Shown here piece by piece: positions 1 to 64,000 of a DNA stretch of 64,000 nt (positions are counted from its first letter, which is position 1; every line of letters starts with the position of its first letter). The position numbers and the translations under genes were made by a program. The notes under the pieces were generated by a model. It did not search any database. It saw only the letters and a list, made by a program, of their open reading frames with translations, and was not told the DNA's origin. This stretch comes from Fidelibacterota bacterium (GTDB lineage Bacteria > Fidelibacterota > Marinisomatia > Marinisomatales > TCS55). The stretch lies in assembly GCA_004124385.1 (NCBI GenBank), contig SCKN01000001.1:124001-188000 (forward strand), read 5' to 3'.

Positions 1-1
1 A

Positions 2-3000
2 AGTTCTGATTTATCTGTTTCTTCTGTGGCGGTTACTGGAGGCAGTATAACGGATGCAGCCGGTAATGCATTGGATGCAGCGCCTTCTATTCCAGCAAGT
101 GGAAATTTGGATGATGCATCGAATATTGTCATTGAAGCAACTCGTCCAACGATTACAGCTGTAACTTCAATTTCTTCTGATGGAACATATAAAGTGGGTG
201 ATGACATCAATATTACCATGCAGTTTGATGAAGCTGTCACTCTTTCAGGAGGAACACTCGATTTAACATTTGATTTTGAAGGAACAGACCAAACGTTAAA
301 TGTGTCTACTTTTACTAATTCAAATTCAACAACGGCAACATATACAGTTCAGGCAGGAGATACAACTTCAGATCTTACTATTGGGAGTATCGCTCTAGGA
401 TCAGGAGCTACATTAAAAGATGTTGTAGGGAATAATCCAAATGCAATGACGAATTTTACTCCTACTACAACACTTGCTTCTGCTCATGCTATACAAATTG
501 ATGGTATTTTACCGACAATAACACAGGTGACATCATCAGATAATAATGGTTCTTTTAGTATTGGCGAAACAGTGAACGTAACTGTTAGTTTTTATGAACC
601 AGTCACATTATCAGGTGGAAATTTTGTCATTACACTTGAAACGGGAGGTACTGATCGTACTGTAACTATTTCTACTATTACCAACGCTATGACTGCATCA
701 GGAGATTATACAGTACAGAGTGGAGATGAAAGTTCTGATCTCGAAGTAAAATCAATTTCTTTATCAGCAGGAAGTCTGTCTGACGCGGCTGGAAATGCTA
801 TGACGGATTTTTCTGTTCTTGTCGGAAAAAATATATCTGATTTTAAAGATATTGTCATTGATGGGGCGCCACCGGCTGATTTCCAAACCGGAGCAGTTAC
901 GACAATTGCATCAGCGAGTACCTTCGTTGTTTCTGGTTATTGGAACGAAATGAATACAAATGTGGATATTACAGTCCCATTAGCGAATGATAATAGTTTG
1001 GTCGGAGGTACGGTGCAGATCCGTGCGAAGATTGATGCTAATTCATATATTAATGTAGAAGCTGCTGAAACAATTCAATCTTCCCACATTACAGCTGGGA
1101 CAATAGATGTCCGTATAGATAAATCCGACGTTGGAAATAATGGTCTTGAAGAATTAACGGACTTTGCCAATGGTGGTGTAATTACCTTTAACGCCATTCT
1201 TACAGATCTTGCTGGAAATAGTACAACAGGAACAGCCAGTACAACAACATTGACTATTGATACAACTGCGGCATTGGTGTCTAGTGTTTCGTCGACTACT
1301 ACCGATGGAATTTATAAAACGGGTGAGAATATTGAAGTTGACATTACATTTAATGATAATGTTACTCTTACAGGAGGAACATTAGATATTACCATGGAAT
1401 CCGGTTCAGTGGATAACTCGATTTCTATTACTACAATTACAAGTTCCAATACGGCAAGTAAAACATATACTGTTCAAAGCGGTGATAGTAATGCCGATTT
1501 ATTTGTAAAAACTCTTGCAGTCTCCGGGGGATATTTAATTGATATTGCTGGAAATCCAATGTCGACAGCTGATTTGACTATTGCGGCTAGTAGTAATATG
1601 AATGATAGCAAAGATATAGAAATAGATGGTATAGATCCTTCGGATTTTTCTGTTGGCAGTGTTACGACAGCCGGGGGGAATGTATATACTGGATATTGGA
1701 ATTCAACTAATACCGGATTTGATATAATTATCCCCATTGATGATGATGCGAGTTTAACAAATGGAACGGTTCAAATCCGAGGAAAAATAAATTCAGGATC
1801 CTATGAAAATGTCGGCACTGCTGAAACAATAATTGTGGGTGATTTAGACAGCGATAAAACAATATCTCTTACAGCAGCTGAATTGGAAGCTTTAACAAAT
1901 TTTTCTGATGATGGAATCGTGACGATAACTGCAATAATTACAGATGAAGCTGGCAATACAGCAACGGGAACAGAAAGTGCTACAACATTAACTATAGATC
2001 AAACGATTCCTTCATCGTTTACAGCATCAACTGTAAGTCCCGATGGAAATGTAGAAAGTGACGGGTATTTTAATGGCGTAAATACTGGTATTGAAGTAAT
2101 TATTCCATTAGAAGGCAGTGATAATTCATTGTCTGGAGGTAAAATAAGACTCCAAGCAAAAGCGGGGGGGAATTCTTGGGTAAGCGTAGCTGATTTCAAT
2201 ACAATATTGGGTAGCAATTTTGCAGCCGGATTTAAAACAGTTTCTGTTGATTCAGGAGGAACGGATAGCACAGACATAGTCCAATTAACAGGTTTTGCTG
2301 AAAATGAAAATCTATATTTTAGAGCTATTCTTTGGGATATTGCAGGAAACCAACGTACTGGTAATCAAAGCGCTACAACTATAGTCATAGACCAAGTTCA
2401 ACCCACTGTGTCATCCGTTTCATCAACATCAGGAAATGGAAGTTATAATTCAGGTACATCTATAAATATTGATGTGACGGGATCAGAAATATTAAATGTA
2501 ATTGGAACACCTCAAATTACTTTGGAAACAGGGAGTACGGATGCGACGGTTGATTATTCAAGCGGGTCTACGACTACAACATTAACGTTTGTTTATACTG
2601 TAGATGATGGTCACATATCATCTGATTTAGATGTGCAAAATGCAAATGGATTAACTTTGAATAGCGGTACTATTTATGATGATGCAGGAAATTCTTTGGT
2701 GTTAACACTGCCAATCGCTGGTAATAGTAATTCGTTATTTGATAATAATGATATTAAAGTAGATACAGAAGCGCCCACAGTAGTTATTACATACAGTGAT
2801 TCACTTGTTAAGGAAAATGATATAATATCTATTACAGCTACGTTTAGTGAAGAAATGTCAACTAGTCCGCAAGTGGCTATTTTATATGCAAGTGGAACTG
2901 AATTAGACGCAGCAAATATGTCCAATGTGAATGACACAGTTTGGATATATAATAATATAACTATTCCCGATGGAAATGATGGTGCAGCAACTGTATCAAT

Positions 3001-6000
3001 CATTGCCACTGACATTGCAGGAAATACACTAACCAACGGTAATACAACGAATCGCACTTTATTGCGAGTGGATAATACGCATCCAACATTTACTTTTTTG
3101 TCGCCGGACAGTGGAAATTATGTTAATAGTAGAAATGTAGGGTATAAATTAAGCGAAACCTCGTTTTCAGGTTCCATCACCTGGACAAGAGTTGGAGGAA
3201 ATGTTGACGCAAATTCTCCTCATGCTGTCACGCTAGCAGCATCAGAATTGGATGCAGCAACTACATTTTCAGACTATACACTTACAAACGACCCAACTAC
3301 GCTGGTCTCTGGCACCAATTACAATATTACATTTTCAGCAACGGATTCTGCCGGTAATCAATCACTAGATTTTGTAGAAACACCCGTCTTTTATGATACA
3401 ACAGCACCCACGGCAGCGTTAACATATTCGCATTATTTTGCCAGTGTTGATACAGTAGTAACCATCACAGCTACGTTTAATGAGCGCACATTACCCACAC
3501 CCCAAATAGCGATTGATTATGCGAGTGTAGGTGACGATATAGCAGCCACTAATATGACCATTGGTGCAGATTCTACCATCTGGACATATGCTGCTACCAT
3601 ACCTGCCGGAGAAGCCAATAATGGTATTGCATCGATTGCAATAACAACAACTGATCTAGCATTGAATACATTGCGTGCTGTTGATATTACCAATAGTGAT
3701 ACACTGGTTGTGGATAATACAATTCCAACTATTTCATTAAGTTATTCAAACCTGACGCAATCACAATTGACCAACGAAGGGAAATATCAGGATATTGTAG
3801 AAATCACTGCTCAATTCACTGAAAAAGCGAATACGACATCACCTCCAGTGTTAAATGTTGAATATTCTGACTCAACAAGTGACTCATTTTCAGGAATGTC
3901 TGCTTTTAATTCTGATAATAATGATTCTACGTGGATTTATCGAGTCACTTTGCCTGATAGTTCAAAAAATGATGGAATCTTTATTGCTTCAATAACAGCA
4001 AAAGATTTAGCAGGGAATTTTGTAACTACTTTTACAAATAATCAAATATTTTCAGTGGATAATACTCCACCGGATTCATTCAACACTTTAACAGTAACTC
4101 CTTTGGGAGTTAATCAAGTAATTGGATGGTATAATAGTACAATGGACAGTATAGAAACTGTTGCTCCTATTTCATCTCCGGCTGCTGATAATACAATACT
4201 CGGTGGCGGTAAAGTGGATATTCAGTTTTTCAATATTGTACGCGGATCGGACTGGGTAACGATACCAACTCAAGACAGTATCACAGGATCTGGAACTGGA
4301 GTATCATTCTATAGGACTAAAACAGAAATTGAATCACTATTAGTTCCAGGTACGTCTTTAATCCAAGGTGATACATTAATTATCCGAGCGGCAATTACTG
4401 ATCGAGTAGGGAATACAACTTACGGCAACACAAGCTCAAATAGATTAGTATATGATCCATTTCCGCCGACAATTGGAACTTTAACAGGCGGTATATTTTT
4501 TACACAAGATACGATTGTTTCTTCAGACTCAATTTCAGCAGTATGGTCAGAATTCACTGATTCAGTTTATCAGTCAATTCTTGGATCCGGTTTGAGTTCA
4601 TATGATTATAAAATTCAGCACTACGATGTTGAAGGTGTATATGTGGATGATTTGAAAGATTGGTCATCATTAGAATTACTTGAAATAGTTTCTCATACCG
4701 ATTTAGCACTAACGCATAATAATCAATACAGTTTGCATATAAGAGCAGTGGATGATGCTGGAAATATTTCCAGCATCATGAGTTCAGATACAATCAGAAG
4801 AATAAATTCCGCTCCCATTATTTCAATTGTAACAGATACAGTCCAATCCTTTGAGGATATTTTATTTTCCCAAACGATTGTATTTACTGATGTAGATACA
4901 GCTACTTTATCCGGAGATGTATTTACATTTAATTTGACGTCAACTCATCAATATGGTAGTGTACCTGCGATACCGGCTGTATTCCTCCCAGACGAAAATG
5001 TCATTAATTGGACACCAACGCAGTCTGATACTGGACTGTATAACTTCCAGGTAATTATCAATGATAACTGGACATTTTCTGATACAATTTCATATCTGGT
5101 TTTCGTTAATGCTGTAAATGATACTCCAACTGTCCTTGTAATAACCCCAAATCGTCTGCAAACGATGTTAGAAGATCAAACTGCAAAAGTAAAATTTTTA
5201 CTTTCTCAATATGGAGCTGATGTAGATAATGACAGTACTCAATTGACGTGGCAGGCTGCTGTTTTTGATACATCAAGTAAGCCGGGATTCCCCACTGCTT
5301 CATTATTTTTTGGTGATGGAACACCTCAAATAGTAAGACAGAGATTGATTAATACATATAATCCATATAATCATAATAATCAAAAATTAAAATACAGTTT
5401 AAAAGATAAAGATATATTATCAAACTCGATGCCAATATCTAAACGTACAGCTGCTGTTGCATATATTAATGTTTCATTGACGGACACAGCGGGAATATGG
5501 TGGGCAGAATTCAAAGTTGACAGCAATTATTATGGTAGCAATCATCGCATTATTTTCTTTGTAAGTGATCTTGCTGGAGCAACGGCTCAAGATACTGTTT
5601 TCTTAACGATCCTCCCAGAAAATGACCCACCACAAATTGCAAAAATTCCCAGATTTGAAGTAACTGAAAATCAATTTATGAAAATTGATTTTGCAGATTA
5701 TGTAACTGATGTGGATGATACAACATTAACAATAAGAGTTGCTGCATTATCCTATAAAGATAAAATGTCTCTTACAACTACTGTTGCCGGTGCATCAATA
5801 GTTGGAGATTCATTGCAATTTTTAACAAATAATATTGGTGATAGTGTTTTATTTACACCTGAAAAACTTTGGTCTGACACTTCGTTAATTCAGATATCTG
5901 TCATTGATGGACAAAATGCTCGAGCAAGTCAATTATTTGTTATTGATATTATTCGAGTTCCCAGACCGAATTTATCCCTTGAAGTTATTCAAAATAATGC

Positions 6001-6862
6001 CTTTACAAATTTCTTTGAAGTTATTGTTACAGACACTGTGTCTAAAACAGACAGTTTATTTGTAACGGTCCAAGGTCAGCGAATATCATTAGATACTGTA
6101 GCCAGTTATACCTATGTCGGGCATTATTCATTTGAAAATCCAGGAACATATACATTCTACGTAAAAGCCTGGGGTGTGGTTGGTGATACAACAATAACTC
6201 GATCCGTAAATATGGCTTTAGCGAAAGCATTCAATGATTGGTCAGGATCAAGCCCCGATGGAAAATTCAATGTGTTTGGGTCTAGTGGGTCAGTTCCATT
6301 TGATCGATCACTGTTGATTGTTGATTCAACTATGTTCAATAAATATTTTAACGATCGCGCATCTTATCGATTAGGCAATGAATCGTCAAAATTTGATTTA
6401 CCAGTAGAAGTGTCCATTTCATCCAATAGCGAAAATGATGCCATTTATCAACGGAGAAATGGTGTTGAATGGATCGAATTACCATCCGTATCACAGTATG
6501 GAAAAATTATGGCTTATACTGAAGGAATGGGTTATTTCAGATTAGGGCCAAAAACGATTTTTGTTCCGGGGGAAACTAGTCTACATCAGAATTATCCAAA
6601 TCCGTTCAATCCTGTTACCACTATAATGTATGATGTTGGTTTTAATGAAGGTCCGCAGCAACGAGTTAATATTATTGTGTATAATACTTTGGGTCAGCAT
6701 GTTCGTACACTCGTTAATGAACATATGGATATTGGCAGATATACTGTACGTTGGGATGGACGAGATAAAAATAATGTAACAGTTTCAAGTGGATTATATT
6801 TTATTCGTATGTTTAATAATAAGGGTCGAGTTGATACTAAAAAAATGATGCTGGTTCGATAA
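2..6862 (+). CDS. Giant modular surface protein with T9SS sorting domain (5' end outside window)
   Basis: At least 2,286 residues; the frame is open to the window edge, and the first residues already belong to a repeat module, so the true start lies upstream. The N-terminal two thirds is a chain of Ig-like modules of about 100-120 residues in at least three recurring types. One carries 'VTLSGG' then 'YTVQ.GD..SDL' and a D-AGN end (three or four clear copies before residue 910). One carries 'GYW/GYFN' then 'GG.VQIR.K' (residues about 290, 540, 660, 1350). One carries 'ITATF' and ends D-AGN-like (about 915, 1126, 1235). Residues about 1600-2000 look like cadherin/VCBS-type modules. The last 90 residues contain 'QNYPNPFNPVTT', 'YNTLGQ' and 'SGLYFIRM', the type A T9SS sorting domain, so export across the outer membrane and surface attachment or release are likely. 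Probably an adhesin or matrix protein; no enzyme domain was seen. The next gene starts on its stop codon. Confidence 0.9.
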   Translation, partial: SSDLSVSSVAVTGGSITDAAGNALDAAPSIPASGNLDDASNIVIEATRPTITAVTSISSDGTYKVGDDINITMQFDEAVTLSGGTLDLTFDFEGTDQTLNVSTFTNSNSTTATYTVQAGDTTSDLTIGSIALGSGATLKDVVGNNPNAMTNFTPTTTLASAHAIQIDGILPTITQVTSSDNNGSFSIGETVNVTVSFYEPVTLSGGNFVITLETGGTDRTVTISTITNAMTASGDYTVQSGDESSDLEVKSISLSAGSLSDAAGNAMTDFSVLVGKNISDFKDIVIDGAPPADFQTGAVTTIASASTFVVSGYWNEMNTNVDITVPLANDNSLVGGTVQIRAKIDANSYINVEAAETIQSSHITAGTIDVRIDKSDVGNNGLEELTDFANGGVITFNAILTDLAGNSTTGTASTTTLTIDTTAALVSSVSSTTTDGIYKTGENIEVDITFNDNVTLTGGTLDITMESGSVDNSISITTITSSNTASKTYTVQSGDSNADLFVKTLAVSGGYLIDIAGNPMSTADLTIAASSNMNDSKDIEIDGIDPSDFSVGSVTTAGGNVYTGYWNSTNTGFDIIIPIDDDASLTNGTVQIRGKINSGSYENVGTAETIIVGDLDSDKTISLTAAELEALTNFSDDGIVTITAIITDEAGNTATGTESATTLTIDQTIPSSFTASTVSPDGNVESDGYFNGVNTGIEVIIPLEGSDNSLSGGKIRLQAKAGGNSWVSVADFNTILGSNFAAGFKTVSVDSGGTDSTDIVQLTGFAENENLYFRAILWDIAGNQRTGNQSATTIVIDQVQPTVSSVSSTSGNGSYNSGTSINIDVTGSEILNVIGTPQITLETGSTDATVDYSSGSTTTTLTFVYTVDDGHISSDLDVQNANGLTLNSGTIYDDAGNSLVLTLPIAGNSNSLFDNNDIKVDTEAPTVVITYSDSLVKENDIISITATFSEEMSTSPQVAILYASGTELDAANMSNVNDTVWIYNNITIPDGNDGAATVSIIATDIAGNTLTNGNTTNRTLLRVDNTHPTFTFLSPDSGNYVNSRNVGYKLSETSFSGSITWTRVGGNVDANSPHAVTLAASELDAATTFSDYTLTNDPTTLVSGTNYNITFSATDSAGNQSLDFVETPVFYDTTAPTAALTYSHYFASVDTVVTITATFNERTLPTPQIAIDYASVGDDIAATNMTIGADSTIWTYAATIPAGEANNGIASIAITTTDLALNTLRAVDITNSDTLVVDNTIPTISLSYSNLTQSQLTNEGKYQDIVEITAQFTEKANTTSPPVLNVEYSDSTSDSFSGMSAFNSDNNDSTWIYRVTLPDSSKNDGIFIASITAKDLAGNFVTTFTNNQIFSVDNTPPDSFNTLTVTPLGVNQVIGWYNSTMDSIETVAPISSPAADNTILGGGKVDIQFFNIVRGSDWVTIPTQDSITGSGTGVSFYRTKTEIESLLVPGTSLIQGDTLIIRAAITDRVGNTTYGNTSSNRLVYDPFPPTIGTLTGGIFFTQDTIVSSDSISAVWSEFTDSVYQSILGSGLSSYDYKIQHYDVEGVYVDDLKDWSSLELLEIVSHTDLALTHNNQYSLHIRAVDDAGNISSIMSSDTIRRINSAPIISIVTDTVQSFEDILFSQTIVFTDVDTATLSGDVFTFNLTSTHQYGSVPAIPAVFLPDENVINWTPTQSDTGLYNFQVIINDNWTFSDTISYLVFVNAVNDTPTVLVITPNRLQTMLEDQTAKVKFLLSQYGADVDNDSTQLTWQAAVFDTSSKPGFPTASLFFGDGTPQIVRQRLINTYNPYNHNNQKLKYSLKDKDILSNSMPISKRTAAVAYINVSLTDTAGIWWAEFKVDSNYYGSNHRIIFFVSDLAGATAQDTVFLTILPENDPPQIAKIPRFEVTENQFMKIDFADYVTDVDDTTLTIRVAALSYKDKMSLTTTVAGASIVGDSLQFLTNNIGDSVLFTPEKLWSDTSLIQISVIDGQNARASQLFVIDIIRVPRPNLSLEVIQNNAFTNFFEVIVTDTVSKTDSLFVTVQGQRISLDTVASYTYVGHYSFENPGTYTFYVKAWGVVGDTTITRSVNMALAKAFNDWSGSSPDGKFNVFGSSGSVPFDRSLLIVDSTMFNKYFNDRASYRLGNESSKFDLPVEVSISSNSENDAIYQRRNGVEWIELPSVSQYGKIMAYTEGMGYFRLGPKTIFVPGETSLHQNYPNPFNPVTTIMYDVGFNEGPQQRVNIIVYNTLGQHVRTLVNEHMDIGRYTVRWDGRDKNNVTVSSGLYFIRMFNNKGRVDTKKMMLVR

Positions 6863-7551
6863 TGATACGTATGAAAAAAACGCCCATTATTGTTTTAGCG
6901 CTAGGAATTGTTTTGAGCATTAATTCGTGTCGTAAACACTATGAAGCAACTGAACAAGATATGGCTGATTATGGTTGGTTATTATTTGAAAAAGCTGTCG
7001 GTAATTCCGATTATACAGATAGTAAAGAATGGTTTTTGAAATCGGTGAATGAAGATACAACGTATATGGATGGGTATAATGGTTTGGGTTGGTCTTTTGG
7101 AAAATTAACAGATATTGACAGCAGTATATACTTCTTTGAAACAGGTTTAAGATTCTCACCCAGTATTTATGATACAACTAATATTCGTTTTGAACTATTG
7201 GCTGGATTATGTTTTGCAAATAATGCCGAAGGATTGTATGTAGCAGCGATTGCATGGGGAGACAGTTTAATAGAAGACGGCCTTTCATCTGGGTTAGCTA
7301 CAAATAAGTGGGTTTTTACACATAATAATTTGAATAGTAAAAATAAAATTAATCACCTTGATCTTCGAGTAACAATGGCTGCTTCAAATTTTGCTGTTGG
7401 GGAATTTAGTAAAAGTGTAAATCATATTCAGTCAATCCTAACTGAATTATCCGGATCCACCACTTTCAATCCAGACGTAAATTTAGTCAGCGGTAGAGCA
7501 GAATTAGCTGTTTGGATTGACTCTCTCTCGACAATATTGTCAAATCAATAG
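6862..7551 (+). CDS. Putative lipoprotein with TPR-like helices
   Basis: A 229-residue protein with a short basic N-terminus, a hydrophobic segment and a cysteine at 'SINSC' (about residue 23), which reads as a lipoprotein signal peptide. The mature part begins 'RKHYEATEQDMADYGW' and contains helix pairs resembling TPR units ('GYNGLGWSFGKL', 'SIYFFETGL'). The start ATG overlaps the stop of the giant T9SS protein by one base (TAATG), so the two are probably translated together and may act together at the envelope. The family is not recognised; the TPR assignment is by eye. Confidence 0.75.
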   Translation: MIRMKKTPIIVLALGIVLSINSCRKHYEATEQDMADYGWLLFEKAVGNSDYTDSKEWFLKSVNEDTTYMDGYNGLGWSFGKLTDIDSSIYFFETGLRFSPSIYDTTNIRFELLAGLCFANNAEGLYVAAIAWGDSLIEDGLSSGLATNKWVFTHNNLNSKNKINHLDLRVTMAASNFAVGEFSKSVNHIQSILTELSGSTTFNPDVNLVSGRAELAVWIDSLSTILSNQ

Positions 7552-7562
7552 TTTAACATATT

Positions 7563-8027
7563 TTGCCAAAAAATAATGTCCATCAGCGTTGGATGTCTCA
7601 AGCGATTCAGCAAGCACATAAAGCAATTCAAATAGATGAAATTCCCATTGGTGCTGTTATCATCCACAATAATCAAGTAATTGGTCGAGGATACAATCAA
7701 CGTGAGCATTTACATGATCCAACTGCCCATGCAGAGATATTAGCAATTACAGCTGCATCAAATACGCTGGAAGACTGGCGATTGAACGATTGTACTCTTT
7801 ATGTAACAAAAGAACCCTGCCCTATGTGTGCGGGTGCTGTTGTTATGTCACGCTTTAAAATGGTTATATTTGGCTGTTATGATGAAGAAAAGGGCTGTTG
7901 TGGTTCATTGTATCAATTATGCGGTGATCCGCGATTAGGGCAGAAAATAGCCGTAAAAGGTGGAGTGCTTGAAGAAGAATGCTTGGAATTGATTCAAAAT
8001 TTCTTTTTGGCAAAACGTAAAGCATAA
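7563..8027 (+). CDS. tadA: tRNA-specific adenosine deaminase TadA
   Basis: A 154-residue cytidine/deoxycytidylate-deaminase-fold enzyme that converts the wobble adenosine of tRNA-Arg(ACG) to inosine. The zinc site is complete: H56-A57-E58 (catalytic Glu58) and P84-C85-P86-M87-C88, followed by 'AGAVVMSRF', typical of TadA. The start shown is a TTG at 7563; an ATG at 7593 would remove ten residues and still leave the whole domain, so the start is uncertain. It lies 11 bases after the lipoprotein gene and 76 bases before tRNA-Ser. tadA near tRNA-Ser, SRP RNA and dnaX is also the Bacillus subtilis arrangement. Confidence 0.93.
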   Translation: MPKNNVHQRWMSQAIQQAHKAIQIDEIPIGAVIIHNNQVIGRGYNQREHLHDPTAHAEILAITAASNTLEDWRLNDCTLYVTKEPCPMCAGAVVMSRFKMVIFGCYDEEKGCCGSLYQLCGDPRLGQKIAVKGGVLEEECLELIQNFFLAKRKA

Positions 8028-8103
8028 TTATTAGAAGGTAATTCCGTAATTTCACACTAACCTGATTAGTACTTTTAATCCGTTTTATATCAATTAACTA
8101 GAA

Positions 8104-8194
8104 GGAGAGGTGGCAGAGCTTGGCTGAATGCGCTGCACTCGAAATGCAGTATGGTCCTAGATCATCGGGGGTTCAAATCCCTCCCTCTCCGCCA
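8104..8194 (+). tRNA. tRNA-Ser(CGA)
   Basis: The acceptor stem GGAGAGG pairs with CCTCTCC, followed by G and an encoded CCA. The anticodon stem CTGCA/TGCAG closes the loop CTCGAAA, giving anticodon CGA (codon UCG). A long variable arm of class II type lies between the anticodon stem and the T arm (GTTCAAATC), as expected for serine. Confidence 0.95.
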
Positions 8195-8200
8195 AAAACT

Positions 8201-8635
8201 ATGAAAGAATACCGACAATTAACTCGTTCAGATTTTGATCACGAAATGGCTCTAAAAACGCGTTGGGGCGATATGGACGCACTTGGCCACTTGAATCATG
8301 TGAAATATCTTACATATATGGAAAATGCACGTATCGCGTATTATTCGTCATTAGGATTTGGAGATTTACGTCATAATCAAAAACCGAGTATAATTTTAGG
8401 TGGAATGAGTATTGAATATTTATCTCAAGTTTCCCACCCAGCAACATTATCGATATGTCATCGGGTTAATCGTATTGGAAGCAAGAGTTTTGATTTTTTA
8501 GGAGCAATTTTTGAAGACGGGAAAGATTTTCCAGTTTGTACAGGATTGTTCAAAATAATTTCATTCGACTATAAAAATCAGAAGTCAGTACAAGTTCCTC
8601 AAATTATACGAGAAAATCTCCACAAAGGTTTGTGA
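8201..8635 (+). CDS. Acyl-CoA thioesterase, 4HBT hotdog-fold family
   Basis: A 144-residue single hotdog domain. The motif 'RWGDMDALGHLNHVKY' near residue 25 is the 4-hydroxybenzoyl-CoA thioesterase-type active-site loop (the Asp of 'GDMDALGH'), followed by the long helix 'YMENARIAYYSSLGF'. Such enzymes hydrolyse acyl-CoA thioesters in the cytoplasm; the substrate cannot be read from the sequence. The frame stays open upstream into tRNA-Ser, so starts inside the tRNA are false; I take the ATG at 8201, six bases after the tRNA CCA. No strong ribosome-binding site is visible. Its TGA overlaps the GTG start of the next gene by four bases, implying translational coupling with the dehydrogenase. 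Confidence 0.85.
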   Translation: MKEYRQLTRSDFDHEMALKTRWGDMDALGHLNHVKYLTYMENARIAYYSSLGFGDLRHNQKPSIILGGMSIEYLSQVSHPATLSICHRVNRIGSKSFDFLGAIFEDGKDFPVCTGLFKIISFDYKNQKSVQVPQIIRENLHKGL

Positions 8636-11403
8636 ATATTTTACCAAACGTATCACCGGAAATCTATTCCACTCGTTTAATTGATCGACTGGCATATGCT
8701 CACGATGCCAGTTTATATAGAGTCGTCCCTGACGCAGTTTTGCGACCGAAAAATGAAGATGATATTATATCTTTGCTTCGACACGGGAATGATACTAAAA
8801 CACCCATCACATTTCGAACGGCAGGTACATCTTTATCGGGTCAAGCGATTGGAAGTGGAATAATTGCAGAAACAGTTCGTGACTGGAAAAAATGGACTAT
8901 TCTTGATAATGGAGAGGCAATTCGACTGCAGCCAGGTGTTATAGGTGGTCATGCAAATTTATTTTTATCTAATTACAATCGCAAAATAGGTCCAGATCCT
9001 GCTTCAATCAATTCCTGTATGATCGGTGGAATAATAGCCAATAATTCTTCTGGAATGGTATGTGGTGTTAAAAATAATGCATATCACACTTTACGCTCGA
9101 TTCGTTTTATAACATCCGATGGTAAAACGTATGATACAAGTCAATCTGAAGATTATAATCGTTTTTTAGTTGAACAGAACTCTTTAGCAGACGGATTACA
9201 GCAATGCAAAAGAAACGTTATTGATAATCCAGACTTATCATCAAAAATAAGAGAAAAATATAAAATCAAAAATACCATGGGCTATTCTGTAAATGCTTTA
9301 CTGGATTACGAACATCCTTTGGATATTTTTGCACATTTGCTTGTGGGGTCAGAAGGAACATTGGGATTTATTTCAGAAGTTGTTTTAGATACAGTTCCAG
9401 ATCCTCCATTAAAGTCAACTGGACTGATTCTATTTGATGATATTATGACTGCCTGTTCAACAATTGAATTTTTAAGTGAACAGAATGCCATGGCATTGGA
9501 ATTAATGGATTATGCATCTTTAGCGACTGTTAAATATTTAAAATCACAGCCGTACGATACAAAAATACTACAGCCAAATCATGCGGGTATATTGTGTGAA
9601 TTTCAGAGTGATGATGAAAAAGCTTTAGCTGAATCTGTACGAATGGCTACAATCGAATTAGAAAGGATGGGTGGACGTTTAGTTAATCCGTTCAGCACTG
9701 ACGATCAAATTCGTGAAAATCTGTGGAAAGTGCGTAAAGGTTTATATCCAACAGTCGGTGCTTTGCGAAAATCAGGCACAAGTGTCATAGCTGAAGATAT
9801 TTGCGTCCATTACAAGGATTTACATAAAGCTGTAGACGAATTACATAGGATTTTTAAATTTTGGCATTATGACGATGCTGTCGTTTTTGGCCATGCCAAG
9901 GATGGTAATCTCCATTTTGCTTCTTCGATAGATTTAAATGATAAAAACGGTATTAAGCAACTCGATGGAATGATGAACGATTTAGTTTCAATTACTGTGG
10001 GAAAATTCAATGGTTCTTTAAAAGCTGAACACGGAACAGGTCGGAATATGGCACCCTTTGTTGAAACGGAATGGGGGAGTGACATATATGAAATAATGTG
10101 GACAATTAAGACACTTGCAGATCCAAATCATATATTAAATCCGGGTGTGTTAATGAATAGAAATAAGAATGCTCATATAGAAGACCTTAAATCTCTTCCG
10201 TTAGTTGATGAAACAATAGACTTATGCGTAGAATGTGGTTTCTGTGAATCTGTGTGTCCCTCGAGAAATCTTACCATGACACCGCGCCAGCGAATTATAA
10301 TTTCCAGAGAAATGAAATTGCCCGAACGAACATCATCTGAATTGGCTGAATTACGTAAAGATTTTCATTATTCCGGCAATGAAACGTGTGCAACGGATGG
10401 ATTATGTGAACTGGAATGCCCAGTAAATATAGATACAGGATCATATATAAAAAGAATACGCTCTCATGAGCATTCATTATTTAGTGAATATTTTGCTAAT
10501 TTTACCGCAAATCATTTTGCACTCATTCAACGTTGTGTGCGTGGAGGACTACAAATTGGAAATTTTATGGGTGCGGGATTGATGACAATGATAACACGTA
10601 TTGCACGAAAATTAGGTTTAAAAAGTTTACCTTTATGGAACGCTCAATTGCCTAAACAAAGTCCTATAATATCATCATATTCAAACGGAGTCGGTAAAAC
10701 ATACATTTACTTTCCATCATGTCTACATCGAACGATGGGACCAGATTCTGTGATTAATAAATTTATGGAATTGGCGCCTCAATTGGATGTTGAGCTTATT
10801 ATACCAGATAAGATACATTCACTTTGCTGCGGAATGCCTTTTGCTTCCAAAGGATTTGATAATGCTCATTCTTTAATAAATGAAAATACAATTGATGAAT
10901 TATATTCATTAAGTAAAAGTGGACAAATCCCTATATTAATGGATATGTCGCCATGTAGTTATCATATTCAAAACATTAAATATGATACAAAAAATACACT
11001 TCAGTTCGTAGATATAATCGAGTTTTTTCATGAAAAAATCGAAAATTTGAATCCTTATCATGATCCAAACAAAGAAGTAGTGATTCATCATACATGCTCA
11101 GGTCAAAAAATGCAGATGGAAATAATGATGGAGGAAGTTGTTCGTTCATTAGCTGGAAATGTCGTAACACCTCACGTAAATGGATGCTGTGGTTCTGCTG
11201 GCGATAGGGGATTATTTTTTCCGGAATTGACTAATAGCGCTTCTGATAATTGTGCCAATTCTTATCCGGAATTTTCGAATAAAGCTGTGGGCGTTTCTTC
11301 CAGTAAAATGTGCGAAATATCTATATCAAAATCAACAGAAGTACCTTTTCAATCTATTATTGAATTTATTCATCATTCAATTTTCAACAAAAATGAGAAC
11401 TAG
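8632..11403 (+). CDS. Fused FAD-linked 2-hydroxyacid dehydrogenase / Fe-S (GlcD-GlcF type, YdiJ-like)
   Basis: A 923-residue two-part oxidoreductase. Residues 1-510 are a PCMH-type FAD domain ('GTSLSGQA', 'GGIIANNSSGM', 'LLVGSEGTLGFI') and its C-terminal cap ('FGHAKDGNLHF', 'EHGTGRN'), as in D-lactate, glycolate and D-2-hydroxyglutarate dehydrogenases. From about residue 530 there is a ferredoxin-like segment with 'CVECGFCESVCPS' and a second cysteine set 'CATDGLCELECP', then two CCG domains ('CCGMPF' and 'HHTCSG...GCCGSAGDRG'). The architecture matches the YdiJ/Dld-II family, which oxidises a D-2-hydroxyacid and passes electrons to quinone or another carrier; D-2-hydroxyglutarate is the best-known substrate, but the substrate here is inferred. 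The GTG start overlaps the thioesterase stop. Confidence 0.88.
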   Translation: MNILPNVSPEIYSTRLIDRLAYAHDASLYRVVPDAVLRPKNEDDIISLLRHGNDTKTPITFRTAGTSLSGQAIGSGIIAETVRDWKKWTILDNGEAIRLQPGVIGGHANLFLSNYNRKIGPDPASINSCMIGGIIANNSSGMVCGVKNNAYHTLRSIRFITSDGKTYDTSQSEDYNRFLVEQNSLADGLQQCKRNVIDNPDLSSKIREKYKIKNTMGYSVNALLDYEHPLDIFAHLLVGSEGTLGFISEVVLDTVPDPPLKSTGLILFDDIMTACSTIEFLSEQNAMALELMDYASLATVKYLKSQPYDTKILQPNHAGILCEFQSDDEKALAESVRMATIELERMGGRLVNPFSTDDQIRENLWKVRKGLYPTVGALRKSGTSVIAEDICVHYKDLHKAVDELHRIFKFWHYDDAVVFGHAKDGNLHFASSIDLNDKNGIKQLDGMMNDLVSITVGKFNGSLKAEHGTGRNMAPFVETEWGSDIYEIMWTIKTLADPNHILNPGVLMNRNKNAHIEDLKSLPLVDETIDLCVECGFCESVCPSRNLTMTPRQRIIISREMKLPERTSSELAELRKDFHYSGNETCATDGLCELECPVNIDTGSYIKRIRSHEHSLFSEYFANFTANHFALIQRCVRGGLQIGNFMGAGLMTMITRIARKLGLKSLPLWNAQLPKQSPIISSYSNGVGKTYIYFPSCLHRTMGPDSVINKFMELAPQLDVELIIPDKIHSLCCGMPFASKGFDNAHSLINENTIDELYSLSKSGQIPILMDMSPCSYHIQNIKYDTKNTLQFVDIIEFFHEKIENLNPYHDPNKEVVIHHTCSGQKMQMEIMMEEVVRSLAGNVVTPHVNGCCGSAGDRGLFFPELTNSASDNCANSYPEFSNKAVGVSSSKMCEISISKSTEVPFQSIIEFIHHSIFNKNEN

Positions 11404-11472
11404 ATCACTTGAACTATCATTCAAATTGGTTAAATTTCATCAACATTTAACCATATCAAAACGGAAAAGATT

Positions 11473-13698
11473 ATGAAACGGTTTTATACATTTATACTAA
11501 TTATATTTATCAGTTTGAATAGCTTGGCCAATGCCGAAGCCATTGCAAGGATAATGAAATCAAATGGTGATGTTATGTTAAAAAGACTAGGAAAATCATC
11601 ATTTTCTACTCAAGCTAAACCGGGGCATGGTATTAATAATGGTGATGCCATTCGTGTCGGTGAAACGGGATTTGCAGTCGTTATTTTTATAGATGACCGT
11701 TCTGTTATAAAAATTCGTGAAAATACAGAATTTCAATTTATTGATTCACCTAGTACTCGAACGATCGACTTGGAACAAGGTATTATATTCAATAAAATAT
11801 CCAAACAGCGTGATAAAACGTTCAGAGTTGAAACACCTGTTTCAGTAGCATCTGTAAAAGGAACTGATTTCGCTGTTGTATCTGACCCTCTTGGAATTGA
11901 TCAATTTTTCTGCCAGGAAGGTAATTTTGATGTATATAATTTAGTCAGCGGTCAAACAATAAATGTTCAGCCGGGGCAGCAAGCAATTTCAAATGCACTA
12001 GGTACGTTAGTAAAACAACCGTTTAGTCCAGAAGATTATCCTGAAGAACCGGATGTGGATGTTGAAGATATTGAAGAACAGCCGGAGCCAGAAGAAACTG
12101 AACCCGAACCTGAAGAACAGCCGGAGCCAGAAGAAACTGAACCCGAACCTGAAGAACAGCCGGAGCCAGAAGAAACTGAACCCGAACCTGAAGAACAGCC
12201 GGAATCGACTGAAGAAGCTCCTGAATCAACTCCAGAAGCCGAAAAGCCATTCAATATGGGGTTGGGTATCGGATCTGTTACAATAGATGGAATGTTATAT
12301 AATCAATTAGCACTTCGACCTGAATTCAATATTGGTAAACTGGGCATTGGCTTGGATCTTGTTGTTTATATCGATAATGAAGGCAATGTGCGACCAAATG
12401 AATGGGATATGAAAAATGATCCGTCCGTAATTATGGATAAAATTCTGTATCTCCGCTGGGGACAAAAAGAAGATCCGTTTTGGATTAAATTCGGTTCTCT
12501 GGACAATGTGACTCTTGGCTACGGTGGGTTGCTCATGGGTTATTCCAACATGATGGAATTTCCATCTGTCCGCCAATTAGGCATTAACACAGGTGTGAAT
12601 TTTGGGAATTTTGGAACGGAATTATTTATGTCTAACCTAAAAGATTTTTCCAGAGGAGGAACATTATTAGGTTTACGAGGAACATATAAAGTCTCTAAAG
12701 CGTTCCCTCTAACGATTGGGGCTAATTTTGTAACTGATGTTAACCAATTCAGTGGTTTGAAAGACAAGGATGAAGATTCTTATCCAGATATATTTGATGA
12801 TTTTCCTGACGATAAATCATTGTGGAATGATACCGATGGTGACGGAATTCCCGATCCACATGCAGGAGTTGATTCAACAACATGGGATATTGATGCCAAT
12901 GGAAATAACATATTTGATGCCAATGAATTGGATCTTGGCTTGAAGGGAACTCCTTTCAGCATTGAAAATAATACAGCATCTGTAACTGGTTATGGTTTTG
13001 ATATTGGATATCCGGTCTTCAGCAATAAAATGATTTCCTTGAGTGTTTATGCTGAATTCAACTTTTTGAATATTCCTGAAGCAGGAGAAGAAGGGACTGA
13101 ATTTTACAGAGAAGCAAAAAGCGGAAGCGGTTTTTCTGTTCCAGGCGTTCGTATGAGTTTATTCAAATTCTTGAATGTGAGTTTTGAATATAGAATTAAA
13201 AGTGGTTATTACGTACCGCAGTTTTTTGACCAATCGTATGATATTACTCGAGTAACTCCCATTTATATTGATGATCAAACGCACATATTAACAAAAGATA
13301 TGATGCTATTTGCTGACTCGACTATGAATGAAGATTTAAATGGTTATTTCGGCTCAATAAGCGCAGATCTCTTTGGATTTGCAAGGATTAGTGGATCGTT
13401 TGCAAATATGACTTCTGAATCAAATACGGTTCAAAGTTTCATGGCTGCTTTAAATCTCAATGCAGATAAAATTCCAAAATTGAGTGTGGCTACTGCTTAC
13501 TATCAGCGTAATAATGATTTGAATCCATTTGACTTTGCCAATCCATCGCTCAATACAGTTTTAGGGTATAGACTGGGATATGCAGTAAGCAAAGGAGTAA
13601 GCGTCATTTGGGACTATCGTCAATTCTATCGCGATGACGGTACCGGTGAGCTTGAACCCATAAAGCAAACAACCATTGAAACTGCATTTGATTTTTAA
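11473..13698 (+). CDS. FecR-domain protein with Glu/Pro repeat linker and outer-membrane beta-barrel-like C-terminus
   Basis: A 741-residue exported protein. Residues 1-22 are a signal peptide ending 'LANA'. Residues about 25-165 form a FecR domain ('GDAIRVGETGFAVVIF', 'RVETPVSVASVKGTDFAV'). Residues about 185-260 are an acidic Pro/Glu linker made of a tandem repeat. The remainder has the alternating pattern of a beta-barrel and ends in an aromatic residue ('TAFDF'). Around residues 430-500 there are Asp-rich thrombospondin type 3-like loops ('DTDGDGIPDP', 'DIDANGNNIFDANELDLG') that may bind calcium. FecR domains usually sit in sigma/anti-sigma systems, but here no transmembrane anti-sigma layout or sigma factor is seen, so an outer-membrane or periplasmic role is more likely. 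Its stop overlaps the next start (TAATG). Confidence 0.8.
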   Translation: MKRFYTFILIIFISLNSLANAEAIARIMKSNGDVMLKRLGKSSFSTQAKPGHGINNGDAIRVGETGFAVVIFIDDRSVIKIRENTEFQFIDSPSTRTIDLEQGIIFNKISKQRDKTFRVETPVSVASVKGTDFAVVSDPLGIDQFFCQEGNFDVYNLVSGQTINVQPGQQAISNALGTLVKQPFSPEDYPEEPDVDVEDIEEQPEPEETEPEPEEQPEPEETEPEPEEQPEPEETEPEPEEQPESTEEAPESTPEAEKPFNMGLGIGSVTIDGMLYNQLALRPEFNIGKLGIGLDLVVYIDNEGNVRPNEWDMKNDPSVIMDKILYLRWGQKEDPFWIKFGSLDNVTLGYGGLLMGYSNMMEFPSVRQLGINTGVNFGNFGTELFMSNLKDFSRGGTLLGLRGTYKVSKAFPLTIGANFVTDVNQFSGLKDKDEDSYPDIFDDFPDDKSLWNDTDGDGIPDPHAGVDSTTWDIDANGNNIFDANELDLGLKGTPFSIENNTASVTGYGFDIGYPVFSNKMISLSVYAEFNFLNIPEAGEEGTEFYREAKSGSGFSVPGVRMSLFKFLNVSFEYRIKSGYYVPQFFDQSYDITRVTPIYIDDQTHILTKDMMLFADSTMNEDLNGYFGSISADLFGFARISGSFANMTSESNTVQSFMAALNLNADKIPKLSVATAYYQRNNDLNPFDFANPSLNTVLGYRLGYAVSKGVSVIWDYRQFYRDDGTGELEPIKQTTIETAFDF
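12073..12203 (+). repeat. 39-bp perfect tandem repeat, three copies plus a partial
   Basis: Three identical 39-base units begin at 12073, 12112 and 12151, followed by a 14-base partial unit. Each unit encodes 13 residues, EEQPEPEETEPEP, in the linker of the FecR/barrel protein. Because 39 is a multiple of three, copy number can change without breaking the frame. Confidence 0.97.
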
Positions 13699-13856
13699 TG
13701 GGTAAAGTAACAATCGAAGATGGCGATAAAACTGTTTATCGCTATGATGCCAGCGCCAAAACGTTTAAAAATGCAGCAATTTTTTTATTCACTCTTGCAG
13801 CAGGAATGGTTGTGGTAGCAATCATTTGGTTCTCGAATTTTAAAGGAATACAATGA
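13698..13856 (+). CDS. 52-residue single-pass membrane protein
   Basis: A small gene. The product has a polar N-terminus (MGKVTIEDGDKTVYRYDAS) followed by a transmembrane helix at about residues 24-45 ('AAIFLFTLAAGMVVVAIIW') and a short tail. Its ATG overlaps the FecR/barrel stop (TAATG) and its TGA overlaps the start of the SelW-like gene (ATGA), so it is embedded in a translationally coupled chain. That positioning is the main evidence that it is real. Function unknown; the overlap suggests it may act with the selenoprotein or the barrel protein. Confidence 0.7.
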   Translation: MGKVTIEDGDKTVYRYDASAKTFKNAAIFLFTLAAGMVVVAIIWFSNFKGIQ

Positions 13857-14083
13857 ATATAATTATTGAATACTGCACTGTTTGAAATTACTTACCACGA
13901 GCGGCCGGTCTGGCCAACGAACTTTTGGGAAAGTATGGAACGCAGATTAATCGTTTAACCATGGTGCCGTCTGGCGGTGGGGTATATGAAATAACGAAAG
14001 ATGACTCATTGATCTTTTCAAAAAAGAAACTCGATCGTTTTCCCGATGATGGTGAAATTATCAAACTCATTGAAAATAATTAA
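13853..14083 (+). CDS. SelW/Rdx-family selenoprotein, Sec encoded by in-frame UGA at 13883
   Basis: A 76-residue protein if the TGA at 13883-13885 is read as selenocysteine. It starts MNIIIEYCTVUNYLPRAA, with the redox motif C8-x-x-U11 in the first beta-alpha loop, exactly where SelW, SelT and SelH-type (Rdx) proteins carry CxxU or CxxC. The rest matches the family throughout: 'LANELL', 'INRLTMVPSGGGVYEI', 'LIFSKKKLDRFPDDGEI'. These thioredoxin-like proteins are thought to use the Cys-Sec pair in thiol redox reactions. Conservation continues on both sides of the UGA without any frame change, and there is no start between the UGA and the conserved core, so a truncated peptide is unlikely. The ATG overlaps the previous stop (ATGA); the next gene overlaps its 3' end. 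SelA, SelB, SelD and tRNA-Sec are not in this window, so recoding depends on genes elsewhere. Confidence 0.88.
13883..13934 (+). promoter_or_regulatory. Bacterial SECIS-like hairpin following UGA
   Basis: Directly after the UGA there is a hairpin whose apical part is GGCC-GGTCT-GGCC (13903-13915). The loop GGTCT is the same as the apical loop I recall for the Escherichia coli fdhF SECIS, including the GU that contacts SelB. An outer stem can form between ACTTACC (13890-13896) and GGGAAAGT (13927-13934) with one mismatch. The loop lies 21 bases after the UGA, in the range known for bacterial SECIS elements. Folding was done by eye. Confidence 0.75.
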
Positions 14084-14846
14084 ATTTATTCTTCCTGTAT
14101 GCTTTCTGGCAATTGTTTTTGGACAGGATGGAGAAATCATTCCCTTAAGCCAAAAAGTCGGCTTAACACTTGACGCTGAAGAAAATTTATTCTATAATGT
14201 TTATTCTGATATTGACGGCTTTGAAAGCGCACAATTTTATGAAATAAGTATACAGACAGTTATTGCCAGAATTTCATACGTACAATACAGTCAACAAAAG
14301 ACATCAAAGCGTAAATATAAAATGATGGATTTTTTGCGCATGAAGGAAGCAGTAGATGTACAACCCATAATCACAGTTGAAGACAGACTGTTGGTTAGAG
14401 AGAATTTGACGTATTTACAAACAGATGAAATATTAAGCGGTATTCAGGAAGATCAGTATGTAATAATCTATCATCGAAGCGGCAGGAGAATTCGTGGTAC
14501 ATTGAAGGAATACGGTAATAAAAATTTGATAATTCAAACACCCGTTTCATTAGAGAAAATTCCTATTTGGGATATGGAGTCCATATCATACAGGGAAGGA
14601 ATTAATTATCATAGCAATTGGAAATTTCCATTATATGCATTTTCAGCATTGGCCGGATTAATATTAGCAGAAAGTTGGAATAAACAAACGCGACCAAATA
14701 TTGATAGTGTTTGGTATTATCGCTTTTTGGGGTCCATGGCAGGATTATTAGCAGGAAGTGAAGCATTTCAAACATTTAATGTGTTAACTTCTCCCAAGAC
14801 ATTTTTTGCACTAACACCGGAAGAAATGGATAGATTAAAGGAGTAA
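14046..14846 (+). CDS. Exported hypothetical protein with C-terminal hydrophobic segments
   Basis: Up to 266 residues. The N-terminus has a signal-peptide-like stretch ('IIKFILPVCFLAIVFGQ'). A middle segment, 'YVIIYHRSGRRIRGTLKEY', resembles a small beta-barrel (SH3/Sm-like) strand pattern. Two hydrophobic stretches follow near residues 195-215 and 225-240. The start is uncertain: ATG at 14046 or 14049 overlaps the SelW-like gene by up to 38 bases, whereas a TTG at 14070 would give a compact signal peptide MKIIKFILPVCF. It is fourth in the coupled chain FecR/barrel - small membrane protein - SelW. Family not recognised. Confidence 0.7.
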   Translation: MMVKLSNSLKIIKFILPVCFLAIVFGQDGEIIPLSQKVGLTLDAEENLFYNVYSDIDGFESAQFYEISIQTVIARISYVQYSQQKTSKRKYKMMDFLRMKEAVDVQPIITVEDRLLVRENLTYLQTDEILSGIQEDQYVIIYHRSGRRIRGTLKEYGNKNLIIQTPVSLEKIPIWDMESISYREGINYHSNWKFPLYAFSALAGLILAESWNKQTRPNIDSVWYYRFLGSMAGLLAGSEAFQTFNVLTSPKTFFALTPEEMDRLKE

Positions 14847-14859
14847 CCAGGAGATATAA

Positions 14860-15309
14860 ATGGCTGATGTACCAGAACAAATAGAAGAATTAACTCCGGA
14901 AGAAAAATTTGTGAAAGAAAAGGTAGATGGCTTACTTGAAAAAGTAGGTGAGGGGCACGGTGAACCCATGCAACAGGAATTGGCTGACCGCTTGGAAAAA
15001 ACAGTGACTGAATTCCATGCAGATGCAGCTGATATGATTGAAAGTCTAAAATCAAAATCCGATGAACGACGAGAAGAACTTAAAAATTTATGGGAACATC
15101 GATCTGATGAACAAACAGCTAAACCAACATCAGATCCAGGCGAAGAAACACCTACAGATTCCAGTGATTGGGAAAAACGAATAGAATCCAAAGAAGACGC
15201 TGCAGAGAAATCTCCAATAAAAGAAGCAAAGTCTAAAGAAAAAGCAGAAGAAAAATCTAAAAAGAAGAAATTTGGTTTTTTTAAAAGGAATAAGAAGAAA
15301 AAAGAGTAA
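14860..15309 (+). CDS. Charged coiled-coil protein of the WEKR family (paralogue of 33103-33402)
   Basis: A 149-residue soluble, strongly charged protein, mostly helical by composition, with a lysine-rich C-terminal tail ('KKKKFGFFKRNKKKKE'). Residues about 18-105 align by eye with the 99-residue protein at 33103: 'LLEKV.E..GEPMQQELADRLEKTVTEF' matches 'LLQGIHEQYGNALTDELIARLENTIADF', and both later carry S-(D/E)-WEKR. No known domain was recognised. A ribosome-binding site (AGGAG, 14849-14853) precedes the ATG. The basic tail suggests contact with nucleic acid or membrane, which is a guess. Confidence 0.75.
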   Translation: MADVPEQIEELTPEEKFVKEKVDGLLEKVGEGHGEPMQQELADRLEKTVTEFHADAADMIESLKSKSDERREELKNLWEHRSDEQTAKPTSDPGEETPTDSSDWEKRIESKEDAAEKSPIKEAKSKEKAEEKSKKKKFGFFKRNKKKKE

Positions 15310-15356
15310 TATTTTTACCCGCACACATTTTATATCTTTTATATCTTATTGTCAGA

Positions 15357-15385
15357 TTGCCTGACGTCATAAACCACCGTTAAAT
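15357..15385 (+). promoter_or_regulatory. Probable sigma70-type promoter for tRNA-Ala
   Basis: TTGCCT (15357-15362) and TTAAAT (15380-15385) are separated by exactly 17 bases and end 16 bases before the tRNA-Ala 5' end. The match is to the general bacterial consensus only. The spacer starts inside a TGACGTCA palindrome (15362-15369). Confidence 0.4.
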
Positions 15386-15401
15386 TCACTGCCTGATTAT
15401 T

Positions 15402-15474
15402 GGGGCCGTAGCTCAGTTGGGAGAGCGCAGCGTTCGCAATGCTGAGGCCGTCGGTTCAATCCCGATCGGCTCCA
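15402..15474 (+). tRNA. tRNA-Ala(CGC)
   Basis: The acceptor stem GGGGCCG/CGGCTCC contains the G3-U70 pair that identifies alanine tRNAs. The anticodon stem CAGCG/TGCTG holds the loop TTCGCAA, anticodon CGC (codon GCG). The T arm is GTCGG-TTCAATC-CCGAT. The discriminator is A and no CCA is encoded. It lies about 50 bases upstream of the SRP RNA and may share its transcript. Confidence 0.93.
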
Positions 15475-15523
15475 CAAGTCCACGCTTTTCTTTGATGAGC
15501 GAACAAAAACGTTTTTTGAAAAT

Positions 15524-15785
15524 GTGGTCGTGCTAGATGGGGAATTAGCGGTGCCCTGTAACCTGCAATCCGCTAAAGCAGGATCAATCGCCATAGTGCG
15601 GCTTATGCTGTGCGGCAGAAAAGGTGTAAGTGATGTTGAAGTTTCAACCCATCGCAATGGATGCCCACTAAACTCCGTCAGGACCGGAAGGTAGCAGCGG
15701 TAGGTGTCGCTTTCATGTGCCGATGGATCATTGGAATGGAATTAACTGCTGCTTGGATGCTGTATCCAGATAGGACAAGCTATGG
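15524..15785 (+). ncRNA. ffs: Large bacterial signal recognition particle RNA
   Basis: Domain IV is recognisable at about 15675-15702 by 'GTCAGGACCGGAAGGTAGCA', the Ffh-binding hairpin with the GGAA tetraloop. The 5' part contains 'GTGCTAGATGGGGA', 'TAGCGGTGCCCTGTA' and 'TGCAATCCGCT', which correspond to the Alu domain of the Bacillus subtilis scRNA, so this is the roughly 270-base large form and not the short 4.5S form. The 3' part 'TTAACTGCTGCTTGGATGCTG' closes the long helix. Both ends are approximate. It forms the RNA core of the particle that targets nascent membrane proteins. It stands before dnaX, as scr does in Bacillus. Confidence 0.92.
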
Positions 15786-15841
15786 TGCACGGCCAATATT
15801 AACTTTGATTAGTTATCAAAAATTTTGTCATTAGTACATAA

Positions 15842-15970
15842 ATGAGTGAAGAAAAGAAAACTATGTTGGTAAAAAATTATTTAAAACGTAATGATGTAAA
15901 GGATTACAACTTACGTTTTACATATTTACGTTTTATTTTCGACATATTTCTCAAAATTGAAGTTCAGTAA
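15842..15970 (+). CDS. Possible 42-residue small ORF upstream of dnaX
   Basis: An open frame from ATG at 15842 to TAA at 15970 would encode a basic peptide starting MSEEKKTMLVKNYLKRND. No good ribosome-binding site or family was seen, and the AT-rich leader could contain this by chance. It overlaps the TTACGTTTT repeats, so the stretch may be regulatory DNA instead. Confidence 0.2.
   Translation: MSEEKKTMLVKNYLKRNDVKDYNLRFTYLRFIFDIFLKIEVQ
15883..15934 (+). promoter_or_regulatory. Repeated TTACGTTTT motif in the dnaX upstream region
   Basis: The 9-mer TTACGTTTT occurs at 15911-15919 and 15926-15934 (15-base period), and once inverted as AAAACGTAA at 15883-15891. The inverted copy and the first direct copy could form a 9-bp stem. 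The arrangement suggests an operator or a leader hairpin ahead of dnaX; no regulator is identified. Confidence 0.3.
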
Positions 15971-16010
15971 AATCTTATTTTCAAGTGTAATGATTTAAAA
16001 AGTTAAAACC

Positions 16011-17765
16011 ATGACATATCAAGTACTATCATTAAAATGGCGTCCACAGACCTTCAGCGATGTTGTGGGTCAGGATCATGTTACTCAAACATTGAAAAAT
16101 GCCTTTGCCAAAGAACGTATTGGCCAGGGATATGTTTTTACTGGACCGCGAGGTGTAGGCAAAACTACAATGGCTCGTCTCATGGCTAAAGGGTTGAATT
16201 GCCAAAACCCAGTAGAATTTGAACCGTGCAACTCATGTTCATCGTGTTCAGAAGTAACTGAAAGCCGTAGTATGGATGTGTTGGAAATTGATGGAGCCTC
16301 GAATCGTGGAATTGATGAAATTCGCAATATTCGGGAAAATATCAAGTTTCCACCCATGAATTCTAAATATAAGGTGTATATCATAGATGAAGTTCATATG
16401 CTCACCACACAGGCATTTAATGCCTTATTGCGCACATTAGAAGAACCGCCGCCCCATGGGAAGTTTATTATGTGTACAACGGATATTCATAAAATGCCGG
16501 CAACGATAATTTCACGCTGTCAACGATTCGATTTCAATCGCATTAGTTCAACAACAATTACAGATCGCATGAAATACATTTTAGATGAGGAAAAAATCAA
16601 ATATGATTCTGAATCGTTATCAGCAATCAGCTTAAAAGCAGATGGCAGTATGCGCGATGCCTTGAGTATACTGGATCAAGTGATTTCCTTTGCAGGAGAA
16701 AAAATTGCATTTGATCAAATTTCAAGTATTCTAGGGCTCATACCGTATGATTTATTTTTCGATTTAACGACAGCCATAAAAGAAAAGAATGCTGAAAACC
16801 TTGTTCAAGTCCTCAATAATATTCGATCATTGGCTACTCCATTGGAAGATGTGGTGAATGGACTCAATCAACATTTGCGCAATTTACTCATTGGTACTGT
16901 ACCTGGGGCTGCATCATCTTTAGAGGTTAATCCCGAACTCCAGGAAAAATATGCAAACGAAGCTAGCGAATGGGATCGACGTGATTTAATTCGCTTTTCT
17001 CAAGTATTCAGTAAATTGGAACCAGAATTACGCAGAGCAGCGCAACCACAAATTCTTTTAGAATTAAATCTGCTTAAAATGTTAGAAATGGACCAATCTG
17101 TTTCTATAGAAAACATGCTGAATAATCTTGGTCAAAATAAAATTGTATCCAAACCATCGGTACAATACAAAGTGCCAGAAGTACATATATCTGAACCGCC
17201 TTCAATTGTATCAGAAAAAATTATAAAAGAAACCAAAGCTGAAGTGGTAAAAGTAGAACCACCAGTAAAAGTAGAACCAAAAAAAGTAGCAGCTAAAGAA
17301 GAGTCGATTAAAGAAGAGCTACTCAATAAAGATGATTTAATAAAAGACAGTCCTAAAGAAAAAACTGTAGAATCAAAAAAACAGGTAAACGAAAAATCAA
17401 CTCTTGATTTAAAAAATATCGAATCAAATTGGCACCAAATGATAACAAAAATAGGCACAATAAAAACGTCTGTTGCCATGGTATTGGAACATACAATGCC
17501 TATAGAATTAAATAATAAAAAGTTGGATGTTGCTGTGATAAATCAACCCCGTTTCAGTTTTAATCGATTGGAACGAAATCAGCAATTAATAGAATCAACA
17601 TTCGAAGAAATTTTTGAACAAACTGTCAGAATAACATTTATTTTTAAAGAAGAAAATCAAGACAAAATCAAGCATGTATCCTCTGAAACTCCAAGGATAC
17701 CTACAAAAGGTAATCCGGTTGTTAACCGTGTGATTGAAGTGTTTGATGGAGAAATTTTAAGATAA
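16011..17765 (+). CDS. dnaX: DNA polymerase III subunits tau/gamma
   Basis: A 584-residue clamp-loader ATPase. Walker A is GPRGVGKT at 45-52, a zinc module uses C64, C73, C76 and C79, Walker B is DEVH at 126-129, and the SRC motif ('IISRCQRF') follows. Residues about 1-365 make up the conserved clamp-loader part. A Lys/Glu/Pro-rich linker (about 380-460) leads to the tau-specific domain that contacts DnaB and polymerase. An A-run in the linker at 17279-17285 can direct a -1 frameshift to a nearby TAA, giving a gamma-like product of 428 residues. ebfC and recR follow closely, the usual dnaX operon. Confidence 0.97.
   Translation: MTYQVLSLKWRPQTFSDVVGQDHVTQTLKNAFAKERIGQGYVFTGPRGVGKTTMARLMAKGLNCQNPVEFEPCNSCSSCSEVTESRSMDVLEIDGASNRGIDEIRNIRENIKFPPMNSKYKVYIIDEVHMLTTQAFNALLRTLEEPPPHGKFIMCTTDIHKMPATIISRCQRFDFNRISSTTITDRMKYILDEEKIKYDSESLSAISLKADGSMRDALSILDQVISFAGEKIAFDQISSILGLIPYDLFFDLTTAIKEKNAENLVQVLNNIRSLATPLEDVVNGLNQHLRNLLIGTVPGAASSLEVNPELQEKYANEASEWDRRDLIRFSQVFSKLEPELRRAAQPQILLELNLLKMLEMDQSVSIENMLNNLGQNKIVSKPSVQYKVPEVHISEPPSIVSEKIIKETKAEVVKVEPPVKVEPKKVAAKEESIKEELLNKDDLIKDSPKEKTVESKKQVNEKSTLDLKNIESNWHQMITKIGTIKTSVAMVLEHTMPIELNNKKLDVAVINQPRFSFNRLERNQQLIESTFEEIFEQTVRITFIFKEENQDKIKHVSSETPRIPTKGNPVVNRVIEVFDGEILR
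17279..17296 (+). other. Probable programmed -1 frameshift site in dnaX
   Basis: In the reading frame the codons are CCA AAA AAA GTA, forming the slippery heptamer A-AAA-AAA (17279-17285). A -1 shift reads AGT AGC AGC TAA and stops at 17294-17296. The gamma product would have 425 + 3 = 428 residues, close to the 431 of Escherichia coli gamma, which uses A-AAA-AAG at the same relative place. A run of seven A could also act by transcriptional slippage, as in Thermus. A weak downstream stem (AGTAGC/GCTACT) is possible. Confidence 0.6.
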
Positions 17766-17774
17766 GGGTTTTAT

Positions 17775-18098
17775 ATGTTTAATCAAGGTAAAATGAATAA
17801 AATGTTAAAACAGGCTAAAGCGATGCAATACAATATGGCTAAAGCACAAGACGGGTTAGAAGATGTTTTTATTGAAGAATCTGCAGGTGATTTAATTACG
17901 ATTAAAATGAATGCAAAATTAGATTTACTTGATGTTAACTTATCTGATGCTGCACTGAATGAAGATAAAGAAATACTGGAAGACCTTATTTTAGCTGCAG
18001 TTAACAAAGCCATAACTAAAGCACAAGAAGAAGCTCAATCACGTATGAATACCGTTACCGGTAGTATGTTGGGCGGATTAAATCTACCGGGAATGTAA
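17775..18098 (+). CDS. ebfC: Nucleoid-associated protein EbfC/YbaB
   Basis: A 107-residue small DNA-binding protein with the typical N-terminus 'KMNKMLKQAKAMQ', the central strand region 'IEESAGDLITIKMNAK', and the C-terminal helix 'AVNKAITKAQEEAQSRM' followed by a glycine-rich tail. EbfC proteins dimerise, bind DNA and influence nucleoid structure. It lies nine bases after dnaX, and its stop overlaps the recR start (TAATG), as in many bacteria. Confidence 0.94.
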   Translation: MFNQGKMNKMLKQAKAMQYNMAKAQDGLEDVFIEESAGDLITIKMNAKLDLLDVNLSDAALNEDKEILEDLILAAVNKAITKAQEEAQSRMNTVTGSMLGGLNLPGM

Positions 18099-18691
18099 TG
18101 GGTTTTGTGCCGCAGCCAGTTGAAAAATTGATTGAAGCATTTGCTAAATTCCCAGGAATTGGTAAAAAAACAGCTCAACGAATGGCATTTTATGTTTTAA
18201 AATCAAATAATCAGCAAGCGGTCCAATTGGCTGAAGCGGTGATGGATGTTAAATCAAAAATTTTATCATGTACAATTTGTGGTGGAATTACAGTCGAAGA
18301 TCCATGTGCGATTTGTTCGGACTCAAAACGTCAGGAAAATTTATTGTGCATCGTTGAAGAATCGAGTGACATTTATGTGTTTGAAAAAACAAACAGTTAT
18401 CGTGGAAAATATCACGTTTTAGGCGGTGTTTTATCACCATTGGACGGCATTGGTCCGGATGATTTAACAATTGACAATCTTATGTCTCGGGTCAACGAAA
18501 ATATGGAAGTAATACTCGCTACAAACCCCAGCATTGAAGGCGAAGCAACTGCATTATATATAAGCAGACTTTTGAAAGAAAAAGGCGTAAAATCCAGCCG
18601 TTTGGCTCGGGGTATACCTGTGGGTGGGTTATTGGAATATATTGATGAAGCAACTTTAATTAGAGCCATAGAAGGACGAGTCGAACTATGA
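18098..18691 (+). CDS. recR: Recombination mediator RecR
   Basis: 197 residues. Domains in order: helix-hairpin-helix ('FPGIGKKTAQRMAFYVL'), a four-cysteine zinc finger ('CTICGG...CAIC', about 54-70), the Toprim domain ('LLCIVEESSDIYVFE', about 78-160), and the C-terminal ring-closing part. RecR works with RecO and/or RecF to load RecA onto gapped DNA. The start overlaps the ebfC stop, and the end overlaps pgsA by four bases. Confidence 0.97.
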   Translation: MGFVPQPVEKLIEAFAKFPGIGKKTAQRMAFYVLKSNNQQAVQLAEAVMDVKSKILSCTICGGITVEDPCAICSDSKRQENLLCIVEESSDIYVFEKTNSYRGKYHVLGGVLSPLDGIGPDDLTIDNLMSRVNENMEVILATNPSIEGEATALYISRLLKEKGVKSSRLARGIPVGGLLEYIDEATLIRAIEGRVEL

Positions 18692-19275
18692 TATTAAATA
18701 TTCCCAACTCATTAACGCTCCTCAGAATCGCTTTAACTCCTGTTTTTATTATATTCTTATTTTATGATCATCCATATGCAAATCTGTGGGCACTGATTAT
18801 ATTTCTAATTGCTGGTATTACAGATGCTCTCGATGGTTATTATGCCCGTAAACATAATCAAATAACGGACCATGGACGTTTCCTCGATCCTCTTGCAGAT
18901 AAGATACTTGTACTATCTGCACTTATTTCTTTCGCCGTTTTAGAAATTATTCCCTATTGGATGGTGGGCTTAATCGTTTTTAGGGATTTATTTATAACTG
19001 GTTTACGTGTAGCTTTGGATAATAAGGGATTTCAGATGGTTACCAGTAATATTGCAAAAGCGAAAACATCATTGCAAATATTGATAATTCTTTCCATTCT
19101 CCTTTATTTAGGTTCGACACAATTACCATTCAACTGGTTAGCTAAATATATTCAATTAATCCGCGAATATGAGTTGATTTATTATTTAACTTTGTTGATA
19201 ACAGTTTTTACAGTGTATACCGGTTTATCATATATTTATGATAATCGCTCTGTCATCCGACAATATTTATCATAA
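18688..19275 (+). CDS. pgsA: CDP-diacylglycerol-glycerol-3-phosphate 3-phosphatidyltransferase
   Basis: A 195-residue integral membrane enzyme with the CDP-alcohol phosphatidyltransferase signature 'DALDGYYARK' ... 'DHGRFLDPLADK' (D-G-AR-G-D-D) and several hydrophobic helices. It makes phosphatidylglycerol phosphate, the first committed step to phosphatidylglycerol and cardiolipin. ATGA overlap with recR. The next gene, pgpA, dephosphorylates its product, so the pair makes a pathway. Confidence 0.93.
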   Translation: MILNIPNSLTLLRIALTPVFIIFLFYDHPYANLWALIIFLIAGITDALDGYYARKHNQITDHGRFLDPLADKILVLSALISFAVLEIIPYWMVGLIVFRDLFITGLRVALDNKGFQMVTSNIAKAKTSLQILIILSILLYLGSTQLPFNWLAKYIQLIREYELIYYLTLLITVFTVYTGLSYIYDNRSVIRQYLS

Positions 19276-19282
19276 TTCATTT

Positions 19283-19732
19283 ATGACTAACATTTCCAAC
19301 TGGATTGCAACTGTATTCCGGATCGGATATTTACCGCTCGCTCCTGGTACATGGTGTAGTTTGTTTGCAGTCGGAGTATGGTATTTTTTATTAGTAGATA
19401 TTTCAATTATAAATTATTTAATTCTTATTTTGATTATTTCCATATTGGGTGTTTTCACTTCAAATCAGGTCATAATTGATTCCGGAAAAAATGATCCATC
19501 AGAAGTAGTAATAGATGAGCTTGCCGGTCAATGGTTGGCCTTACTATATTTGCCGCGCTCCATTGGTTTTGCGATTGCCGCATTCATCATTTTTAGAATT
19601 TTGGACATTACAAAACCGTTTCCAATTAAGCAACTGGAAGGTTTACCCCGAGGCTGGGGAGTGATGTTAGATGATCTTGCCGCAGGACTCATTTCTTTCG
19701 GAATCATTCAACTTTACATTTATTTTGTATGA
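19283..19732 (+). CDS. pgpA: Phosphatidylglycerophosphatase A
   Basis: 149 residues from the ATG at 19283; the frame is open 45 bases further upstream, but that would overlap pgsA and add residues not typical of the family. Family features are 'GYLPLAPGTWCSLFA' near the N-terminus, 'VVIDELAGQWLAL' in the middle, 'DITKPFPIKQLEGLPRGWGV', and 'MLDDLAAG' near the end. It removes phosphate from phosphatidylglycerol phosphate. Its stop overlaps the cinA start (ATGA). Confidence 0.93.
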   Translation: MTNISNWIATVFRIGYLPLAPGTWCSLFAVGVWYFLLVDISIINYLILILIISILGVFTSNQVIIDSGKNDPSEVVIDELAGQWLALLYLPRSIGFAIAAFIIFRILDITKPFPIKQLEGLPRGWGVMLDDLAAGLISFGIIQLYIYFV

Positions 19733-20949
19733 AAATTGCTCTCATTACAATTGGCAATGAATTATTATCCGGCTTTACGGTCGATACGAATGCTGCGTGG
19801 ATTGGGAATCAGGTCATTCAGAGTGGTGGAAATATTATTTGGCATCAGACAATCGGTGATTCTTTAGAAGAAATTCATGCGTCTTTGAATCAAATACCAA
19901 TTGGAATAAAAACTATAATAATAACAGGAGGGTTAGGACCAACACATGATGATGTGACAGCCCATGCCCTCTATGAATTTGCTGATGATACTCCCGTTTT
20001 TGATGAAGACTATTGGACATTTCTTCAAGAAAAATTATCAAAGAGAAATTTAAAACTTCCGGAAATCAATCGTAATCAAGCCATGAAACCCGGAAATGGA
20101 AAAATAATTCCCAATCCTATGGGATCAGCTCGAGGGTTACATTATTGTGTAAATGGTCAGACAATTATTGCTTTGCCCGGAGTTCCCGGAGAAATGAAAG
20201 AAATGATGACTGCAACCATATTGCCATGGATAAAAAGTCAAAGTTCCCAGAGGTTGATCGTTAAGACTATTCGAACAACCGGTATTATGGAATCTGGACT
20301 AGCTGAAAAAATGGGCGATATTGTTAATACGATTGATAAAAATATCAAAATTGCATTTTTACCTCAATTCACTGGAGTGGATATTCGAGTATCCGGAACA
20401 GATAAAACTGTAGTTGATGAAAAAGTAAATGAAATTAATTCCCATGTCAGCAAATACATTTATGGACAGGATAAAGATCGACTAGAGGAAATAATTGGCC
20501 AAATGCTGAAAGAAAAAAAGCTGACGTTAACAACTGCTGAATCGTGCACTGGCGGACTGGTTGGGCATCGTTTAACCAATATTCCCGGCAGTTCAGAACA
20601 TTATTTGGGTGGTATAATTTCGTATAGCAATAAAGTAAAAGAAAACAATCTCGGTGTCGATAAATCAACATTAGAACAATTTGGTGCAGTCAGTAGTGAA
20701 ACAGCTAAAGAGATGGCTGAAAATGTACGTTCAAAATTGAACTCTGATTTAGGTCTCTCCATAACAGGAATTGCAGGTCCCGGTGGAGGTACTGATGAAA
20801 AACCAGTTGGCTTAACGTATATTGCACTTGCTGATGGAAAAAATACACGAGTAAAGGAATTTCGTTTTCTTTCTGACCGTATGCTGAACAAAAATGCCAG
20901 CGCCCAGACAGCATTGAATATGGTTCGGTTGTATTTACTCAATGAGTGA
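19729..20949 (+). CDS. cinA: CinA-like protein, NMN amidohydrolase domain
   Basis: 406 residues. The N-terminal MoCF-like (COG1058) domain has 'IGNELLSGFTVDTNAAWI' and 'TGGLGPTHDDVT'. The C-terminal PncC-type domain has 'TTAESCTGGLVGHRLTNIPG', 'GGIISYSNKVK' and 'SITGIAGPGGGT'. Enzymes of this layout hydrolyse NMN to NaMN and/or ADP-ribose in pyridine nucleotide salvage. The gene commonly precedes recA, as here, with thpR between. It overlaps both pgpA and thpR. Confidence 0.94.
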   Translation: MKIALITIGNELLSGFTVDTNAAWIGNQVIQSGGNIIWHQTIGDSLEEIHASLNQIPIGIKTIIITGGLGPTHDDVTAHALYEFADDTPVFDEDYWTFLQEKLSKRNLKLPEINRNQAMKPGNGKIIPNPMGSARGLHYCVNGQTIIALPGVPGEMKEMMTATILPWIKSQSSQRLIVKTIRTTGIMESGLAEKMGDIVNTIDKNIKIAFLPQFTGVDIRVSGTDKTVVDEKVNEINSHVSKYIYGQDKDRLEEIIGQMLKEKKLTLTTAESCTGGLVGHRLTNIPGSSEHYLGGIISYSNKVKENNLGVDKSTLEQFGAVSSETAKEMAENVRSKLNSDLGLSITGIAGPGGGTDEKPVGLTYIALADGKNTRVKEFRFLSDRMLNKNASAQTALNMVRLYLLNE

Positions 20950-21511
20950 ACGTTTAATCAGAACGTTTCTATCCGTTCCCATTCCAGGAGAAGGGCATTC
21001 TTTAAGGGACAAACTTCAAAATACGATCAATGCAGATGGTACTAAAATCGGTTGGATCCGTAAAGGGAACATGCATCTTACGTTAAAATTCATCGGTGAT
21101 ACGCCGGAAGATGATGTGGATCGAGTTAACCGCACACTTAAAGATATTATTGCGACTGCACTAATAATGGAGTTTGAAATATCCGGCACCGGATGCTTTC
21201 CTAAAAAAGAACGTCCGAGAGTTTTATGGCTTGGGATTAATGGCGACTTAAATCCTCTGCAAGTTTTAGTGAAAAATATAAATAATGCATTAGATCCTTT
21301 GGGGTATCCTAAAGAAGAAAAGGATTATGTTCCTCATTTAACATTGGCGCGAATTAAGTATCCCCAAAAACATACTCCGGATATTTCATCATTTCTTGAT
21401 GCAAAATATGAACCGATTCAATTGAACATAAATAAAATTCACTTCATGCGCAGTGAGCTCTTTTTTAATGGTTCAGTATATACTATTTTAAACACACATT
21501 TTTTAACATAA
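20942..21511 (+). CDS. thpR: RNA 2',3'-cyclic phosphodiesterase (2H family)
   Basis: A 189-residue 2H phosphoesterase with both catalytic HxT motifs: 'HLTLKFIG' (H45) and 'PHLTLARI' in the second half. The family opens 2',3'-cyclic phosphate ends of RNA. The start lies inside the last codons of cinA (8-base overlap), and the gene is followed after 25 bases by recA, as in several bacterial cinA-thpR-recA clusters. Confidence 0.92.
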   Translation: MSERLIRTFLSVPIPGEGHSLRDKLQNTINADGTKIGWIRKGNMHLTLKFIGDTPEDDVDRVNRTLKDIIATALIMEFEISGTGCFPKKERPRVLWLGINGDLNPLQVLVKNINNALDPLGYPKEEKDYVPHLTLARIKYPQKHTPDISSFLDAKYEPIQLNINKIHFMRSELFFNGSVYTILNTHFLT

Positions 21512-21536
21512 TTCAACATATAAGTGAGTTTTATTT

Positions 21537-22556
21537 ATGAGTGACAAACGTATCAAAGCACTAGAATTGGCCAAAGCACAAATTGAAAAGCAATATCGAG
21601 GTGAAGAATTATTCGTCGAATTGGAAAGCGATTCTTTCAAAGTTCGTGATAATGTAATCTCTACGGGCTGTCTTTCTTTAGATTTAGCTTTAGGAGTTGG
21701 TGGTATTCCTAAAGGTCGTATTATTGAGCTTTATGGCCCGGAAGGCTCCGGAAAAACAACTTTGGCGTTGCACATAGTTGCAGAAGCGCAAAAAGCCGGT
21801 GGAATTGCTGCATATATTGACATGGAGCATGCTCTGGATACTGAATACATGAAGAAACTCGGAATAAATACAGCTGAACTTATAGTGTCTCAACCATCTT
21901 ATGGTGAACAAGCACTTGATATGACAGATACCCTCATTCGAAGTAATGCACTCGATTTAATCATCATTGATTCAGTTGCGGCTTTGGTGCCAAAAGCAGA
22001 ATTGGATGGTGAAATGGGTGACCACTTTGTGGGTCTTCATGCACGACTTATGTCCCAAGCCATGCGCAAATTAACAGGTACAGTTAAAAAAACGGAAACC
22101 TGTTTAATTTTCATCAATCAAATTCGAGAAAAAATCGGTGTTATGTTCGGCAATCCTGAAACAACTACCGGTGGAAGGGCACTTAAATTTTACTCATCTG
22201 TGCGTATGGAAATCAGGCGAGTGACTGCTGTGAAGGAAGGAACGGAATTTATTGGTACTAGAGTGCGCGTAAAAATAGTGAAAAACAAAGTTGCTCCACC
22301 GTTCAAATCAACAGAATTTGACATCATATATGGTGAAGGCATTTCCTATGTGGGTGATATTATTGATCTTGCTGTTGAAGGTGAAATTATCCAGAAAACA
22401 GGTGCTTGGTATGCGTACAATGATGAAAAAATTGGACAGGGAAGAGAAAATGCAAAAACCTATTTGCAGGAAAATCCGGATATGTTAGAAAAAATTGTAA
22501 AGAATGTTCGGATCTTTGTAGGACTTGATGAAGGAGAGGAAGAAGCTGCAGCGTAA
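21537..22556 (+). CDS. recA: Recombinase RecA
   Basis: A full-length, 339-residue RecA. Walker A is 'GPEGSGKTT' at about 66-74, with 'YIDMEHALD', Walker B in '[12 protein letters not shown]', loop L1 '[18 protein letters not shown]', and L2/'[18 protein letters not shown]'. The acidic C-terminus is short ('[11 protein letters not shown]'). No LexA-type box is visible in the 25 bases before it, so it is probably transcribed with the upstream operon. Confidence 0.98.
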
Positions 22557-23175
22557 AATAGTCGCCATAAAGTGTAAAGGACAGAAAAATCCTAAACGAT
22601 TAATTATATTTTCAGATAAAAGCGTCTTCGAAATTTCCGAAGACGTTTTTGTTTCTGCTAATCTTGAGATTGGAAGTAAAGTGGATGAACATTTTCTGGA
22701 AGAACTTGAGGAAAAAGAAACCGGTCGTAAAGCGTTTTACAGCGCATTAACATTATTGAATTACCGAATGCGCAGCACGGCAGAATTGCGCAAGCGATTG
22801 TTTGAAAAAGAGTATAATCATGATACAATCGATCGAGTTATAGAAAAACTTAACGAAAGAAAATTCCTTAATGATGAATCGTTCGCCAGGGCGTTTATCA
22901 ATGATAAAATTAATAACCGTTTTCTCGGACCCATTGCCTTACGACATGAATTATTTCCTCACAAATTGAATAATGAATTAGTCGAAAAACTCTTATTGAA
23001 TGCCTATGAAGAAACACCTGAAGAAGAATTGGTGGAACGTTTGTTGATTAAACGGAGAATCAACGAAGGGCAGAAGCTGACGCAAAAAGAAAAAAATAGA
23101 CTGATAAATTACCTGCAACGAAGAGGACACACGTGGGGAGTGATTAATAATGTTTTAAACAAGCGGATGGTTTAA
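22528..23175 (+). CDS. recX: RecA regulator RecX
   Basis: About 215 residues with RecX three-helix repeats: '[19 protein letters not shown]', '[20 protein letters not shown]', 'AFINDKI', then a longer C-terminal region. RecX binds and limits RecA filaments. The start, ATG 22528 or TTG 22525, lies within recA (about 29 bases overlap), so the two are translationally coupled. Confidence 0.9.
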
Positions 23176-23250
23176 GCATAGTAAAATTCTAAATTTATTT
23201 TTCCCATGGAACTTGTTTGCGTATAAATAACACAAACCGGAGTTAAAATT

Positions 23251-24990
23251 ATGCTGAATAATTACAATGAATTTTCCATAGATAAAAAGTCTGTTAAATC
23301 CACATTAGGTCGGAATCCCAATGAGTTTGAATGGGATGTATTAAAACATTTTTATTTTTCCCAGTTTTCGAATAATCCCATCCCCGGAATAAATAAAATA
23401 ATTAATCATGGTGAAAATATTTTATGGATTAATAACTCTACACAGCTGTCGGTTGGGTTAGAAAGTAAAGGATCAGTTACATCCTTTTCTGCGGGAAGTG
23501 CCAGTACAGTCATTGGGACAAAACCCAAGCTGACTTACAAGAGCAAACAGTCCAAAATATCATTTGGGATTAGCCATCATTCAATACCACAGCTACAATC
23601 TATTACAGGTCAGGAATCATTATTCTTCCTAAAGAATAGCAAAGAACTCGTTTCTGCGTGTAATAATATTCTCCAACTGGGTTCTGTTATTATAAAGCAA
23701 ATTAATCCGTCGTCGCTTGGATTTAGTTTAAACTCAATGTCGAATAATAAATACGGAATGGATCTACATTTTTCTTCGGCTAAACAAATTTCAATTCTTT
23801 CTGATAAATCATCCCATGGTGTGCTTATTGCTGCAAATCAGAAATTATCAACAAAGATTAAAGGCATTTGCAAAAAACATAATCAATCCTGTCTGCATCT
23901 AGGAAATTTAAAGACGGTTCAATTCCTGTCTATCTCTATTCGAAATAAAAGAAAAGTAAATTTACCTTTGTCGACCTTAAATATAGCCGAACTACCCAAA
24001 ATATCCATCGTTCCGGCAATCCCTAAAACATTAAAAGCAAGCAAGCTGAAATCATTCAAGGAATTGAAAAATTATTCAAAACACGTTTTGGAAACATGTA
24101 AAATTGTAAATAAGCAAAAATGGAATAGTTTTAAACCGAAAATAGATTCAGTAAATACATTTTCACTCATACCCAAAAATAATGATTTTGCCGTTAGTTT
24201 TCCCGATAATATGCATTTTATCAAGAAAGACTTTAAAACGGGCAGTCGTAGTGCAATTTCGAATGCTGCCAGGCAATTGGTGTGCAATGGATTTAAACCA
24301 GTGGGGGCAGCACTTATTATCCACGGCGGCTCAATGGCTGAAAATGATAATATTTGGAATATACGTGAATTGTTCATGGGCGTGACTGAAGCGTGCCAGT
24401 TGATGCAAATTGAACTGTTTCGTCCTGTCATAACTGCGAATAATAAACATCATCCCAGTTTAGAATTATGTGTTATTGGAAAAAAATATGCTAAAGAAAC
24501 GAATGTGAGCGATTCATTCGTGAGCGAAAATGATTTCATTACTATGTTAGGTAGTCACCGAGGTGAATTAAACAGCAGCGTTTATCAGAATGAAATACAA
24601 AAACAGGAAAGCCGTTTAATTCCTTCTGTGGATTTGCAAATGGAGACTCTAGTCCAGGAAACAGTATTGCAGGGTATCCAAACCGGTTTAATTAAGTCCG
24701 CTGTAAATATTTCCCACGGCGGTTTGGTTATATCGTTGGTTAAGTCGCTCCAGAAAGCAGAAAAGGGCATCGGCGCCCGAATTCACTTATCTCGGAAGTT
24801 TAGACAAGATGAAATGCTTTTTGGGGAAACTCAAGGAATGGTTGTCGTATCCATTGGTGAAAAAGATCTCATGGAATTTGAGCGAATTTGTATGACAATT
24901 GGTGTTCCGTCAACTACCATTGGCCGAGTAACCAATGACAATCAATTTAAATTTAACGACGTGGTGAAGATTGATAGAAAAAAGTTTTGA
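23251..24990 (+). CDS. PurL-like pseudoenzyme (FGAM synthase paralogue lacking catalytic motifs)
   Basis: A 579-residue protein that aligns by eye to phosphoribosylformylglycinamidine synthase II but is about 160 residues shorter and has lost key motifs. The N-terminal 'LGRNPNEFEWDVLKHFYFSQ' stands where PurL has LGREPN...MWSEHCSYK. 'GLESKGSVTSFSAGSAST' (from residue 70) replaces the 'IESHNHPS..P..GAATG' ATP/catalytic loop, so the His-Asn-His-Pro is absent. The second AIRS-like half is better preserved: 'AISNAARQLVCNGFKPVGAAL', 'IRELFMGVTEACQLMQIE', 'SAVNISHGGLVISLVKSLQ', 'LFGETQGMVVVSI'. The frame is intact and codon use looks like its neighbours, so it is probably expressed. A structural or regulatory role is possible; synthase activity is unlikely. 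Confidence 0.75.
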   Translation: MLNNYNEFSIDKKSVKSTLGRNPNEFEWDVLKHFYFSQFSNNPIPGINKIINHGENILWINNSTQLSVGLESKGSVTSFSAGSASTVIGTKPKLTYKSKQSKISFGISHHSIPQLQSITGQESLFFLKNSKELVSACNNILQLGSVIIKQINPSSLGFSLNSMSNNKYGMDLHFSSAKQISILSDKSSHGVLIAANQKLSTKIKGICKKHNQSCLHLGNLKTVQFLSISIRNKRKVNLPLSTLNIAELPKISIVPAIPKTLKASKLKSFKELKNYSKHVLETCKIVNKQKWNSFKPKIDSVNTFSLIPKNNDFAVSFPDNMHFIKKDFKTGSRSAISNAARQLVCNGFKPVGAALIIHGGSMAENDNIWNIRELFMGVTEACQLMQIELFRPVITANNKHHPSLELCVIGKKYAKETNVSDSFVSENDFITMLGSHRGELNSSVYQNEIQKQESRLIPSVDLQMETLVQETVLQGIQTGLIKSAVNISHGGLVISLVKSLQKAEKGIGARIHLSRKFRQDEMLFGETQGMVVVSIGEKDLMEFERICMTIGVPSTTIGRVTNDNQFKFNDVVKIDRKKF

Positions 24991-25068
24991 TTAAAGATGA
25001 ATTTTAGATGTTTGATTTTTGATGATGAATGATTAATTCATACATTATCAATCATAATTCATCAAGTA

Positions 25069-25866
25069 TCATATATAAGAATTATCAAATTCAGTGATTA
25101 TGGAACTCATTTCCTTGTGAATGAGTGAATTTGAGACTAATAATTCACTGTCAAAAATAGAATAATCTGAACTATCCATTTTAGAAACGGTGGCTCCGGC
25201 TTCTTTTGCAATAAGAATTCCGGCAGCAGAATCCCAGGGATGCAAATTAAACTCCCAAAAGCCGTCAACCTTTCCGCTGGCTACATGGCAAAGATCCACT
25301 GCTGCCGCTCCTAATCGTCGCACTCCGTGTGTTAATCCGGTGAATTGCTTATACAATTCCATATTCTTCGACCAAACGTCATCATGAGTATAGCCAAATC
25401 CGGTCACAAGTAGTGATTTCCCCAACTCATCTACAGTTGAAACAGAAATAGGAGTCTCATTGCAAAAAGCGCCACACCCTTTGATGGCCGTATAAACGTT
25501 ATATGCAGGTAGTTCTATGATGCATGCGACCATAGGCTTGTTTTTGTAATAAACGCCGATGGAAACAGCAAATGCGGGATAATTGTGTACAAAATTGGTT
25601 GTACCGTCTAATGGATCAATAATCCATTGATAATCTGCGTCGGGTAGGGAGGACCCGGATTCTTCAGCCAGAATTCCATGTTCGGGAAATTCTTCGTGAA
25701 TGAGTTCACAAATTAATTGTTCTGATTCTTTATCCGTTTTGGTTACAAGATCCGTTTTACTTTTGTAATCCGGTACTCTGGGTTTATCCAGGGCAGATAA
25801 AATCAATTCAGCGGCTGATTTCCCACCATGAACTGCCACATCATGGATGTGGTTTAAATCAGGCAT
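25069..25866 (-). CDS. suhB: Inositol monophosphatase family protein (SuhB-like)
   Basis: 265 residues with the complete metal-binding set: 'ILAEESGSS', 'IDPLDGTTNFVHNYPAFAVS' and 'HPWDSAAGILIAKEAGA'. The family hydrolyses inositol-1-phosphate and similar substrates with Mg2+; in some bacteria SuhB also affects rRNA transcription. The start overlaps the stop of the upstream symporter gene by one base (TAATG on the minus strand), so the two form an operon. Convergent with the PurL-like gene. Confidence 0.92.
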   Translation of the reverse strand: MPDLNHIHDVAVHGGKSAAELILSALDKPRVPDYKSKTDLVTKTDKESEQLICELIHEEFPEHGILAEESGSSLPDADYQWIIDPLDGTTNFVHNYPAFAVSIGVYYKNKPMVACIIELPAYNVYTAIKGCGAFCNETPISVSTVDELGKSLLVTGFGYTHDDVWSKNMELYKQFTGLTHGVRRLGAAAVDLCHVASGKVDGFWEFNLHPWDSAAGILIAKEAGATVSKMDSSDYSIFDSELLVSNSLIHKEMSSIITEFDNSYI

Positions 25867-27458
25867 TATTTTTTATACGGAATATGTTTCTGTGAAAAAT
25901 ATGTATCCGTCATTTTCTTCAAGGATGTTGAGAGTAAAATGACTGCAATCAAGTTTGGAAATGTCATGAATCCCAATGCGGCATCCCCAAAAGCCCAAAT
26001 GGCTTCCAATTCTGCAATGGCACCAATAAATACAAACAGGAGAAATACCAGTTTATACGGCATAACGGCTCTCTGTCCAAATAAGTATACTGCTGAACGA
26101 TCACCGTAGAAAGACCAACTGATTGCAGTGGAAACAGCAAAAAGCAATACAGAAATTGTGACTATCTTATCCCCGTAGTTAAAGAGAAAACTCAATCCTT
26201 CTTTAAATGCGTAAGATGTTAAGAGACTGCTGTTAAATAGTCCCACATCAAGTATATCTTTAACATGTGGAAGATTGGGATCAGTAATATTCATATAGAA
26301 CTGCGTATGCTGCCAAGCGCCTGTTGTAATAATGACGAGACCTGTTAGTGTGCAAATAATAATTGTATCAATAAATGGCCCCAGCATTGCAACGGATCCT
26401 TCACGAATGGGATATTTTGTTTTGGCAGTCGAGTGGGCAATCGCCGCACTGCCTTGACCGGCTTCATTGGAGTATAAACCTCGTTTAATTCCCCACAGCA
26501 TGGTGAGTAGGATTCCGCCACCGGTTCCGGCGATGGTTGCAGGCGGATTGAATGCCATTTTGAAGATTAATGCAAAGCTTGATCCAATTTTATCATAATT
26601 TACCAAAATGATAATTAATGCAAAAAGGACATAAATGACGCCCATAATAGGAGCGAGAAAGCCGGTAACATTACCGATACGTTTTATACCGCCAATAATG
26701 ACCATACCGATGATTCCCACAAGAATAACGCCGTTAATCACTTGCTGGACGGATAATTCAAATCCGCTCCATACATGATGTTTTAGCGTGAGGAAATGTT
26801 GTGTGCCTAACACTTGGGTTACTTCTGAATAAATTTGATCTGAAACGGTGAATGATTGAATAGCATTTCCTGTGGCAAAGGAACAGATAATTGCAAAGGA
26901 AGCAAACGCCACCGCCATCCAGCGCCAATTGCGGCCCAATCCGGACTCGATTGTATACATGGGCCCGCCGACTGTTAAACCGTCGCTGCCGATTTCACGA
27001 TATTTTAACGCCAGTGAACTTTCTGCAAATTTCAGTGTTGTACCAAAAAAAGCCGTAATCCACATCCAAAAGATTGCTCCCGGTCCTCCGTAATATAATG
27101 CTGTGGCCACACCGGCGATATTTCCGATTCCCACCGTAGCAGACAGTGCAGTTGTTAAAGCACGAAAATGATTTAAATCTCCTTCATCTTCCGGATTATC
27201 ATAAATACCACGGGTAACGTTTATACCGTGTTTAAAATATTTTAATTGGGGAAAACCCAGTTTTATTGTGACGAATATTCCAGTTCCCACCAATGCGATA
27301 ACCATGAGTGGAATAGGAGAGAAGGATGGGAATGACCAAATACCTTCATAAAACTCGACGCCAAAAATGGCTAAAATAAGTAAAATGAGTGCGAATGAAA
27401 TAATTCCTGCTTTTGATCTGTCCATAGTAACCTTAATTTGATTAAAAATTGAAGCCAA
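25866..27458 (-). CDS. Alanine/glycine:cation symporter (AGCS family)
   Basis: A 530-residue membrane protein with about ten hydrophobic helices. Family motifs: 'ATALYYGGPGAIFWMWITAF', 'FAESSLALKYRE', 'GGPMYTIESG', 'GIKRGLYSNEAGQGSAAIAH'. AGCS proteins import alanine or glycine with sodium across the inner membrane. First gene of a two-gene minus-strand operon with suhB. The intergenic stretch to comEC on the other strand is only 55 bases, so divergent promoters must be close together. Confidence 0.93.
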   Translation of the reverse strand: MASIFNQIKVTMDRSKAGIISFALILLILAIFGVEFYEGIWSFPSFSPIPLMVIALVGTGIFVTIKLGFPQLKYFKHGINVTRGIYDNPEDEGDLNHFRALTTALSATVGIGNIAGVATALYYGGPGAIFWMWITAFFGTTLKFAESSLALKYREIGSDGLTVGGPMYTIESGLGRNWRWMAVAFASFAIICSFATGNAIQSFTVSDQIYSEVTQVLGTQHFLTLKHHVWSGFELSVQQVINGVILVGIIGMVIIGGIKRIGNVTGFLAPIMGVIYVLFALIIILVNYDKIGSSFALIFKMAFNPPATIAGTGGGILLTMLWGIKRGLYSNEAGQGSAAIAHSTAKTKYPIREGSVAMLGPFIDTIIICTLTGLVIITTGAWQHTQFYMNITDPNLPHVKDILDVGLFNSSLLTSYAFKEGLSFLFNYGDKIVTISVLLFAVSTAISWSFYGDRSAVYLFGQRAVMPYKLVFLLFVFIGAIAELEAIWAFGDAALGFMTFPNLIAVILLSTSLKKMTDTYFSQKHIPYKK

Positions 27459-27513
27459 GTTTACATGAGTGATGGTAGACTCGCAATTGGCTTTTCAATA
27501 AGTTTTACCAAAT

Positions 27514-29847
27514 ATGAATATATCTGAATTATTCAAAAAATTACCTTTAGTGTACATTTCACTCGCTTTCATATTCGGGCTATTAATGGGTACTGTTATC
27601 TATTCTACACATGTATCGATCATTTTTTTTGTAATAGGGTTTTCAATATTGTTTTTCAAAAAAGATTCATTATTCATAGTGGGGGTGTGGATTTGTATTG
27701 CCGCATTCGGAATGTTCAACATGCACGCATCGATGGAAGAACAGCAATTCCGTAACGAGATTGCTAATGAATATCACGGAAAAACGATTGTATTTAAAGG
27801 AATAGTTGTAGAAATCAAGGCGACTGAAAAGGGCTTTAAATATCGTTTGCAGTTAACAGGAATAGATGATTTTCAAACGTGGTTGTTCCAGAAGAAGAAA
27901 TTAGAGTGTGAAATTGCCGATACATTAGCCGGTAAGGGAGAGTTTCAAGAAATAAGCAGTGTAAGAAATCCCGGAGAATTTGATTTTCAAGGGTTTTATC
28001 ATCGACAAAATCTATATGGCTGGATATTTCCTGATAAACATGAGCAAATAATAATTTCAAATAATACTCATTGGCACTTTGGTCGATTTATCCATGAACT
28101 CCAGCAGAATATCAGACAACTTTTTAATTCATACGCAGAGGGAGATGCAGGCGGATTATTAAGTGCACTAATATTGGGGGATAAATCTGATGTTACACCG
28201 GACATCAAAGATTCATTTGCTAAAACGGGCGTTATTCATGTGTTAGCTGTTTCTGGATTACATGTGGGGTATGTACTGATCATTTTATTGCTCATAAAAA
28301 ATATGTTTAGCTTGCCGTGGGGGTATGATCGCATTGTGGTTATCGTTGGATTAGCATTATTTGTAATCTTAACAGGAGGGAAAGCCAGCGTTATTCGAGC
28401 ATCAATTATGGCTGGACTGTATATTTTGTCCCCGGTTTTCAATCGCACTGCAAATATATGGAATATAATAGGGGGAGCAGCGCTTGCAATATTAGCTTTC
28501 AGACCTATGGATTTATTTGATCTTGGCTTTCAGTTGAGTTTTCTATCCGTTGCATCCATTATTTACTTTTATGAATGGTTTGAAAAAGTGCTCCCGGAAA
28601 ATTTAAAAGTGAGTAAAATCAGCAATAAAGCGGTTCAATTTTTTTGGGGATTGTTTTTAGTCTCATTTGCAGCACAAATTGGAACACTCCCTATGACGTC
28701 CCATATTTTTGGTAAAGTACCCTTAATCGCCTTGCTAGCCAATGTTTTGATCGTGCCTTTAATAGGTGTGTTGGTTGGCATTGGATTCTTTTTACTATTT
28801 TTGAGTTGGATTCCTGGCATGGGTTATGCGTTAGGCAATTCTGCTTGGTTGATCTCTAAAATAATTACATTTTCAACCAAAACATTTTCCAGCTTTACAT
28901 TTTCAACATTAAATATGAATTTTAGCCTATTTAATGTCGCTCAATATTTTATGGTTTTGATTGCAATTGTTTTATTGTTTGACCTCGTTCGAAGAAAATA
29001 TGGCATTTTCATTCTGCTTATTGTTTCGAATATCATTATTTGGAATTGGTCATTTGAGGAAGATGAATTAGATGTAATATTTTTAGATGTAGGACAGGGC
29101 GATGCTGCGTTGGTTATGCTCCCGAATGAAAAAGTGATGCTTATTGATGCAGGTCAACGTAATCGCTATGTAGATTATGGAGAAACTGTTGTTCTTCCTG
29201 TTTTAAAGCATTTTAGTATAAATAAATTGAATTGGGTTGTCATGAGCCATCCTCACAGTGACCATATTGGAGGGATGATTTCTGTTATGAATGAAGTAAA
29301 AATCGATACAATTTGGGATTCGTTTATTCCGTATTCATCGTGGACGTACAAAAATATAATTGAAACAGCTATTGGAAAAGACATCACAATTATCCGACCG
29401 CGCCAAGGTCAAACATTAAAATTATCGAAAAACGTATTAGTGGAATTCTTTGCGCCCGATTCAACATTTGCAGTTGGGGTGCGTAATGTGAATAATGCCA
29501 GTATCGTTTTTAAATTAACGTATGGTAAAACGAGTGTACTATTTACCGGAGATCTCGAACATGAAGGCGACCGTTTCTTGCTGCCGTATGAAAACATGTT
29601 AAAAACTGACGTATTAAAAGTAGCACATCACGGTTCGATTACGAGCACGACCACAGCTTTATTGGATTTCATTCAACCGGATTTGGCAGTTGTATCCGTT
29701 GGTTGGAAAAACAAATTTAAACATCCATCATCGATTGTTATGGAAAGATTAGAAGAAAGATATATTCAAATTCATCGCACGGATTATGAAGGTGCTCTTT
29801 GGTTAAAATCTGACGGTGAAAAATTTACTGAAGTACCATGGAAATAA
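27514..29847 (+). CDS. comEC: DNA uptake channel ComEC/Rec2
   Basis: 777 residues. The N-terminus has three hydrophobic helices and a soluble OB-like segment ('[20 protein letters not shown]'). The central Competence domain contains '[14 protein letters not shown]' and '[17 protein letters not shown]', followed by many transmembrane helices. The C-terminal third is a metallo-beta-lactamase-like domain ('[14 protein letters not shown]', '[11 protein letters not shown]', 'FTGDLEHEG', 'VAHHGS'). ComEC carries single-stranded DNA across the inner membrane in natural transformation. Full length, so DNA uptake is possible; the other competence genes lie outside the window. Confidence 0.94.
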
Positions 29848-30770
29848 TCGCTGGAGTGGATGAAGCCGGACGGGGACCGTTAGCTGGACCTGTAACTGCC
29901 GCCGCAGTTATTTTGGATGAGCAAAATCCAATTGCGGGATTAGCTGATTCTAAAAAATTAACAGCAAAACGCAGGGAAATATTATTTGACGAAATAAATA
30001 ACAAAGCATTAAGTGTTGGTATTGGAATAGTGGATGTGAATGAAATTGATAAAGACAATATTTTACAAGCGACATACAAAGCTATGTTCAAAGCATTAGG
30101 TTCATTACGTCCCAAGCCAAATAAAGCATTAATTGATGGTTTTGCCCTACCAAACCAGATTATAGCCAATGAAGGAATAATAAAAGGGGATGATAAAATT
30201 GATTGTATACGCGCGGCGTCTATCATTGCAAAAGTGACTCGCGATCGAATAATGGAAAAATACGATATTATTTTTCCTGAATATGGATTTGCAAAACATA
30301 AAGGCTATGGAACGAAAGATCATCTTGCGCATTTATATAAATTTAAAGCGACGCCCATTCACAGAAGATCATTCCGACCGGTAAAAGAAAATTTGCCAAC
30401 TATAACGTGGCTTCAGACGAATCGAAAAATAGGACAGTGGGGCGAACGATTGGCTGCTCTGGAATATTTCAGAAATGGATATAAAATTCATGCATTAAAC
30501 CATCATTGTGCTCCGTATGGAGAAATTGATATCATTGTTGAAAAAGACGATGAAATTGTTTTTGTTGAAGTAAAGACAGCTGCCGGTAAAACGCTGGGAG
30601 AAATTGAAGATCAGGTTGATGAATTAAAATTGCAGCGATTAAGTGACGCGATTGATAAATATTTAATGGATAATGAAATAGAAAAAGATATTCGGCTGGA
30701 TGTATATGCTGTCCGGCTGGGGAAAAATGGTCCTATATTGAAACATTTTAAGGGAATTGAGCTTGAATAA
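29838..30770 (+). CDS. rnhB: Fusion of ribonuclease HII and YraN/UPF0102 nuclease-fold domain
   Basis: 310 residues in two domains. Residues 1-195 are RNase HII: '[14 protein letters not shown]' (Asp-Glu at 8-9), 'ALIDGFALP', '[14 protein letters not shown]' and '[14 protein letters not shown]'. Residues about 197-310 are a YraN-type domain: '[20 protein letters not shown]', '[20 protein letters not shown]' (the PD-(D/E)xK-like E-ID-EVK core), ending in the normal YraN tail. The reading frame is continuous and there is no internal start with a ribosome-binding site at the junction. RNase HII removes ribonucleotides from DNA; YraN function is unknown. The two genes are adjacent in many bacteria, so the fusion supports a shared task. 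Start overlaps comEC by 10 bases. Confidence 0.93.
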
Positions 30771-30808
30771 ATGATTTATCGTATTTTCATTAATGACTAA
30801 TTTCAACT

Positions 30809-31762
30809 ATGAATAAAAATAAAGTAATACACGAAACGCGCTCACTGTTCATGATTATTCTTGTAGCCTTTTTATTAAAGGTCACATTAATTGAAGCGTA
30901 CATCGTGCCCACAGGCAGTATGGAAAAAACCATAATGATTGGCGACTTTTTAATCGGCAATCGATTTGTGTATGGAATGCGTACTCCTGATTGGATTGGA
31001 ATTCCATATACAGATATTGGAGTTAACATTCCCTTTTTTCGTTTTCCGAAATTCAGAGAACCAAAACAGGGGGATGTAATCATTTTTAAATATCCACGCG
31101 ATCCTCATTTAAAATATGTTAAACGATGTATAGCAGAACCGGGTGATACATTGGAGATTATTAACCGTAAAGTGTTTATAAATGGTTCTGAATTTGAACT
31201 TCCAGAAAATGGCAAATTTATTTTACCCATGATGTCAAAGAACCAAAAAGATCAAAATATTTTCATGGGTAAAGGCAATAAAGATAATTTTGCTCAAACG
31301 GTCATTCCTAAAAAAGGTGATCGAATTTCAATCGGTCCGGAGACGGCTTTATTGGTTATGCAGTTAATGTTAATGGATGATCACGAATTAACATTAAAGA
31401 ATAATGATGGTACATTTTATTTTACCATGACAGATCCTGCAGATATATACCGGCGCAAAGGATCATACGATGTATTTGATAATTATTATCCCAATGGAAA
31501 TTTACTGAATCCCTGGTCTCGCAATATGCCGAGAGGGGAATTATTATTTGATGGACAGCCCATTATGGATTTGCAGGAATATGAAGTTGAACAAAACTAT
31601 TATTGGGCGATGGGAGATAATCGTGATAATAGTCTTGACTCTAGGTTTTGGGGATTTGTGCCGGAAAAATATATGTTAGGTGAAGCTTTATTTGCCTATA
31701 TGTCTTTGGATTTAGATACGTGGATTCCGCGATTTAATCGAATTGGTACTGTATTAAGATAA
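30809..31762 (+). CDS. lepB: Signal peptidase I
   Basis: A 317-residue inner-membrane serine protease that cleaves signal peptides. One transmembrane helix (about 12-30), catalytic Ser37 in 'IVPTGSMEKT', catalytic Lys105 in 'KYVKRCIAEPGD', and box E 'MGDNRDNSLDSRFWGFVP' near residue 265. An insertion of roughly 100 residues sits between boxes D and E, as in many FCB-group LepB proteins. It has its own leader of 38 bases after rnhB-yraN; the lepB-rnhB-yraN association is common. Confidence 0.95.
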   Translation: MNKNKVIHETRSLFMIILVAFLLKVTLIEAYIVPTGSMEKTIMIGDFLIGNRFVYGMRTPDWIGIPYTDIGVNIPFFRFPKFREPKQGDVIIFKYPRDPHLKYVKRCIAEPGDTLEIINRKVFINGSEFELPENGKFILPMMSKNQKDQNIFMGKGNKDNFAQTVIPKKGDRISIGPETALLVMQLMLMDDHELTLKNNDGTFYFTMTDPADIYRRKGSYDVFDNYYPNGNLLNPWSRNMPRGELLFDGQPIMDLQEYEVEQNYYWAMGDNRDNSLDSRFWGFVPEKYMLGEALFAYMSLDLDTWIPRFNRIGTVLR

Positions 31763-31844
31763 AAATTTTAATTTGTTCTCACTTCGCCTAGTGCGTATTT
31801 TTCTTGTACTAGTGCAATCAATAATAACGAGGTAAGGAAGACAC

Positions 31845-32534
31845 ATGAAACGTATAATACTTACGCTTTTCATTTTTTCATTTATTTATGCACAAGAAGA
31901 AAATGTTGATATCACTGCAGATACATCTGCTGCTATTGATTCAACAGATCTAAATGTAGAATCAATCGATAATTCCGGGTTGGATTTTGGCTACAAAGAT
32001 TACAAATGGGGGAGTGCAATTTCGAACTTACCTTCGATGGAGAATTTTTCTGCCGCACAGGTAAATTCAGACCAATCTTCTGCGCTATTGACAGGAACAT
32101 TAGGATTGGATTCAGTTGATGTAAATTATGTGTTCAGTGACAGCGGTTTTTGGAAGGTAGAAATCGATTTTGCTTTAAGCGCAGATGAAATGGATGATAA
32201 CATCAATACATTTCTTCGATTAGAAAAAAATATTTCAGAAATTTATGGAAATCCGTATTCAACTGTACAAACTCTTAACGGCCCATCAAATTCGTATAAT
32301 AATTTTTTGAATATAAAATATTCCCGTTCGTTTTATAGATCATCATGGAATGTTTCTCCAGTAAAAATATTATTAATTTTAAATAGCTTGGTTCAGCAAC
32401 CTCAAACGGATAATAGTATTCTTGAAGGTAAATTAAGTTTTATGAAATTGGTGTATTACAATCCTGATTATATGATTTCCACAAATGGACAATCACAAGA
32501 GCAGGTTCTCCCTTCCATATATGATATTTATTAA
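31845..32534 (+). CDS. Exported hypothetical protein
   Basis: 229 residues with a signal peptide (MKRIILTLFIFSFIYA) and an acidic Ser/Thr-rich mature N-terminus. The core 'FGYKDYKWGSAISNLPSM' followed by beta-rich sequence resembles periplasmic 'W-G' beta-sandwich proteins whose role is unknown. A good ribosome-binding site (AAGGAAG) precedes the ATG. Two bases separate it from the next gene, so they are co-transcribed. Confidence 0.7.
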   Translation: MKRIILTLFIFSFIYAQEENVDITADTSAAIDSTDLNVESIDNSGLDFGYKDYKWGSAISNLPSMENFSAAQVNSDQSSALLTGTLGLDSVDVNYVFSDSGFWKVEIDFALSADEMDDNINTFLRLEKNISEIYGNPYSTVQTLNGPSNSYNNFLNIKYSRSFYRSSWNVSPVKILLILNSLVQQPQTDNSILEGKLSFMKLVYYNPDYMISTNGQSQEQVLPSIYDIY

Positions 32535-32536
32535 TT

Positions 32537-33028
32537 ATGATTTTTGCGCGTTCGGTTTGTTTAATTATCTTAAGCGTGCAATTTTCATTTTGCCCTACGC
32601 CCCCGCGTATGGTAAGGTCTTTTCAGTATAAAACTACTCAAATAAAAGCGATGGAAAACAGTCGTAAAGTATTAGAAAACCTTGGTTATGAAATTGAATT
32701 CTATACTAAAGAAAGTTTTCTGATAAAAACATCCATTTCTCCAGTTAAGAAGGATATACGACGATATGATTATGCGATTGCTGTAATCGTTGAAGACTAT
32801 GTGCAGGTTTTTATTATTGCACAAAAGCACGTTTTTAAACGGGGTTCGGAGTTAAGTATTGGCGGTGGAAAATCCATCACGGACGTAGATGCCGTGGATT
32901 GGCTACCTTATTCATTACAGCAGAAAATATTTTGGCCATTGGTAGATGAATTCTCAAAATTCAATATGAAAATAATTCAAGATTTTAGTGAATTTCAGTT
33001 TAATCAAATAAAATCTAAAAAAGCTTAA
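32537..33028 (+). CDS. Exported hypothetical protein
   Basis: 163 residues. The N-terminus (MIFARSVCLIILSVQFSFC) is a signal peptide ending in a cysteine that could be lipidated, although the lipobox is poor. The mature domain is a mixed alpha/beta fold with 'ENLGYEIEFYTKESFLIKTS'. No family recognised. It follows the previous exported protein by two bases. Confidence 0.65.
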   Translation: MIFARSVCLIILSVQFSFCPTPPRMVRSFQYKTTQIKAMENSRKVLENLGYEIEFYTKESFLIKTSISPVKKDIRRYDYAIAVIVEDYVQVFIIAQKHVFKRGSELSIGGGKSITDVDAVDWLPYSLQQKIFWPLVDEFSKFNMKIIQDFSEFQFNQIKSKKA

Positions 33029-33102
33029 AATAGCATTTGGTCTTTATGGGCAGTGTGTATCAATTTCAACGGCTTTTAAATAGCTAAAATCACAACTTCA
33101 TC

Positions 33103-33402
33103 ATGGCAAACAACAGAATTTTAAGCGAAAAACTGGAAAGTTTACTGCAAGGTATTCATGAGCAATATGGTAATGCATTAACGGATGAATTAATTGCACG
33201 CTTGGAGAATACTATTGCCGATTTTAATGAAGAAATCGATTCTTTAATGAGTGAGTTGAAGGAAAATGCTACTTTAAAAGAAAAATTGATGGCAGATATA
33301 AAATCGGGAAAGAATGAAAAAAATGATGAACCGAAAGAAGATTCTGCTGAAGAAGTAAAAGAAGTAAGTGAATGGGAAAAAAGACTAGAAGGTTTAAGTT
33401 GA
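33103..33402 (+). CDS. Small coiled-coil protein of the WEKR family (paralogue of 14860-15309)
   Basis: A 99-residue acidic helical protein without signal peptide. It shares with the 149-residue protein at 14860 the helical core 'ELIARLENTIADF' and the C-terminal 'SEWEKRLE'. It lacks the lysine tail of that paralogue. It is followed after nine bases by a membrane-anchored coiled-coil protein, which may be its partner. Function unknown. Confidence 0.75.
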   Translation: MANNRILSEKLESLLQGIHEQYGNALTDELIARLENTIADFNEEIDSLMSELKENATLKEKLMADIKSGKNEKNDEPKEDSAEEVKEVSEWEKRLEGLS

Positions 33403-33411
33403 GGAGATAAA

Positions 33412-33918
33412 ATGTTAGTCAAAGATAAAATTATTTTTGGAGTTCTTGTAGTATTATTAATCGCTGGTGGATATTTTCAGTATATGTCCAGCAATATGAA
33501 TATTCGCATGGATGAATTGAACAAAAACGATGAAGAGCATGTAGATAGAGCTCAAAATGAGTTTAGTGAGGGTTTAAGAACATTAAATTTGCAATTTATT
33601 GGAAGGGGTAAGCATTTACAAAAAGCACAGCAAGATATTGTTGCAAATACAAATTTAATCTATGAGACTGCTGATTCACTTGCAGATATGATTTCTGAAG
33701 TTCAGTTCAATCTTGATGAACTGGATCGCGATATGAGCAAACGATTTAATGATGTTGAAACGGATGTAGCTGATTTGGAAGATGATTTCAATAGGAATAG
33801 ACGTAAAACAAGTCAAAAATTATCCGAAATACAACAATCGATTACTGTGTTGCAGACTGATTTAAATGAAATTAAAGAAAAATTATCTGATAAAGATAAA
33901 AAGAAGAAGAAGAAATAA
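33412..33918 (+). CDS. Membrane-anchored coiled-coil protein
   Basis: 168 residues: a short N-terminus, one transmembrane helix ('IIFGVLVVLLIAGGYFQYM', about 6-25), then a long heptad-patterned coiled coil with many Asp/Glu and Lys/Arg, ending in a run of lysines. No catalytic domain. Ends in a strong terminator, so it is the last gene of the unit that begins at 31845 or 33103. Confidence 0.72.
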   Translation: MLVKDKIIFGVLVVLLIAGGYFQYMSSNMNIRMDELNKNDEEHVDRAQNEFSEGLRTLNLQFIGRGKHLQKAQQDIVANTNLIYETADSLADMISEVQFNLDELDRDMSKRFNDVETDVADLEDDFNRNRRKTSQKLSEIQQSITVLQTDLNEIKEKLSDKDKKKKKK

Positions 33919-33926
33919 TTTTAAAT

Positions 33927-33972
33927 AATATAACTAAAAAAGGGCCCAATAAAGCCCTTTTTAAGTTATATT
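33927..33972 (+). terminator. Strong hairpin terminator
   Basis: A 19-bp stem with one mismatch (33927-33945 pairs with 33954-33972) around an 8-base loop. The core is AAAAAGGGC/GCCCTTTTT, so each strand ends in a T-run and it can work in both directions. It closes the unknown-gene block. Confidence 0.85.
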
Positions 33973-34061
33973 ATTTTATCATTAATGTATTGTTTTAACT
34001 TTTGGATTAATGACTTGAATTGAATAAAAAGCTTAAAGAATAAGTTGAAGTGATTAAACAT

Positions 34062-34075
34062 AGGAACATGTTCCT
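34062..34075. repeat. Perfect 14-base palindrome
   Basis: AGGAACATGTTCCT, a perfect dyad that could bind a dimeric regulator. It is not a Bacillus-type LexA box: the half sites GAAC/GTTC are two bases apart, not four. Confidence 0.4.
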
Positions 34076-34132
34076 CACCGTATATTAATAAAGAGATTCA
34101 GCAGAAGGATCTCTTTATGTATATAAAAAATT

Positions 34133-34178
34133 GGGGTAGATTTCACAATGACCTCGGTGCAAAGTGAAAATCTACCCC
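34133..34178 (-). terminator. Terminator of tRNA-Leu
   Basis: On the minus strand, GGGGTAGATTTTCAC pairs with GTGAAATCTACCCC (one bulge, 17-base loop) and is followed by AATTTTTT. It lies downstream of tRNA-Leu in that gene's direction. Confidence 0.7.
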
Positions 34179-34266
34179 TTCCACATACCAAAGGTACCAA
34201 ACCAGCACCTCCAAGGTTAAAGTAAAAGTTTAATTAGGTAAATGCAAGAAAATTATGAATGAAAAG

Positions 34267-34350
34267 TGCCGAGGGCCGGAATCGAACCGGCACGAGAATT
34301 ACCTCATTGGTGTTTGAGACCAACGCGTCTACCAGTTCCGCCACCCCGGC
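34267..34350 (-). tRNA. tRNA-Leu(CAA)
   Basis: Read on the minus strand: acceptor stem GCCGGGG/CCTCGGC with A discriminator, anticodon stem TTGGT/ACCAA with loop CTCAAAC (anticodon CAA, codon UUG), a class II variable arm (TGAGGTAATTCTC), and T arm GCCGGTTCGATTCCGGC. No CCA encoded. Confidence 0.95.
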
Positions 34351-34414
34351 ATTTTCGTATAATAAAATTAGACTATTTATTAAAATAATATCAATATATT
34401 TAAACACAATTTTT

Positions 34415-34420
34415 AAGGAG
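34415..34420 (+). promoter_or_regulatory. Ribosome-binding site deciding the fadD start
   Basis: AAGGAG, ten bases before the ATG at 34431. A TTG at 34422 in the same frame is only one base from this site and is therefore not the start. Confidence 0.8.
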
Positions 34421-34430
34421 TTTGATACTA

Positions 34431-36212
34431 ATGAGCTTTAATACAATAGCAGACATGTTTTTACAGTCGGTAGAAAAATTTGAAAATAACCCTGCATATT
34501 TTGACAAAATAGAGGGTACGTGGCAAGGAAAGACATATAAAGAAGCGGGTAACATAGTTGAAAATCTTGGAAGCGGATTGGCTTCTTTAGGCGTTCAAAA
34601 AGGAAGTAAAATAGCTATTTTATCGACAAATTGCTCTAGATGGGCTCTTGCTGATTATGCAATTATTGGGATTGGGGGTGTTACTGTAACCATTTATCCA
34701 ACATTGACAAATCCACAAATAAAATATATTTTTGACGATTCTGAAGCAGTTTATGCATTTGTAGGAAATAAAGAACAGTTAGAAAAAACCAGATCGCTTT
34801 TACAAGATTGTGAGCAAATGAAGATGTATATCCTCATGGATGATTCTGAAGCTGATTCAGATAATGTTATGAGTTTCAATACACTTCTAGAAAAAGGAAA
34901 AAAATATAAAGAAAGTGCAAATTTTTCCTTAAAAGAAATGGCAAATTCAATCAAACCTGGCGATTTGCTGACGTTAATATATACAAGTGGAACAACAGGT
35001 TATCCAAAAGGTGCAATGTTATCACATAATAATTTGGTATCTAATATCAAAAGTGGTAAAAAATCTATTCAGGTAGGTGAAAATGATGTATTACTATCTT
35101 TTTTGCCTTTAAGCCATGTTTTTGAACGAATGGTAGGGCACTTTACTGGATTATCATCTGGCGGGTCTGTGTATTATGCAGAAAGTATTGATAAAGTTGC
35201 CGACAATATGAGAGAAGTAAAACCAACTATCATGGCCAGCGTACCAAGACTTTATGAGAAAATGTATGCTAAAATTCTTGATAAAGTAAGCAACGATCCA
35301 ATTTTGCGACAAAAAATATTTTGGTGGGCAATTGGCGTAGGTAAAGAATCGATGCCCTTTATATGTAAAAATAGCCAACCTGATGGTTGGTTGGGATTTA
35401 AATTTTCTTTAGCTGAAAAATTGGTTTTTTCGAAGATAAAAGAACGAGTTGGTGGTCGGTTAAGATTTTTTGTTTCTGGCGGAGCGCCTTTATCACAAGA
35501 AATTGCTGAATTTTTTGCAGCTGCAAATATAATAATCCTTGAGGGATATGGATTAACAGAAACAAGTCCGGTCATTACAAATAATAGAATAGAGCATGTG
35601 AAATTTGGAACTGTTGGACAACCTATAGATGGAGTAGAGGTGAAAATTGCGGATGACGGAGAAATTATTTGTCGGGGTGATAATGTTATGATGGGTTATT
35701 ATAATGATGAAAATGCAACAAGAGAAGCAATTGATGAAGATGGTTGGTTTCATACAGGCGATATTGGTGAATTTGATGAGGATGGGTTTTTAAAAATTAC
35801 CGATAGAAAAAAGAACATTATTGTTACTTCTGGTGGGAAAAATATAGCTCCGGCACCAATGGAAATATCTATGATTTCATCTAAATATATTGAACAAGTA
35901 GTTGTTTTAGGAGATAGAAGAAATTTTATATCTGCATTAATTGTCGCTGCACAAGAGCCATTAAAAGAATGGGCGGATGAAAAGGGTATTGAAGGTGATA
36001 TCATTCAAAATGATCAAACAATTCAATTATTTGATGATATAATTAGTAAATCAATGGAAGGATTTGCTCATTACGAAACGGTTAAGAAATTTAAACTGGT
36101 TTCAGATGAATGGTCTGTGGAAACGGGTGAACTGACTCCCACATTTAAAGTAAAACGTAAAGTAATTGAAGAAAAATACGCAGAAATAATAGATAGCATA
36201 TATAAAGTATAG
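34431..36212 (+). CDS. fadD: Long-chain acyl-CoA synthetase (AMP-forming)
   Basis: A 593-residue ANL-superfamily enzyme. Motifs: 'YTSGTTGYPKGAMLSH' (about 183), 'SFLPLSHVFERM', 'YGLTETSPVI', 'GWFHTGDIGEFDEDGFL', 'KITDRKKNIIVTSGGKNIAP'. It activates fatty acids to acyl-CoA with ATP, for degradation or phospholipid recycling. The closest family is the eukaryote-like long-chain synthetase group (COG1022), from the length and the 'LPLSHVFER' motif. Codon use appears somewhat more AT-biased than the recA region, by eye only. Start chosen from the AAGGAG at 34415. Confidence 0.93.
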   Translation: MSFNTIADMFLQSVEKFENNPAYFDKIEGTWQGKTYKEAGNIVENLGSGLASLGVQKGSKIAILSTNCSRWALADYAIIGIGGVTVTIYPTLTNPQIKYIFDDSEAVYAFVGNKEQLEKTRSLLQDCEQMKMYILMDDSEADSDNVMSFNTLLEKGKKYKESANFSLKEMANSIKPGDLLTLIYTSGTTGYPKGAMLSHNNLVSNIKSGKKSIQVGENDVLLSFLPLSHVFERMVGHFTGLSSGGSVYYAESIDKVADNMREVKPTIMASVPRLYEKMYAKILDKVSNDPILRQKIFWWAIGVGKESMPFICKNSQPDGWLGFKFSLAEKLVFSKIKERVGGRLRFFVSGGAPLSQEIAEFFAAANIIILEGYGLTETSPVITNNRIEHVKFGTVGQPIDGVEVKIADDGEIICRGDNVMMGYYNDENATREAIDEDGWFHTGDIGEFDEDGFLKITDRKKNIIVTSGGKNIAPAPMEISMISSKYIEQVVVLGDRRNFISALIVAAQEPLKEWADEKGIEGDIIQNDQTIQLFDDIISKSMEGFAHYETVKKFKLVSDEWSVETGELTPTFKVKRKVIEEKYAEIIDSIYKV

Positions 36213-36250
36213 CATAAATCTATTAATATATTTCATAAACTTATCATCTT

Positions 36251-37243
36251 ATGAGTAAGATTACTATTTTAGGTTCGGGTAGCTGGGGATCCGTTATTGG
36301 TGAATCATTAGCTGTTAACGACCATTCAGTTATGATGTGGCAGCGCGATGCTAATAAAGCAAGCGCCATGTCAGCAGACAGGTTGCATCCATTATTAGCG
36401 GATTTCATTTTTTCTAATAATATTAATTTTACCTCAAATTTGAAGCAATCTCTCCTTGGAGCAGAAATTGTAGTAGTAGCTGTCCCCTCGCACAGCGTTC
36501 GTGAAATTATGTCCAATACAGCTGAATTTATTAGTGATGATTGTATTATAGTTAATATTTCCAAAGGACTGGAAATTGATACATTGCTTACAATGAGTTC
36601 GGTGATTGCCGAAGAAACGAAGGGAAAAGATATTTCTATAGTTTCATTATACGGACCCAGTCATGCTGAAGAGGTGTGCCGAAAAATTCCAACAACTTTA
36701 GTAGCAGCTTCAAGAAATGAAAATGCATTAAAAAGGGTGCAAAATATATTTTCAACACATGTTTTGAGAGTATACACGAATACTGATATTTTAGGTGTAG
36801 AGCTTGGTGGTTCCATAAAAAATGTAATCGCAATTGCTGCTGGAATCTGCGATGGAATTGGATTTGGCGATAATACAAAAGCTGCAATTTTAACAAGAGG
36901 AATTACTGAAATGACTCGTTTGGGAATTGCCATGGGTGCACTGGAAAAAACCTTTGCAGGATTAAGCGGAATTGGAGATTTATTTGTAACATGTTCCAGT
37001 AAACACAGTCGAAACCGTTTTGTAGGAGAAGAAATTGGCAAAGGCCGAAAAATTGATGAAATAGTATCTCAAATGAATATGGTTGCAGAAGGAGTTAAGA
37101 CAGCAAAAGCAGTTTTTCAATTATGTCAAAAACATGACGTAATTATGCCCATTTCTAAAGCTGTTTATGATGTTCTTTATAAAGACAAAGATCCACGTGA
37201 ATCGGTATTAGAACTGATGACTAGGGATTTGATTTCAGAATAG
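36251..37243 (+). CDS. gpsA: Glycerol-3-phosphate dehydrogenase [NAD(P)+]
   Basis: 330 residues. The Rossmann motif is 'ILGSGSWGSVIGE' at the N-terminus, with 'VVAVPSH', 'NISKGLE', 'YGPSHAEEV', and the catalytic helix 'ELGGSIKNVIAIAAGICDG' with 'GDNTKAAILTRGITEM'. It makes sn-glycerol-3-phosphate, the backbone for phospholipids. It follows fadD by 38 bases, a lipid-related pair. tRNA-Arg follows. Confidence 0.96.
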   Translation: MSKITILGSGSWGSVIGESLAVNDHSVMMWQRDANKASAMSADRLHPLLADFIFSNNINFTSNLKQSLLGAEIVVVAVPSHSVREIMSNTAEFISDDCIIVNISKGLEIDTLLTMSSVIAEETKGKDISIVSLYGPSHAEEVCRKIPTTLVAASRNENALKRVQNIFSTHVLRVYTNTDILGVELGGSIKNVIAIAAGICDGIGFGDNTKAAILTRGITEMTRLGIAMGALEKTFAGLSGIGDLFVTCSSKHSRNRFVGEEIGKGRKIDEIVSQMNMVAEGVKTAKAVFQLCQKHDVIMPISKAVYDVLYKDKDPRESVLELMTRDLISE

Positions 37244-37297
37244 AATTCGAACTTTTACCATCATCACAATCATTGTAATTTCGCCACCGAAAATATC

Positions 37298-37374
37298 GCC
37301 CACATAGCTCAGCAGGATAGAGCGACTGCCTCCTAAGCAGTAGGCCAGAGGTTCGAATCCTCTTGTGGGCACCA
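37298..37374 (+). tRNA. tRNA-Arg(CCU)
   Basis: Acceptor GCCCACA/TGTGGGC, A discriminator and encoded CCA. The anticodon stem ACTGC/GCAGT holds loop CTCCTAA, anticodon CCU (codon AGG). T arm AGAGGTTCGAATCCTCT. Confidence 0.96.
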
Positions 37375-37406
37375 TCAGAAACTATAAAAATGGAGAACGA
37401 ATATTC

Positions 37407-38096
37407 ATGATTAAAGCAAAGAAACATATTACAAAAAAAGAAATAGCACATGACCCTTTTTTAGAATCGATAAATACAGTTAAAAAATATTTTGATGAAA
37501 ATAAGAATTTCATTTCTCGTGTGAGTTTAGGTTTTGTAGCCTTAATAGTTGTTGGCATGTTATTTAATAATAATTTTACTTCAAAACGTGAAACATCTGA
37601 ATCAGCATTGGGTATGGCCTTTGTAAATTTGAGTTCAGGTGATAGAGATAATGGTCTTTTACAATTAGAGCTTATAATAGATGACTATGCTGGAACGAAA
37701 GCAGCACGGCATAGTAAATTCATGCTAGCACGATTATATTATGAGCAAAAAAACTATTTAACGGCTAAATTATATCTTTTAGATTTTCTAGATGACCCCA
37801 CAGATGAATTTCATGTAGGTGCATTAATTTTGATGGCAGATATTGAAAAATTTAATGGTAATTCTGATGGAGAAGAAAAATACATAAAGCAGTCAATGAA
37901 GTATGCATCAAGTAAATCAGATAAAGATAAATATTCAATTACTCTTGCTGAATATTATATGAATGAAGGCAATATTCAGGATGCATTGGCGTTAGTTGTG
38001 CCAATTATTGAAAAATATGAAAGACGGTCTGATTTATACAATAAAGCACAAGAAATACTGGGACATCTCCACACAGTCTCTTCCGACGAACAATAA
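37407..38096 (+). CDS. TPR-type membrane-anchored protein (YfgM-like layout)
   Basis: 229 residues from ATG 37407, which has a GGAG site 12 bases upstream; the open frame runs back into tRNA-Arg, so earlier starts are rejected. The N-terminus is cytoplasmic and basic, followed by one transmembrane helix ('SLGFVALIVVGMLF', about 40-55), then four or five TPR-like helix pairs ('ARLYYEQKNYLTAKLYLLDF', 'ITLAEYYMNEGNIQDALALV'). This is the layout of YfgM, a periplasmic chaperone that works with SecYEG, but sequence similarity was not tested. Confidence 0.8.
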   Translation: MIKAKKHITKKEIAHDPFLESINTVKKYFDENKNFISRVSLGFVALIVVGMLFNNNFTSKRETSESALGMAFVNLSSGDRDNGLLQLELIIDDYAGTKAARHSKFMLARLYYEQKNYLTAKLYLLDFLDDPTDEFHVGALILMADIEKFNGNSDGEEKYIKQSMKYASSKSDKDKYSITLAEYYMNEGNIQDALALVVPIIEKYERRSDLYNKAQEILGHLHTVSSDEQ

Positions 38097-38133
38097 CCTT
38101 GTAAACATCAGTTTTAAGTCTTATTTTTGCCGC

Positions 38134-38168
38134 CGAAAAGTGGGTTGATGGCCCACTTTTCGTTTGTT
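38134..38168 (+). terminator. Rho-independent terminator ahead of rimP
   Basis: CGAAAAGTGGG (38134-38144) pairs perfectly with CCCACTTTTCG (38152-38162) over a 7-base loop, followed by TTTGTTT. It ends the TPR gene and lies five bases before rimP, so it could also act as an attenuator if transcription reads on. Confidence 0.8.
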
Positions 38169-38173
38169 TAGAC

Positions 38174-38611
38174 ATGGATAAATTAAGACAAGATATAGAA
38201 CAGTTACTCCCCGATGGAGTCTTTTTGATGGATATTAATGAAGATCCTCATAGAGGGATGGTGCGATGTTTTGTGGATAGCGAAAAATCCATTTCGCTCG
38301 ATCAAACTTCAAAAATTGTTAAATCAATTCAACATTCCGGTTTACTGGATGAATATTATCCTGATGGTGCATTACTAGAAGTAACGACATTGGGTATTTT
38401 AGAGCCTTTAACTCAACCGTTTCAGTACAGAAAAAATGTGGGTAGAAAGTTGAATTTGACATATAACAATAAAAGTTATCGTAAACACATAGAAGCGGAA
38501 TTAGTCGGTTTCAATGATGATATTCTTTTTCTGAAAAATAAAAATAAAGGCCAATTTCAGTTGGCATTAGAAAATATTTTACAAGCAAAAGTAATTGTTC
38601 AATTTAATTAA
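38174..38611 (+). CDS. rimP: Ribosome maturation factor RimP
   Basis: 145 residues, in the usual position before nusA. The N-terminal alpha/beta domain includes 'MVRCFVDSEKSISLDQTSKI' and 'LLEVTTLGILEPLTQPFQYR', the counterpart of the family's 'EVSSPGLDRPL..' motif. The C-terminal part is SH3-like ('GRKLNLTYNN', 'ELVGFNDDILFLKN'). RimP assists 30S assembly. The signature is weaker than in proteobacteria; position in the operon supports the name. Confidence 0.87.
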   Translation: MDKLRQDIEQLLPDGVFLMDINEDPHRGMVRCFVDSEKSISLDQTSKIVKSIQHSGLLDEYYPDGALLEVTTLGILEPLTQPFQYRKNVGRKLNLTYNNKSYRKHIEAELVGFNDDILFLKNKNKGQFQLALENILQAKVIVQFN

Positions 38612-38623
38612 TACGGAGGAATT

Positions 38624-40093
38624 TTGATTAATCAAGGATTGATAGAAGTTTTTTCAGAAATAGCACGTGAAAAAAATATAGACCGCTTAGAGCTAGGCAA
38701 TATTATAGAGCAATTATTTATGTATATAATTGAAAAAGAACGCGGTGAAAATTCTAATTGCAGTGTTATCGTTAATATCGATAAAGGCGAAATAGAAATA
38801 TATGCTGAAAAAGAGATTGTTAATGATCTTGATGACCCAGTATTAGAAATACTACTTGAAGATGCCGAAAAGGCAATGCCTGATGAAGAATTCGAAATTG
38901 GTGATACATTTGTAGAAGTGATAGATCCGGCAATATTTGGGCGAAGAATGGTAAATACTGCGAAACAGTTTTTTAGTCAAAGATTGCAAGATATCGAAAA
39001 ACAGTATATTTACGAGGATTATTCTCAACGTGTTGGTGAAATCGTAATAGGCATTGTTCATCAGGTTCAACGCGATAATATTTTCATCAACATTGAACAA
39101 GCTGAATTGCGATTGCCTAAAAATGAACAAATACACTCAGAGCGCTATCGCAGAGGTGATACAATTAGAGTTGTTATAAAATCTGTTGAAGTAAATCCGC
39201 GCGGACCTGAAATTATCGTTTCTAGAAGTGATAATCATTTTTTGCTCAAATTATTTGAAATGGAAGTACCTGAGATTGATGATGGTATAATTGAAATATT
39301 GGCAATAGCTCGCCATCCTGGTGAAAGAGCAAAAATAATTGTCAAATCACAAGACCGGAGAATTGATCCTGTAGGTGCATGTGTGGGAATGCGCGGAAGT
39401 AGGATTCAAGCTATTGTAAGAGAATTAAGTAATGAAAAAATTGATATTATAAATCAAAGTGAACAAGCTGAAATTTTAATCTCCAGAGCATTGTCTCCGG
39501 CCAAACCTATTGATCTTTATATTGATGATGACCGCAAATATTGCGTTGCGTTATTTAATGATGATGAACTTGAATTTGCCATTGGTAGAGGTGGGGTAAA
39601 TATAAATCTTGCATCACGGGTGACAGGTTTTAAAATTGATGCTTTCGGTAAAAATCAATATGAGAGAGAGAAGAAAGATCAAGCGACTTTATTATCAGAA
39701 GTACCTGATTTTTCAGAAAAATTAACTGCTCATTTAGCTGGCATTGGAATAAATACGGTTAAAGACTTATTAAACACCGACGAAGAAAAGGTGTTGTCTG
39801 TTGATGAAATGAATGATGAAAATTTAGAACAATGTTATTTAGTTGTTCAGGCATTTGTAGAACGAGTTGAAGAAGAAGAAATAGAAGAAGAGGAAGATCT
39901 TGAAATTAAGGAAATTCTTGAAGAAGTAAATGCAGCAACGAATGCTGAAATTGAAGCTAGCGCTCAAAAAGAAGTAGAAGAATTAAATACTAAAGATAAG
40001 CAAGACGAAATATTAAACGCTTCAAATGAAAAAACAGCCAATGAAGAGACTGAAGAAAATTTGGATGAAAATACGCAGGTAGAAGAGGCATGA
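38624..40093 (+). CDS. nusA: Transcription termination/antitermination protein NusA
   Basis: 489 residues. The start is a TTG, fixed by GGAGGA at 38615-38620. Domains: NusA N-terminal domain (1-125), S1 (about 135-200, 'GEIVIGIVHQVQRDNIFI'), two KH domains (about 225-345, 'DPVGACVGMRGSRIQAIVRE' and 'ELEFAIGRGGVNINLASRVT'), an HhH-type segment ('LTAHLAGIGINTVKDLLN'), then a long acidic Glu-rich tail. It binds RNA polymerase and controls pausing and termination. Confidence 0.96.
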   Translation: MINQGLIEVFSEIAREKNIDRLELGNIIEQLFMYIIEKERGENSNCSVIVNIDKGEIEIYAEKEIVNDLDDPVLEILLEDAEKAMPDEEFEIGDTFVEVIDPAIFGRRMVNTAKQFFSQRLQDIEKQYIYEDYSQRVGEIVIGIVHQVQRDNIFINIEQAELRLPKNEQIHSERYRRGDTIRVVIKSVEVNPRGPEIIVSRSDNHFLLKLFEMEVPEIDDGIIEILAIARHPGERAKIIVKSQDRRIDPVGACVGMRGSRIQAIVRELSNEKIDIINQSEQAEILISRALSPAKPIDLYIDDDRKYCVALFNDDELEFAIGRGGVNINLASRVTGFKIDAFGKNQYEREKKDQATLLSEVPDFSEKLTAHLAGIGINTVKDLLNTDEEKVLSVDEMNDENLEQCYLVVQAFVERVEEEEIEEEEDLEIKEILEEVNAATNAEIEASAQKEVEELNTKDKQDEILNASNEKTANEETEENLDENTQVEEA

Positions 40094-40096
40094 TTC

Positions 40097-42463
40097 ATGA
40101 TTAAACGATCCAAACGAATATTTCAAATTGCGAAAGAATTCAATATTTCGCATACGGAGATATTGAATTTTCTAAAAGAGAAAGATGTTGATGTTTCTAG
40201 CCATATGTCCCCAGTAGATGATGATGCGTACTCTTTAATCGAGGTAGAATTTGCGCGGGACAAAGAAAATGTTGATCGTTACCGAAAAGAGCAGGTTCGC
40301 AGGGAAATCCATCATTCCCGTATTGCTGAACAGCAAAAAATATCAAAAAAATTGAATCTTCTCTCTTTAGAGGAACAAAGAAAACTAGAGAAAGAGGAAA
40401 AAGCAAAAGCGATTGAAGCTGCAAAACGTAAGGAACAAGAAAAACTAAAAGAATTAGCTGATCAAAAAGAAGAAAAGCCTAAAAAACAACGATTTCGAAA
40501 AATTGATATTTCTGAAATTGAATCTCAAATTGGGCAAACGACTCGTTTCAAGAAAAAAGTTCATGAAAAGAAAGAAGTAAAAGTTCAAAAAAGTGTTAAG
40601 GATGCCGTAAAGCAAACGCTTTCTAGAATAGATACTAAATCAAAGAAAAAACAATATAAAAAAGATAAATCAGATGAAGAAGAAGTTGAAGGTGTAAAGC
40701 AGACCGTTCGTGCTGGTGAATTTTCAAGTGTAGATGAATTAAGCAAGATTTTTAATGTTAACGCCAGCGAAATTATTCAAGAATGTCTCGGTCTAGGTAA
40801 ACTAGTCACTATTAATCAGCGACTTGAATGGGAAGTTATAGAATTTCTCGCTGATGTGTATGGTTTTATTGTTGAAAAATTCAAAGATGTAGGTGAAGAA
40901 TTATTTTCTTTAGAAGAATCAGATGAGGATAAAGAAAATGCTACGCATCGCCCACCTGTTGTAACCATTATGGGTCATGTAGATCATGGAAAAACATCTA
41001 TTCTTGATTATATCAGGAAAACAAATGTTGTTGCCGGTGAGTCTGGCGGAATTACGCAGCATATAGGTGCATATAAAGTTCATTTGGATGATGATAAAGA
41101 AATTACTTTTTTAGATACACCGGGACATGAAGCTTTTACTGCAATGCGAGCAAGAGGAGCACAGATCACGGATATTGTTGTTATCGTAGTTGCTGCAAAT
41201 GATGGAGTTATGCCTCAAACAATAGAATCAATCGATCATGCAAAAGCTGCTGAAGTTCCTATGATTGTTGCAATCAATAAAATGGATTTACCTGAGGCAG
41301 ATCCAGACAGAGTTAAAAGAGAACTATCAGAACATGGCGTATTAGTGGAAGACTGGGGCGGAAAAGTTCAGGCAGTGCCAGTTTCAGCTAAAACAGGTGA
41401 TGGTATTGAAGATATTATGAGTTCGATTCTTTTGGAAGCAGAAGTTTTGGAGCTTACAGCTAACAAAGACACTTATGCTCGAGGAACAGTTATTGATTCA
41501 AAATTAGATAAAGGCTATGGTGCTATGGCTACAGTACTTATACAAAAAGGCACATTAAAAATTGGAGATCCGTTTATTTGCAACAATTATTCTGGAAAAG
41601 TAAGAGCGATGATGAATGAAAGAAATCAGCGTATTAAATTAGCTGGTCCATCTGAAGCCATACAGATTTTTGGGTTTGAAAAAGTTCCGCAAGCAGCTGA
41701 TATTTTTGCAGTATTTGAAAATGAAAAAGATTTAAAACGTATCGCATCTGATCGTCAACGAATGATGCGTGAGATTCAACAGAAGAAAATCGGTACACAG
41801 TCACTCGATGCTATGTCTGCACTTATTAAAGACGGTTCGATTAAAATGCTTCCGTTAGTTATTAAAGGTGATGTGGATGGTTCAATTGAAGTATTATCAG
41901 AATCATTAGAAAAAATTAAGCATGAAGAAGTAGGTGTTAAAGTTATTCATAAAGCCGTTGGGATGGTTACAGAATCGGATATTCTATTGGCTTCGGCTTC
42001 AAATGCGGTTGTAATTGGCTTTCATGTAAAAGTCAGTTCAAATGCGAAACTGCTTGCCATTAAAGAAGGGGTTGAAATTCGACCTTATTCTGTTATTTAT
42101 AACGCAGTTGAAGAAGTAAAACTGGCTTTAGAAGGATTGTTAGAACCGGAAAAAGTCGAAAATATTCTTGGACGAGCTTCGGTATTAGAATTATTTAAAG
42201 TCCCAAAACTTGGTTTTATTGCCGGTTGTAGAGTAATAGAAGGATTGATAAAACGTGGACAGTTTGCACGGATTATACGTGACGAAGAAGTGTTGCATGA
42301 AGGAAAAGTAAGTTCTTTAAAACGATTCAAAGATGACGCAAAAGAAGTGAAAGAAGGAATGGAATGTGGAATCGGAGTAGAAGAATTTTCAAAATTTAAA
42401 GAGGGAGATGAAATTGTTGTTTATGAAATCCAGGAAGTTAAACGAACACTCGAATCAGTTTGA
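40097..42463 (+). CDS. infB: Translation initiation factor IF-2
   Basis: 788 residues. The N-terminal IF2_N-like helix ('[20 protein letters not shown]') is followed by a charged Lys/Glu linker, a second IF2_N ('[17 protein letters not shown]'), and the GTPase from about residue 290 ('GHVDHGKTS', '[11 protein letters not shown]', 'NKMD', 'SAKTGDGI'), then domains II-IV. It brings initiator tRNA to the 30S subunit. It starts three bases after nusA and overlaps rbfA. Confidence 0.98.
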
Positions 42464-42813
42464 CATTTGAACGACCTTATAAACGCACAGATCGCGTTAG
42501 CCAACAGATTAAACAAATACTTGGCGAAATAACCACAAAAAACATAGATATTTCTCATTTGGGGTTTATTACCTTCACGCGAGTTGAAATTTCACCTGAT
42601 TTACGGCACAGCAAAGTGTTTTATAGTATTATAAACAACAAGAAATCCGATGATATTGTGAATTTGGAATTAAATAAATTAGCTAAAGCTTTCCGAAAAT
42701 ATTTAGGTCAATCGATCCGAATGAAAAATACACCAGATATTAAATTTTATTTGGATGAAGATTTAAAACATGAAGAGTATATGCTGAAAATATTAAGAAA
42801 TTTGAATTCTTAA
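42460..42813 (+). CDS. rbfA: Ribosome-binding factor A
   Basis: 117 residues. KH-like fold motifs: 'RTDRVSQQIKQILGEITTK', 'GFITFTRVEISPDLRHSKVF', 'AKAFRKYLGQSIRMKNTPDI', 'FYLDEDLKHEEYM'. It helps mature 16S rRNA in the 30S subunit. TTG start overlapping the infB stop (TTGA). Confidence 0.93.
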   Translation: MTFERPYKRTDRVSQQIKQILGEITTKNIDISHLGFITFTRVEISPDLRHSKVFYSIINNKKSDDIVNLELNKLAKAFRKYLGQSIRMKNTPDIKFYLDEDLKHEEYMLKILRNLNS

Positions 42814-42818
42814 AATTC

Positions 42819-43472
42819 ATGATTATAAATATATATAAGCCGAAAGGATGGACGTCCTTTGATGTTGTAAAAAAAGTAAGAGGTATAATTAAAGAAAAAA
42901 AAGTGGGACATGCAGGAACTCTGGATCCTTTTGCAGAAGGAGTACTTGTATTAGGAACCGGTTCTGATACGAAAAAATTAACTGCCATTTCCGGATCTGT
43001 GAAAGAATATGAAGCGACTTTGGAACTTGGATCAAAAACAGATACGCATGACCTTGAGGGTAAGGTCATTGAAACGAAAGAGATTCCAAATTTGGAATCT
43101 GAAGAAATTATAGATGTACTAAAAAGTTTTAAAGGAGAACAGCTACAAACTCCACCAATGTATTCAGCGAAAAAAGTAAATGGGCAACGATTATATAAAA
43201 TGGCAAGAAAAAATATTGAAGTAAAACGTGATCCGTGCACAATCAATATATTTGAAATCGAATTAATTGATTTTAAATCACCATTGTTGAGATTCAAGGT
43301 GCAGTGCTCAAAAGGAACGTATATACGAGTTTTAGGTAGTGATATTTCTGAAAAATTTGGTTCTGTGGGTCACTTGATTGCATTAAAGAGAATCAGGGTT
43401 GGTGATTTTACACTTAATGAAACAATTCAAATAAACGAATTGAAAGATAATGGACATTCTATCAACGCTTGA
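42819..43472 (+). CDS. truB: tRNA pseudouridine(55) synthase
   Basis: 217 residues: 'INIYKPKGWTSFDVVKKVRG', the catalytic motif 'VGHAGTLDPFAEGVLVLGTG' (Asp in GTLDP), 'MYSAKKVNGQRLYKMAR' and 'CSKGTYIRVLGSDI'. It makes pseudouridine 55 in the T loop of tRNAs. It is short, without the PUA domain found in longer homologues. Overlaps ribF by 23 bases. Confidence 0.95.
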   Translation: MIINIYKPKGWTSFDVVKKVRGIIKEKKVGHAGTLDPFAEGVLVLGTGSDTKKLTAISGSVKEYEATLELGSKTDTHDLEGKVIETKEIPNLESEEIIDVLKSFKGEQLQTPPMYSAKKVNGQRLYKMARKNIEVKRDPCTINIFEIELIDFKSPLLRFKVQCSKGTYIRVLGSDISEKFGSVGHLIALKRIRVGDFTLNETIQINELKDNGHSINA

Positions 43473-44385
43473 TAATATTGAAATTGACGGTAGATCAATT
43501 CTAACTATCGGTTCTTTTGATGGATTGCATAGGGGGCACCAGGAAATTGTCAAAAAAGTAGTTTCACAAGCTCAAATGCAACAATGTCAATCTGTTGTAA
43601 TCACATTTGACCCCCATCCACGACATATCCTAGATAAAGGGAGTAAGCTACCTCTGCTAATCTCACTTGAAAAAAAGATGTCATTGCTGGAAGGCTTGCA
43701 TGTGGACAAAGTATTGATTATCCCATTTACAGAAGAATTTTCTAAGATACCCGCTCAAGAATTCATGGATAAAATAATTATTAGTAATTTCAATCCAGAA
43801 CATATTGTTATTGGTCATGATCATCATTTTGGATTTAATAGAGAAGGTTCGCCTCAATTTTTAATGGATTTTAGCGCTCATTATGATTTTACATGCGAAA
43901 TTGTTGAGACTGTAGTTGATGAAGATATTGTGCTATCCAGTTCTCATATAAGGCAACTGATTCATGAAGGATTTGTGCGGCGTGCCTCTTTTGAATTGGG
44001 GTGGGTTTATGGATTTAAAGCAAAAGTTATTCATGGTGCAGGACGCGGTAGAGAAATGACTTTTCCCACAGCTAATTTCATACCAATTGAAAAAAACCAG
44101 CTTTTTCCTAAAAATGGAGTCTATTTTTGCAGAGGAAGGATTAATGGTAATACATTATATGGAATGTGTAATTTGGGTGTTCGTCCAACGTTTGATGAAA
44201 AGGATTTTGTAGCAGAAATTCATTTTTTTGTAGAAGACATTAATAGTCTATATAATTTAGAGATTGAAATTGAATTCTTGGAACGTATTCGTGACGAACA
44301 AAAGTTTGAAAATGCTGATCATTTAATTCAGCAATTGAAAAAAGATAAACTTTATTGTAAACAATTAATGAAAAAATATATTTAG
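43450..44385 (+). CDS. ribF: Bifunctional riboflavin kinase/FAD synthetase
   Basis: 311 residues. The N-terminal nucleotidyltransferase domain has 'TIGSFDGLHRGHQEIV' and 'SSSHIRQLI'; the C-terminal kinase domain has 'HGAGRGREMTFPTANF' and 'GMCNLGVRPTF'. It converts riboflavin to FMN and FAD. Placed between truB and rpsO as in many operons of this type. No FMN riboswitch is visible, as the gene starts inside truB. Confidence 0.95.
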   Translation: MDILSTLDNIEIDGRSILTIGSFDGLHRGHQEIVKKVVSQAQMQQCQSVVITFDPHPRHILDKGSKLPLLISLEKKMSLLEGLHVDKVLIIPFTEEFSKIPAQEFMDKIIISNFNPEHIVIGHDHHFGFNREGSPQFLMDFSAHYDFTCEIVETVVDEDIVLSSSHIRQLIHEGFVRRASFELGWVYGFKAKVIHGAGRGREMTFPTANFIPIEKNQLFPKNGVYFCRGRINGNTLYGMCNLGVRPTFDEKDFVAEIHFFVEDINSLYNLEIEIEFLERIRDEQKFENADHLIQQLKKDKLYCKQLMKKYI

Positions 44386-44394
44386 GAGAGAATT

Positions 44395-44664
44395 ATGTCA
44401 ATAACAAAAGAAGAAAAAAAAGAGATATTGGAACAATTTGGAAAACATGAAACAGATACTGGATCTGCGAATACCCAAATTGCATTGTTAACAAAGCGTA
44501 TTCGTGAACTTACGGAACATGCCAAACAACATAAAAAAGACCATCACTCACGAAGAGGATTGGTCATGCTAGTATCTAGAAGAAAGAAACTAATGAAGTA
44601 TCTACGCCGCAGCAATCCTGAAGGATATGTTGGACTGGTGAAGGAACTGAAGATAAGAGGATAA
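44395..44664 (+). CDS. rpsO: 30S ribosomal protein S15
   Basis: 89 residues, the usual length. Signature: 'HETDTGSANTQIALLTKRIR', 'HKKDHHSRRGLVMLVSRRKK'. Binds 16S rRNA early in 30S assembly. A strong site (GGAGAG) precedes the ATG. Next to pnp, as is typical. Confidence 0.98.
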   Translation: MSITKEEKKEILEQFGKHETDTGSANTQIALLTKRIRELTEHAKQHKKDHHSRRGLVMLVSRRKKLMKYLRRSNPEGYVGLVKELKIRG

Positions 44665-44673
44665 GAAGAGAAG

Positions 44674-46830
44674 ATGATAAGTAAAGAAAGAGAAATCGCA
44701 GGAAAAATAATGCGATTAGAAACGGGCAAGGTTGCTCGTCAAAGTAATGGTTCCGTAATGGTTACCTATGGAGAAACGGTCATATTGGCTGCAGTGAATG
44801 CATCTAAAGAACCAAGAGAAGGCATTGACTATTTTCCATTACAAGTAGAATATAGAGAAAAACATTATGCGGGTGGAAAAATTCCCGGTGGTTTTTTCAA
44901 AAGGGAAGCAAGGCCAGCTGAACATGAGGTATTAACAAGTCGATTAACTGACAGACCTATTCGGCCGTTATTTCCTAAAGGATTTAAAAATGAAGTCCAA
45001 GTCATGATTACTGTTTTGCAGAGTGATGGCGAAAATATGGCAGATACGCTTTCAGGCGTAGGAGCATCTGCAGCTTTAATCACGTCAACCATTCCATGGA
45101 ATGGTCCTATTGCAACCGTCCGTGTTGGAAGAATTGATGGCGAATTTGTTATTAATCCGACTCGCACAGATCTACTGGATTCTGATATGGAAATGATTGT
45201 TTCTGGTAATCAGGAAACAGTTGTCATGGTTGAAGGAGAAGCTGAAGAAGCGACTGAATCTGAAATATTGGATGCTTTAAAACATGCTCATGGTACCATA
45301 AAGGAGATTATAGATCTTCAAAATGAATTACTATCAGAAATGGATGTGCAAAAAGATGAATTTGTTTGTCCAGAACCTGATGAAGGTATGGTTGCAGCAA
45401 TTGATGAAAAATTAGGAAACCAAATATCCGATATAATCTCTATTGCTGATAAACATGAAAGGTCAGACGCTAAAGATTCTATGACTGATTCAATTCTTGA
45501 ATCATTGGAAGAAGCTTTTCCAGAAGAAGAAAAAGCAATTAAGTCTATAATCGGTGATCGTTTTAAAGAGGCTTTTCGTGAACAAGTACTTGCTACTGGA
45601 AAAAGAAGTGATGGCAGATCCACAACAGAAATACGACCGATTTCAATAGAGACCGGAATCTTAAACCGTACTCATGGATCGGCCTTATTTACTCGTGGAG
45701 AAACACAGGCGCTGGTTATTACAACGTTGGGGTCTAAAAGATCAGAAATGATCATTGACAGCATGGATGAAGATTATAAGAAGAATTATTATCTTCATTA
45801 CAATTTCCCTCCATATTGTGTGGGTGAAGTTGGACGAATTGGATTTACAAGTCGTCGTGAAATTGGTCATGGAAATTTAGCACAGCGTGCAATTAAACCT
45901 GTCCTACCGGATTATGATGATTTTCCATATACAATTCGCATTGTTTCTGAAATAATGGAATCTAACGGATCGTCTTCAATGGCATCTGTTTGTGGAGGCT
46001 CATTATCTCTGATGAACGCAGGCGCACCGTTAAAAAGCCATGTTGCAGGCATTGCAATGGGGTTAATAACGGATGGAAAACGTAATGCAATTTTAAGTGA
46101 TATCCTTGGCGCAGAAGATCATTTAGGTGATATGGACTTTAAAATTGCCGGTACAGCCGAAGGAATTACTGCGATTCAATTAGATCTGAAAATTGAAGGA
46201 GTATCCTTCGACTTGATGAAGCAGGCATTAGAACAAGCTCGTGAAGGTCGTTTGCACATTCTAAACTTAATGGATGAAGCATTGCCAGAGGCTAATGAAA
46301 TATCGCAATATGCGCCACGTATTTTTACGATTACTATTAATCCTGAAAAAATCGGTGCTTTAATTGGCCCAGGTGGTAAAAACATCAAAAAGATCATTGA
46401 AGACACGGAATGTGAAATTAATGTAGATGATGATGGAAATGTAACCATTGCTGGTGCCGATGCCGATAAATGCAATGATGCGATTGAACTCGTAAAAGCA
46501 CTCACATTTGAACCTGAAGTGGGTCAGGAATTTGATGGCATTGTTACTCGATTGATGACATTTGGAGCTTTCGTTGAATTCGTTCCAGGACGTGAAGGAC
46601 TAGTTCATATTTCTGAATTAAACTGGGAACGTACAGAGAAAGTAGAAGATGTGGTAAAATCAGGTGATGATATCCGCGTAAAGCTCATAAAGGTCGATGA
46701 TCAAGGTCGTTTGGATTTCAGTCGTAAAGCACTTCTTCCTAAACCGGAAGGATATGTGGAGCGACCACCAAGAGAACGTCGAGATAATAGATCAGGTGGA
46801 AGAAAGCCGTTTAAGAAACGTCGTTTCTAA
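44674..46830 (+). CDS. pnp: Polyribonucleotide nucleotidyltransferase
   Basis: 718 residues. Two RNase PH cores: one from the N-terminus ('DYFPLQVEYREKHYAGGKIP', 'RPIRPLFPKGF') and one from about residue 310 ('KRSDGRSTTEIRPI', 'LFTRGETQAL', 'GSSSMASVCGGSLSLMNAG'). KH ('ALIGPGGKNIKKIIEDT') and S1 ('FDGIVTRLMTFGAFVEF') domains follow, then a basic tail ('RKPFKKRRF'). It degrades RNA 3'-5' using phosphate. Last gene of the nusA-infB unit. Confidence 0.98.
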   Translation: MISKEREIAGKIMRLETGKVARQSNGSVMVTYGETVILAAVNASKEPREGIDYFPLQVEYREKHYAGGKIPGGFFKREARPAEHEVLTSRLTDRPIRPLFPKGFKNEVQVMITVLQSDGENMADTLSGVGASAALITSTIPWNGPIATVRVGRIDGEFVINPTRTDLLDSDMEMIVSGNQETVVMVEGEAEEATESEILDALKHAHGTIKEIIDLQNELLSEMDVQKDEFVCPEPDEGMVAAIDEKLGNQISDIISIADKHERSDAKDSMTDSILESLEEAFPEEEKAIKSIIGDRFKEAFREQVLATGKRSDGRSTTEIRPISIETGILNRTHGSALFTRGETQALVITTLGSKRSEMIIDSMDEDYKKNYYLHYNFPPYCVGEVGRIGFTSRREIGHGNLAQRAIKPVLPDYDDFPYTIRIVSEIMESNGSSSMASVCGGSLSLMNAGAPLKSHVAGIAMGLITDGKRNAILSDILGAEDHLGDMDFKIAGTAEGITAIQLDLKIEGVSFDLMKQALEQAREGRLHILNLMDEALPEANEISQYAPRIFTITINPEKIGALIGPGGKNIKKIIEDTECEINVDDDGNVTIAGADADKCNDAIELVKALTFEPEVGQEFDGIVTRLMTFGAFVEFVPGREGLVHISELNWERTEKVEDVVKSGDDIRVKLIKVDDQGRLDFSRKALLPKPEGYVERPPRERRDNRSGGRKPFKKRRF

Positions 46831-46852
46831 ACTTTATTCAATTGATTGTTCT

Positions 46853-46897
46853 AAACGGTGGAATTGTTCAAATTTTAACTTTTCCACCGTTTTTGTT
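46853..46897 (+). terminator. Terminator after pnp
   Basis: AAACGGTGGAA (46853-46863) pairs with TTCCACCGTTT (46882-46892), followed by TTTGTTTT. The 18-base loop is long but the stem is perfect. Closes the rimP-to-pnp operon. Confidence 0.75.
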
Positions 46898-46935
46898 TTA
46901 TGAATAATTGATTTGTAAATTACACCCTTAATCTG

Positions 46936-48228
46936 ATGACTCCACAAATATCAACTCATTTTTATCAAAGATTGCCTTCTGCAATCCGACAAGCACAAAT
47001 TGTATTTTCACAGCGAAAAGATAAAGACTTAATTCGTGTTGTTAATTTGGCGATTGGCAATGTTTCTTTACCGATGCATCCTGCAATGCAAAAGCGAATG
47101 AAAAATTTGGGAGAAGCAAATTCAGAGTTTGCAGATGGGATAGTTAAATATACACCCAGCGTAGGGACGGACAATGCACGAAATGCTTTACTAAATATAA
47201 TCGGCTCTGAAGGTATTGATGTATCTCACCTCAACTGTATGATTACGGATGGTGGTTCCCAAGCGATGGAAATAATGATGCTAGGTGTATGTGGGCCTTC
47301 ATCAAAGCGCCCATTAATGCTTTTAGATCCAGCGTATACTAATTATATAGAATTCGGTAAAAGATTATCCATCCCGATTATTACCAGCGAAAGAAAAATA
47401 TCAAACGATGGATCATTTACACCTCTAGATTTTAATGTTATCAATGAAGTTATTAAACAAAATAATCCAAAAGCATTTCTCGTTATTCCATCAGATAATC
47501 CTACGGGTCAATTCATGAAGCAATCGGATTTAATAGCACTTGCAAGGATATGTGTAAAAAATGATATTTGGTTTGTTAGCGACGAAGCGTATCGTCAATT
47601 ATACTATGGAGATGATACATCATCCAGTATTTGGAAGATTTTAGAGAAAGATGTTCCAGGAATCATGGGCTCACGAATTAGTATAGAATCAGCATCTAAA
47701 GTATGGAATGCCTGTGGTTTGCGAATAGGAGGACTTGTTACGGATAATTTAAAATTTCATACTAAAGCCGTTTCTGAGTACACCGCAAATTTATGCGCCA
47801 ACGCTATTGGCCAAGAAATTTATGGTACTCTAGCTCATGAATCCCATGAATCGCTACAGTCTTGGTATACATCTCAAAGAGATTACTATCGTTCAATCAT
47901 GCTTCCGTTAAGGGATGAATTACAAAAACAAATCCCTGGTTTGATTGTTACAAATCCAGAAGCAGCTATTTATCTTATTGTAGATTTTAGAAATATTTGC
48001 GATAATAAATTTAATGGAAGTGATTTTGTTCAATACTGTGCAGCAGAAGGGAAAGTTGAATTGGATGGAAATAATTATACTTTATTATTAGCTCCCATGA
48101 GTGGATTTTATTCTGATCCAGCAAAAGGCAGAACACAAATGCGATTAGCCATGGTTGAGCCTAAAAATCTAATTGAAAAAACACCAAAGCTCTTGTTTGA
48201 ACTATATAATTCTTATTGTGAAAGATAA
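46936..48228 (+). CDS. PLP-dependent class I/II aminotransferase
   Basis: 430 residues, fold type I. 'YTPSVGTDNARNALLNIIG' and 'DGGSQAMEIMMLGVCGP' at the N-terminus, 'VIPSDNPTGQFM' (Asn for PLP), 'FVSDEAYRQLYYGDD' (Asp/Tyr), and the Schiff-base Lys in 'IESASKVWNACGLRIGGLV', with Arg in 'RTQMRLAM'. Probably an aspartate- or aromatic-type aminotransferase; the substrate cannot be set from the sequence. It stands alone between two terminators. Confidence 0.9.
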   Translation: MTPQISTHFYQRLPSAIRQAQIVFSQRKDKDLIRVVNLAIGNVSLPMHPAMQKRMKNLGEANSEFADGIVKYTPSVGTDNARNALLNIIGSEGIDVSHLNCMITDGGSQAMEIMMLGVCGPSSKRPLMLLDPAYTNYIEFGKRLSIPIITSERKISNDGSFTPLDFNVINEVIKQNNPKAFLVIPSDNPTGQFMKQSDLIALARICVKNDIWFVSDEAYRQLYYGDDTSSSIWKILEKDVPGIMGSRISIESASKVWNACGLRIGGLVTDNLKFHTKAVSEYTANLCANAIGQEIYGTLAHESHESLQSWYTSQRDYYRSIMLPLRDELQKQIPGLIVTNPEAAIYLIVDFRNICDNKFNGSDFVQYCAAEGKVELDGNNYTLLLAPMSGFYSDPAKGRTQMRLAMVEPKNLIEKTPKLLFELYNSYCER

Positions 48229-48301
48229 CCTCCCTATTCATTTTTCTTGACGGAGAAGTTTGTATTAACTAATTTAAAGTATCGCTTTAAGTAGATATGC
48301 A

Positions 48302-48673
48302 ATGGGAACCAATCCAAAACAAATAAAAAAATTATATTATTCCATCGGCGAAGTAAGCAAATTAACTGAATTGAAACCGTATGTTCTTCGTTATTGGGAA
48401 ACTGAATTCAAGCAGCTGGCACCTCCAAAAAACAGGGCAGGCAATAGAACCTATCGTCAGAAAGATATAGATACTATAAAACTAATAAAAGATCTCCTTT
48501 ATAAAAAAAAATTCACAATTAAAGGGGCGAGGATATTGATCAATTCTGGTGATAAAGTTGATGAATTTGAAGCTAAACAAACAGATACAGCTGTAAATGA
48601 AAAGAGTAGTGAAATATTAGTTAAAGTAAAACAGGAACTGGAATCAATTTTAGAATATTTACATAAACATTAA
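48302..48673 (+). CDS. MerR-family transcriptional regulator
   Basis: 123 residues. N-terminal winged helix 'YYSIGEVSKLTELKPYVLRY' with 'WETEFKQLAPPKNRAGNRTY' and 'DIDTIKLIKDLLYKKKFTIK', the short HTH type common in FCB bacteria. The rest is a short coiled-coil dimer helix. No metal-binding cysteines, so it is not a classical metal sensor. Only two bases before tRNA-Pro, so they may be co-transcribed. Confidence 0.88.
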   Translation: MGTNPKQIKKLYYSIGEVSKLTELKPYVLRYWETEFKQLAPPKNRAGNRTYRQKDIDTIKLIKDLLYKKKFTIKGARILINSGDKVDEFEAKQTDTAVNEKSSEILVKVKQELESILEYLHKH

Positions 48674-48674
48674 T

Positions 48675-48748
48675 CGGAGCGTGGCGTAGCCCGGTAGCGC
48701 ACTGCAATGGGGTTGCAGGGGTCGCAGGTTCAAATCCTGTCGCTCCGA
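48675..48748 (+). tRNA. tRNA-Pro(GGG)
   Basis: Acceptor CGGAGCG/CGCTCCG with A discriminator, no CCA. The anticodon stem CTGCA/TGCAG holds loop ATGGGGT, anticodon GGG (codons CCC/CCU). T arm GCAGGTTCAAATCCTGT. Confidence 0.94.
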
Positions 48749-48754
48749 CATCAA

Positions 48755-48796
48755 ACAAAGCCTTCCTCTTTTGAGTAAGGCTTTGTAACATTTTTG
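48755..48796 (+). terminator. Terminator after tRNA-Pro(GGG)
   Basis: ACAAAGCCTT (48755-48764) pairs with AAGGCTTTGT (48777-48786) over a 12-base loop and is followed by AACATTTTTG. Confidence 0.8.
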
Positions 48797-48815
48797 ACTT
48801 TATATTGAACATGCA

Positions 48816-49514
48816 ATGATAGAACTATTTAACAAACCTAGATTTACTCTCATAAAATTTCCCCTCATAGGCATTGGAAGTTTTATATTATTATTAATTT
48901 GGGCATCGACATTTTATCCAGGAGGGACTGAAAATAATCCTGAAACAACTGGTTATTTATTTTCAGAAAATCATATAAGTGATTTAGGCAGAATTATAAC
49001 ACCATCAGGCGTGAGCAATATTACGTCTGTATTTATTTTCATCTTTGCACTTTTAATAATGGCGTGTGTATTGTTTATTTTTTTCTATAGCAATTATACC
49101 TTTTATAAGAAAAAATTCTCTTATAGGGGTAATATGTTTAAACTGGGTACATTTTTTGGAATGTGCAGCAGTTTATGCCTTCTTGGTGTAGCGCTTACTC
49201 CCGTTGATATTAATATGAAGGATCATATTGTTTATGCCGAATGGTTATTCAGATTTCTATTTGGCGGATCAGTATTATTGACAATTTCAATATATAATAT
49301 GGACAAATCTACTCATGTATTATCCTTTGGGTATTTTCTAATTGCATTTGCGACAGGGATTTACATTCTTTTATCGGATTTTAAATTGAATTCTGTTCTA
49401 TTCAGCGATGTACATGTTGCAAATGTCTTAACTCAAAAGATAATAACATTATCTTTAGTGGTAGGGTTTCTATTAGTTGGCTTTTTTAATAATCGATTTC
49501 TCAAACAGCAATAA
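48816..49514 (+). CDS. Multi-pass membrane protein (DUF998-like)
   Basis: 232 residues with about six hydrophobic helices. The first loop ('TGYLFSENHISDLGRII') is like the 'N.ISDLG' of the DUF998 family; 'GTFFGMCSSLCLLGVALTPVD' follows. Function unknown. First of five same-strand genes up to 52434, with a 41-base gap to the next. Confidence 0.7.
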   Translation: MIELFNKPRFTLIKFPLIGIGSFILLLIWASTFYPGGTENNPETTGYLFSENHISDLGRIITPSGVSNITSVFIFIFALLIMACVLFIFFYSNYTFYKKKFSYRGNMFKLGTFFGMCSSLCLLGVALTPVDINMKDHIVYAEWLFRFLFGGSVLLTISIYNMDKSTHVLSFGYFLIAFATGIYILLSDFKLNSVLFSDVHVANVLTQKIITLSLVVGFLLVGFFNNRFLKQQ

Positions 49515-49555
49515 GTCTGTTTTAAATTTCCTCTATTCTCTTTTAAATTACTTGA

Positions 49556-50242
49556 ATGATTGAACGACTAATCAATGATCCTGCATTTTTGCCGATCACC
49601 ATTATCTTTTTAGTATTATCGGTTTACGCTGTTTGGCAAAAGCTTGACCGCTTTATTTTACCTTTAGCTATTATGTATATCGTTTATGCTTTTATTACGG
49701 GTCTATCCACTGCAGATGAGGATACAAGTTTAAAACCTGTACAAATAGTTGAAGAACAAACAATTATAAATATGGATACTATAAATTTAATTAATCTAGA
49801 TGAGGCGTCGGAGCCAGCTCCATTAGATACTATATTAATTACAATAGAGGATCCTGAAGAACAGGTAAAAGAGGTAAAATCTGAGCTTTCTGATTTACGA
49901 GTCAATTCATTACTTATGTGTGAATTTATTGTTGACAGCCTTCGTAAACCGATTAATTCGGGTGATGAATTTTCAATAACATTGGATCGTGTTTATTGTT
50001 ACTCTGGTATTCGAAATGCATTAAGCGATCGCACCATTCTTTATGAATGGTATTTTGAAGGAAATTATATTAACTCAATCCCCATCAAAATTGGTCGATC
50101 TGTACATTGGCGTTCATGGACATATAAAACTATAAACGATGCTCAAATAGGGAAGTGGTTTGTTATAATAAAAGATGAATTAACTCAAGCTGCAATGGAT
50201 ACAATTCACTTTACAATAATTGACGAAAAACCAAAATTATGA
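49556..50242 (+). CDS. Membrane-anchored DUF2914-domain protein
   Basis: 228 residues. Two hydrophobic helices at the N-terminus (about 10-55), an acidic linker, then a DUF2914-like domain from about residue 125: 'DRVYCYSGIRN', 'YEWYFEGNYINSIPIKIG', 'WRSWTYKTINDAQIGKWFVI'. DUF2914 domains are found in periplasmic proteins of unknown role. Its stop overlaps the next gene by four bases. Confidence 0.8.
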   Translation: MIERLINDPAFLPITIIFLVLSVYAVWQKLDRFILPLAIMYIVYAFITGLSTADEDTSLKPVQIVEEQTIINMDTINLINLDEASEPAPLDTILITIEDPEEQVKEVKSELSDLRVNSLLMCEFIVDSLRKPINSGDEFSITLDRVYCYSGIRNALSDRTILYEWYFEGNYINSIPIKIGRSVHWRSWTYKTINDAQIGKWFVIIKDELTQAAMDTIHFTIIDEKPKL

Positions 50243-51168
50243 GAATACTCATTATTTTATTTACATGCACATTATTCTCCTGTGGAGAAATACGCTCATT
50301 TAGAAGTATTCCAATGGGCTGGAAAAACATTTCCAGTAGTTTTGATGAACTGCCTGATGGTATTCGTATTTATAAAGGGCGAAATAAACAAATACCGCTT
50401 AATGCATGGTATGTGATTATTGACAGTAAAAATCCACATTTAAATACCGATATTGTTGTTTCCAATGATGACGATGGAAAAGAAACTCCAAGTCAATTCG
50501 CAGAAAGACTGAATGCGAATGTCGTTGTTAATGGTGGATATTTTCTTATGCATAAAAATCCAACCGAACATGTGGGCTTATTAAAAGATAATGATGTAAT
50601 TATTTCTCATACGCTTCGGTCAATACTGAAAAGGGGGAAACGATATTATCTGACTCGAAGTGCACTTGGCTTCGATAAAACAGGTCAAATGGACATTGCT
50701 TGGATTGCTAGTCATAATGATTCCGTTCTTGAATGGAAAGAACCTGCACAAAATGAACCAGATAGACCTGTTACAGAGCTTAATTATGAAAAAGGGAAAT
50801 ATTGGGATATGAGTGATGCTTTGCAGGCTGGGCCTATAATTGTATCAAATGGCCGTAAAAATGTAACAGCAGTTGAAGAAGTATTTTTTTGGTCGAAAAT
50901 ACCTGATATACATCCTAGAACAGCAGTCGGTTATACTAAAGAGGGCGAAAATATTTTTCTAGTTGTAGACGGAAGACAACCAGACAGTAGGGGAGTAGAT
51001 TTAAACGAATTAGCCATATTAATGTTTGACTTGGATTGTGAAGAAGCAATCAATCTGGACGGAGGTGGATCTAGCGCCTTGGTTGTAAATGGAAAATTGT
51101 TGAACAGACCTGCCGGATTTTCCACCCAGCGTGAAGTTATATCGGCTATTGCCGTATTTTCTGAATAA
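50239..51168 (+). CDS. Phosphodiester glycosidase-domain lipoprotein (NAGPA family)
   Basis: 309 residues. A lipoprotein signal peptide ends 'CTLFSCGE' (Cys15). The domain shows 'NANVVVNGGYFLMHKN', 'HPRTAVGYTKEGENIFLVVD', 'NLDGGGSSALVVNGKLLNRP', the hallmark of the NAGPA/DUF2233 family, which cleaves phosphodiester-linked sugars. Likely outer- or inner-membrane-anchored in the periplasm and acting on envelope sugars; the substrate is unknown. ATGA overlap with the DUF2914 gene; the next gene starts two bases after it. Confidence 0.88.
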   Translation: MRILIILFTCTLFSCGEIRSFRSIPMGWKNISSSFDELPDGIRIYKGRNKQIPLNAWYVIIDSKNPHLNTDIVVSNDDDGKETPSQFAERLNANVVVNGGYFLMHKNPTEHVGLLKDNDVIISHTLRSILKRGKRYYLTRSALGFDKTGQMDIAWIASHNDSVLEWKEPAQNEPDRPVTELNYEKGKYWDMSDALQAGPIIVSNGRKNVTAVEEVFFWSKIPDIHPRTAVGYTKEGENIFLVVDGRQPDSRGVDLNELAILMFDLDCEEAINLDGGGSSALVVNGKLLNRPAGFSTQREVISAIAVFSE

Positions 51169-51169
51169 A

Positions 51170-51826
51170 ATGTTGCCATACATTATTGTGCCCGTTTATA
51201 ATGGATCAGCCTCATTGCATGGTTTTTTAGAACGAATAAATAGAAAATGGATGAAACAACTTGTGTTTGTAGATGATGGTAGTGCTGACAACATTTTTGA
51301 ACAATTAAAAAATATAAAGTGTAAATCTTTAAAGCATGATCAGAATCTTGGTAAAGGTGCAGCAATAATGACAGCAGTAGATTGGATTGTGAATAATGGT
51401 GGAGAAAGTGCAATTACAATTGACATAGACCTTCAACATCCACCGGAATTTCTAGATACATATTGCCAGATACCTAACGAAACAATATTACTTGGGTATC
51501 GTAATAATCGTCAAAAAATGCCATTACTGCGTCAATTTTCCAATTTTATAACAAGTTTATTAATTTCTATTCGTTCGTGTGCAGTCATTAAAGATTCCCA
51601 ATGTGGCTATCGTTCTTTTAACACCAATATTTTTTCTAAAATACAATGTTATGAAAAAGGCTTTCAATTTGAAAGTGAGTTTCTTATAAAAGCATCAATA
51701 GTCGGTTGGAAAATTAACCATATTTCAATACCTACAATTTATAATGGTGAGCCGTCAGCTATGCGTAATGTTGGCGATACTGTAAAATTTATTAAAATGT
51801 GGTTTATGAGTTTTCTCTGGACATGA
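51170..51826 (+). CDS. Family 2 glycosyltransferase
   Basis: 218 residues from the ATG at 51170; the open frame extends 39 bases upstream but would overlap the glycosidase and add residues outside the fold. GT-A motifs: 'IIVPVYNGSASLHGFL', 'VFVDDGS', 'NLGKGAAIMTAVDWI', 'AITIDIDLQHPPEFLD' (a DxD-like metal site), and 'GFQFESEFLIKA'. It resembles polyprenyl-phosphate sugar transferases (DPM-like) without a C-terminal membrane domain. Confidence 0.87.
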   Translation: MLPYIIVPVYNGSASLHGFLERINRKWMKQLVFVDDGSADNIFEQLKNIKCKSLKHDQNLGKGAAIMTAVDWIVNNGGESAITIDIDLQHPPEFLDTYCQIPNETILLGYRNNRQKMPLLRQFSNFITSLLISIRSCAVIKDSQCGYRSFNTNIFSKIQCYEKGFQFESEFLIKASIVGWKINHISIPTIYNGEPSAMRNVGDTVKFIKMWFMSFLWT

Positions 51827-52434
51827 AATATATTCGAAAATTATATGATTGGGTCCTGCACTGGGCTGATTCAAAATATGGTCCATTAGCACTATTTGTT
51901 CTAGCTTTTGCAGAATCATCTTTTTTTCCGATTCCGCCAGATGTGTTGTTAATCGCTTTAGCGCTAGGCGCCAGAAAGAAATCGTTTCAATTTGCTTTAA
52001 TTTGCAGCATTGCTAGCATCGCAGGTGGTTTATTGGGTTATAGTATAGGTCATTATTTATGGTGGGATGGGGCAACATATTCAGCAATTGCACAATTCTT
52101 TTTCAATAATATTCCTGGATTTACTGAAGATATTTTTACATCCATACAAAATCAATATTCTGAATATGGGTTTATGATTATTTTTTCTGCTGGATTTACA
52201 CCGATTCCGTATAAGATTTTTACAATTTCGGCAGGCGCTTTTAATATTAGCCTACCCCTATTTGTTATTGCTTCGGCAATTAGTCGATCAGCTAGATTTT
52301 TTCTGGTTGCAGGATTAATTTGGAAGTTTGGCAACCCAATTAAAGATTTCATTGATAAATACTTCAATATCTTATCCGTTATATTTACACTCTTTTTAAT
52401 TGGTGGTTTTATACTGATTAAATATATTATTTAA
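51823..52434 (+). CDS. DedA/YqaA-family membrane protein (SNARE-associated domain)
   Basis: 203 residues from the ATG at 51823, which overlaps the glycosyltransferase stop (ATGA). Family motifs: 'FAESSFFPIPPDVLLIALAL', 'GGLLGYSIGHYLWW', 'FSAGFTPIPYKIFTISAGAF', 'SRSARFFLVAGLIWKFG'. DedA proteins act in membrane lipid homeostasis, some as undecaprenyl-phosphate or phospholipid flippases. Its pairing with a polyprenyl-type glycosyltransferase fits recycling of a lipid carrier (inference). Confidence 0.9.
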   Translation: MKYIRKLYDWVLHWADSKYGPLALFVLAFAESSFFPIPPDVLLIALALGARKKSFQFALICSIASIAGGLLGYSIGHYLWWDGATYSAIAQFFFNNIPGFTEDIFTSIQNQYSEYGFMIIFSAGFTPIPYKIFTISAGAFNISLPLFVIASAISRSARFFLVAGLIWKFGNPIKDFIDKYFNILSVIFTLFLIGGFILIKYII

Positions 52435-52485
52435 TGAATTACCATTCTTTCAATTACAGAATAAATTTAAATTCAAAGTTCAATT

Positions 52486-52560
52486 CGGGGTGTAGCGCAG
52501 CCCGGTTAGCGCGCGTCGTTCGGGACGACGAGGTCGGAGGTTCGAATCCTCTCACCCCGA
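52486..52560 (+). tRNA. tRNA-Pro(CGG)
   Basis: Acceptor CGGGGTG/CACCCCG, A discriminator, no CCA. The anticodon stem CGTCG/CGACG holds loop TTCGGGA, anticodon CGG (codon CCG). T arm GGAGGTTCGAATCCTCT. Four bases separate it from the GIY-YIG gene. Confidence 0.95.
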
Positions 52561-52563
52561 CAT

Positions 52564-52812
52564 ATGTATCATATTTATATATTGCAAAGTAAGAAAAATA
52601 AAAAGTATTATATTGGATATAAAAAAGTTTTGAAACAAATATTAGAAGAACATAATTCTAAACATGCAAAATCAACAAAATCAGGCATTCCTTGGAAAAT
52701 TGTATATGTTGAAAACTATCAAACAAAACATGATGCAATCATTAGAGAAAACAAATTGAAATCAATGAAAAGTAAAAAATATATCAAAGAACTTATTAAT
52801 GTGCATAATTAG
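52564..52812 (+). CDS. Small GIY-YIG nuclease-domain protein
   Basis: 82 residues, a bare GIY-YIG domain (UvrC N-terminal/URI type): 'YHIYILQSKKNKKYYIGYKK' (the two motif halves YIL and YIG), then 'LEEHNSKHAKSTKSGIPW', 'KIVYVENYQTKHDAIIRENK', 'LKSMKSKKYIKELI'. Lys in 'GYKK' replaces the Arg most often seen after the YIG, so activity is not certain. It starts four bases after tRNA-Pro(CGG) and its stop overlaps the start of a degenerate tRNA-like stretch. Known small GIY-YIG genes often sit beside tRNA and rRNA genes, and some are mobile; here the tRNA remnant supports insertion. Confidence 0.85.
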   Translation: MYHIYILQSKKNKKYYIGYKKVLKQILEEHNSKHAKSTKSGIPWKIVYVENYQTKHDAIIRENKLKSMKSKKYIKELINVHN

Positions 52813-52872
52813 CGCGTCCCGACAAGTCAGGAAGGTCGGAGGTTCTCCCGATAAATCGAGATCACCTCGACA
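52809..52872 (+). pseudogene. Decayed tRNA-Pro 3' fragment
   Basis: The stretch shares with the intact tRNA-Pro(CGG), in the same order, TTAGCGCG (D-loop region), AGGTCGGAGGTTC (variable/T arm, 13 exact bases) and an ending CCTCGACA that matches CCCCGACA. The anticodon arm and the T-stem 3' side are altered by an insertion. It looks like a partial duplicate of the tRNA 3' two thirds, left on the far side of the GIY-YIG gene. Confidence 0.6.
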
Positions 52873-52935
52873 AATGATTCAAGTTTATTATTTCGGACAG
52901 TCTGGTAAGCAGTTACAATCGATGAAAACCAATCA

Positions 52936-55350
52936 ATGAGTTACGATCATAAAATCATAGAACAAAAGTGGCAGGATTACTGGGATGAGCACAAATCCTT
53001 TAAGGTTGTAGAAAATCCCGACAAACCAAAATATTACGTGTTGGATATGTTTCCTTATCCATCTGGAGCCGGACTACATGTCGGACATCCTCTTGGATAT
53101 GTTGCCACTGACATTGTAGCACGTTACAAACGAATGAAGGGATTTAATGTTCTTCATCCAATGGGATGGGACGCATTTGGCCTTCCTGCTGAACAATATG
53201 CCATCAAAACAGGCACGCACCCTCGAAAAACAACAAAAACGAATATTGATAATTTTCGTCGCCAAATCAAAATGCTTGGCTTTTCATATGATTGGGATCG
53301 TGAAATCAATACAACAGATACAGGTTATGTAAAATGGACACAATGGATATTTCTACAGCTATATAACAAAGGGTTAGCCTATGAAGCTGAAAAGCCAGTT
53401 AATTGGTGCCCCGAATTAAAAGCAGTTTTAGCAAATGAAGAAGTGGTCGATGGGAAATCCGAAATTGGAGGACATCCTGTTCATCGAGTTCCAATGCGGC
53501 AATGGATGTTGAGGATCACTGATTATGCTGAATCTTTATTAGCAGGCTTACAAGAAGTGGATTGGCCCAATAGCGTAAAAGAATTACAGCGCAACTGGAT
53601 AGGTCGATCAGAAGGGGCAGATGTTGATTTTAATGTTGTAGGTAGGGATGAAGTCATTACCGTGTTTACAACTCGCCCTGATACGTTATATGGCGCTACA
53701 TATATGGTTCTGGCCCCAGAACATCCGTTTGTTGAGTATTTTACTTCTGCTGAACAAAAAGGATCGGTAAAAAAATATCAAAAGGAAGCAGGTAGAAAAT
53801 CAGATTTAGAACGGGGAGAGCTCAATAAAGAGAAATCGGGCATTTTTACGGGCACCTATGCCATTAATCCTGTGAACGGGGCGGAAATCCCCATCTGGAT
53901 TGCTGATTATGTTCTCATGAGTTATGGTACTGGAGCCATAATGGCAGTTCCAGGTCAGGATCAGCGGGATTGGGATTTTGCAAATAAATTTGATTTACCT
54001 ATTATTCGAACAGTTCAACATCCTGAAGGTTTTGACGGAGAAGCGTATATGGGTGAAGGTCCGGCAATAAATAGTGAATTTCTAAATGGATTGAATATTA
54101 CTGATGCGAAATCAAAAATGATTACTTGGTTGGAGGAAAAACATAAAGGAAAGGGAACAATCCGATATAAATTACGTGATTGGCTGTTTTCTCGACAGAG
54201 GTATTGGGGCGAACCCATACCGATTATTCACTATGATGATGGTATAAAACCCTTGCATGAGGATGAATTGCCATTGGAATTACCCGATGTTGAAAAATTT
54301 GAGCCCATTGGAACCGGAGAATCTCCTTTGGCAAATATAAAAGAATGGGTAGAAGTGAAAAATGATGACGGAAAAGTCATTGGGTTAAGGGAAACAAATA
54401 CGATGCCCCAATGGGCAGGTTCCTGTTGGTACTATCTACGCTATATTGATCCACAAAATATTAAAAAAGCATGGGATGAAAATAAAGAATCATATTGGAT
54501 GCCCGTTGACTTGTATGTGGGCGGGGCAGAGCACGCTGTTCTTCATTTGCTCTATGCGCGATTTTGGCATCATGTTTTATTTGATTTAGGCTATGTCTCG
54601 ACGAAAGAACCATTTCAAAAGTTGTTTAATCAGGGAATGATTCTTGGTGAAGATGGTTCAAAAATGAGTAAATCCCGAGGAAATGTTATAAATCCAGATG
54701 ATGTTGTAAATAACTTTGGTGCAGATTCCATGAGATTGTACGAAATGTTTATGGGGCCTCTAGATAAATCAAAACCGTGGCACACTAAAGGGCTTAAAGG
54801 GTGTTTTCGATTCATAAATAAATTATGGGATAAAGTATGCTCATGTGATGGATTAAATGATTGTATTGATGCAGATAAAGCAAATAGTGAAACGATAAAA
54901 TTATTACATCAAACTATTAGGAAAGTTGGCGATGATGTTGAAAATATGCGTTTTAATACTGCGATTTCTCAAATGATGATATTCACAAACCATTTAATTA
55001 AGCTTAAAACAATAAATATTGAAGTATTAAAGACATTCGTACAATTGTTAGGACCATTTATTCCACATGTAGCTGAAGAAATTTGGCAACGTTTAGGTCA
55101 AGATCAATCTATTACATATGAACCATGGCCGAATTTTGATGAAAATATTGCTAAAGAAGATTTAATTAATATTGCAATTCAGGTAAATGGAAAATTACGT
55201 GCAAATATTGAGGTTGTATTAAATGCTGATAAGGAAGCAATATTAATGAAAGCTCGAGATATTGAAAAAATAAAATTATATTTATCAAGAGGAAACGTGA
55301 TAAAAGAAATATATGTGCCGGGAAGACTAGTGAATTTCGTCGTTAATTAG
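52936..55350 (+). CDS. leuS: Leucyl-tRNA synthetase
   Basis: 804 residues. HIGH box as HVGH (48-51), '[19 protein letters not shown]', the CP1 editing domain with '[20 protein letters not shown]', '[14 protein letters not shown]', and KMSKS at about 575-579 ('[19 protein letters not shown]'). The anticodon-binding domain and C-terminal extension follow. No T-box-like leader is seen in the 60 bases upstream. Confidence 0.98.
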
Positions 55351-55398
55351 TATTCATATATATTATCAATTATACATAATATATATTATACGCCAAAT

Positions 55399-56385
55399 TT
55401 ACATAGATTCTTTAAGTCTCTCGAGGTTCTCCTTTGTCCCTATTACCATTATCGTTTGGTCTCTATGTAATATCTGATCAGATCCAGGATTGACTTTTAA
55501 ATCACCATTTTTTTCTATTATACCTATAATTAAAAGTTCATATTTTTCTCTTAATTGAGAATCTTTGATCATCATACCATCGAATTGCTCTAATTCGCTC
55601 AAATTAATTTCATCAATACCAAAATCTATGGATGTATGCTGGGGAGTTTTGATAGTTACACTATCTTCCAATTGTGGATTAATCAACAATTCAGACATTT
55701 TATGGCCCCCAGCAACATAGGGATTCACAACTTTATCTACACCTGCCCTGCGCAATTTTGCACTCGTATCATTTACACTGCAACGTGAAACAAGAAACGC
55801 TTCATTATTAAGTGTTCTAATAGACATGCTGACAAATAAGTTATCCTGATCCGTATTTAACACAACAACGATTCCACCCGCTCGCTCAACACCGGCTTCA
55901 ATGAGGGTTTCTTCTAATGTTGCATCACCTTCAATATATAAAAATCCCTTTTCTTCTATTTTACGAATTTTTTCAGGGTTATTGTCTATGATCACAAAAG
56001 ATCTTTTTTTCTCATACAATTCCCCGGCGATGACTGCTCCCATCCTGCCGTAACCGCATATAATGTAATGATTGTGTAGTTTTTTGACTGATTTAATCAT
56101 TTTATTTCTCCGATAAAAGTCCAAACGAAACATTTCCTTGCTGAATTCTGTAAATAAATAAGCAACGCCTGACACGCCAAATAATATGACGATTATTGTC
56201 CAAATTTTCCCAGCGTCAGTAAGTGGTTGAGTTTCACCAAATCCCACTGTGGAAAGCGTAATGATCGTCATATACACACTTTCCAATACAGACCAATTTT
56301 CTCCAAGGCTGTAAAAGCCTAATGATCCGATGAAGATTAATAAGCTGAAATATATAAAAAATCTTAAACGTGTTTTAATTTGCAT
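55399..56385 (-). CDS. Potassium channel with TrkA/RCK regulatory domains
   Basis: 328 residues. Two transmembrane helices enclose a pore with the selectivity filter 'STVGFGETQ' (near residue 47). An RCK-N Rossmann domain follows from about residue 107 ('HYIICGYGRMGAVIAGELYE', 'VIIDNNPEKIRKIEEKG', 'IEGDATLEETLIEAGVERAG'), then an RCK-C domain. The family is the 2-TM ligand-gated potassium channels (MthK/Kch-like). The filter is TVGFG, a known variant of TVGYG. Convergent with leuS. Confidence 0.92.
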   Translation of the reverse strand: MQIKTRLRFFIYFSLLIFIGSLGFYSLGENWSVLESVYMTIITLSTVGFGETQPLTDAGKIWTIIVILFGVSGVAYLFTEFSKEMFRLDFYRRNKMIKSVKKLHNHYIICGYGRMGAVIAGELYEKKRSFVIIDNNPEKIRKIEEKGFLYIEGDATLEETLIEAGVERAGGIVVVLNTDQDNLFVSMSIRTLNNEAFLVSRCSVNDTSAKLRRAGVDKVVNPYVAGGHKMSELLINPQLEDSVTIKTPQHTSIDFGIDEINLSELEQFDGMMIKDSQLREKYELLIIGIIEKNGDLKVNPGSDQILHRDQTIMVIGTKENLERLKESM

Positions 56386-56975
56386 TTTACTATTATGATT
56401 TCCGTCAATAATAATACGTTAAAAATATCATAAAGGCTGTCATGATTTAATTCCAAAACAAGTATCAATTATTATAAAGGCTCAAATTTATATTAATAGT
56501 CATCATTTTTTATTTTTATAAATTTCCTAATCCAATTCCTATATATTAATTTGCTCTTGTACTGCAGGCGTAACAGTGGGTCGAATTTGTACTCGTTCCT
56601 CTTTGTTTTACACCCTTTCCGTAAGTGGAATCATATTGGAATTTATTGCATTTTTTAAAATGTCTAAACCTCTTATTCCGTATTTTTTGATTTGAGGTGT
56701 TGTTAGTTGGAGGGTAATTGGGAAATCGAGATTATAGTAAATGGAGTGCAATAGGATTTAGTATTTGTTGAACCTAAAATTTTTGTATGAATTGAGTTTT
56801 TTGGAAGGGACAACGACTAAATATCGGTCTTATATGTCAGCCAAAAAATTGTTGAAGCTGGTGGAGATTGTGGGTTTTGAAGAGCAGGAAAGTGTGTTTG
56901 ACACGATTTGGTGGTAATTTAGAAAATCAAATATAAAATATCAAAGTCAGGCCACTCCATGAATTGCCTTCGAAT
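56386..56975. other. 590-base stretch without a supported gene
   Basis: Only short open frames. A plus-strand frame ending at about 56917 encodes a roughly 50-residue stretch finishing 'KLVEIVGFEEQESVFDTIWW'; it has no clear start or family and may be the tail of a decayed gene. ATAAAGGCT occurs twice, at about 56429 and 56475. No tRNA, hairpin terminator or insertion-sequence end was recognised. Confidence 0.4.
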
Positions 56976-58484
56976 TTAGTTTGTTATAGAAATTTGATAT
57001 ATTTCTACCATTTCTGTTGTTTCTGGATTCAATTCGAAAAATTTAACTAATACATTTGCATTAGGACTCTCGGTATCAATTTCTACATGCCCATATACAG
57101 ATGTAATCACAATATCATCACTCTTCACCACTTTTTCCGGTTTAGCCCACTCGGGTCTGAATATTTCATGAGCATATTTAGGGTTGTTCTGATTTTCAGG
57201 AATCAAACGATGCCCAGTAGCAATTTTATAATTTAGGGGTGACGAAGAAAAATCAAAAATAGCGTTACCCATATCTGAAATTGAATATTTAATAGTCGTG
57301 TCTGTTTTAGTAAGATAATTAACAGAGCTATTCAAGTTTAAGATGTGTGCACTGGGATAATGCTGATCTCCCGAGAATACAAGAACGCCATTAATATTAT
57401 TATCATTAATAAAATTAAATATTTTATTCCGTTCATTAAGATAGCTCGACCAATTGTCATATCCATCTCTCCCTGACGATGTATCTCCACCATATTCATT
57501 CAAAGACACACTCGAGAATACTATTTTAAACTTTGCTTTAGAATTATTTAAACCATTCAAAAACCAATTTAATTGTTTTATGCCAAGCATGGTTTTTGAA
57601 TCGCCATCCTGATTCTCCATAGGTGAACGATACCAACGTGTATCCAGAACAAATACATCAACATCGGCTATTGTAAACTTATAATAAATTCCACCGTCAT
57701 TTTCTTCATACGAATAATCCGGAAAGTTTTCCTTAAAAGCTTTCCTTGCTTCATTTTTATAAGTGTATGTTTCGTCAGAATTATCTTTCCCATAATCATG
57801 ATCATCCCAAATAGCCAACAAAGGAATTCGGCTGGCCATTTGCTGATAATTTTCATCAAAGACTCGGTTATACTTATTTCTAAATGCCTGTAGAATTGTT
57901 GTATCATTAAGAACAATTTCACCAGAATCAATCATTGTCTGGCGAAGAGTCTCATTGTTTTGGTAATGTTCAAGCTCATTTAAATTCCCATCATAATCCG
58001 CATACATTTGATCGCCAAGTAAGGCCATAAATGTGGGGGAGGATTTCTCGATTTGTTGAAAGATATTATAGCCCATATATTTTTCTCTTAAACAGGCTGA
58101 AAAAATAAAATTAAATTTCCCTGCAACGTTTTGTTTCGGAAATGTTTTAAAAGTGAACCAATCAGAATAGGCTCTATCTTCAAATTGAACCCGGTATCGA
58201 TAATTTGAATTTGAAAGTATTTCTTGAAGGAAGATATTCGTTGTATATGAATTGAGTTCTGTTAATTCACCCCAATCTGTCAAATGACTCGATGAACCAT
58301 CTATAATCTGGTATTGGATTCGTACATCTCCATCATTCACACATTTAATTAAAATTGGGACTTGATTATTTTGAATGAGACCCACAACTGGAGATCGAAA
58401 CAATCTATTGGGTTTGGCCTTATCGCACCCCATTAAACTTATAAGCATGATGACAATAAATGCTTTAAGTAATCTATTATTCAT
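56976..58484 (-). CDS. PhoD-like alkaline phosphatase family lipoprotein
   Basis: About 502 residues. The start is ATG 58484: AAAGGA lies just before it on the minus strand, and covers the alternative upstream TTG. Lipoprotein signal 'MLISLMGCDKAKPN'. An N-terminal Ig/fibronectin-like domain, then a metallophosphatase with 'LLGDQMYADYDG', 'IWDDHDYGKDNSDETY', 'VFVLDTRWYRSP' and 'VFSGDQHYPSAHI', the PhoD metal-binding motifs. Likely hydrolyses phosphate esters outside the inner membrane. Paralogue of the next gene upstream, but without a T9SS tail. Confidence 0.9.
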   Translation of the reverse strand: MNNRLLKAFIVIMLISLMGCDKAKPNRLFRSPVVGLIQNNQVPILIKCVNDGDVRIQYQIIDGSSSHLTDWGELTELNSYTTNIFLQEILSNSNYRYRVQFEDRAYSDWFTFKTFPKQNVAGKFNFIFSACLREKYMGYNIFQQIEKSSPTFMALLGDQMYADYDGNLNELEHYQNNETLRQTMIDSGEIVLNDTTILQAFRNKYNRVFDENYQQMASRIPLLAIWDDHDYGKDNSDETYTYKNEARKAFKENFPDYSYEENDGGIYYKFTIADVDVFVLDTRWYRSPMENQDGDSKTMLGIKQLNWFLNGLNNSKAKFKIVFSSVSLNEYGGDTSSGRDGYDNWSSYLNERNKIFNFINDNNINGVLVFSGDQHYPSAHILNLNSSVNYLTKTDTTIKYSISDMGNAIFDFSSSPLNYKIATGHRLIPENQNNPKYAHEIFRPEWAKPEKVVKSDDIVITSVYGHVEIDTESPNANVLVKFFELNPETTEMVEIYQISITN

Positions 58485-58533
58485 AATTATTCCTTTCAAA
58501 TTTAGATTGTTGAATGTCCAAAATTAAATTTGG

Positions 58534-60288
58534 TTATTTTAGGTAAATCATTTTTTTTGTTAAACTGACCGATTGATCTACTGTTTTTTCGGAAACTGTA
58601 TTTAAGCTATAATAGTATATCCCACTCGGCATGGGTGTTCCGTGAAAATTATTCCCTTCCCAGATAACACTATACTTTCCAGCTTTATGGAATCCTTTCG
58701 AAAGAGTAATTACTTCTGAACCAAGAATATCATAAATAGTTAATTTTATATTACAATTCTCATGAATTGAATATAAAATATTCGTCACCCCATTAAATGG
58801 ATTTGGAAAGTTCTGTTCCACTGAAAAATAATTAGGAGTTTGCATAGATTGGGAAATTGTGACTGTCGTATTATCCCGTTGTACCGTTATCCTGTAAAGT
58901 CTATAAGGTAATGTATTGTACGAATCAAATTCATAAAATGTAACGGTCACGCTTTTAATGTCGTTTTCAGTATTAACTTCGGCCAAACCATATACAGAAG
59001 GGTATCCTAATTCATCTCTGAAAATTTCAAAAGAGTAAAAAGGATTATTCTGATTTTCTTGATTGAGTGCATGCCCCGTTGCTCTATTGTAATGAAAAGG
59101 TGAAGATGAAAAATCAAACACAGCCGAGCCTAAATCTGATAAGGAATACACAATGGATGAATCTGTTTGTGAAATAGAATTCAATGGAGCGTCCCAATTT
59201 AGAATATGACTGCTGGGGAAATGTTGATCGCCGGAAAAAACCAAAACACCATAAATCTGATTATTTTCAATAAAGGAGAGAATAGTATTTCGCTCAAATG
59301 TATATCCCATCCAACTATCATATCCATCTTGGCCAGAAGATGTATCACCACCATAATCATTCATTGAAACACTTGATATTATTAATTTAAACGGTGCTGT
59401 TGATAGAACCAATCCATTCAATAACCAGGAGAGTTGTTCTGCACCAAGCATTGTTTTATTGTCATCATCATTTTCATCCATAGGCGACCTATACCAACGT
59501 GTGTCAAGAACAAATACATCAACATCCGCTATCTTAAACTGATAATATATACCTTCATCTTCTACTTGATATGGGTAGATAGGGTAAGTTTCTTTAAAAA
59601 CTTTCTTCGTTTCTTCTTTATAAATATAAGTGCTATCAGCGTTATCCTGACCGTAATCGTGATCATCCCAAGTTGCTATTATGGGAATAGTGCTGCTCAT
59701 TGATTGAAAATGTTCATCGAAATTCCGTCCATATTTATTCCTTAACGCGGGTACCACAGAATAGGATGGACCTGTATTAATATTGCCGTCATAATCCGCA
59801 TAAATTTGATCTCCGAGCAAAGCGACAAACGTAGGAGATATATTTGGAATATAATTAAAAACATTGTGGGGTAAATGATTTTCCCTGAAACAGGCTGAAA
59901 AAACAAAACTAAACTCTCCGGGTTCTGATTGTTCCGGGAATGTTGAAAATGACGACCAGTCAGAATTGTTGCCACCAGAAAAAATAACTCGGTATGTATA
60001 ATCAGAATTATAATTAATATCATTCAGGATTAGACTTTTTGTTAGGTCATCGCTATAAGATAAATATTCCCAATCGCTAAAAATTGAAACTGAATCATTT
60101 CCTTCAAAATACTCAATTTGAATGTTCCCGGGTGACGTGCCTTTAACCTTTATTGGAACCTGATTATCTTGGATGAGTCCAACGATTGGAAGCCGTGATA
60201 GATCATTCCTTGCATTTGCAGATACTTTGTCTTGTATTGAATGTGTAAGGAGCATAACTACTATTATATGATAAAAATTCCTTTCCAT
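58534..60288 (-). CDS. PhoD-like alkaline phosphatase with T9SS sorting domain
   Basis: 584 residues. A signal peptide at the N-terminus ('HIIVVMLLTHSI'), the same Ig-like plus PhoD layout ('LLGDQIYADYDG', 'TWDDHDYGQDNADSTY', 'VFVLDTRWYRSPM', 'VFSGDQHFPSSHI'), then a C-terminal type A sorting domain from about residue 500 ('VEQNFPNPFNGVTNILYSI', 'IYDILGSEV', 'SGIYYYSLN'). So this copy is exported through T9SS while the downstream copy is a lipoprotein. Both may scavenge phosphate from organic esters; no Pho box was identified. Confidence 0.92.
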   Translation of the reverse strand: MERNFYHIIVVMLLTHSIQDKVSANARNDLSRLPIVGLIQDNQVPIKVKGTSPGNIQIEYFEGNDSVSIFSDWEYLSYSDDLTKSLILNDINYNSDYTYRVIFSGGNNSDWSSFSTFPEQSEPGEFSFVFSACFRENHLPHNVFNYIPNISPTFVALLGDQIYADYDGNINTGPSYSVVPALRNKYGRNFDEHFQSMSSTIPIIATWDDHDYGQDNADSTYIYKEETKKVFKETYPIYPYQVEDEGIYYQFKIADVDVFVLDTRWYRSPMDENDDDNKTMLGAEQLSWLLNGLVLSTAPFKLIISSVSMNDYGGDTSSGQDGYDSWMGYTFERNTILSFIENNQIYGVLVFSGDQHFPSSHILNWDAPLNSISQTDSSIVYSLSDLGSAVFDFSSSPFHYNRATGHALNQENQNNPFYSFEIFRDELGYPSVYGLAEVNTENDIKSVTVTFYEFDSYNTLPYRLYRITVQRDNTTVTISQSMQTPNYFSVEQNFPNPFNGVTNILYSIHENCNIKLTIYDILGSEVITLSKGFHKAGKYSVIWEGNNFHGTPMPSGIYYYSLNTVSEKTVDQSVSLTKKMIYLK

Positions 60289-60301
60289 TCTATACAGTCA
60301 A

Positions 60302-61285
60302 TTATATGGATTTAGAAAGATAATTCATCACCGATCGAGCAACACGTCGACCATTAAAATAGCACCATTCAGCACCACGAAAGCCACCGAGCATGTTACC
60401 CGCTGAAAACCACCCTGATTCAGACATTTGGTAATCCCGCCCGATTACAGGTTTTCTGGAAGGTAATTCAATTTTTAATTTCCCCAATAGAGCCAATTCG
60501 CTATTGGGAATAAGTTCGCCACAAACCACAATACCATCGCAGGGTAAAATATCGCCATCTTTGGATAATCTTATGCCCGTAGCTGTTTTGGATCCCATTA
60601 CTTCTACCGATTTTACATTCACAGCTCTGAACCTGGGTTTGCTCCAAATCCGGAAATAGAGCCGTTCAAAAAATGAACATTCCGGACGATGTTGTTTATC
60701 CATAATTATTGCATCTTCTGCACCGGCAACTTTTAATTTTGCAGCGGCAGCGTAACCAATTAAGTCTGATCCAATGATGACAGGATTGCGCATAGGTAAT
60801 AAACCGTTGCCATCTATAAGTTGTAGTAATTGTTTGGTGAAAAACACTCGTATGGGTCTTGTGCCTGTCATCCATCCGCGTTCCGATAATGTTTTTTCTC
60901 GTGATCCGCAAGCCATGATAACTGCATCAGCCGTAAAACTTATTTCTCCTTTATCAGGATTCATCAAAGTGATCTCTTTTTTGCTAGCTTCAATCTTTAG
61001 AACTTGACTATTCAGCCACACTTCCACATCCGTTTTGGCTAACTTTTTTTTAAGAAAATTGGCATATTCTTCCCCAAAAACTGGAATACCACCGCGTGAC
61101 CATCTAATGAAGGTGCGTACTCCACCCTTCTTTTTTTTGTATAGAGAAGGTACTCCACCAATATTATCACTTCGTTCAATCAACGCTACGGTTGTGATTC
61201 CTTGTTTAGATAATGCAATTGCCGCTCCTATGCCGGCAGGTCCAGCGCCAATGATGACAACTCTAAAATGATTTGTTGATTTCAT
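60302..61285 (-). CDS. FAD-dependent pyridine nucleotide-disulphide-type oxidoreductase (GlpB-like partner)
   Basis: 327 residues. N-terminal FAD motif 'VVIIGAGPAGIGAAIALSKQ', NAD-type motif 'VIIGSDLIGYAAAAKLKVAG', and a conserved tail 'GWFSAGNMLGGFRGAEWCYF' 'NGRRVA'. The family is that of small FAD oxidoreductases co-encoded with GlpA-type dehydrogenases. Overlaps the upstream gene by 23 bases. Probably passes electrons from the dehydrogenase to an acceptor (inference). Confidence 0.85.
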   Translation of the reverse strand: MKSTNHFRVVIIGAGPAGIGAAIALSKQGITTVALIERSDNIGGVPSLYKKKKGGVRTFIRWSRGGIPVFGEEYANFLKKKLAKTDVEVWLNSQVLKIEASKKEITLMNPDKGEISFTADAVIMACGSREKTLSERGWMTGTRPIRVFFTKQLLQLIDGNGLLPMRNPVIIGSDLIGYAAAAKLKVAGAEDAIIMDKQHRPECSFFERLYFRIWSKPRFRAVNVKSVEVMGSKTATGIRLSKDGDILPCDGIVVCGELIPNSELALLGKLKIELPSRKPVIGRDYQMSESGWFSAGNMLGGFRGAEWCYFNGRRVARSVMNYLSKSI

Positions 61286-62843
61286 CTATATCTTTATTTT
61301 TCATCATTTGAGTATTAGAAATTATTTCACTTCCTGGTCCACGTTTAGTAATCTTGTTCAAAGGGATGTCACAGTGTTTGGAAATAATTTCAGCAACATT
61401 TATTTGACAATCAAAACCTTGGCATCGTCCCATTTGTGCGCGAGTTCTACGTTTAATTGAATCAAGACTTACTGGTTTTAGGGGCGAATCTAAATGATCA
61501 ATAATTTCGCCACGTGAAATTTGTTCGCAAAAGCATACAACTCTCCCATAGTCCGAATCTTTTTCAACTATTTTACCATTTGAATAGGGTTGTTTCCACC
61601 ATCCGGGCCAACTGCTTTCCGGTCTGCTATCAATAGTAGTGATATCCTTTTCAAGATGTAAACCACATTTATTGCTTAATTCTTTTACCAAGTAATCAGC
61701 TAAAGTGGGTGAAGATGTAATCCCAGTGGAACGGATTCCGGAAACCGTCAATATACCAGGGTGTCCATCATGACAACGAATCCAATAGCTTCCCTGACTA
61801 CAATTACAACGCACTCCGGCAAAATTACTAATTACAGGTTGTTTTTTTAATTCTGGATATAATTTTGATGCCCCATCTAATAATGACTGAAGTTTTTCAA
61901 TGGTCGTGCCGGTTATTGAATTATCACCATGCGAAAAATCTTCTGCCGTCGGACCTGCCATTAGGTTACCGAAAATCGTAGGAATAACCAGGACACCTTT
62001 TGTTTCATTGGTAGGAACTGGGAGTAAAATGTGGTTTATGTTCATTCGGCTATATTTATCAAATACCAGAAATTGACCACGCCTAGGATTTGTATCAAAT
62101 GATTCCCCATTGTAAAGTTTTGCCAATTTTTCACTACCTAGCCCTGCTACATTTACAATAATATTAGTATTAATCTTGATACCAGATCTGGTAACGAGTT
62201 TTTTTACATTTTCGTTTGCATTTTCAATGCCAATTATTTCTGTACCAAATATTATATCAACACCATTGGATAAAGCAATTTCGGAATAAGCAATCGAAGC
62301 TGAGAATGGGTCAACAATCGATTCCCTTGGTATTAGGATGCCACCTAAAGCTTCATCAGTAATTTTTGGTTCAATTTCTCGTAATTGTTTTGGGTCCAAT
62401 AATTGAATATCGGTAACACCATTTTTTATAGCTTTATCATAAATATTTTTTAATTGTTTTTTCTGTTCATCATTGATAGCTATTAACAATGCACCGCATT
62501 CTTCAAAAGGTATTTTTAATTTTTTTGCTAATTCTGGCCATTCTCTGGATGCTTTGGTAACAAGTGTTGATTCAATTGAATCAACTGGTGTATCGAAGCC
62601 TGTATGAATTATGGCACTACTTCCTTTACTGGTTGCTTCTCCAACATCATAATTTTTGTCAAGTAAGAGTATTTTCAACTTATACATAGATAATTTATAT
62701 GCTAATGCGCATCCAACTATACCTGCACCAATAATAGCCACATCATATGGTGCATTTCCCAATTGAGATGAATCATTGAATTTTAATGATTCATCAAAAC
62801 CATCCTCTGGCCAATTATATAGGAGTTTCCCCTGTGTCTTCAT
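61263..62843 (-). CDS. glpA: GlpA-type FAD-dependent glycerol-3-phosphate dehydrogenase with BFD-like [2Fe-2S] domain
   Basis: 526 residues. FAD motif 'VAIIGAGIVGCALAYKLSMY' near residue 35, the DAO fold ('EATSKGSSAIIHTGFDTP', 'NVAGLGSEKLAKLYNGESF'), and a C-terminal BFD-like cysteine domain ('VCFCEQISRGEIIDHL', 'RTRAQMGRCQGFDCQINVAE'), whose CxC...CxxxxC pattern binds an Fe-S cluster, as in anaerobic GlpA. Oxidation of glycerol-3-phosphate is supported by the adjacent GlpT-like transporter; other 2-hydroxyacid substrates cannot be ruled out. Confidence 0.82.
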   Translation of the reverse strand: MKTQGKLLYNWPEDGFDESLKFNDSSQLGNAPYDVAIIGAGIVGCALAYKLSMYKLKILLLDKNYDVGEATSKGSSAIIHTGFDTPVDSIESTLVTKASREWPELAKKLKIPFEECGALLIAINDEQKKQLKNIYDKAIKNGVTDIQLLDPKQLREIEPKITDEALGGILIPRESIVDPFSASIAYSEIALSNGVDIIFGTEIIGIENANENVKKLVTRSGIKINTNIIVNVAGLGSEKLAKLYNGESFDTNPRRGQFLVFDKYSRMNINHILLPVPTNETKGVLVIPTIFGNLMAGPTAEDFSHGDNSITGTTIEKLQSLLDGASKLYPELKKQPVISNFAGVRCNCSQGSYWIRCHDGHPGILTVSGIRSTGITSSPTLADYLVKELSNKCGLHLEKDITTIDSRPESSWPGWWKQPYSNGKIVEKDSDYGRVVCFCEQISRGEIIDHLDSPLKPVSLDSIKRRTRAQMGRCQGFDCQINVAEIISKHCDIPLNKITKRGPGSEIISNTQMMKNKDIDEINKSF

Positions 62844-62861
62844 TTTTAGAGTAACAATTCC

Positions 62862-64000
62862 TTATTGATTATGAGTCTTTACGCCGTGGTTTTTCGGGAG
62901 TGCATTCCATTTTGTAATCATAAGGAGACCTGCAATCAATGCCGATCCTGCCATTAATGTAAAAACACCATCCCAACCCCAAGAATCCTTAAAAAATCCG
63001 GGAATGGTACCACCAACAATTGCACCAATGGACCCCATTCCATTTATTAAACCTGATGACGTTGACGCACCTTTACGAGTACCAAAATCGACTGCTGCAG
63101 TCGCGCTAACTAGAGAATCTGGACCATAAATCAAAAAGCCAATCAGAAAAAGAACTCCTGCTGAAACTAGGCTACTACCTCCAGAGACAAGGCTATTGAA
63201 AAAGTATAAGAGTATTGCCAACAATAGCATAGAAATAGCACTATAGGGCATTCTTCGAGATTGAAAAAGTTTATCTGACGCGTAACCACCCGCTAAAACG
63301 GAAAATGGACCCGCCAGAAAAAATGCGCCATTAATAAATGCGGATTCTGCCATCCCAGTTCCTAAAGTTTCACTGACAAATAATGGTCCCCAAAATAGTA
63401 TGGCATAGCGTGTGGGTTTTAAAAAAAAGTACATAGCTCCTAAAAGAATAACCATGGGATCTTTAATTATGTTCAGGGTCATCTGCCAGGATCCTTCGCC
63501 AGGCTCATCATCTTGAACTATTGTGACTGATTCTTGATGATATTCTTCAATTGTGGGCAAACCAACATCCTCAGGTTTGTTTTTTTGAATGAAATAAAAA
63601 AGAGCCAGGACACCCAGCAATACAATTGCTGGCATATAAAAGGCGAATCTCCAATCTAAAAAATAGGAGGCAGCTAAGCCTGCGAGTGGAGCACCAATTA
63701 GTCCTCCAATAGTGTAATTAGTTGCCCACCAACCCATCACGACACCGCGCTCCCGTAATGAAAACCAGTTGGAAACATTTTTAGCCAGGGGTGCCCAGCC
63801 AGTTGATTGACTTAAACCTTGCATCAAAGCAAAGACACCAAACGCCAGCATAATGGATGAGACACCCATAGCAAAACCGGCAATAATCGATGCAGTAAGT
63901 CCTCCAAGAACTATTTTACGGGTTCCCACCTTATCACCAAGATACCCCCATACAAACTGCCCAATTGCGTACCCAATAAGATAGATGCCGTCAATTATCC
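62862..64000 (-). CDS. MFS organophosphate:phosphate antiporter (GlpT-like), 5' end outside window
   Basis: The frame is open from the window edge (23 codons upstream of the GTG at 63929), and those codons encode MFS motif A ('GQFVWGYLGDKVGTRK'), so the N-terminus is outside. The first two helices or so are missing here. 'STGWAPLAKNVSNWFSLRER' and 'KPEDVGLPTIEEYHQE' closely resemble the OPA family GlpT/UhpT segments ('..W..ke RG', '..CGLPPIEEY'). It imports glycerol-3-phosphate or a related phosphate ester in exchange for phosphate. Followed by the glpA-like gene, so uptake and oxidation are encoded together. Confidence 0.85.
   Translation of the reverse strand, partial: IIDGIYLIGYAIGQFVWGYLGDKVGTRKIVLGGLTASIIAGFAMGVSSIMLAFGVFALMQGLSQSTGWAPLAKNVSNWFSLRERGVVMGWWATNYTIGGLIGAPLAGLAASYFLDWRFAFYMPAIVLLGVLALFYFIQKNKPEDVGLPTIEEYHQESVTIVQDDEPGEGSWQMTLNIIKDPMVILLGAMYFFLKPTRYAILFWGPLFVSETLGTGMAESAFINGAFFLAGPFSVLAGGYASDKLFQSRRMPYSAISMLLLAILLYFFNSLVSGGSSLVSAGVLFLIGFLIYGPDSLVSATAAVDFGTRKGASTSSGLINGMGSIGAIVGGTIPGFFKDSWGWDGVFTLMAGSALIAGLLMITKWNALPKNHGVKTHNQ

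Follow-up and report, generated by a model that had tools for sequence, protein, structure and literature searches.

SelW-like proteins are already known to be the commonest selenoprotein family in ocean bacteria (PMC1088965; PMC2398784), and 427 Sec and 56 Cys SelW-like forms were counted in GOS across all taxa (PMC2398784). That selenoprotein genes of the Prx and SelW-like kinds lie together in metagenomes has been noted in a review that lists the bacterial SelW-like protein as predicted with high confidence and not experimentally shown (PMC13188914). A 2016 survey recorded orphan selD only in three SAR406 single-cell genomes (PMC5029168), and a search of a paper library on this phylum and selenium turned up no account of its selenoproteins.

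The stretch of 64,000 nucleotides analysed here (the window) belongs to a Fidelibacterota genome and was found to carry a SelW-like gene with an in-frame UGA at codon 11 (Table 1). The sequence-only reading had proposed a continuous SelW-like frame provided that this TGA encodes selenocysteine, and both the frame and the redox motif, C8-T-V-U11, are as claimed. With TGA translated as U, the 76-residue product is MNIIIEYCTVUNYLPRAAGLANELLGKYGTQINRLTMVPSGGGVYEITKDDSLIFSKKKLDRFPDDGEIIKLIENN. Ordinary gene calling was expected to overlook such a gene, and this is consistent with the list of open reading frames of at least 60 aa, which contains none in that frame at this position. That a small gene seemingly truncated by a stop codon is read through with selenocysteine is well supported, and the decoding of its UGA by SelB and a SECIS element is very well supported by the selenocysteine machinery of the host, the conservation of the UGA and the covariation within the SECIS hairpin. 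The reading as a selenoprotein gene decoded by SelB and a SECIS is considered nearly certain, and a redox function is expected from the family.

Table 1 Features of the SelW-like locus in the window (positions are those of the window)
Feature	Position	Strand	Remarks
FecR-domain protein, long C-terminal region	11473..13698	+	PF04773, E 1.1e-10; first gene of the conserved neighbourhood
52-aa single-helix membrane protein	13698..13856	+	hydrophobic helix; conserved motif KTV[YL][RK][YF]DSGxxGF
SelW-like (SelT/SelW/SelH, Rdx family) selenoprotein gene	13853..14083	+	76 codons plus TAA; ATG at 13853, TAA at 14081-14083; profile matches
Selenocysteine codon (in-frame UGA), U11 of CxxU	13883..13885	+	TGA conservation among homologues
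Bacterial SECIS upper hairpin	13903..13915	+	GGCC (13903-13906), loop GGUCU (13907-13911), GGCC (13912-13915); conserved G at 13908
Uncharacterised protein	14046..14846	+	predicted hydrophobic segment at the N-terminus and two predicted helices at the C-terminus

Membership of the product in the SelW-like/Rdx (SelT/SelW/SelH) family, for which the sequence-only reading had suggested an alignment of the 76 residues, was established by near-full-length profile matches above the curated cut-offs: Pfam PF10262 Rdx (E 3.9e-22, residues 2-75), NCBIfam NF041051 SelTWH_Campy (95.2 bits, cut-off 88) and TIGR02174 CXXU_selWTH (61.5 bits, cut-off 34.2). Since the three profiles extend from residue 2-4 to residue 73-75, on both sides of the UGA, homology is continuous across the TGA. 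The CxxU motif is near the N-terminus, after the first beta strand, as the family requires. The best solved homologue is 2fa8 (Atu0228, E 1.9e-13), and the alignment passes through the site, so that YCTVUN faces YCTQCN and the CxxU of the window protein is aligned with the CxxC of 2fa8. The solved Rdx proteins 2fa8, 3dex, 2obk, 2oka, 2ojl and 2p0g are homologous over approximately residues 3-71, which points to a thioredoxin-like fold, while family knowledge suggests a redox function for the CxxU pair.

The hairpin announced by the sequence-only reading, with a GGTCT loop 21 bases downstream of the UGA, is exactly positioned, the loop starting precisely 21 bases after that codon. Folded as a single sequence it gave no signal (z = +0.13 against shuffles), so that the evidence for it is comparative covariation and not stability. 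This was evaluated on 127 distinct SelW sequences in an ungapped alignment beginning at the UGA, with a null in which codons were swapped among sequences sharing the amino acid (1000 permutations). Stem pairs +20 to +23 with +29 to +32, relative to the UGA, enclose the 5-base loop, whose second position is G in all 127 sequences. All four core pairs are intact in 109 of the 127 sequences, compared with 49.5 ± 4.7 under synonymous permutation, and the mean folding energy is -9.49 versus -8.18 in the permutations (sd 0.18).

A hairpin at this place might also arise as a side effect of protein conservation, through the codons for A-A-G-L-A, in which case it would be no SECIS. The flat fold of the window sequence agrees with this, as does the finding that, in the permutation test, the amino-acid sequence leaves no freedom at two of the four core pairs. 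Pairs +20:+32 and +23:+29, on the other hand, lie above all 1000 synonymous permutations: the former is complementary in 123 of 127 sequences against 63.4 ± 4.7 (maximum 77) and occurs as T-A, C-G, A-T, G-C, G-T and T-G, the latter is complementary in 126 against 116.5 ± 1.4 (maximum 121). Both bases of +20:+32 are third codon positions, which makes this pair nearly independent of the protein. Compensatory change is frequent on the protein tree, where +20:+32 underwent at least 36 changes of pair state with just 4 into or out of mispairing, and kinship of the sequences thus does not account for the covariation. In a distantly related lineage, whose peptide differs here (F-[DE]-R-V-S), the hairpin stands in an unchanged register, and its +23:+29 pair occurs as C:G, U:A and A:U. 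A mere by-product of protein conservation is therefore very unlikely, and the synonymous covariation shows that selection acts on the SECIS hairpin as RNA, independently of the protein.

Occurrence of the gene was surveyed in a phylum set of 245 genomes of Fidelibacterota/Neomarinimicrobiota (SAR406-type), 143 of which contain it. All SelW matches that span the site include an internal TGA, one having in addition a TAA at its far end, and the few matches devoid of TGA are partial and start beyond the site. The TGA is present at the U site in 127/127 distinct sequences, which were aligned on their TGA, and unselected translations agree. U occupies the CxxU position throughout the SelW loci read, and also in records from Desulfofustis, Desulfocapsa, Sulfurovum, Chloroflexi and Rhodospirillaceae. 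Replacement of the UGA by UGC or UGU, which the sequence-only reading had advised looking for in homologues, was sought in the phylum and not found; among phylum matches spanning the site there was no Cys codon, TAA or TAG. That the selenocysteine of the SelW-like protein is never replaced across the phylum is a mildly new observation. Two related genomes (loci L094 and L139) carry, about 3.2 kb downstream of the intact gene, a second, nearly identical C-terminal SelW fragment of about 35 residues, without the CxxU part; this fragment is a partial duplication.

These data bear on the possibility that translation really ends at the TGA, or that this codon arose by mutation, the gene being a pseudogene or the product of a sequencing error in a metagenome-assembled genome. 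TGA does serve as an ordinary stop elsewhere, in 9 of the 41 window ORFs of at least 180 aa, and the neighbouring 52-aa ORF terminates in TGA. Against this, the codon is TGA in every homologue read across the site, with neither TAA or TAG nor any sense codon in its place, the 65 residues downstream of the TGA are intact and conserved, with no decay of the 3' part among homologues that keep the UGA, and more than 130 separate assemblies show the gene with its TGA. The conservation of TGA in homologues already refutes a true stop or pseudogene, and this explanation is exceedingly improbable.

The distribution of selA in the phylum accords with selenocysteine decoding of the SelW gene. It was found in 178 of the 245 genomes, in 126/143 of those with SelW versus 52/102 of the others (Fisher p 1.5e-10). 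Seventeen SelW genomes lack selA, compared with 20.8 expected from genome incompleteness alone; at completeness of 90% or higher the values are 2 observed and 3.6 expected. One of the 17 retains selB, and both genes are absent from the remaining 16, two of which are rated more than 90% complete. As a refutation of Sec decoding these absences were rejected, their number fitting genome incompleteness, and real loss of selA/selB may have occurred in a few SelW genomes. With selA in 178 of 245 genomes, the earlier listing of orphan selD is not supported for the phylum as a whole; a likelier reason for it is that the single-cell genomes were incomplete or came from lineages in which the trait had been lost.

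The host genome of the window (2.09 Mb, 96.8% complete) was searched for selA, selB, selD and tRNA-Sec, and the machinery is complete. tRNA-Sec scored 60.7 bits (Rfam gathering cut-off 47) and was confirmed by ARAGORN with anticodon tca (UCA); selA scored 518 bits (G000:C1:437641-438987), the adjoining selB 363 bits (G000:C1:435791-437623) and selD 410 bits. The prediction that the host makes selenoproteins is borne out further by two more genes in which a catalytic residue is encoded by an in-frame TGA. Host selD itself has one at its catalytic position (SHGSGUACKIG, U18 in GSGUACK; L026:1480-2500), and a host peroxiredoxin has TPGU at the peroxidatic site (KASTPGUTVEGEGF; L157, minus strand, about 1444-1939), so that with the SelW-like protein the genome encodes at least three selenoproteins. 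When the window was scanned for further genes interrupted by TGA, no other convincing selenoprotein emerged; the single long TGA junction was rejected as a candidate, being nusA followed in frame by infB, as named from their sequences. Genome-wide reassignment of TGA (e.g. to Trp, Gly or Cys), for which nothing speaks beyond an in-frame TGA, is extremely unlikely, given that TGA terminates normal genes (NusA before IF-2, and the 9/41 ORFs mentioned above), that three redox or selenium proteins have an in-frame TGA where a catalytic Cys belongs, that the Sec machinery is complete and that a SECIS would be superfluous. Thus selenocysteine insertion is the preferred explanation, and the observation made in the sequence-only reading is confirmed and its interpretation supported by frame, family, machinery, UGA conservation and SECIS covariation.

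In the lineage of the window, about 46 loci share one gene order: FecR-domain protein, 52-aa membrane protein, SelW and uncharacterised protein. The FecR-domain protein is conserved upstream of SelW in the largest upstream cluster; the copy in the window has tandem EEQPEPEETEPEP repeats in the region 12023-12254. Relatives of the 52-aa protein, which gave no match in a Pfam search, are encoded immediately ahead of SelW in 47 loci, and in the window its ORF overlaps the SelW start as ATGA, with the translation of the two likely coupled. The listed start of the downstream uncharacterised ORF overlaps the end of SelW, and its true start may be later. The encoded protein is common to 46 loci; its AlphaFold model (pLDDT 85.6, pTM 0.47) gave weak, short matches to Sm/Hfq-like barrels in the PDB, none with E below 0.001 (3e-3 or worse; TM to the query approximately 0.2). 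These matches, which suggest at most a small Sm/SH3-like barrel region, were rejected as a guide to function. Further downstream, a bacterial large SRP RNA (Rfam RF01854, 141 bits) is present at 15528-15792, between a tRNA gene (15402-15474) and a dnaX-like gene (16011-17765).

In 62 of the 132 loci examined, the ORF just before SelW is small and encodes a hydrophobic helix, and in another lineage a separate small membrane protein is encoded upstream of it in 15 loci. These arrangements hint that the SelW-like protein may work near the membrane. In a further lineage (f13) a peroxiredoxin gene ends just before SelW, and in the four loci read through (L038, L046, L066 and L083) this peroxiredoxin has TPGU, giving tandem selenoprotein genes. 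The occurrence of the FecR-domain, tiny membrane protein, SelW and uncharacterised protein neighbourhood in many lineages is mildly new.

SelB-dependent insertion of selenocysteine at UGA is well established in bacteria. At this locus, the ribosome would reach the UGA at codon 11 of the SelW mRNA, SelA would make Sec-tRNA(UCA) from selenophosphate supplied by SelD, and SelB carrying this tRNA would bind the hairpin just 3' of the UGA, leading to selenocysteine insertion. The product would be a small thioredoxin-fold protein in which C8-x-x-U11 could form a reversible selenenylsulfide and act in thiol/selenol redox chemistry; judging from its sequence relatives, it probably carries electrons to a partner, for instance a peroxiredoxin, or serves as its reductase. 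A more specific proposal is tentative and, taken as a whole, rather unlikely: that Fidelibacterota SelW is an obligate selenoprotein acting at the envelope as redox partner of the FecR-domain protein, the tiny KTVYRYDSGxxGF membrane protein (with the ATGA overlap in the window genus) and the uncharacterised membrane or secreted protein, with the Sec-peroxiredoxin as partner in another lineage.

The recovery of this hidden gene shows that selenocysteine is used all across a marine phylum that is abundant and uncultured, helps to name the carriers of SelW-like selenoproteins common in ocean metagenomes, and offers, through its conserved neighbourhood, candidates for the SelW partner. The SECIS of E. 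coli fdhF lies a short way past the UGA and has a short stem and a loop containing G and U, features that the window hairpin appears to share. In comparison with its solved relatives, the window protein has CxxU where 2fa8 has CxxC, and the Rdx family as described by NF041051, TIGR02174 and PF10262 includes Cys proteins too, whereas the window protein has Sec. The gene thus belongs to a known selenoprotein family and its novelty is modest. The SelW-like selenoproteins known from marine metagenomes (Sargasso Sea, PMC1088965; GOS, PMC2398784) possess the CxxU motif and a bacterial SECIS that closely follows the UGA and has a conserved G in its loop, as found here; the present locus differs from them in that its host lineage is identified and in being part of a phylum-wide set without Sec-to-Cys replacement.
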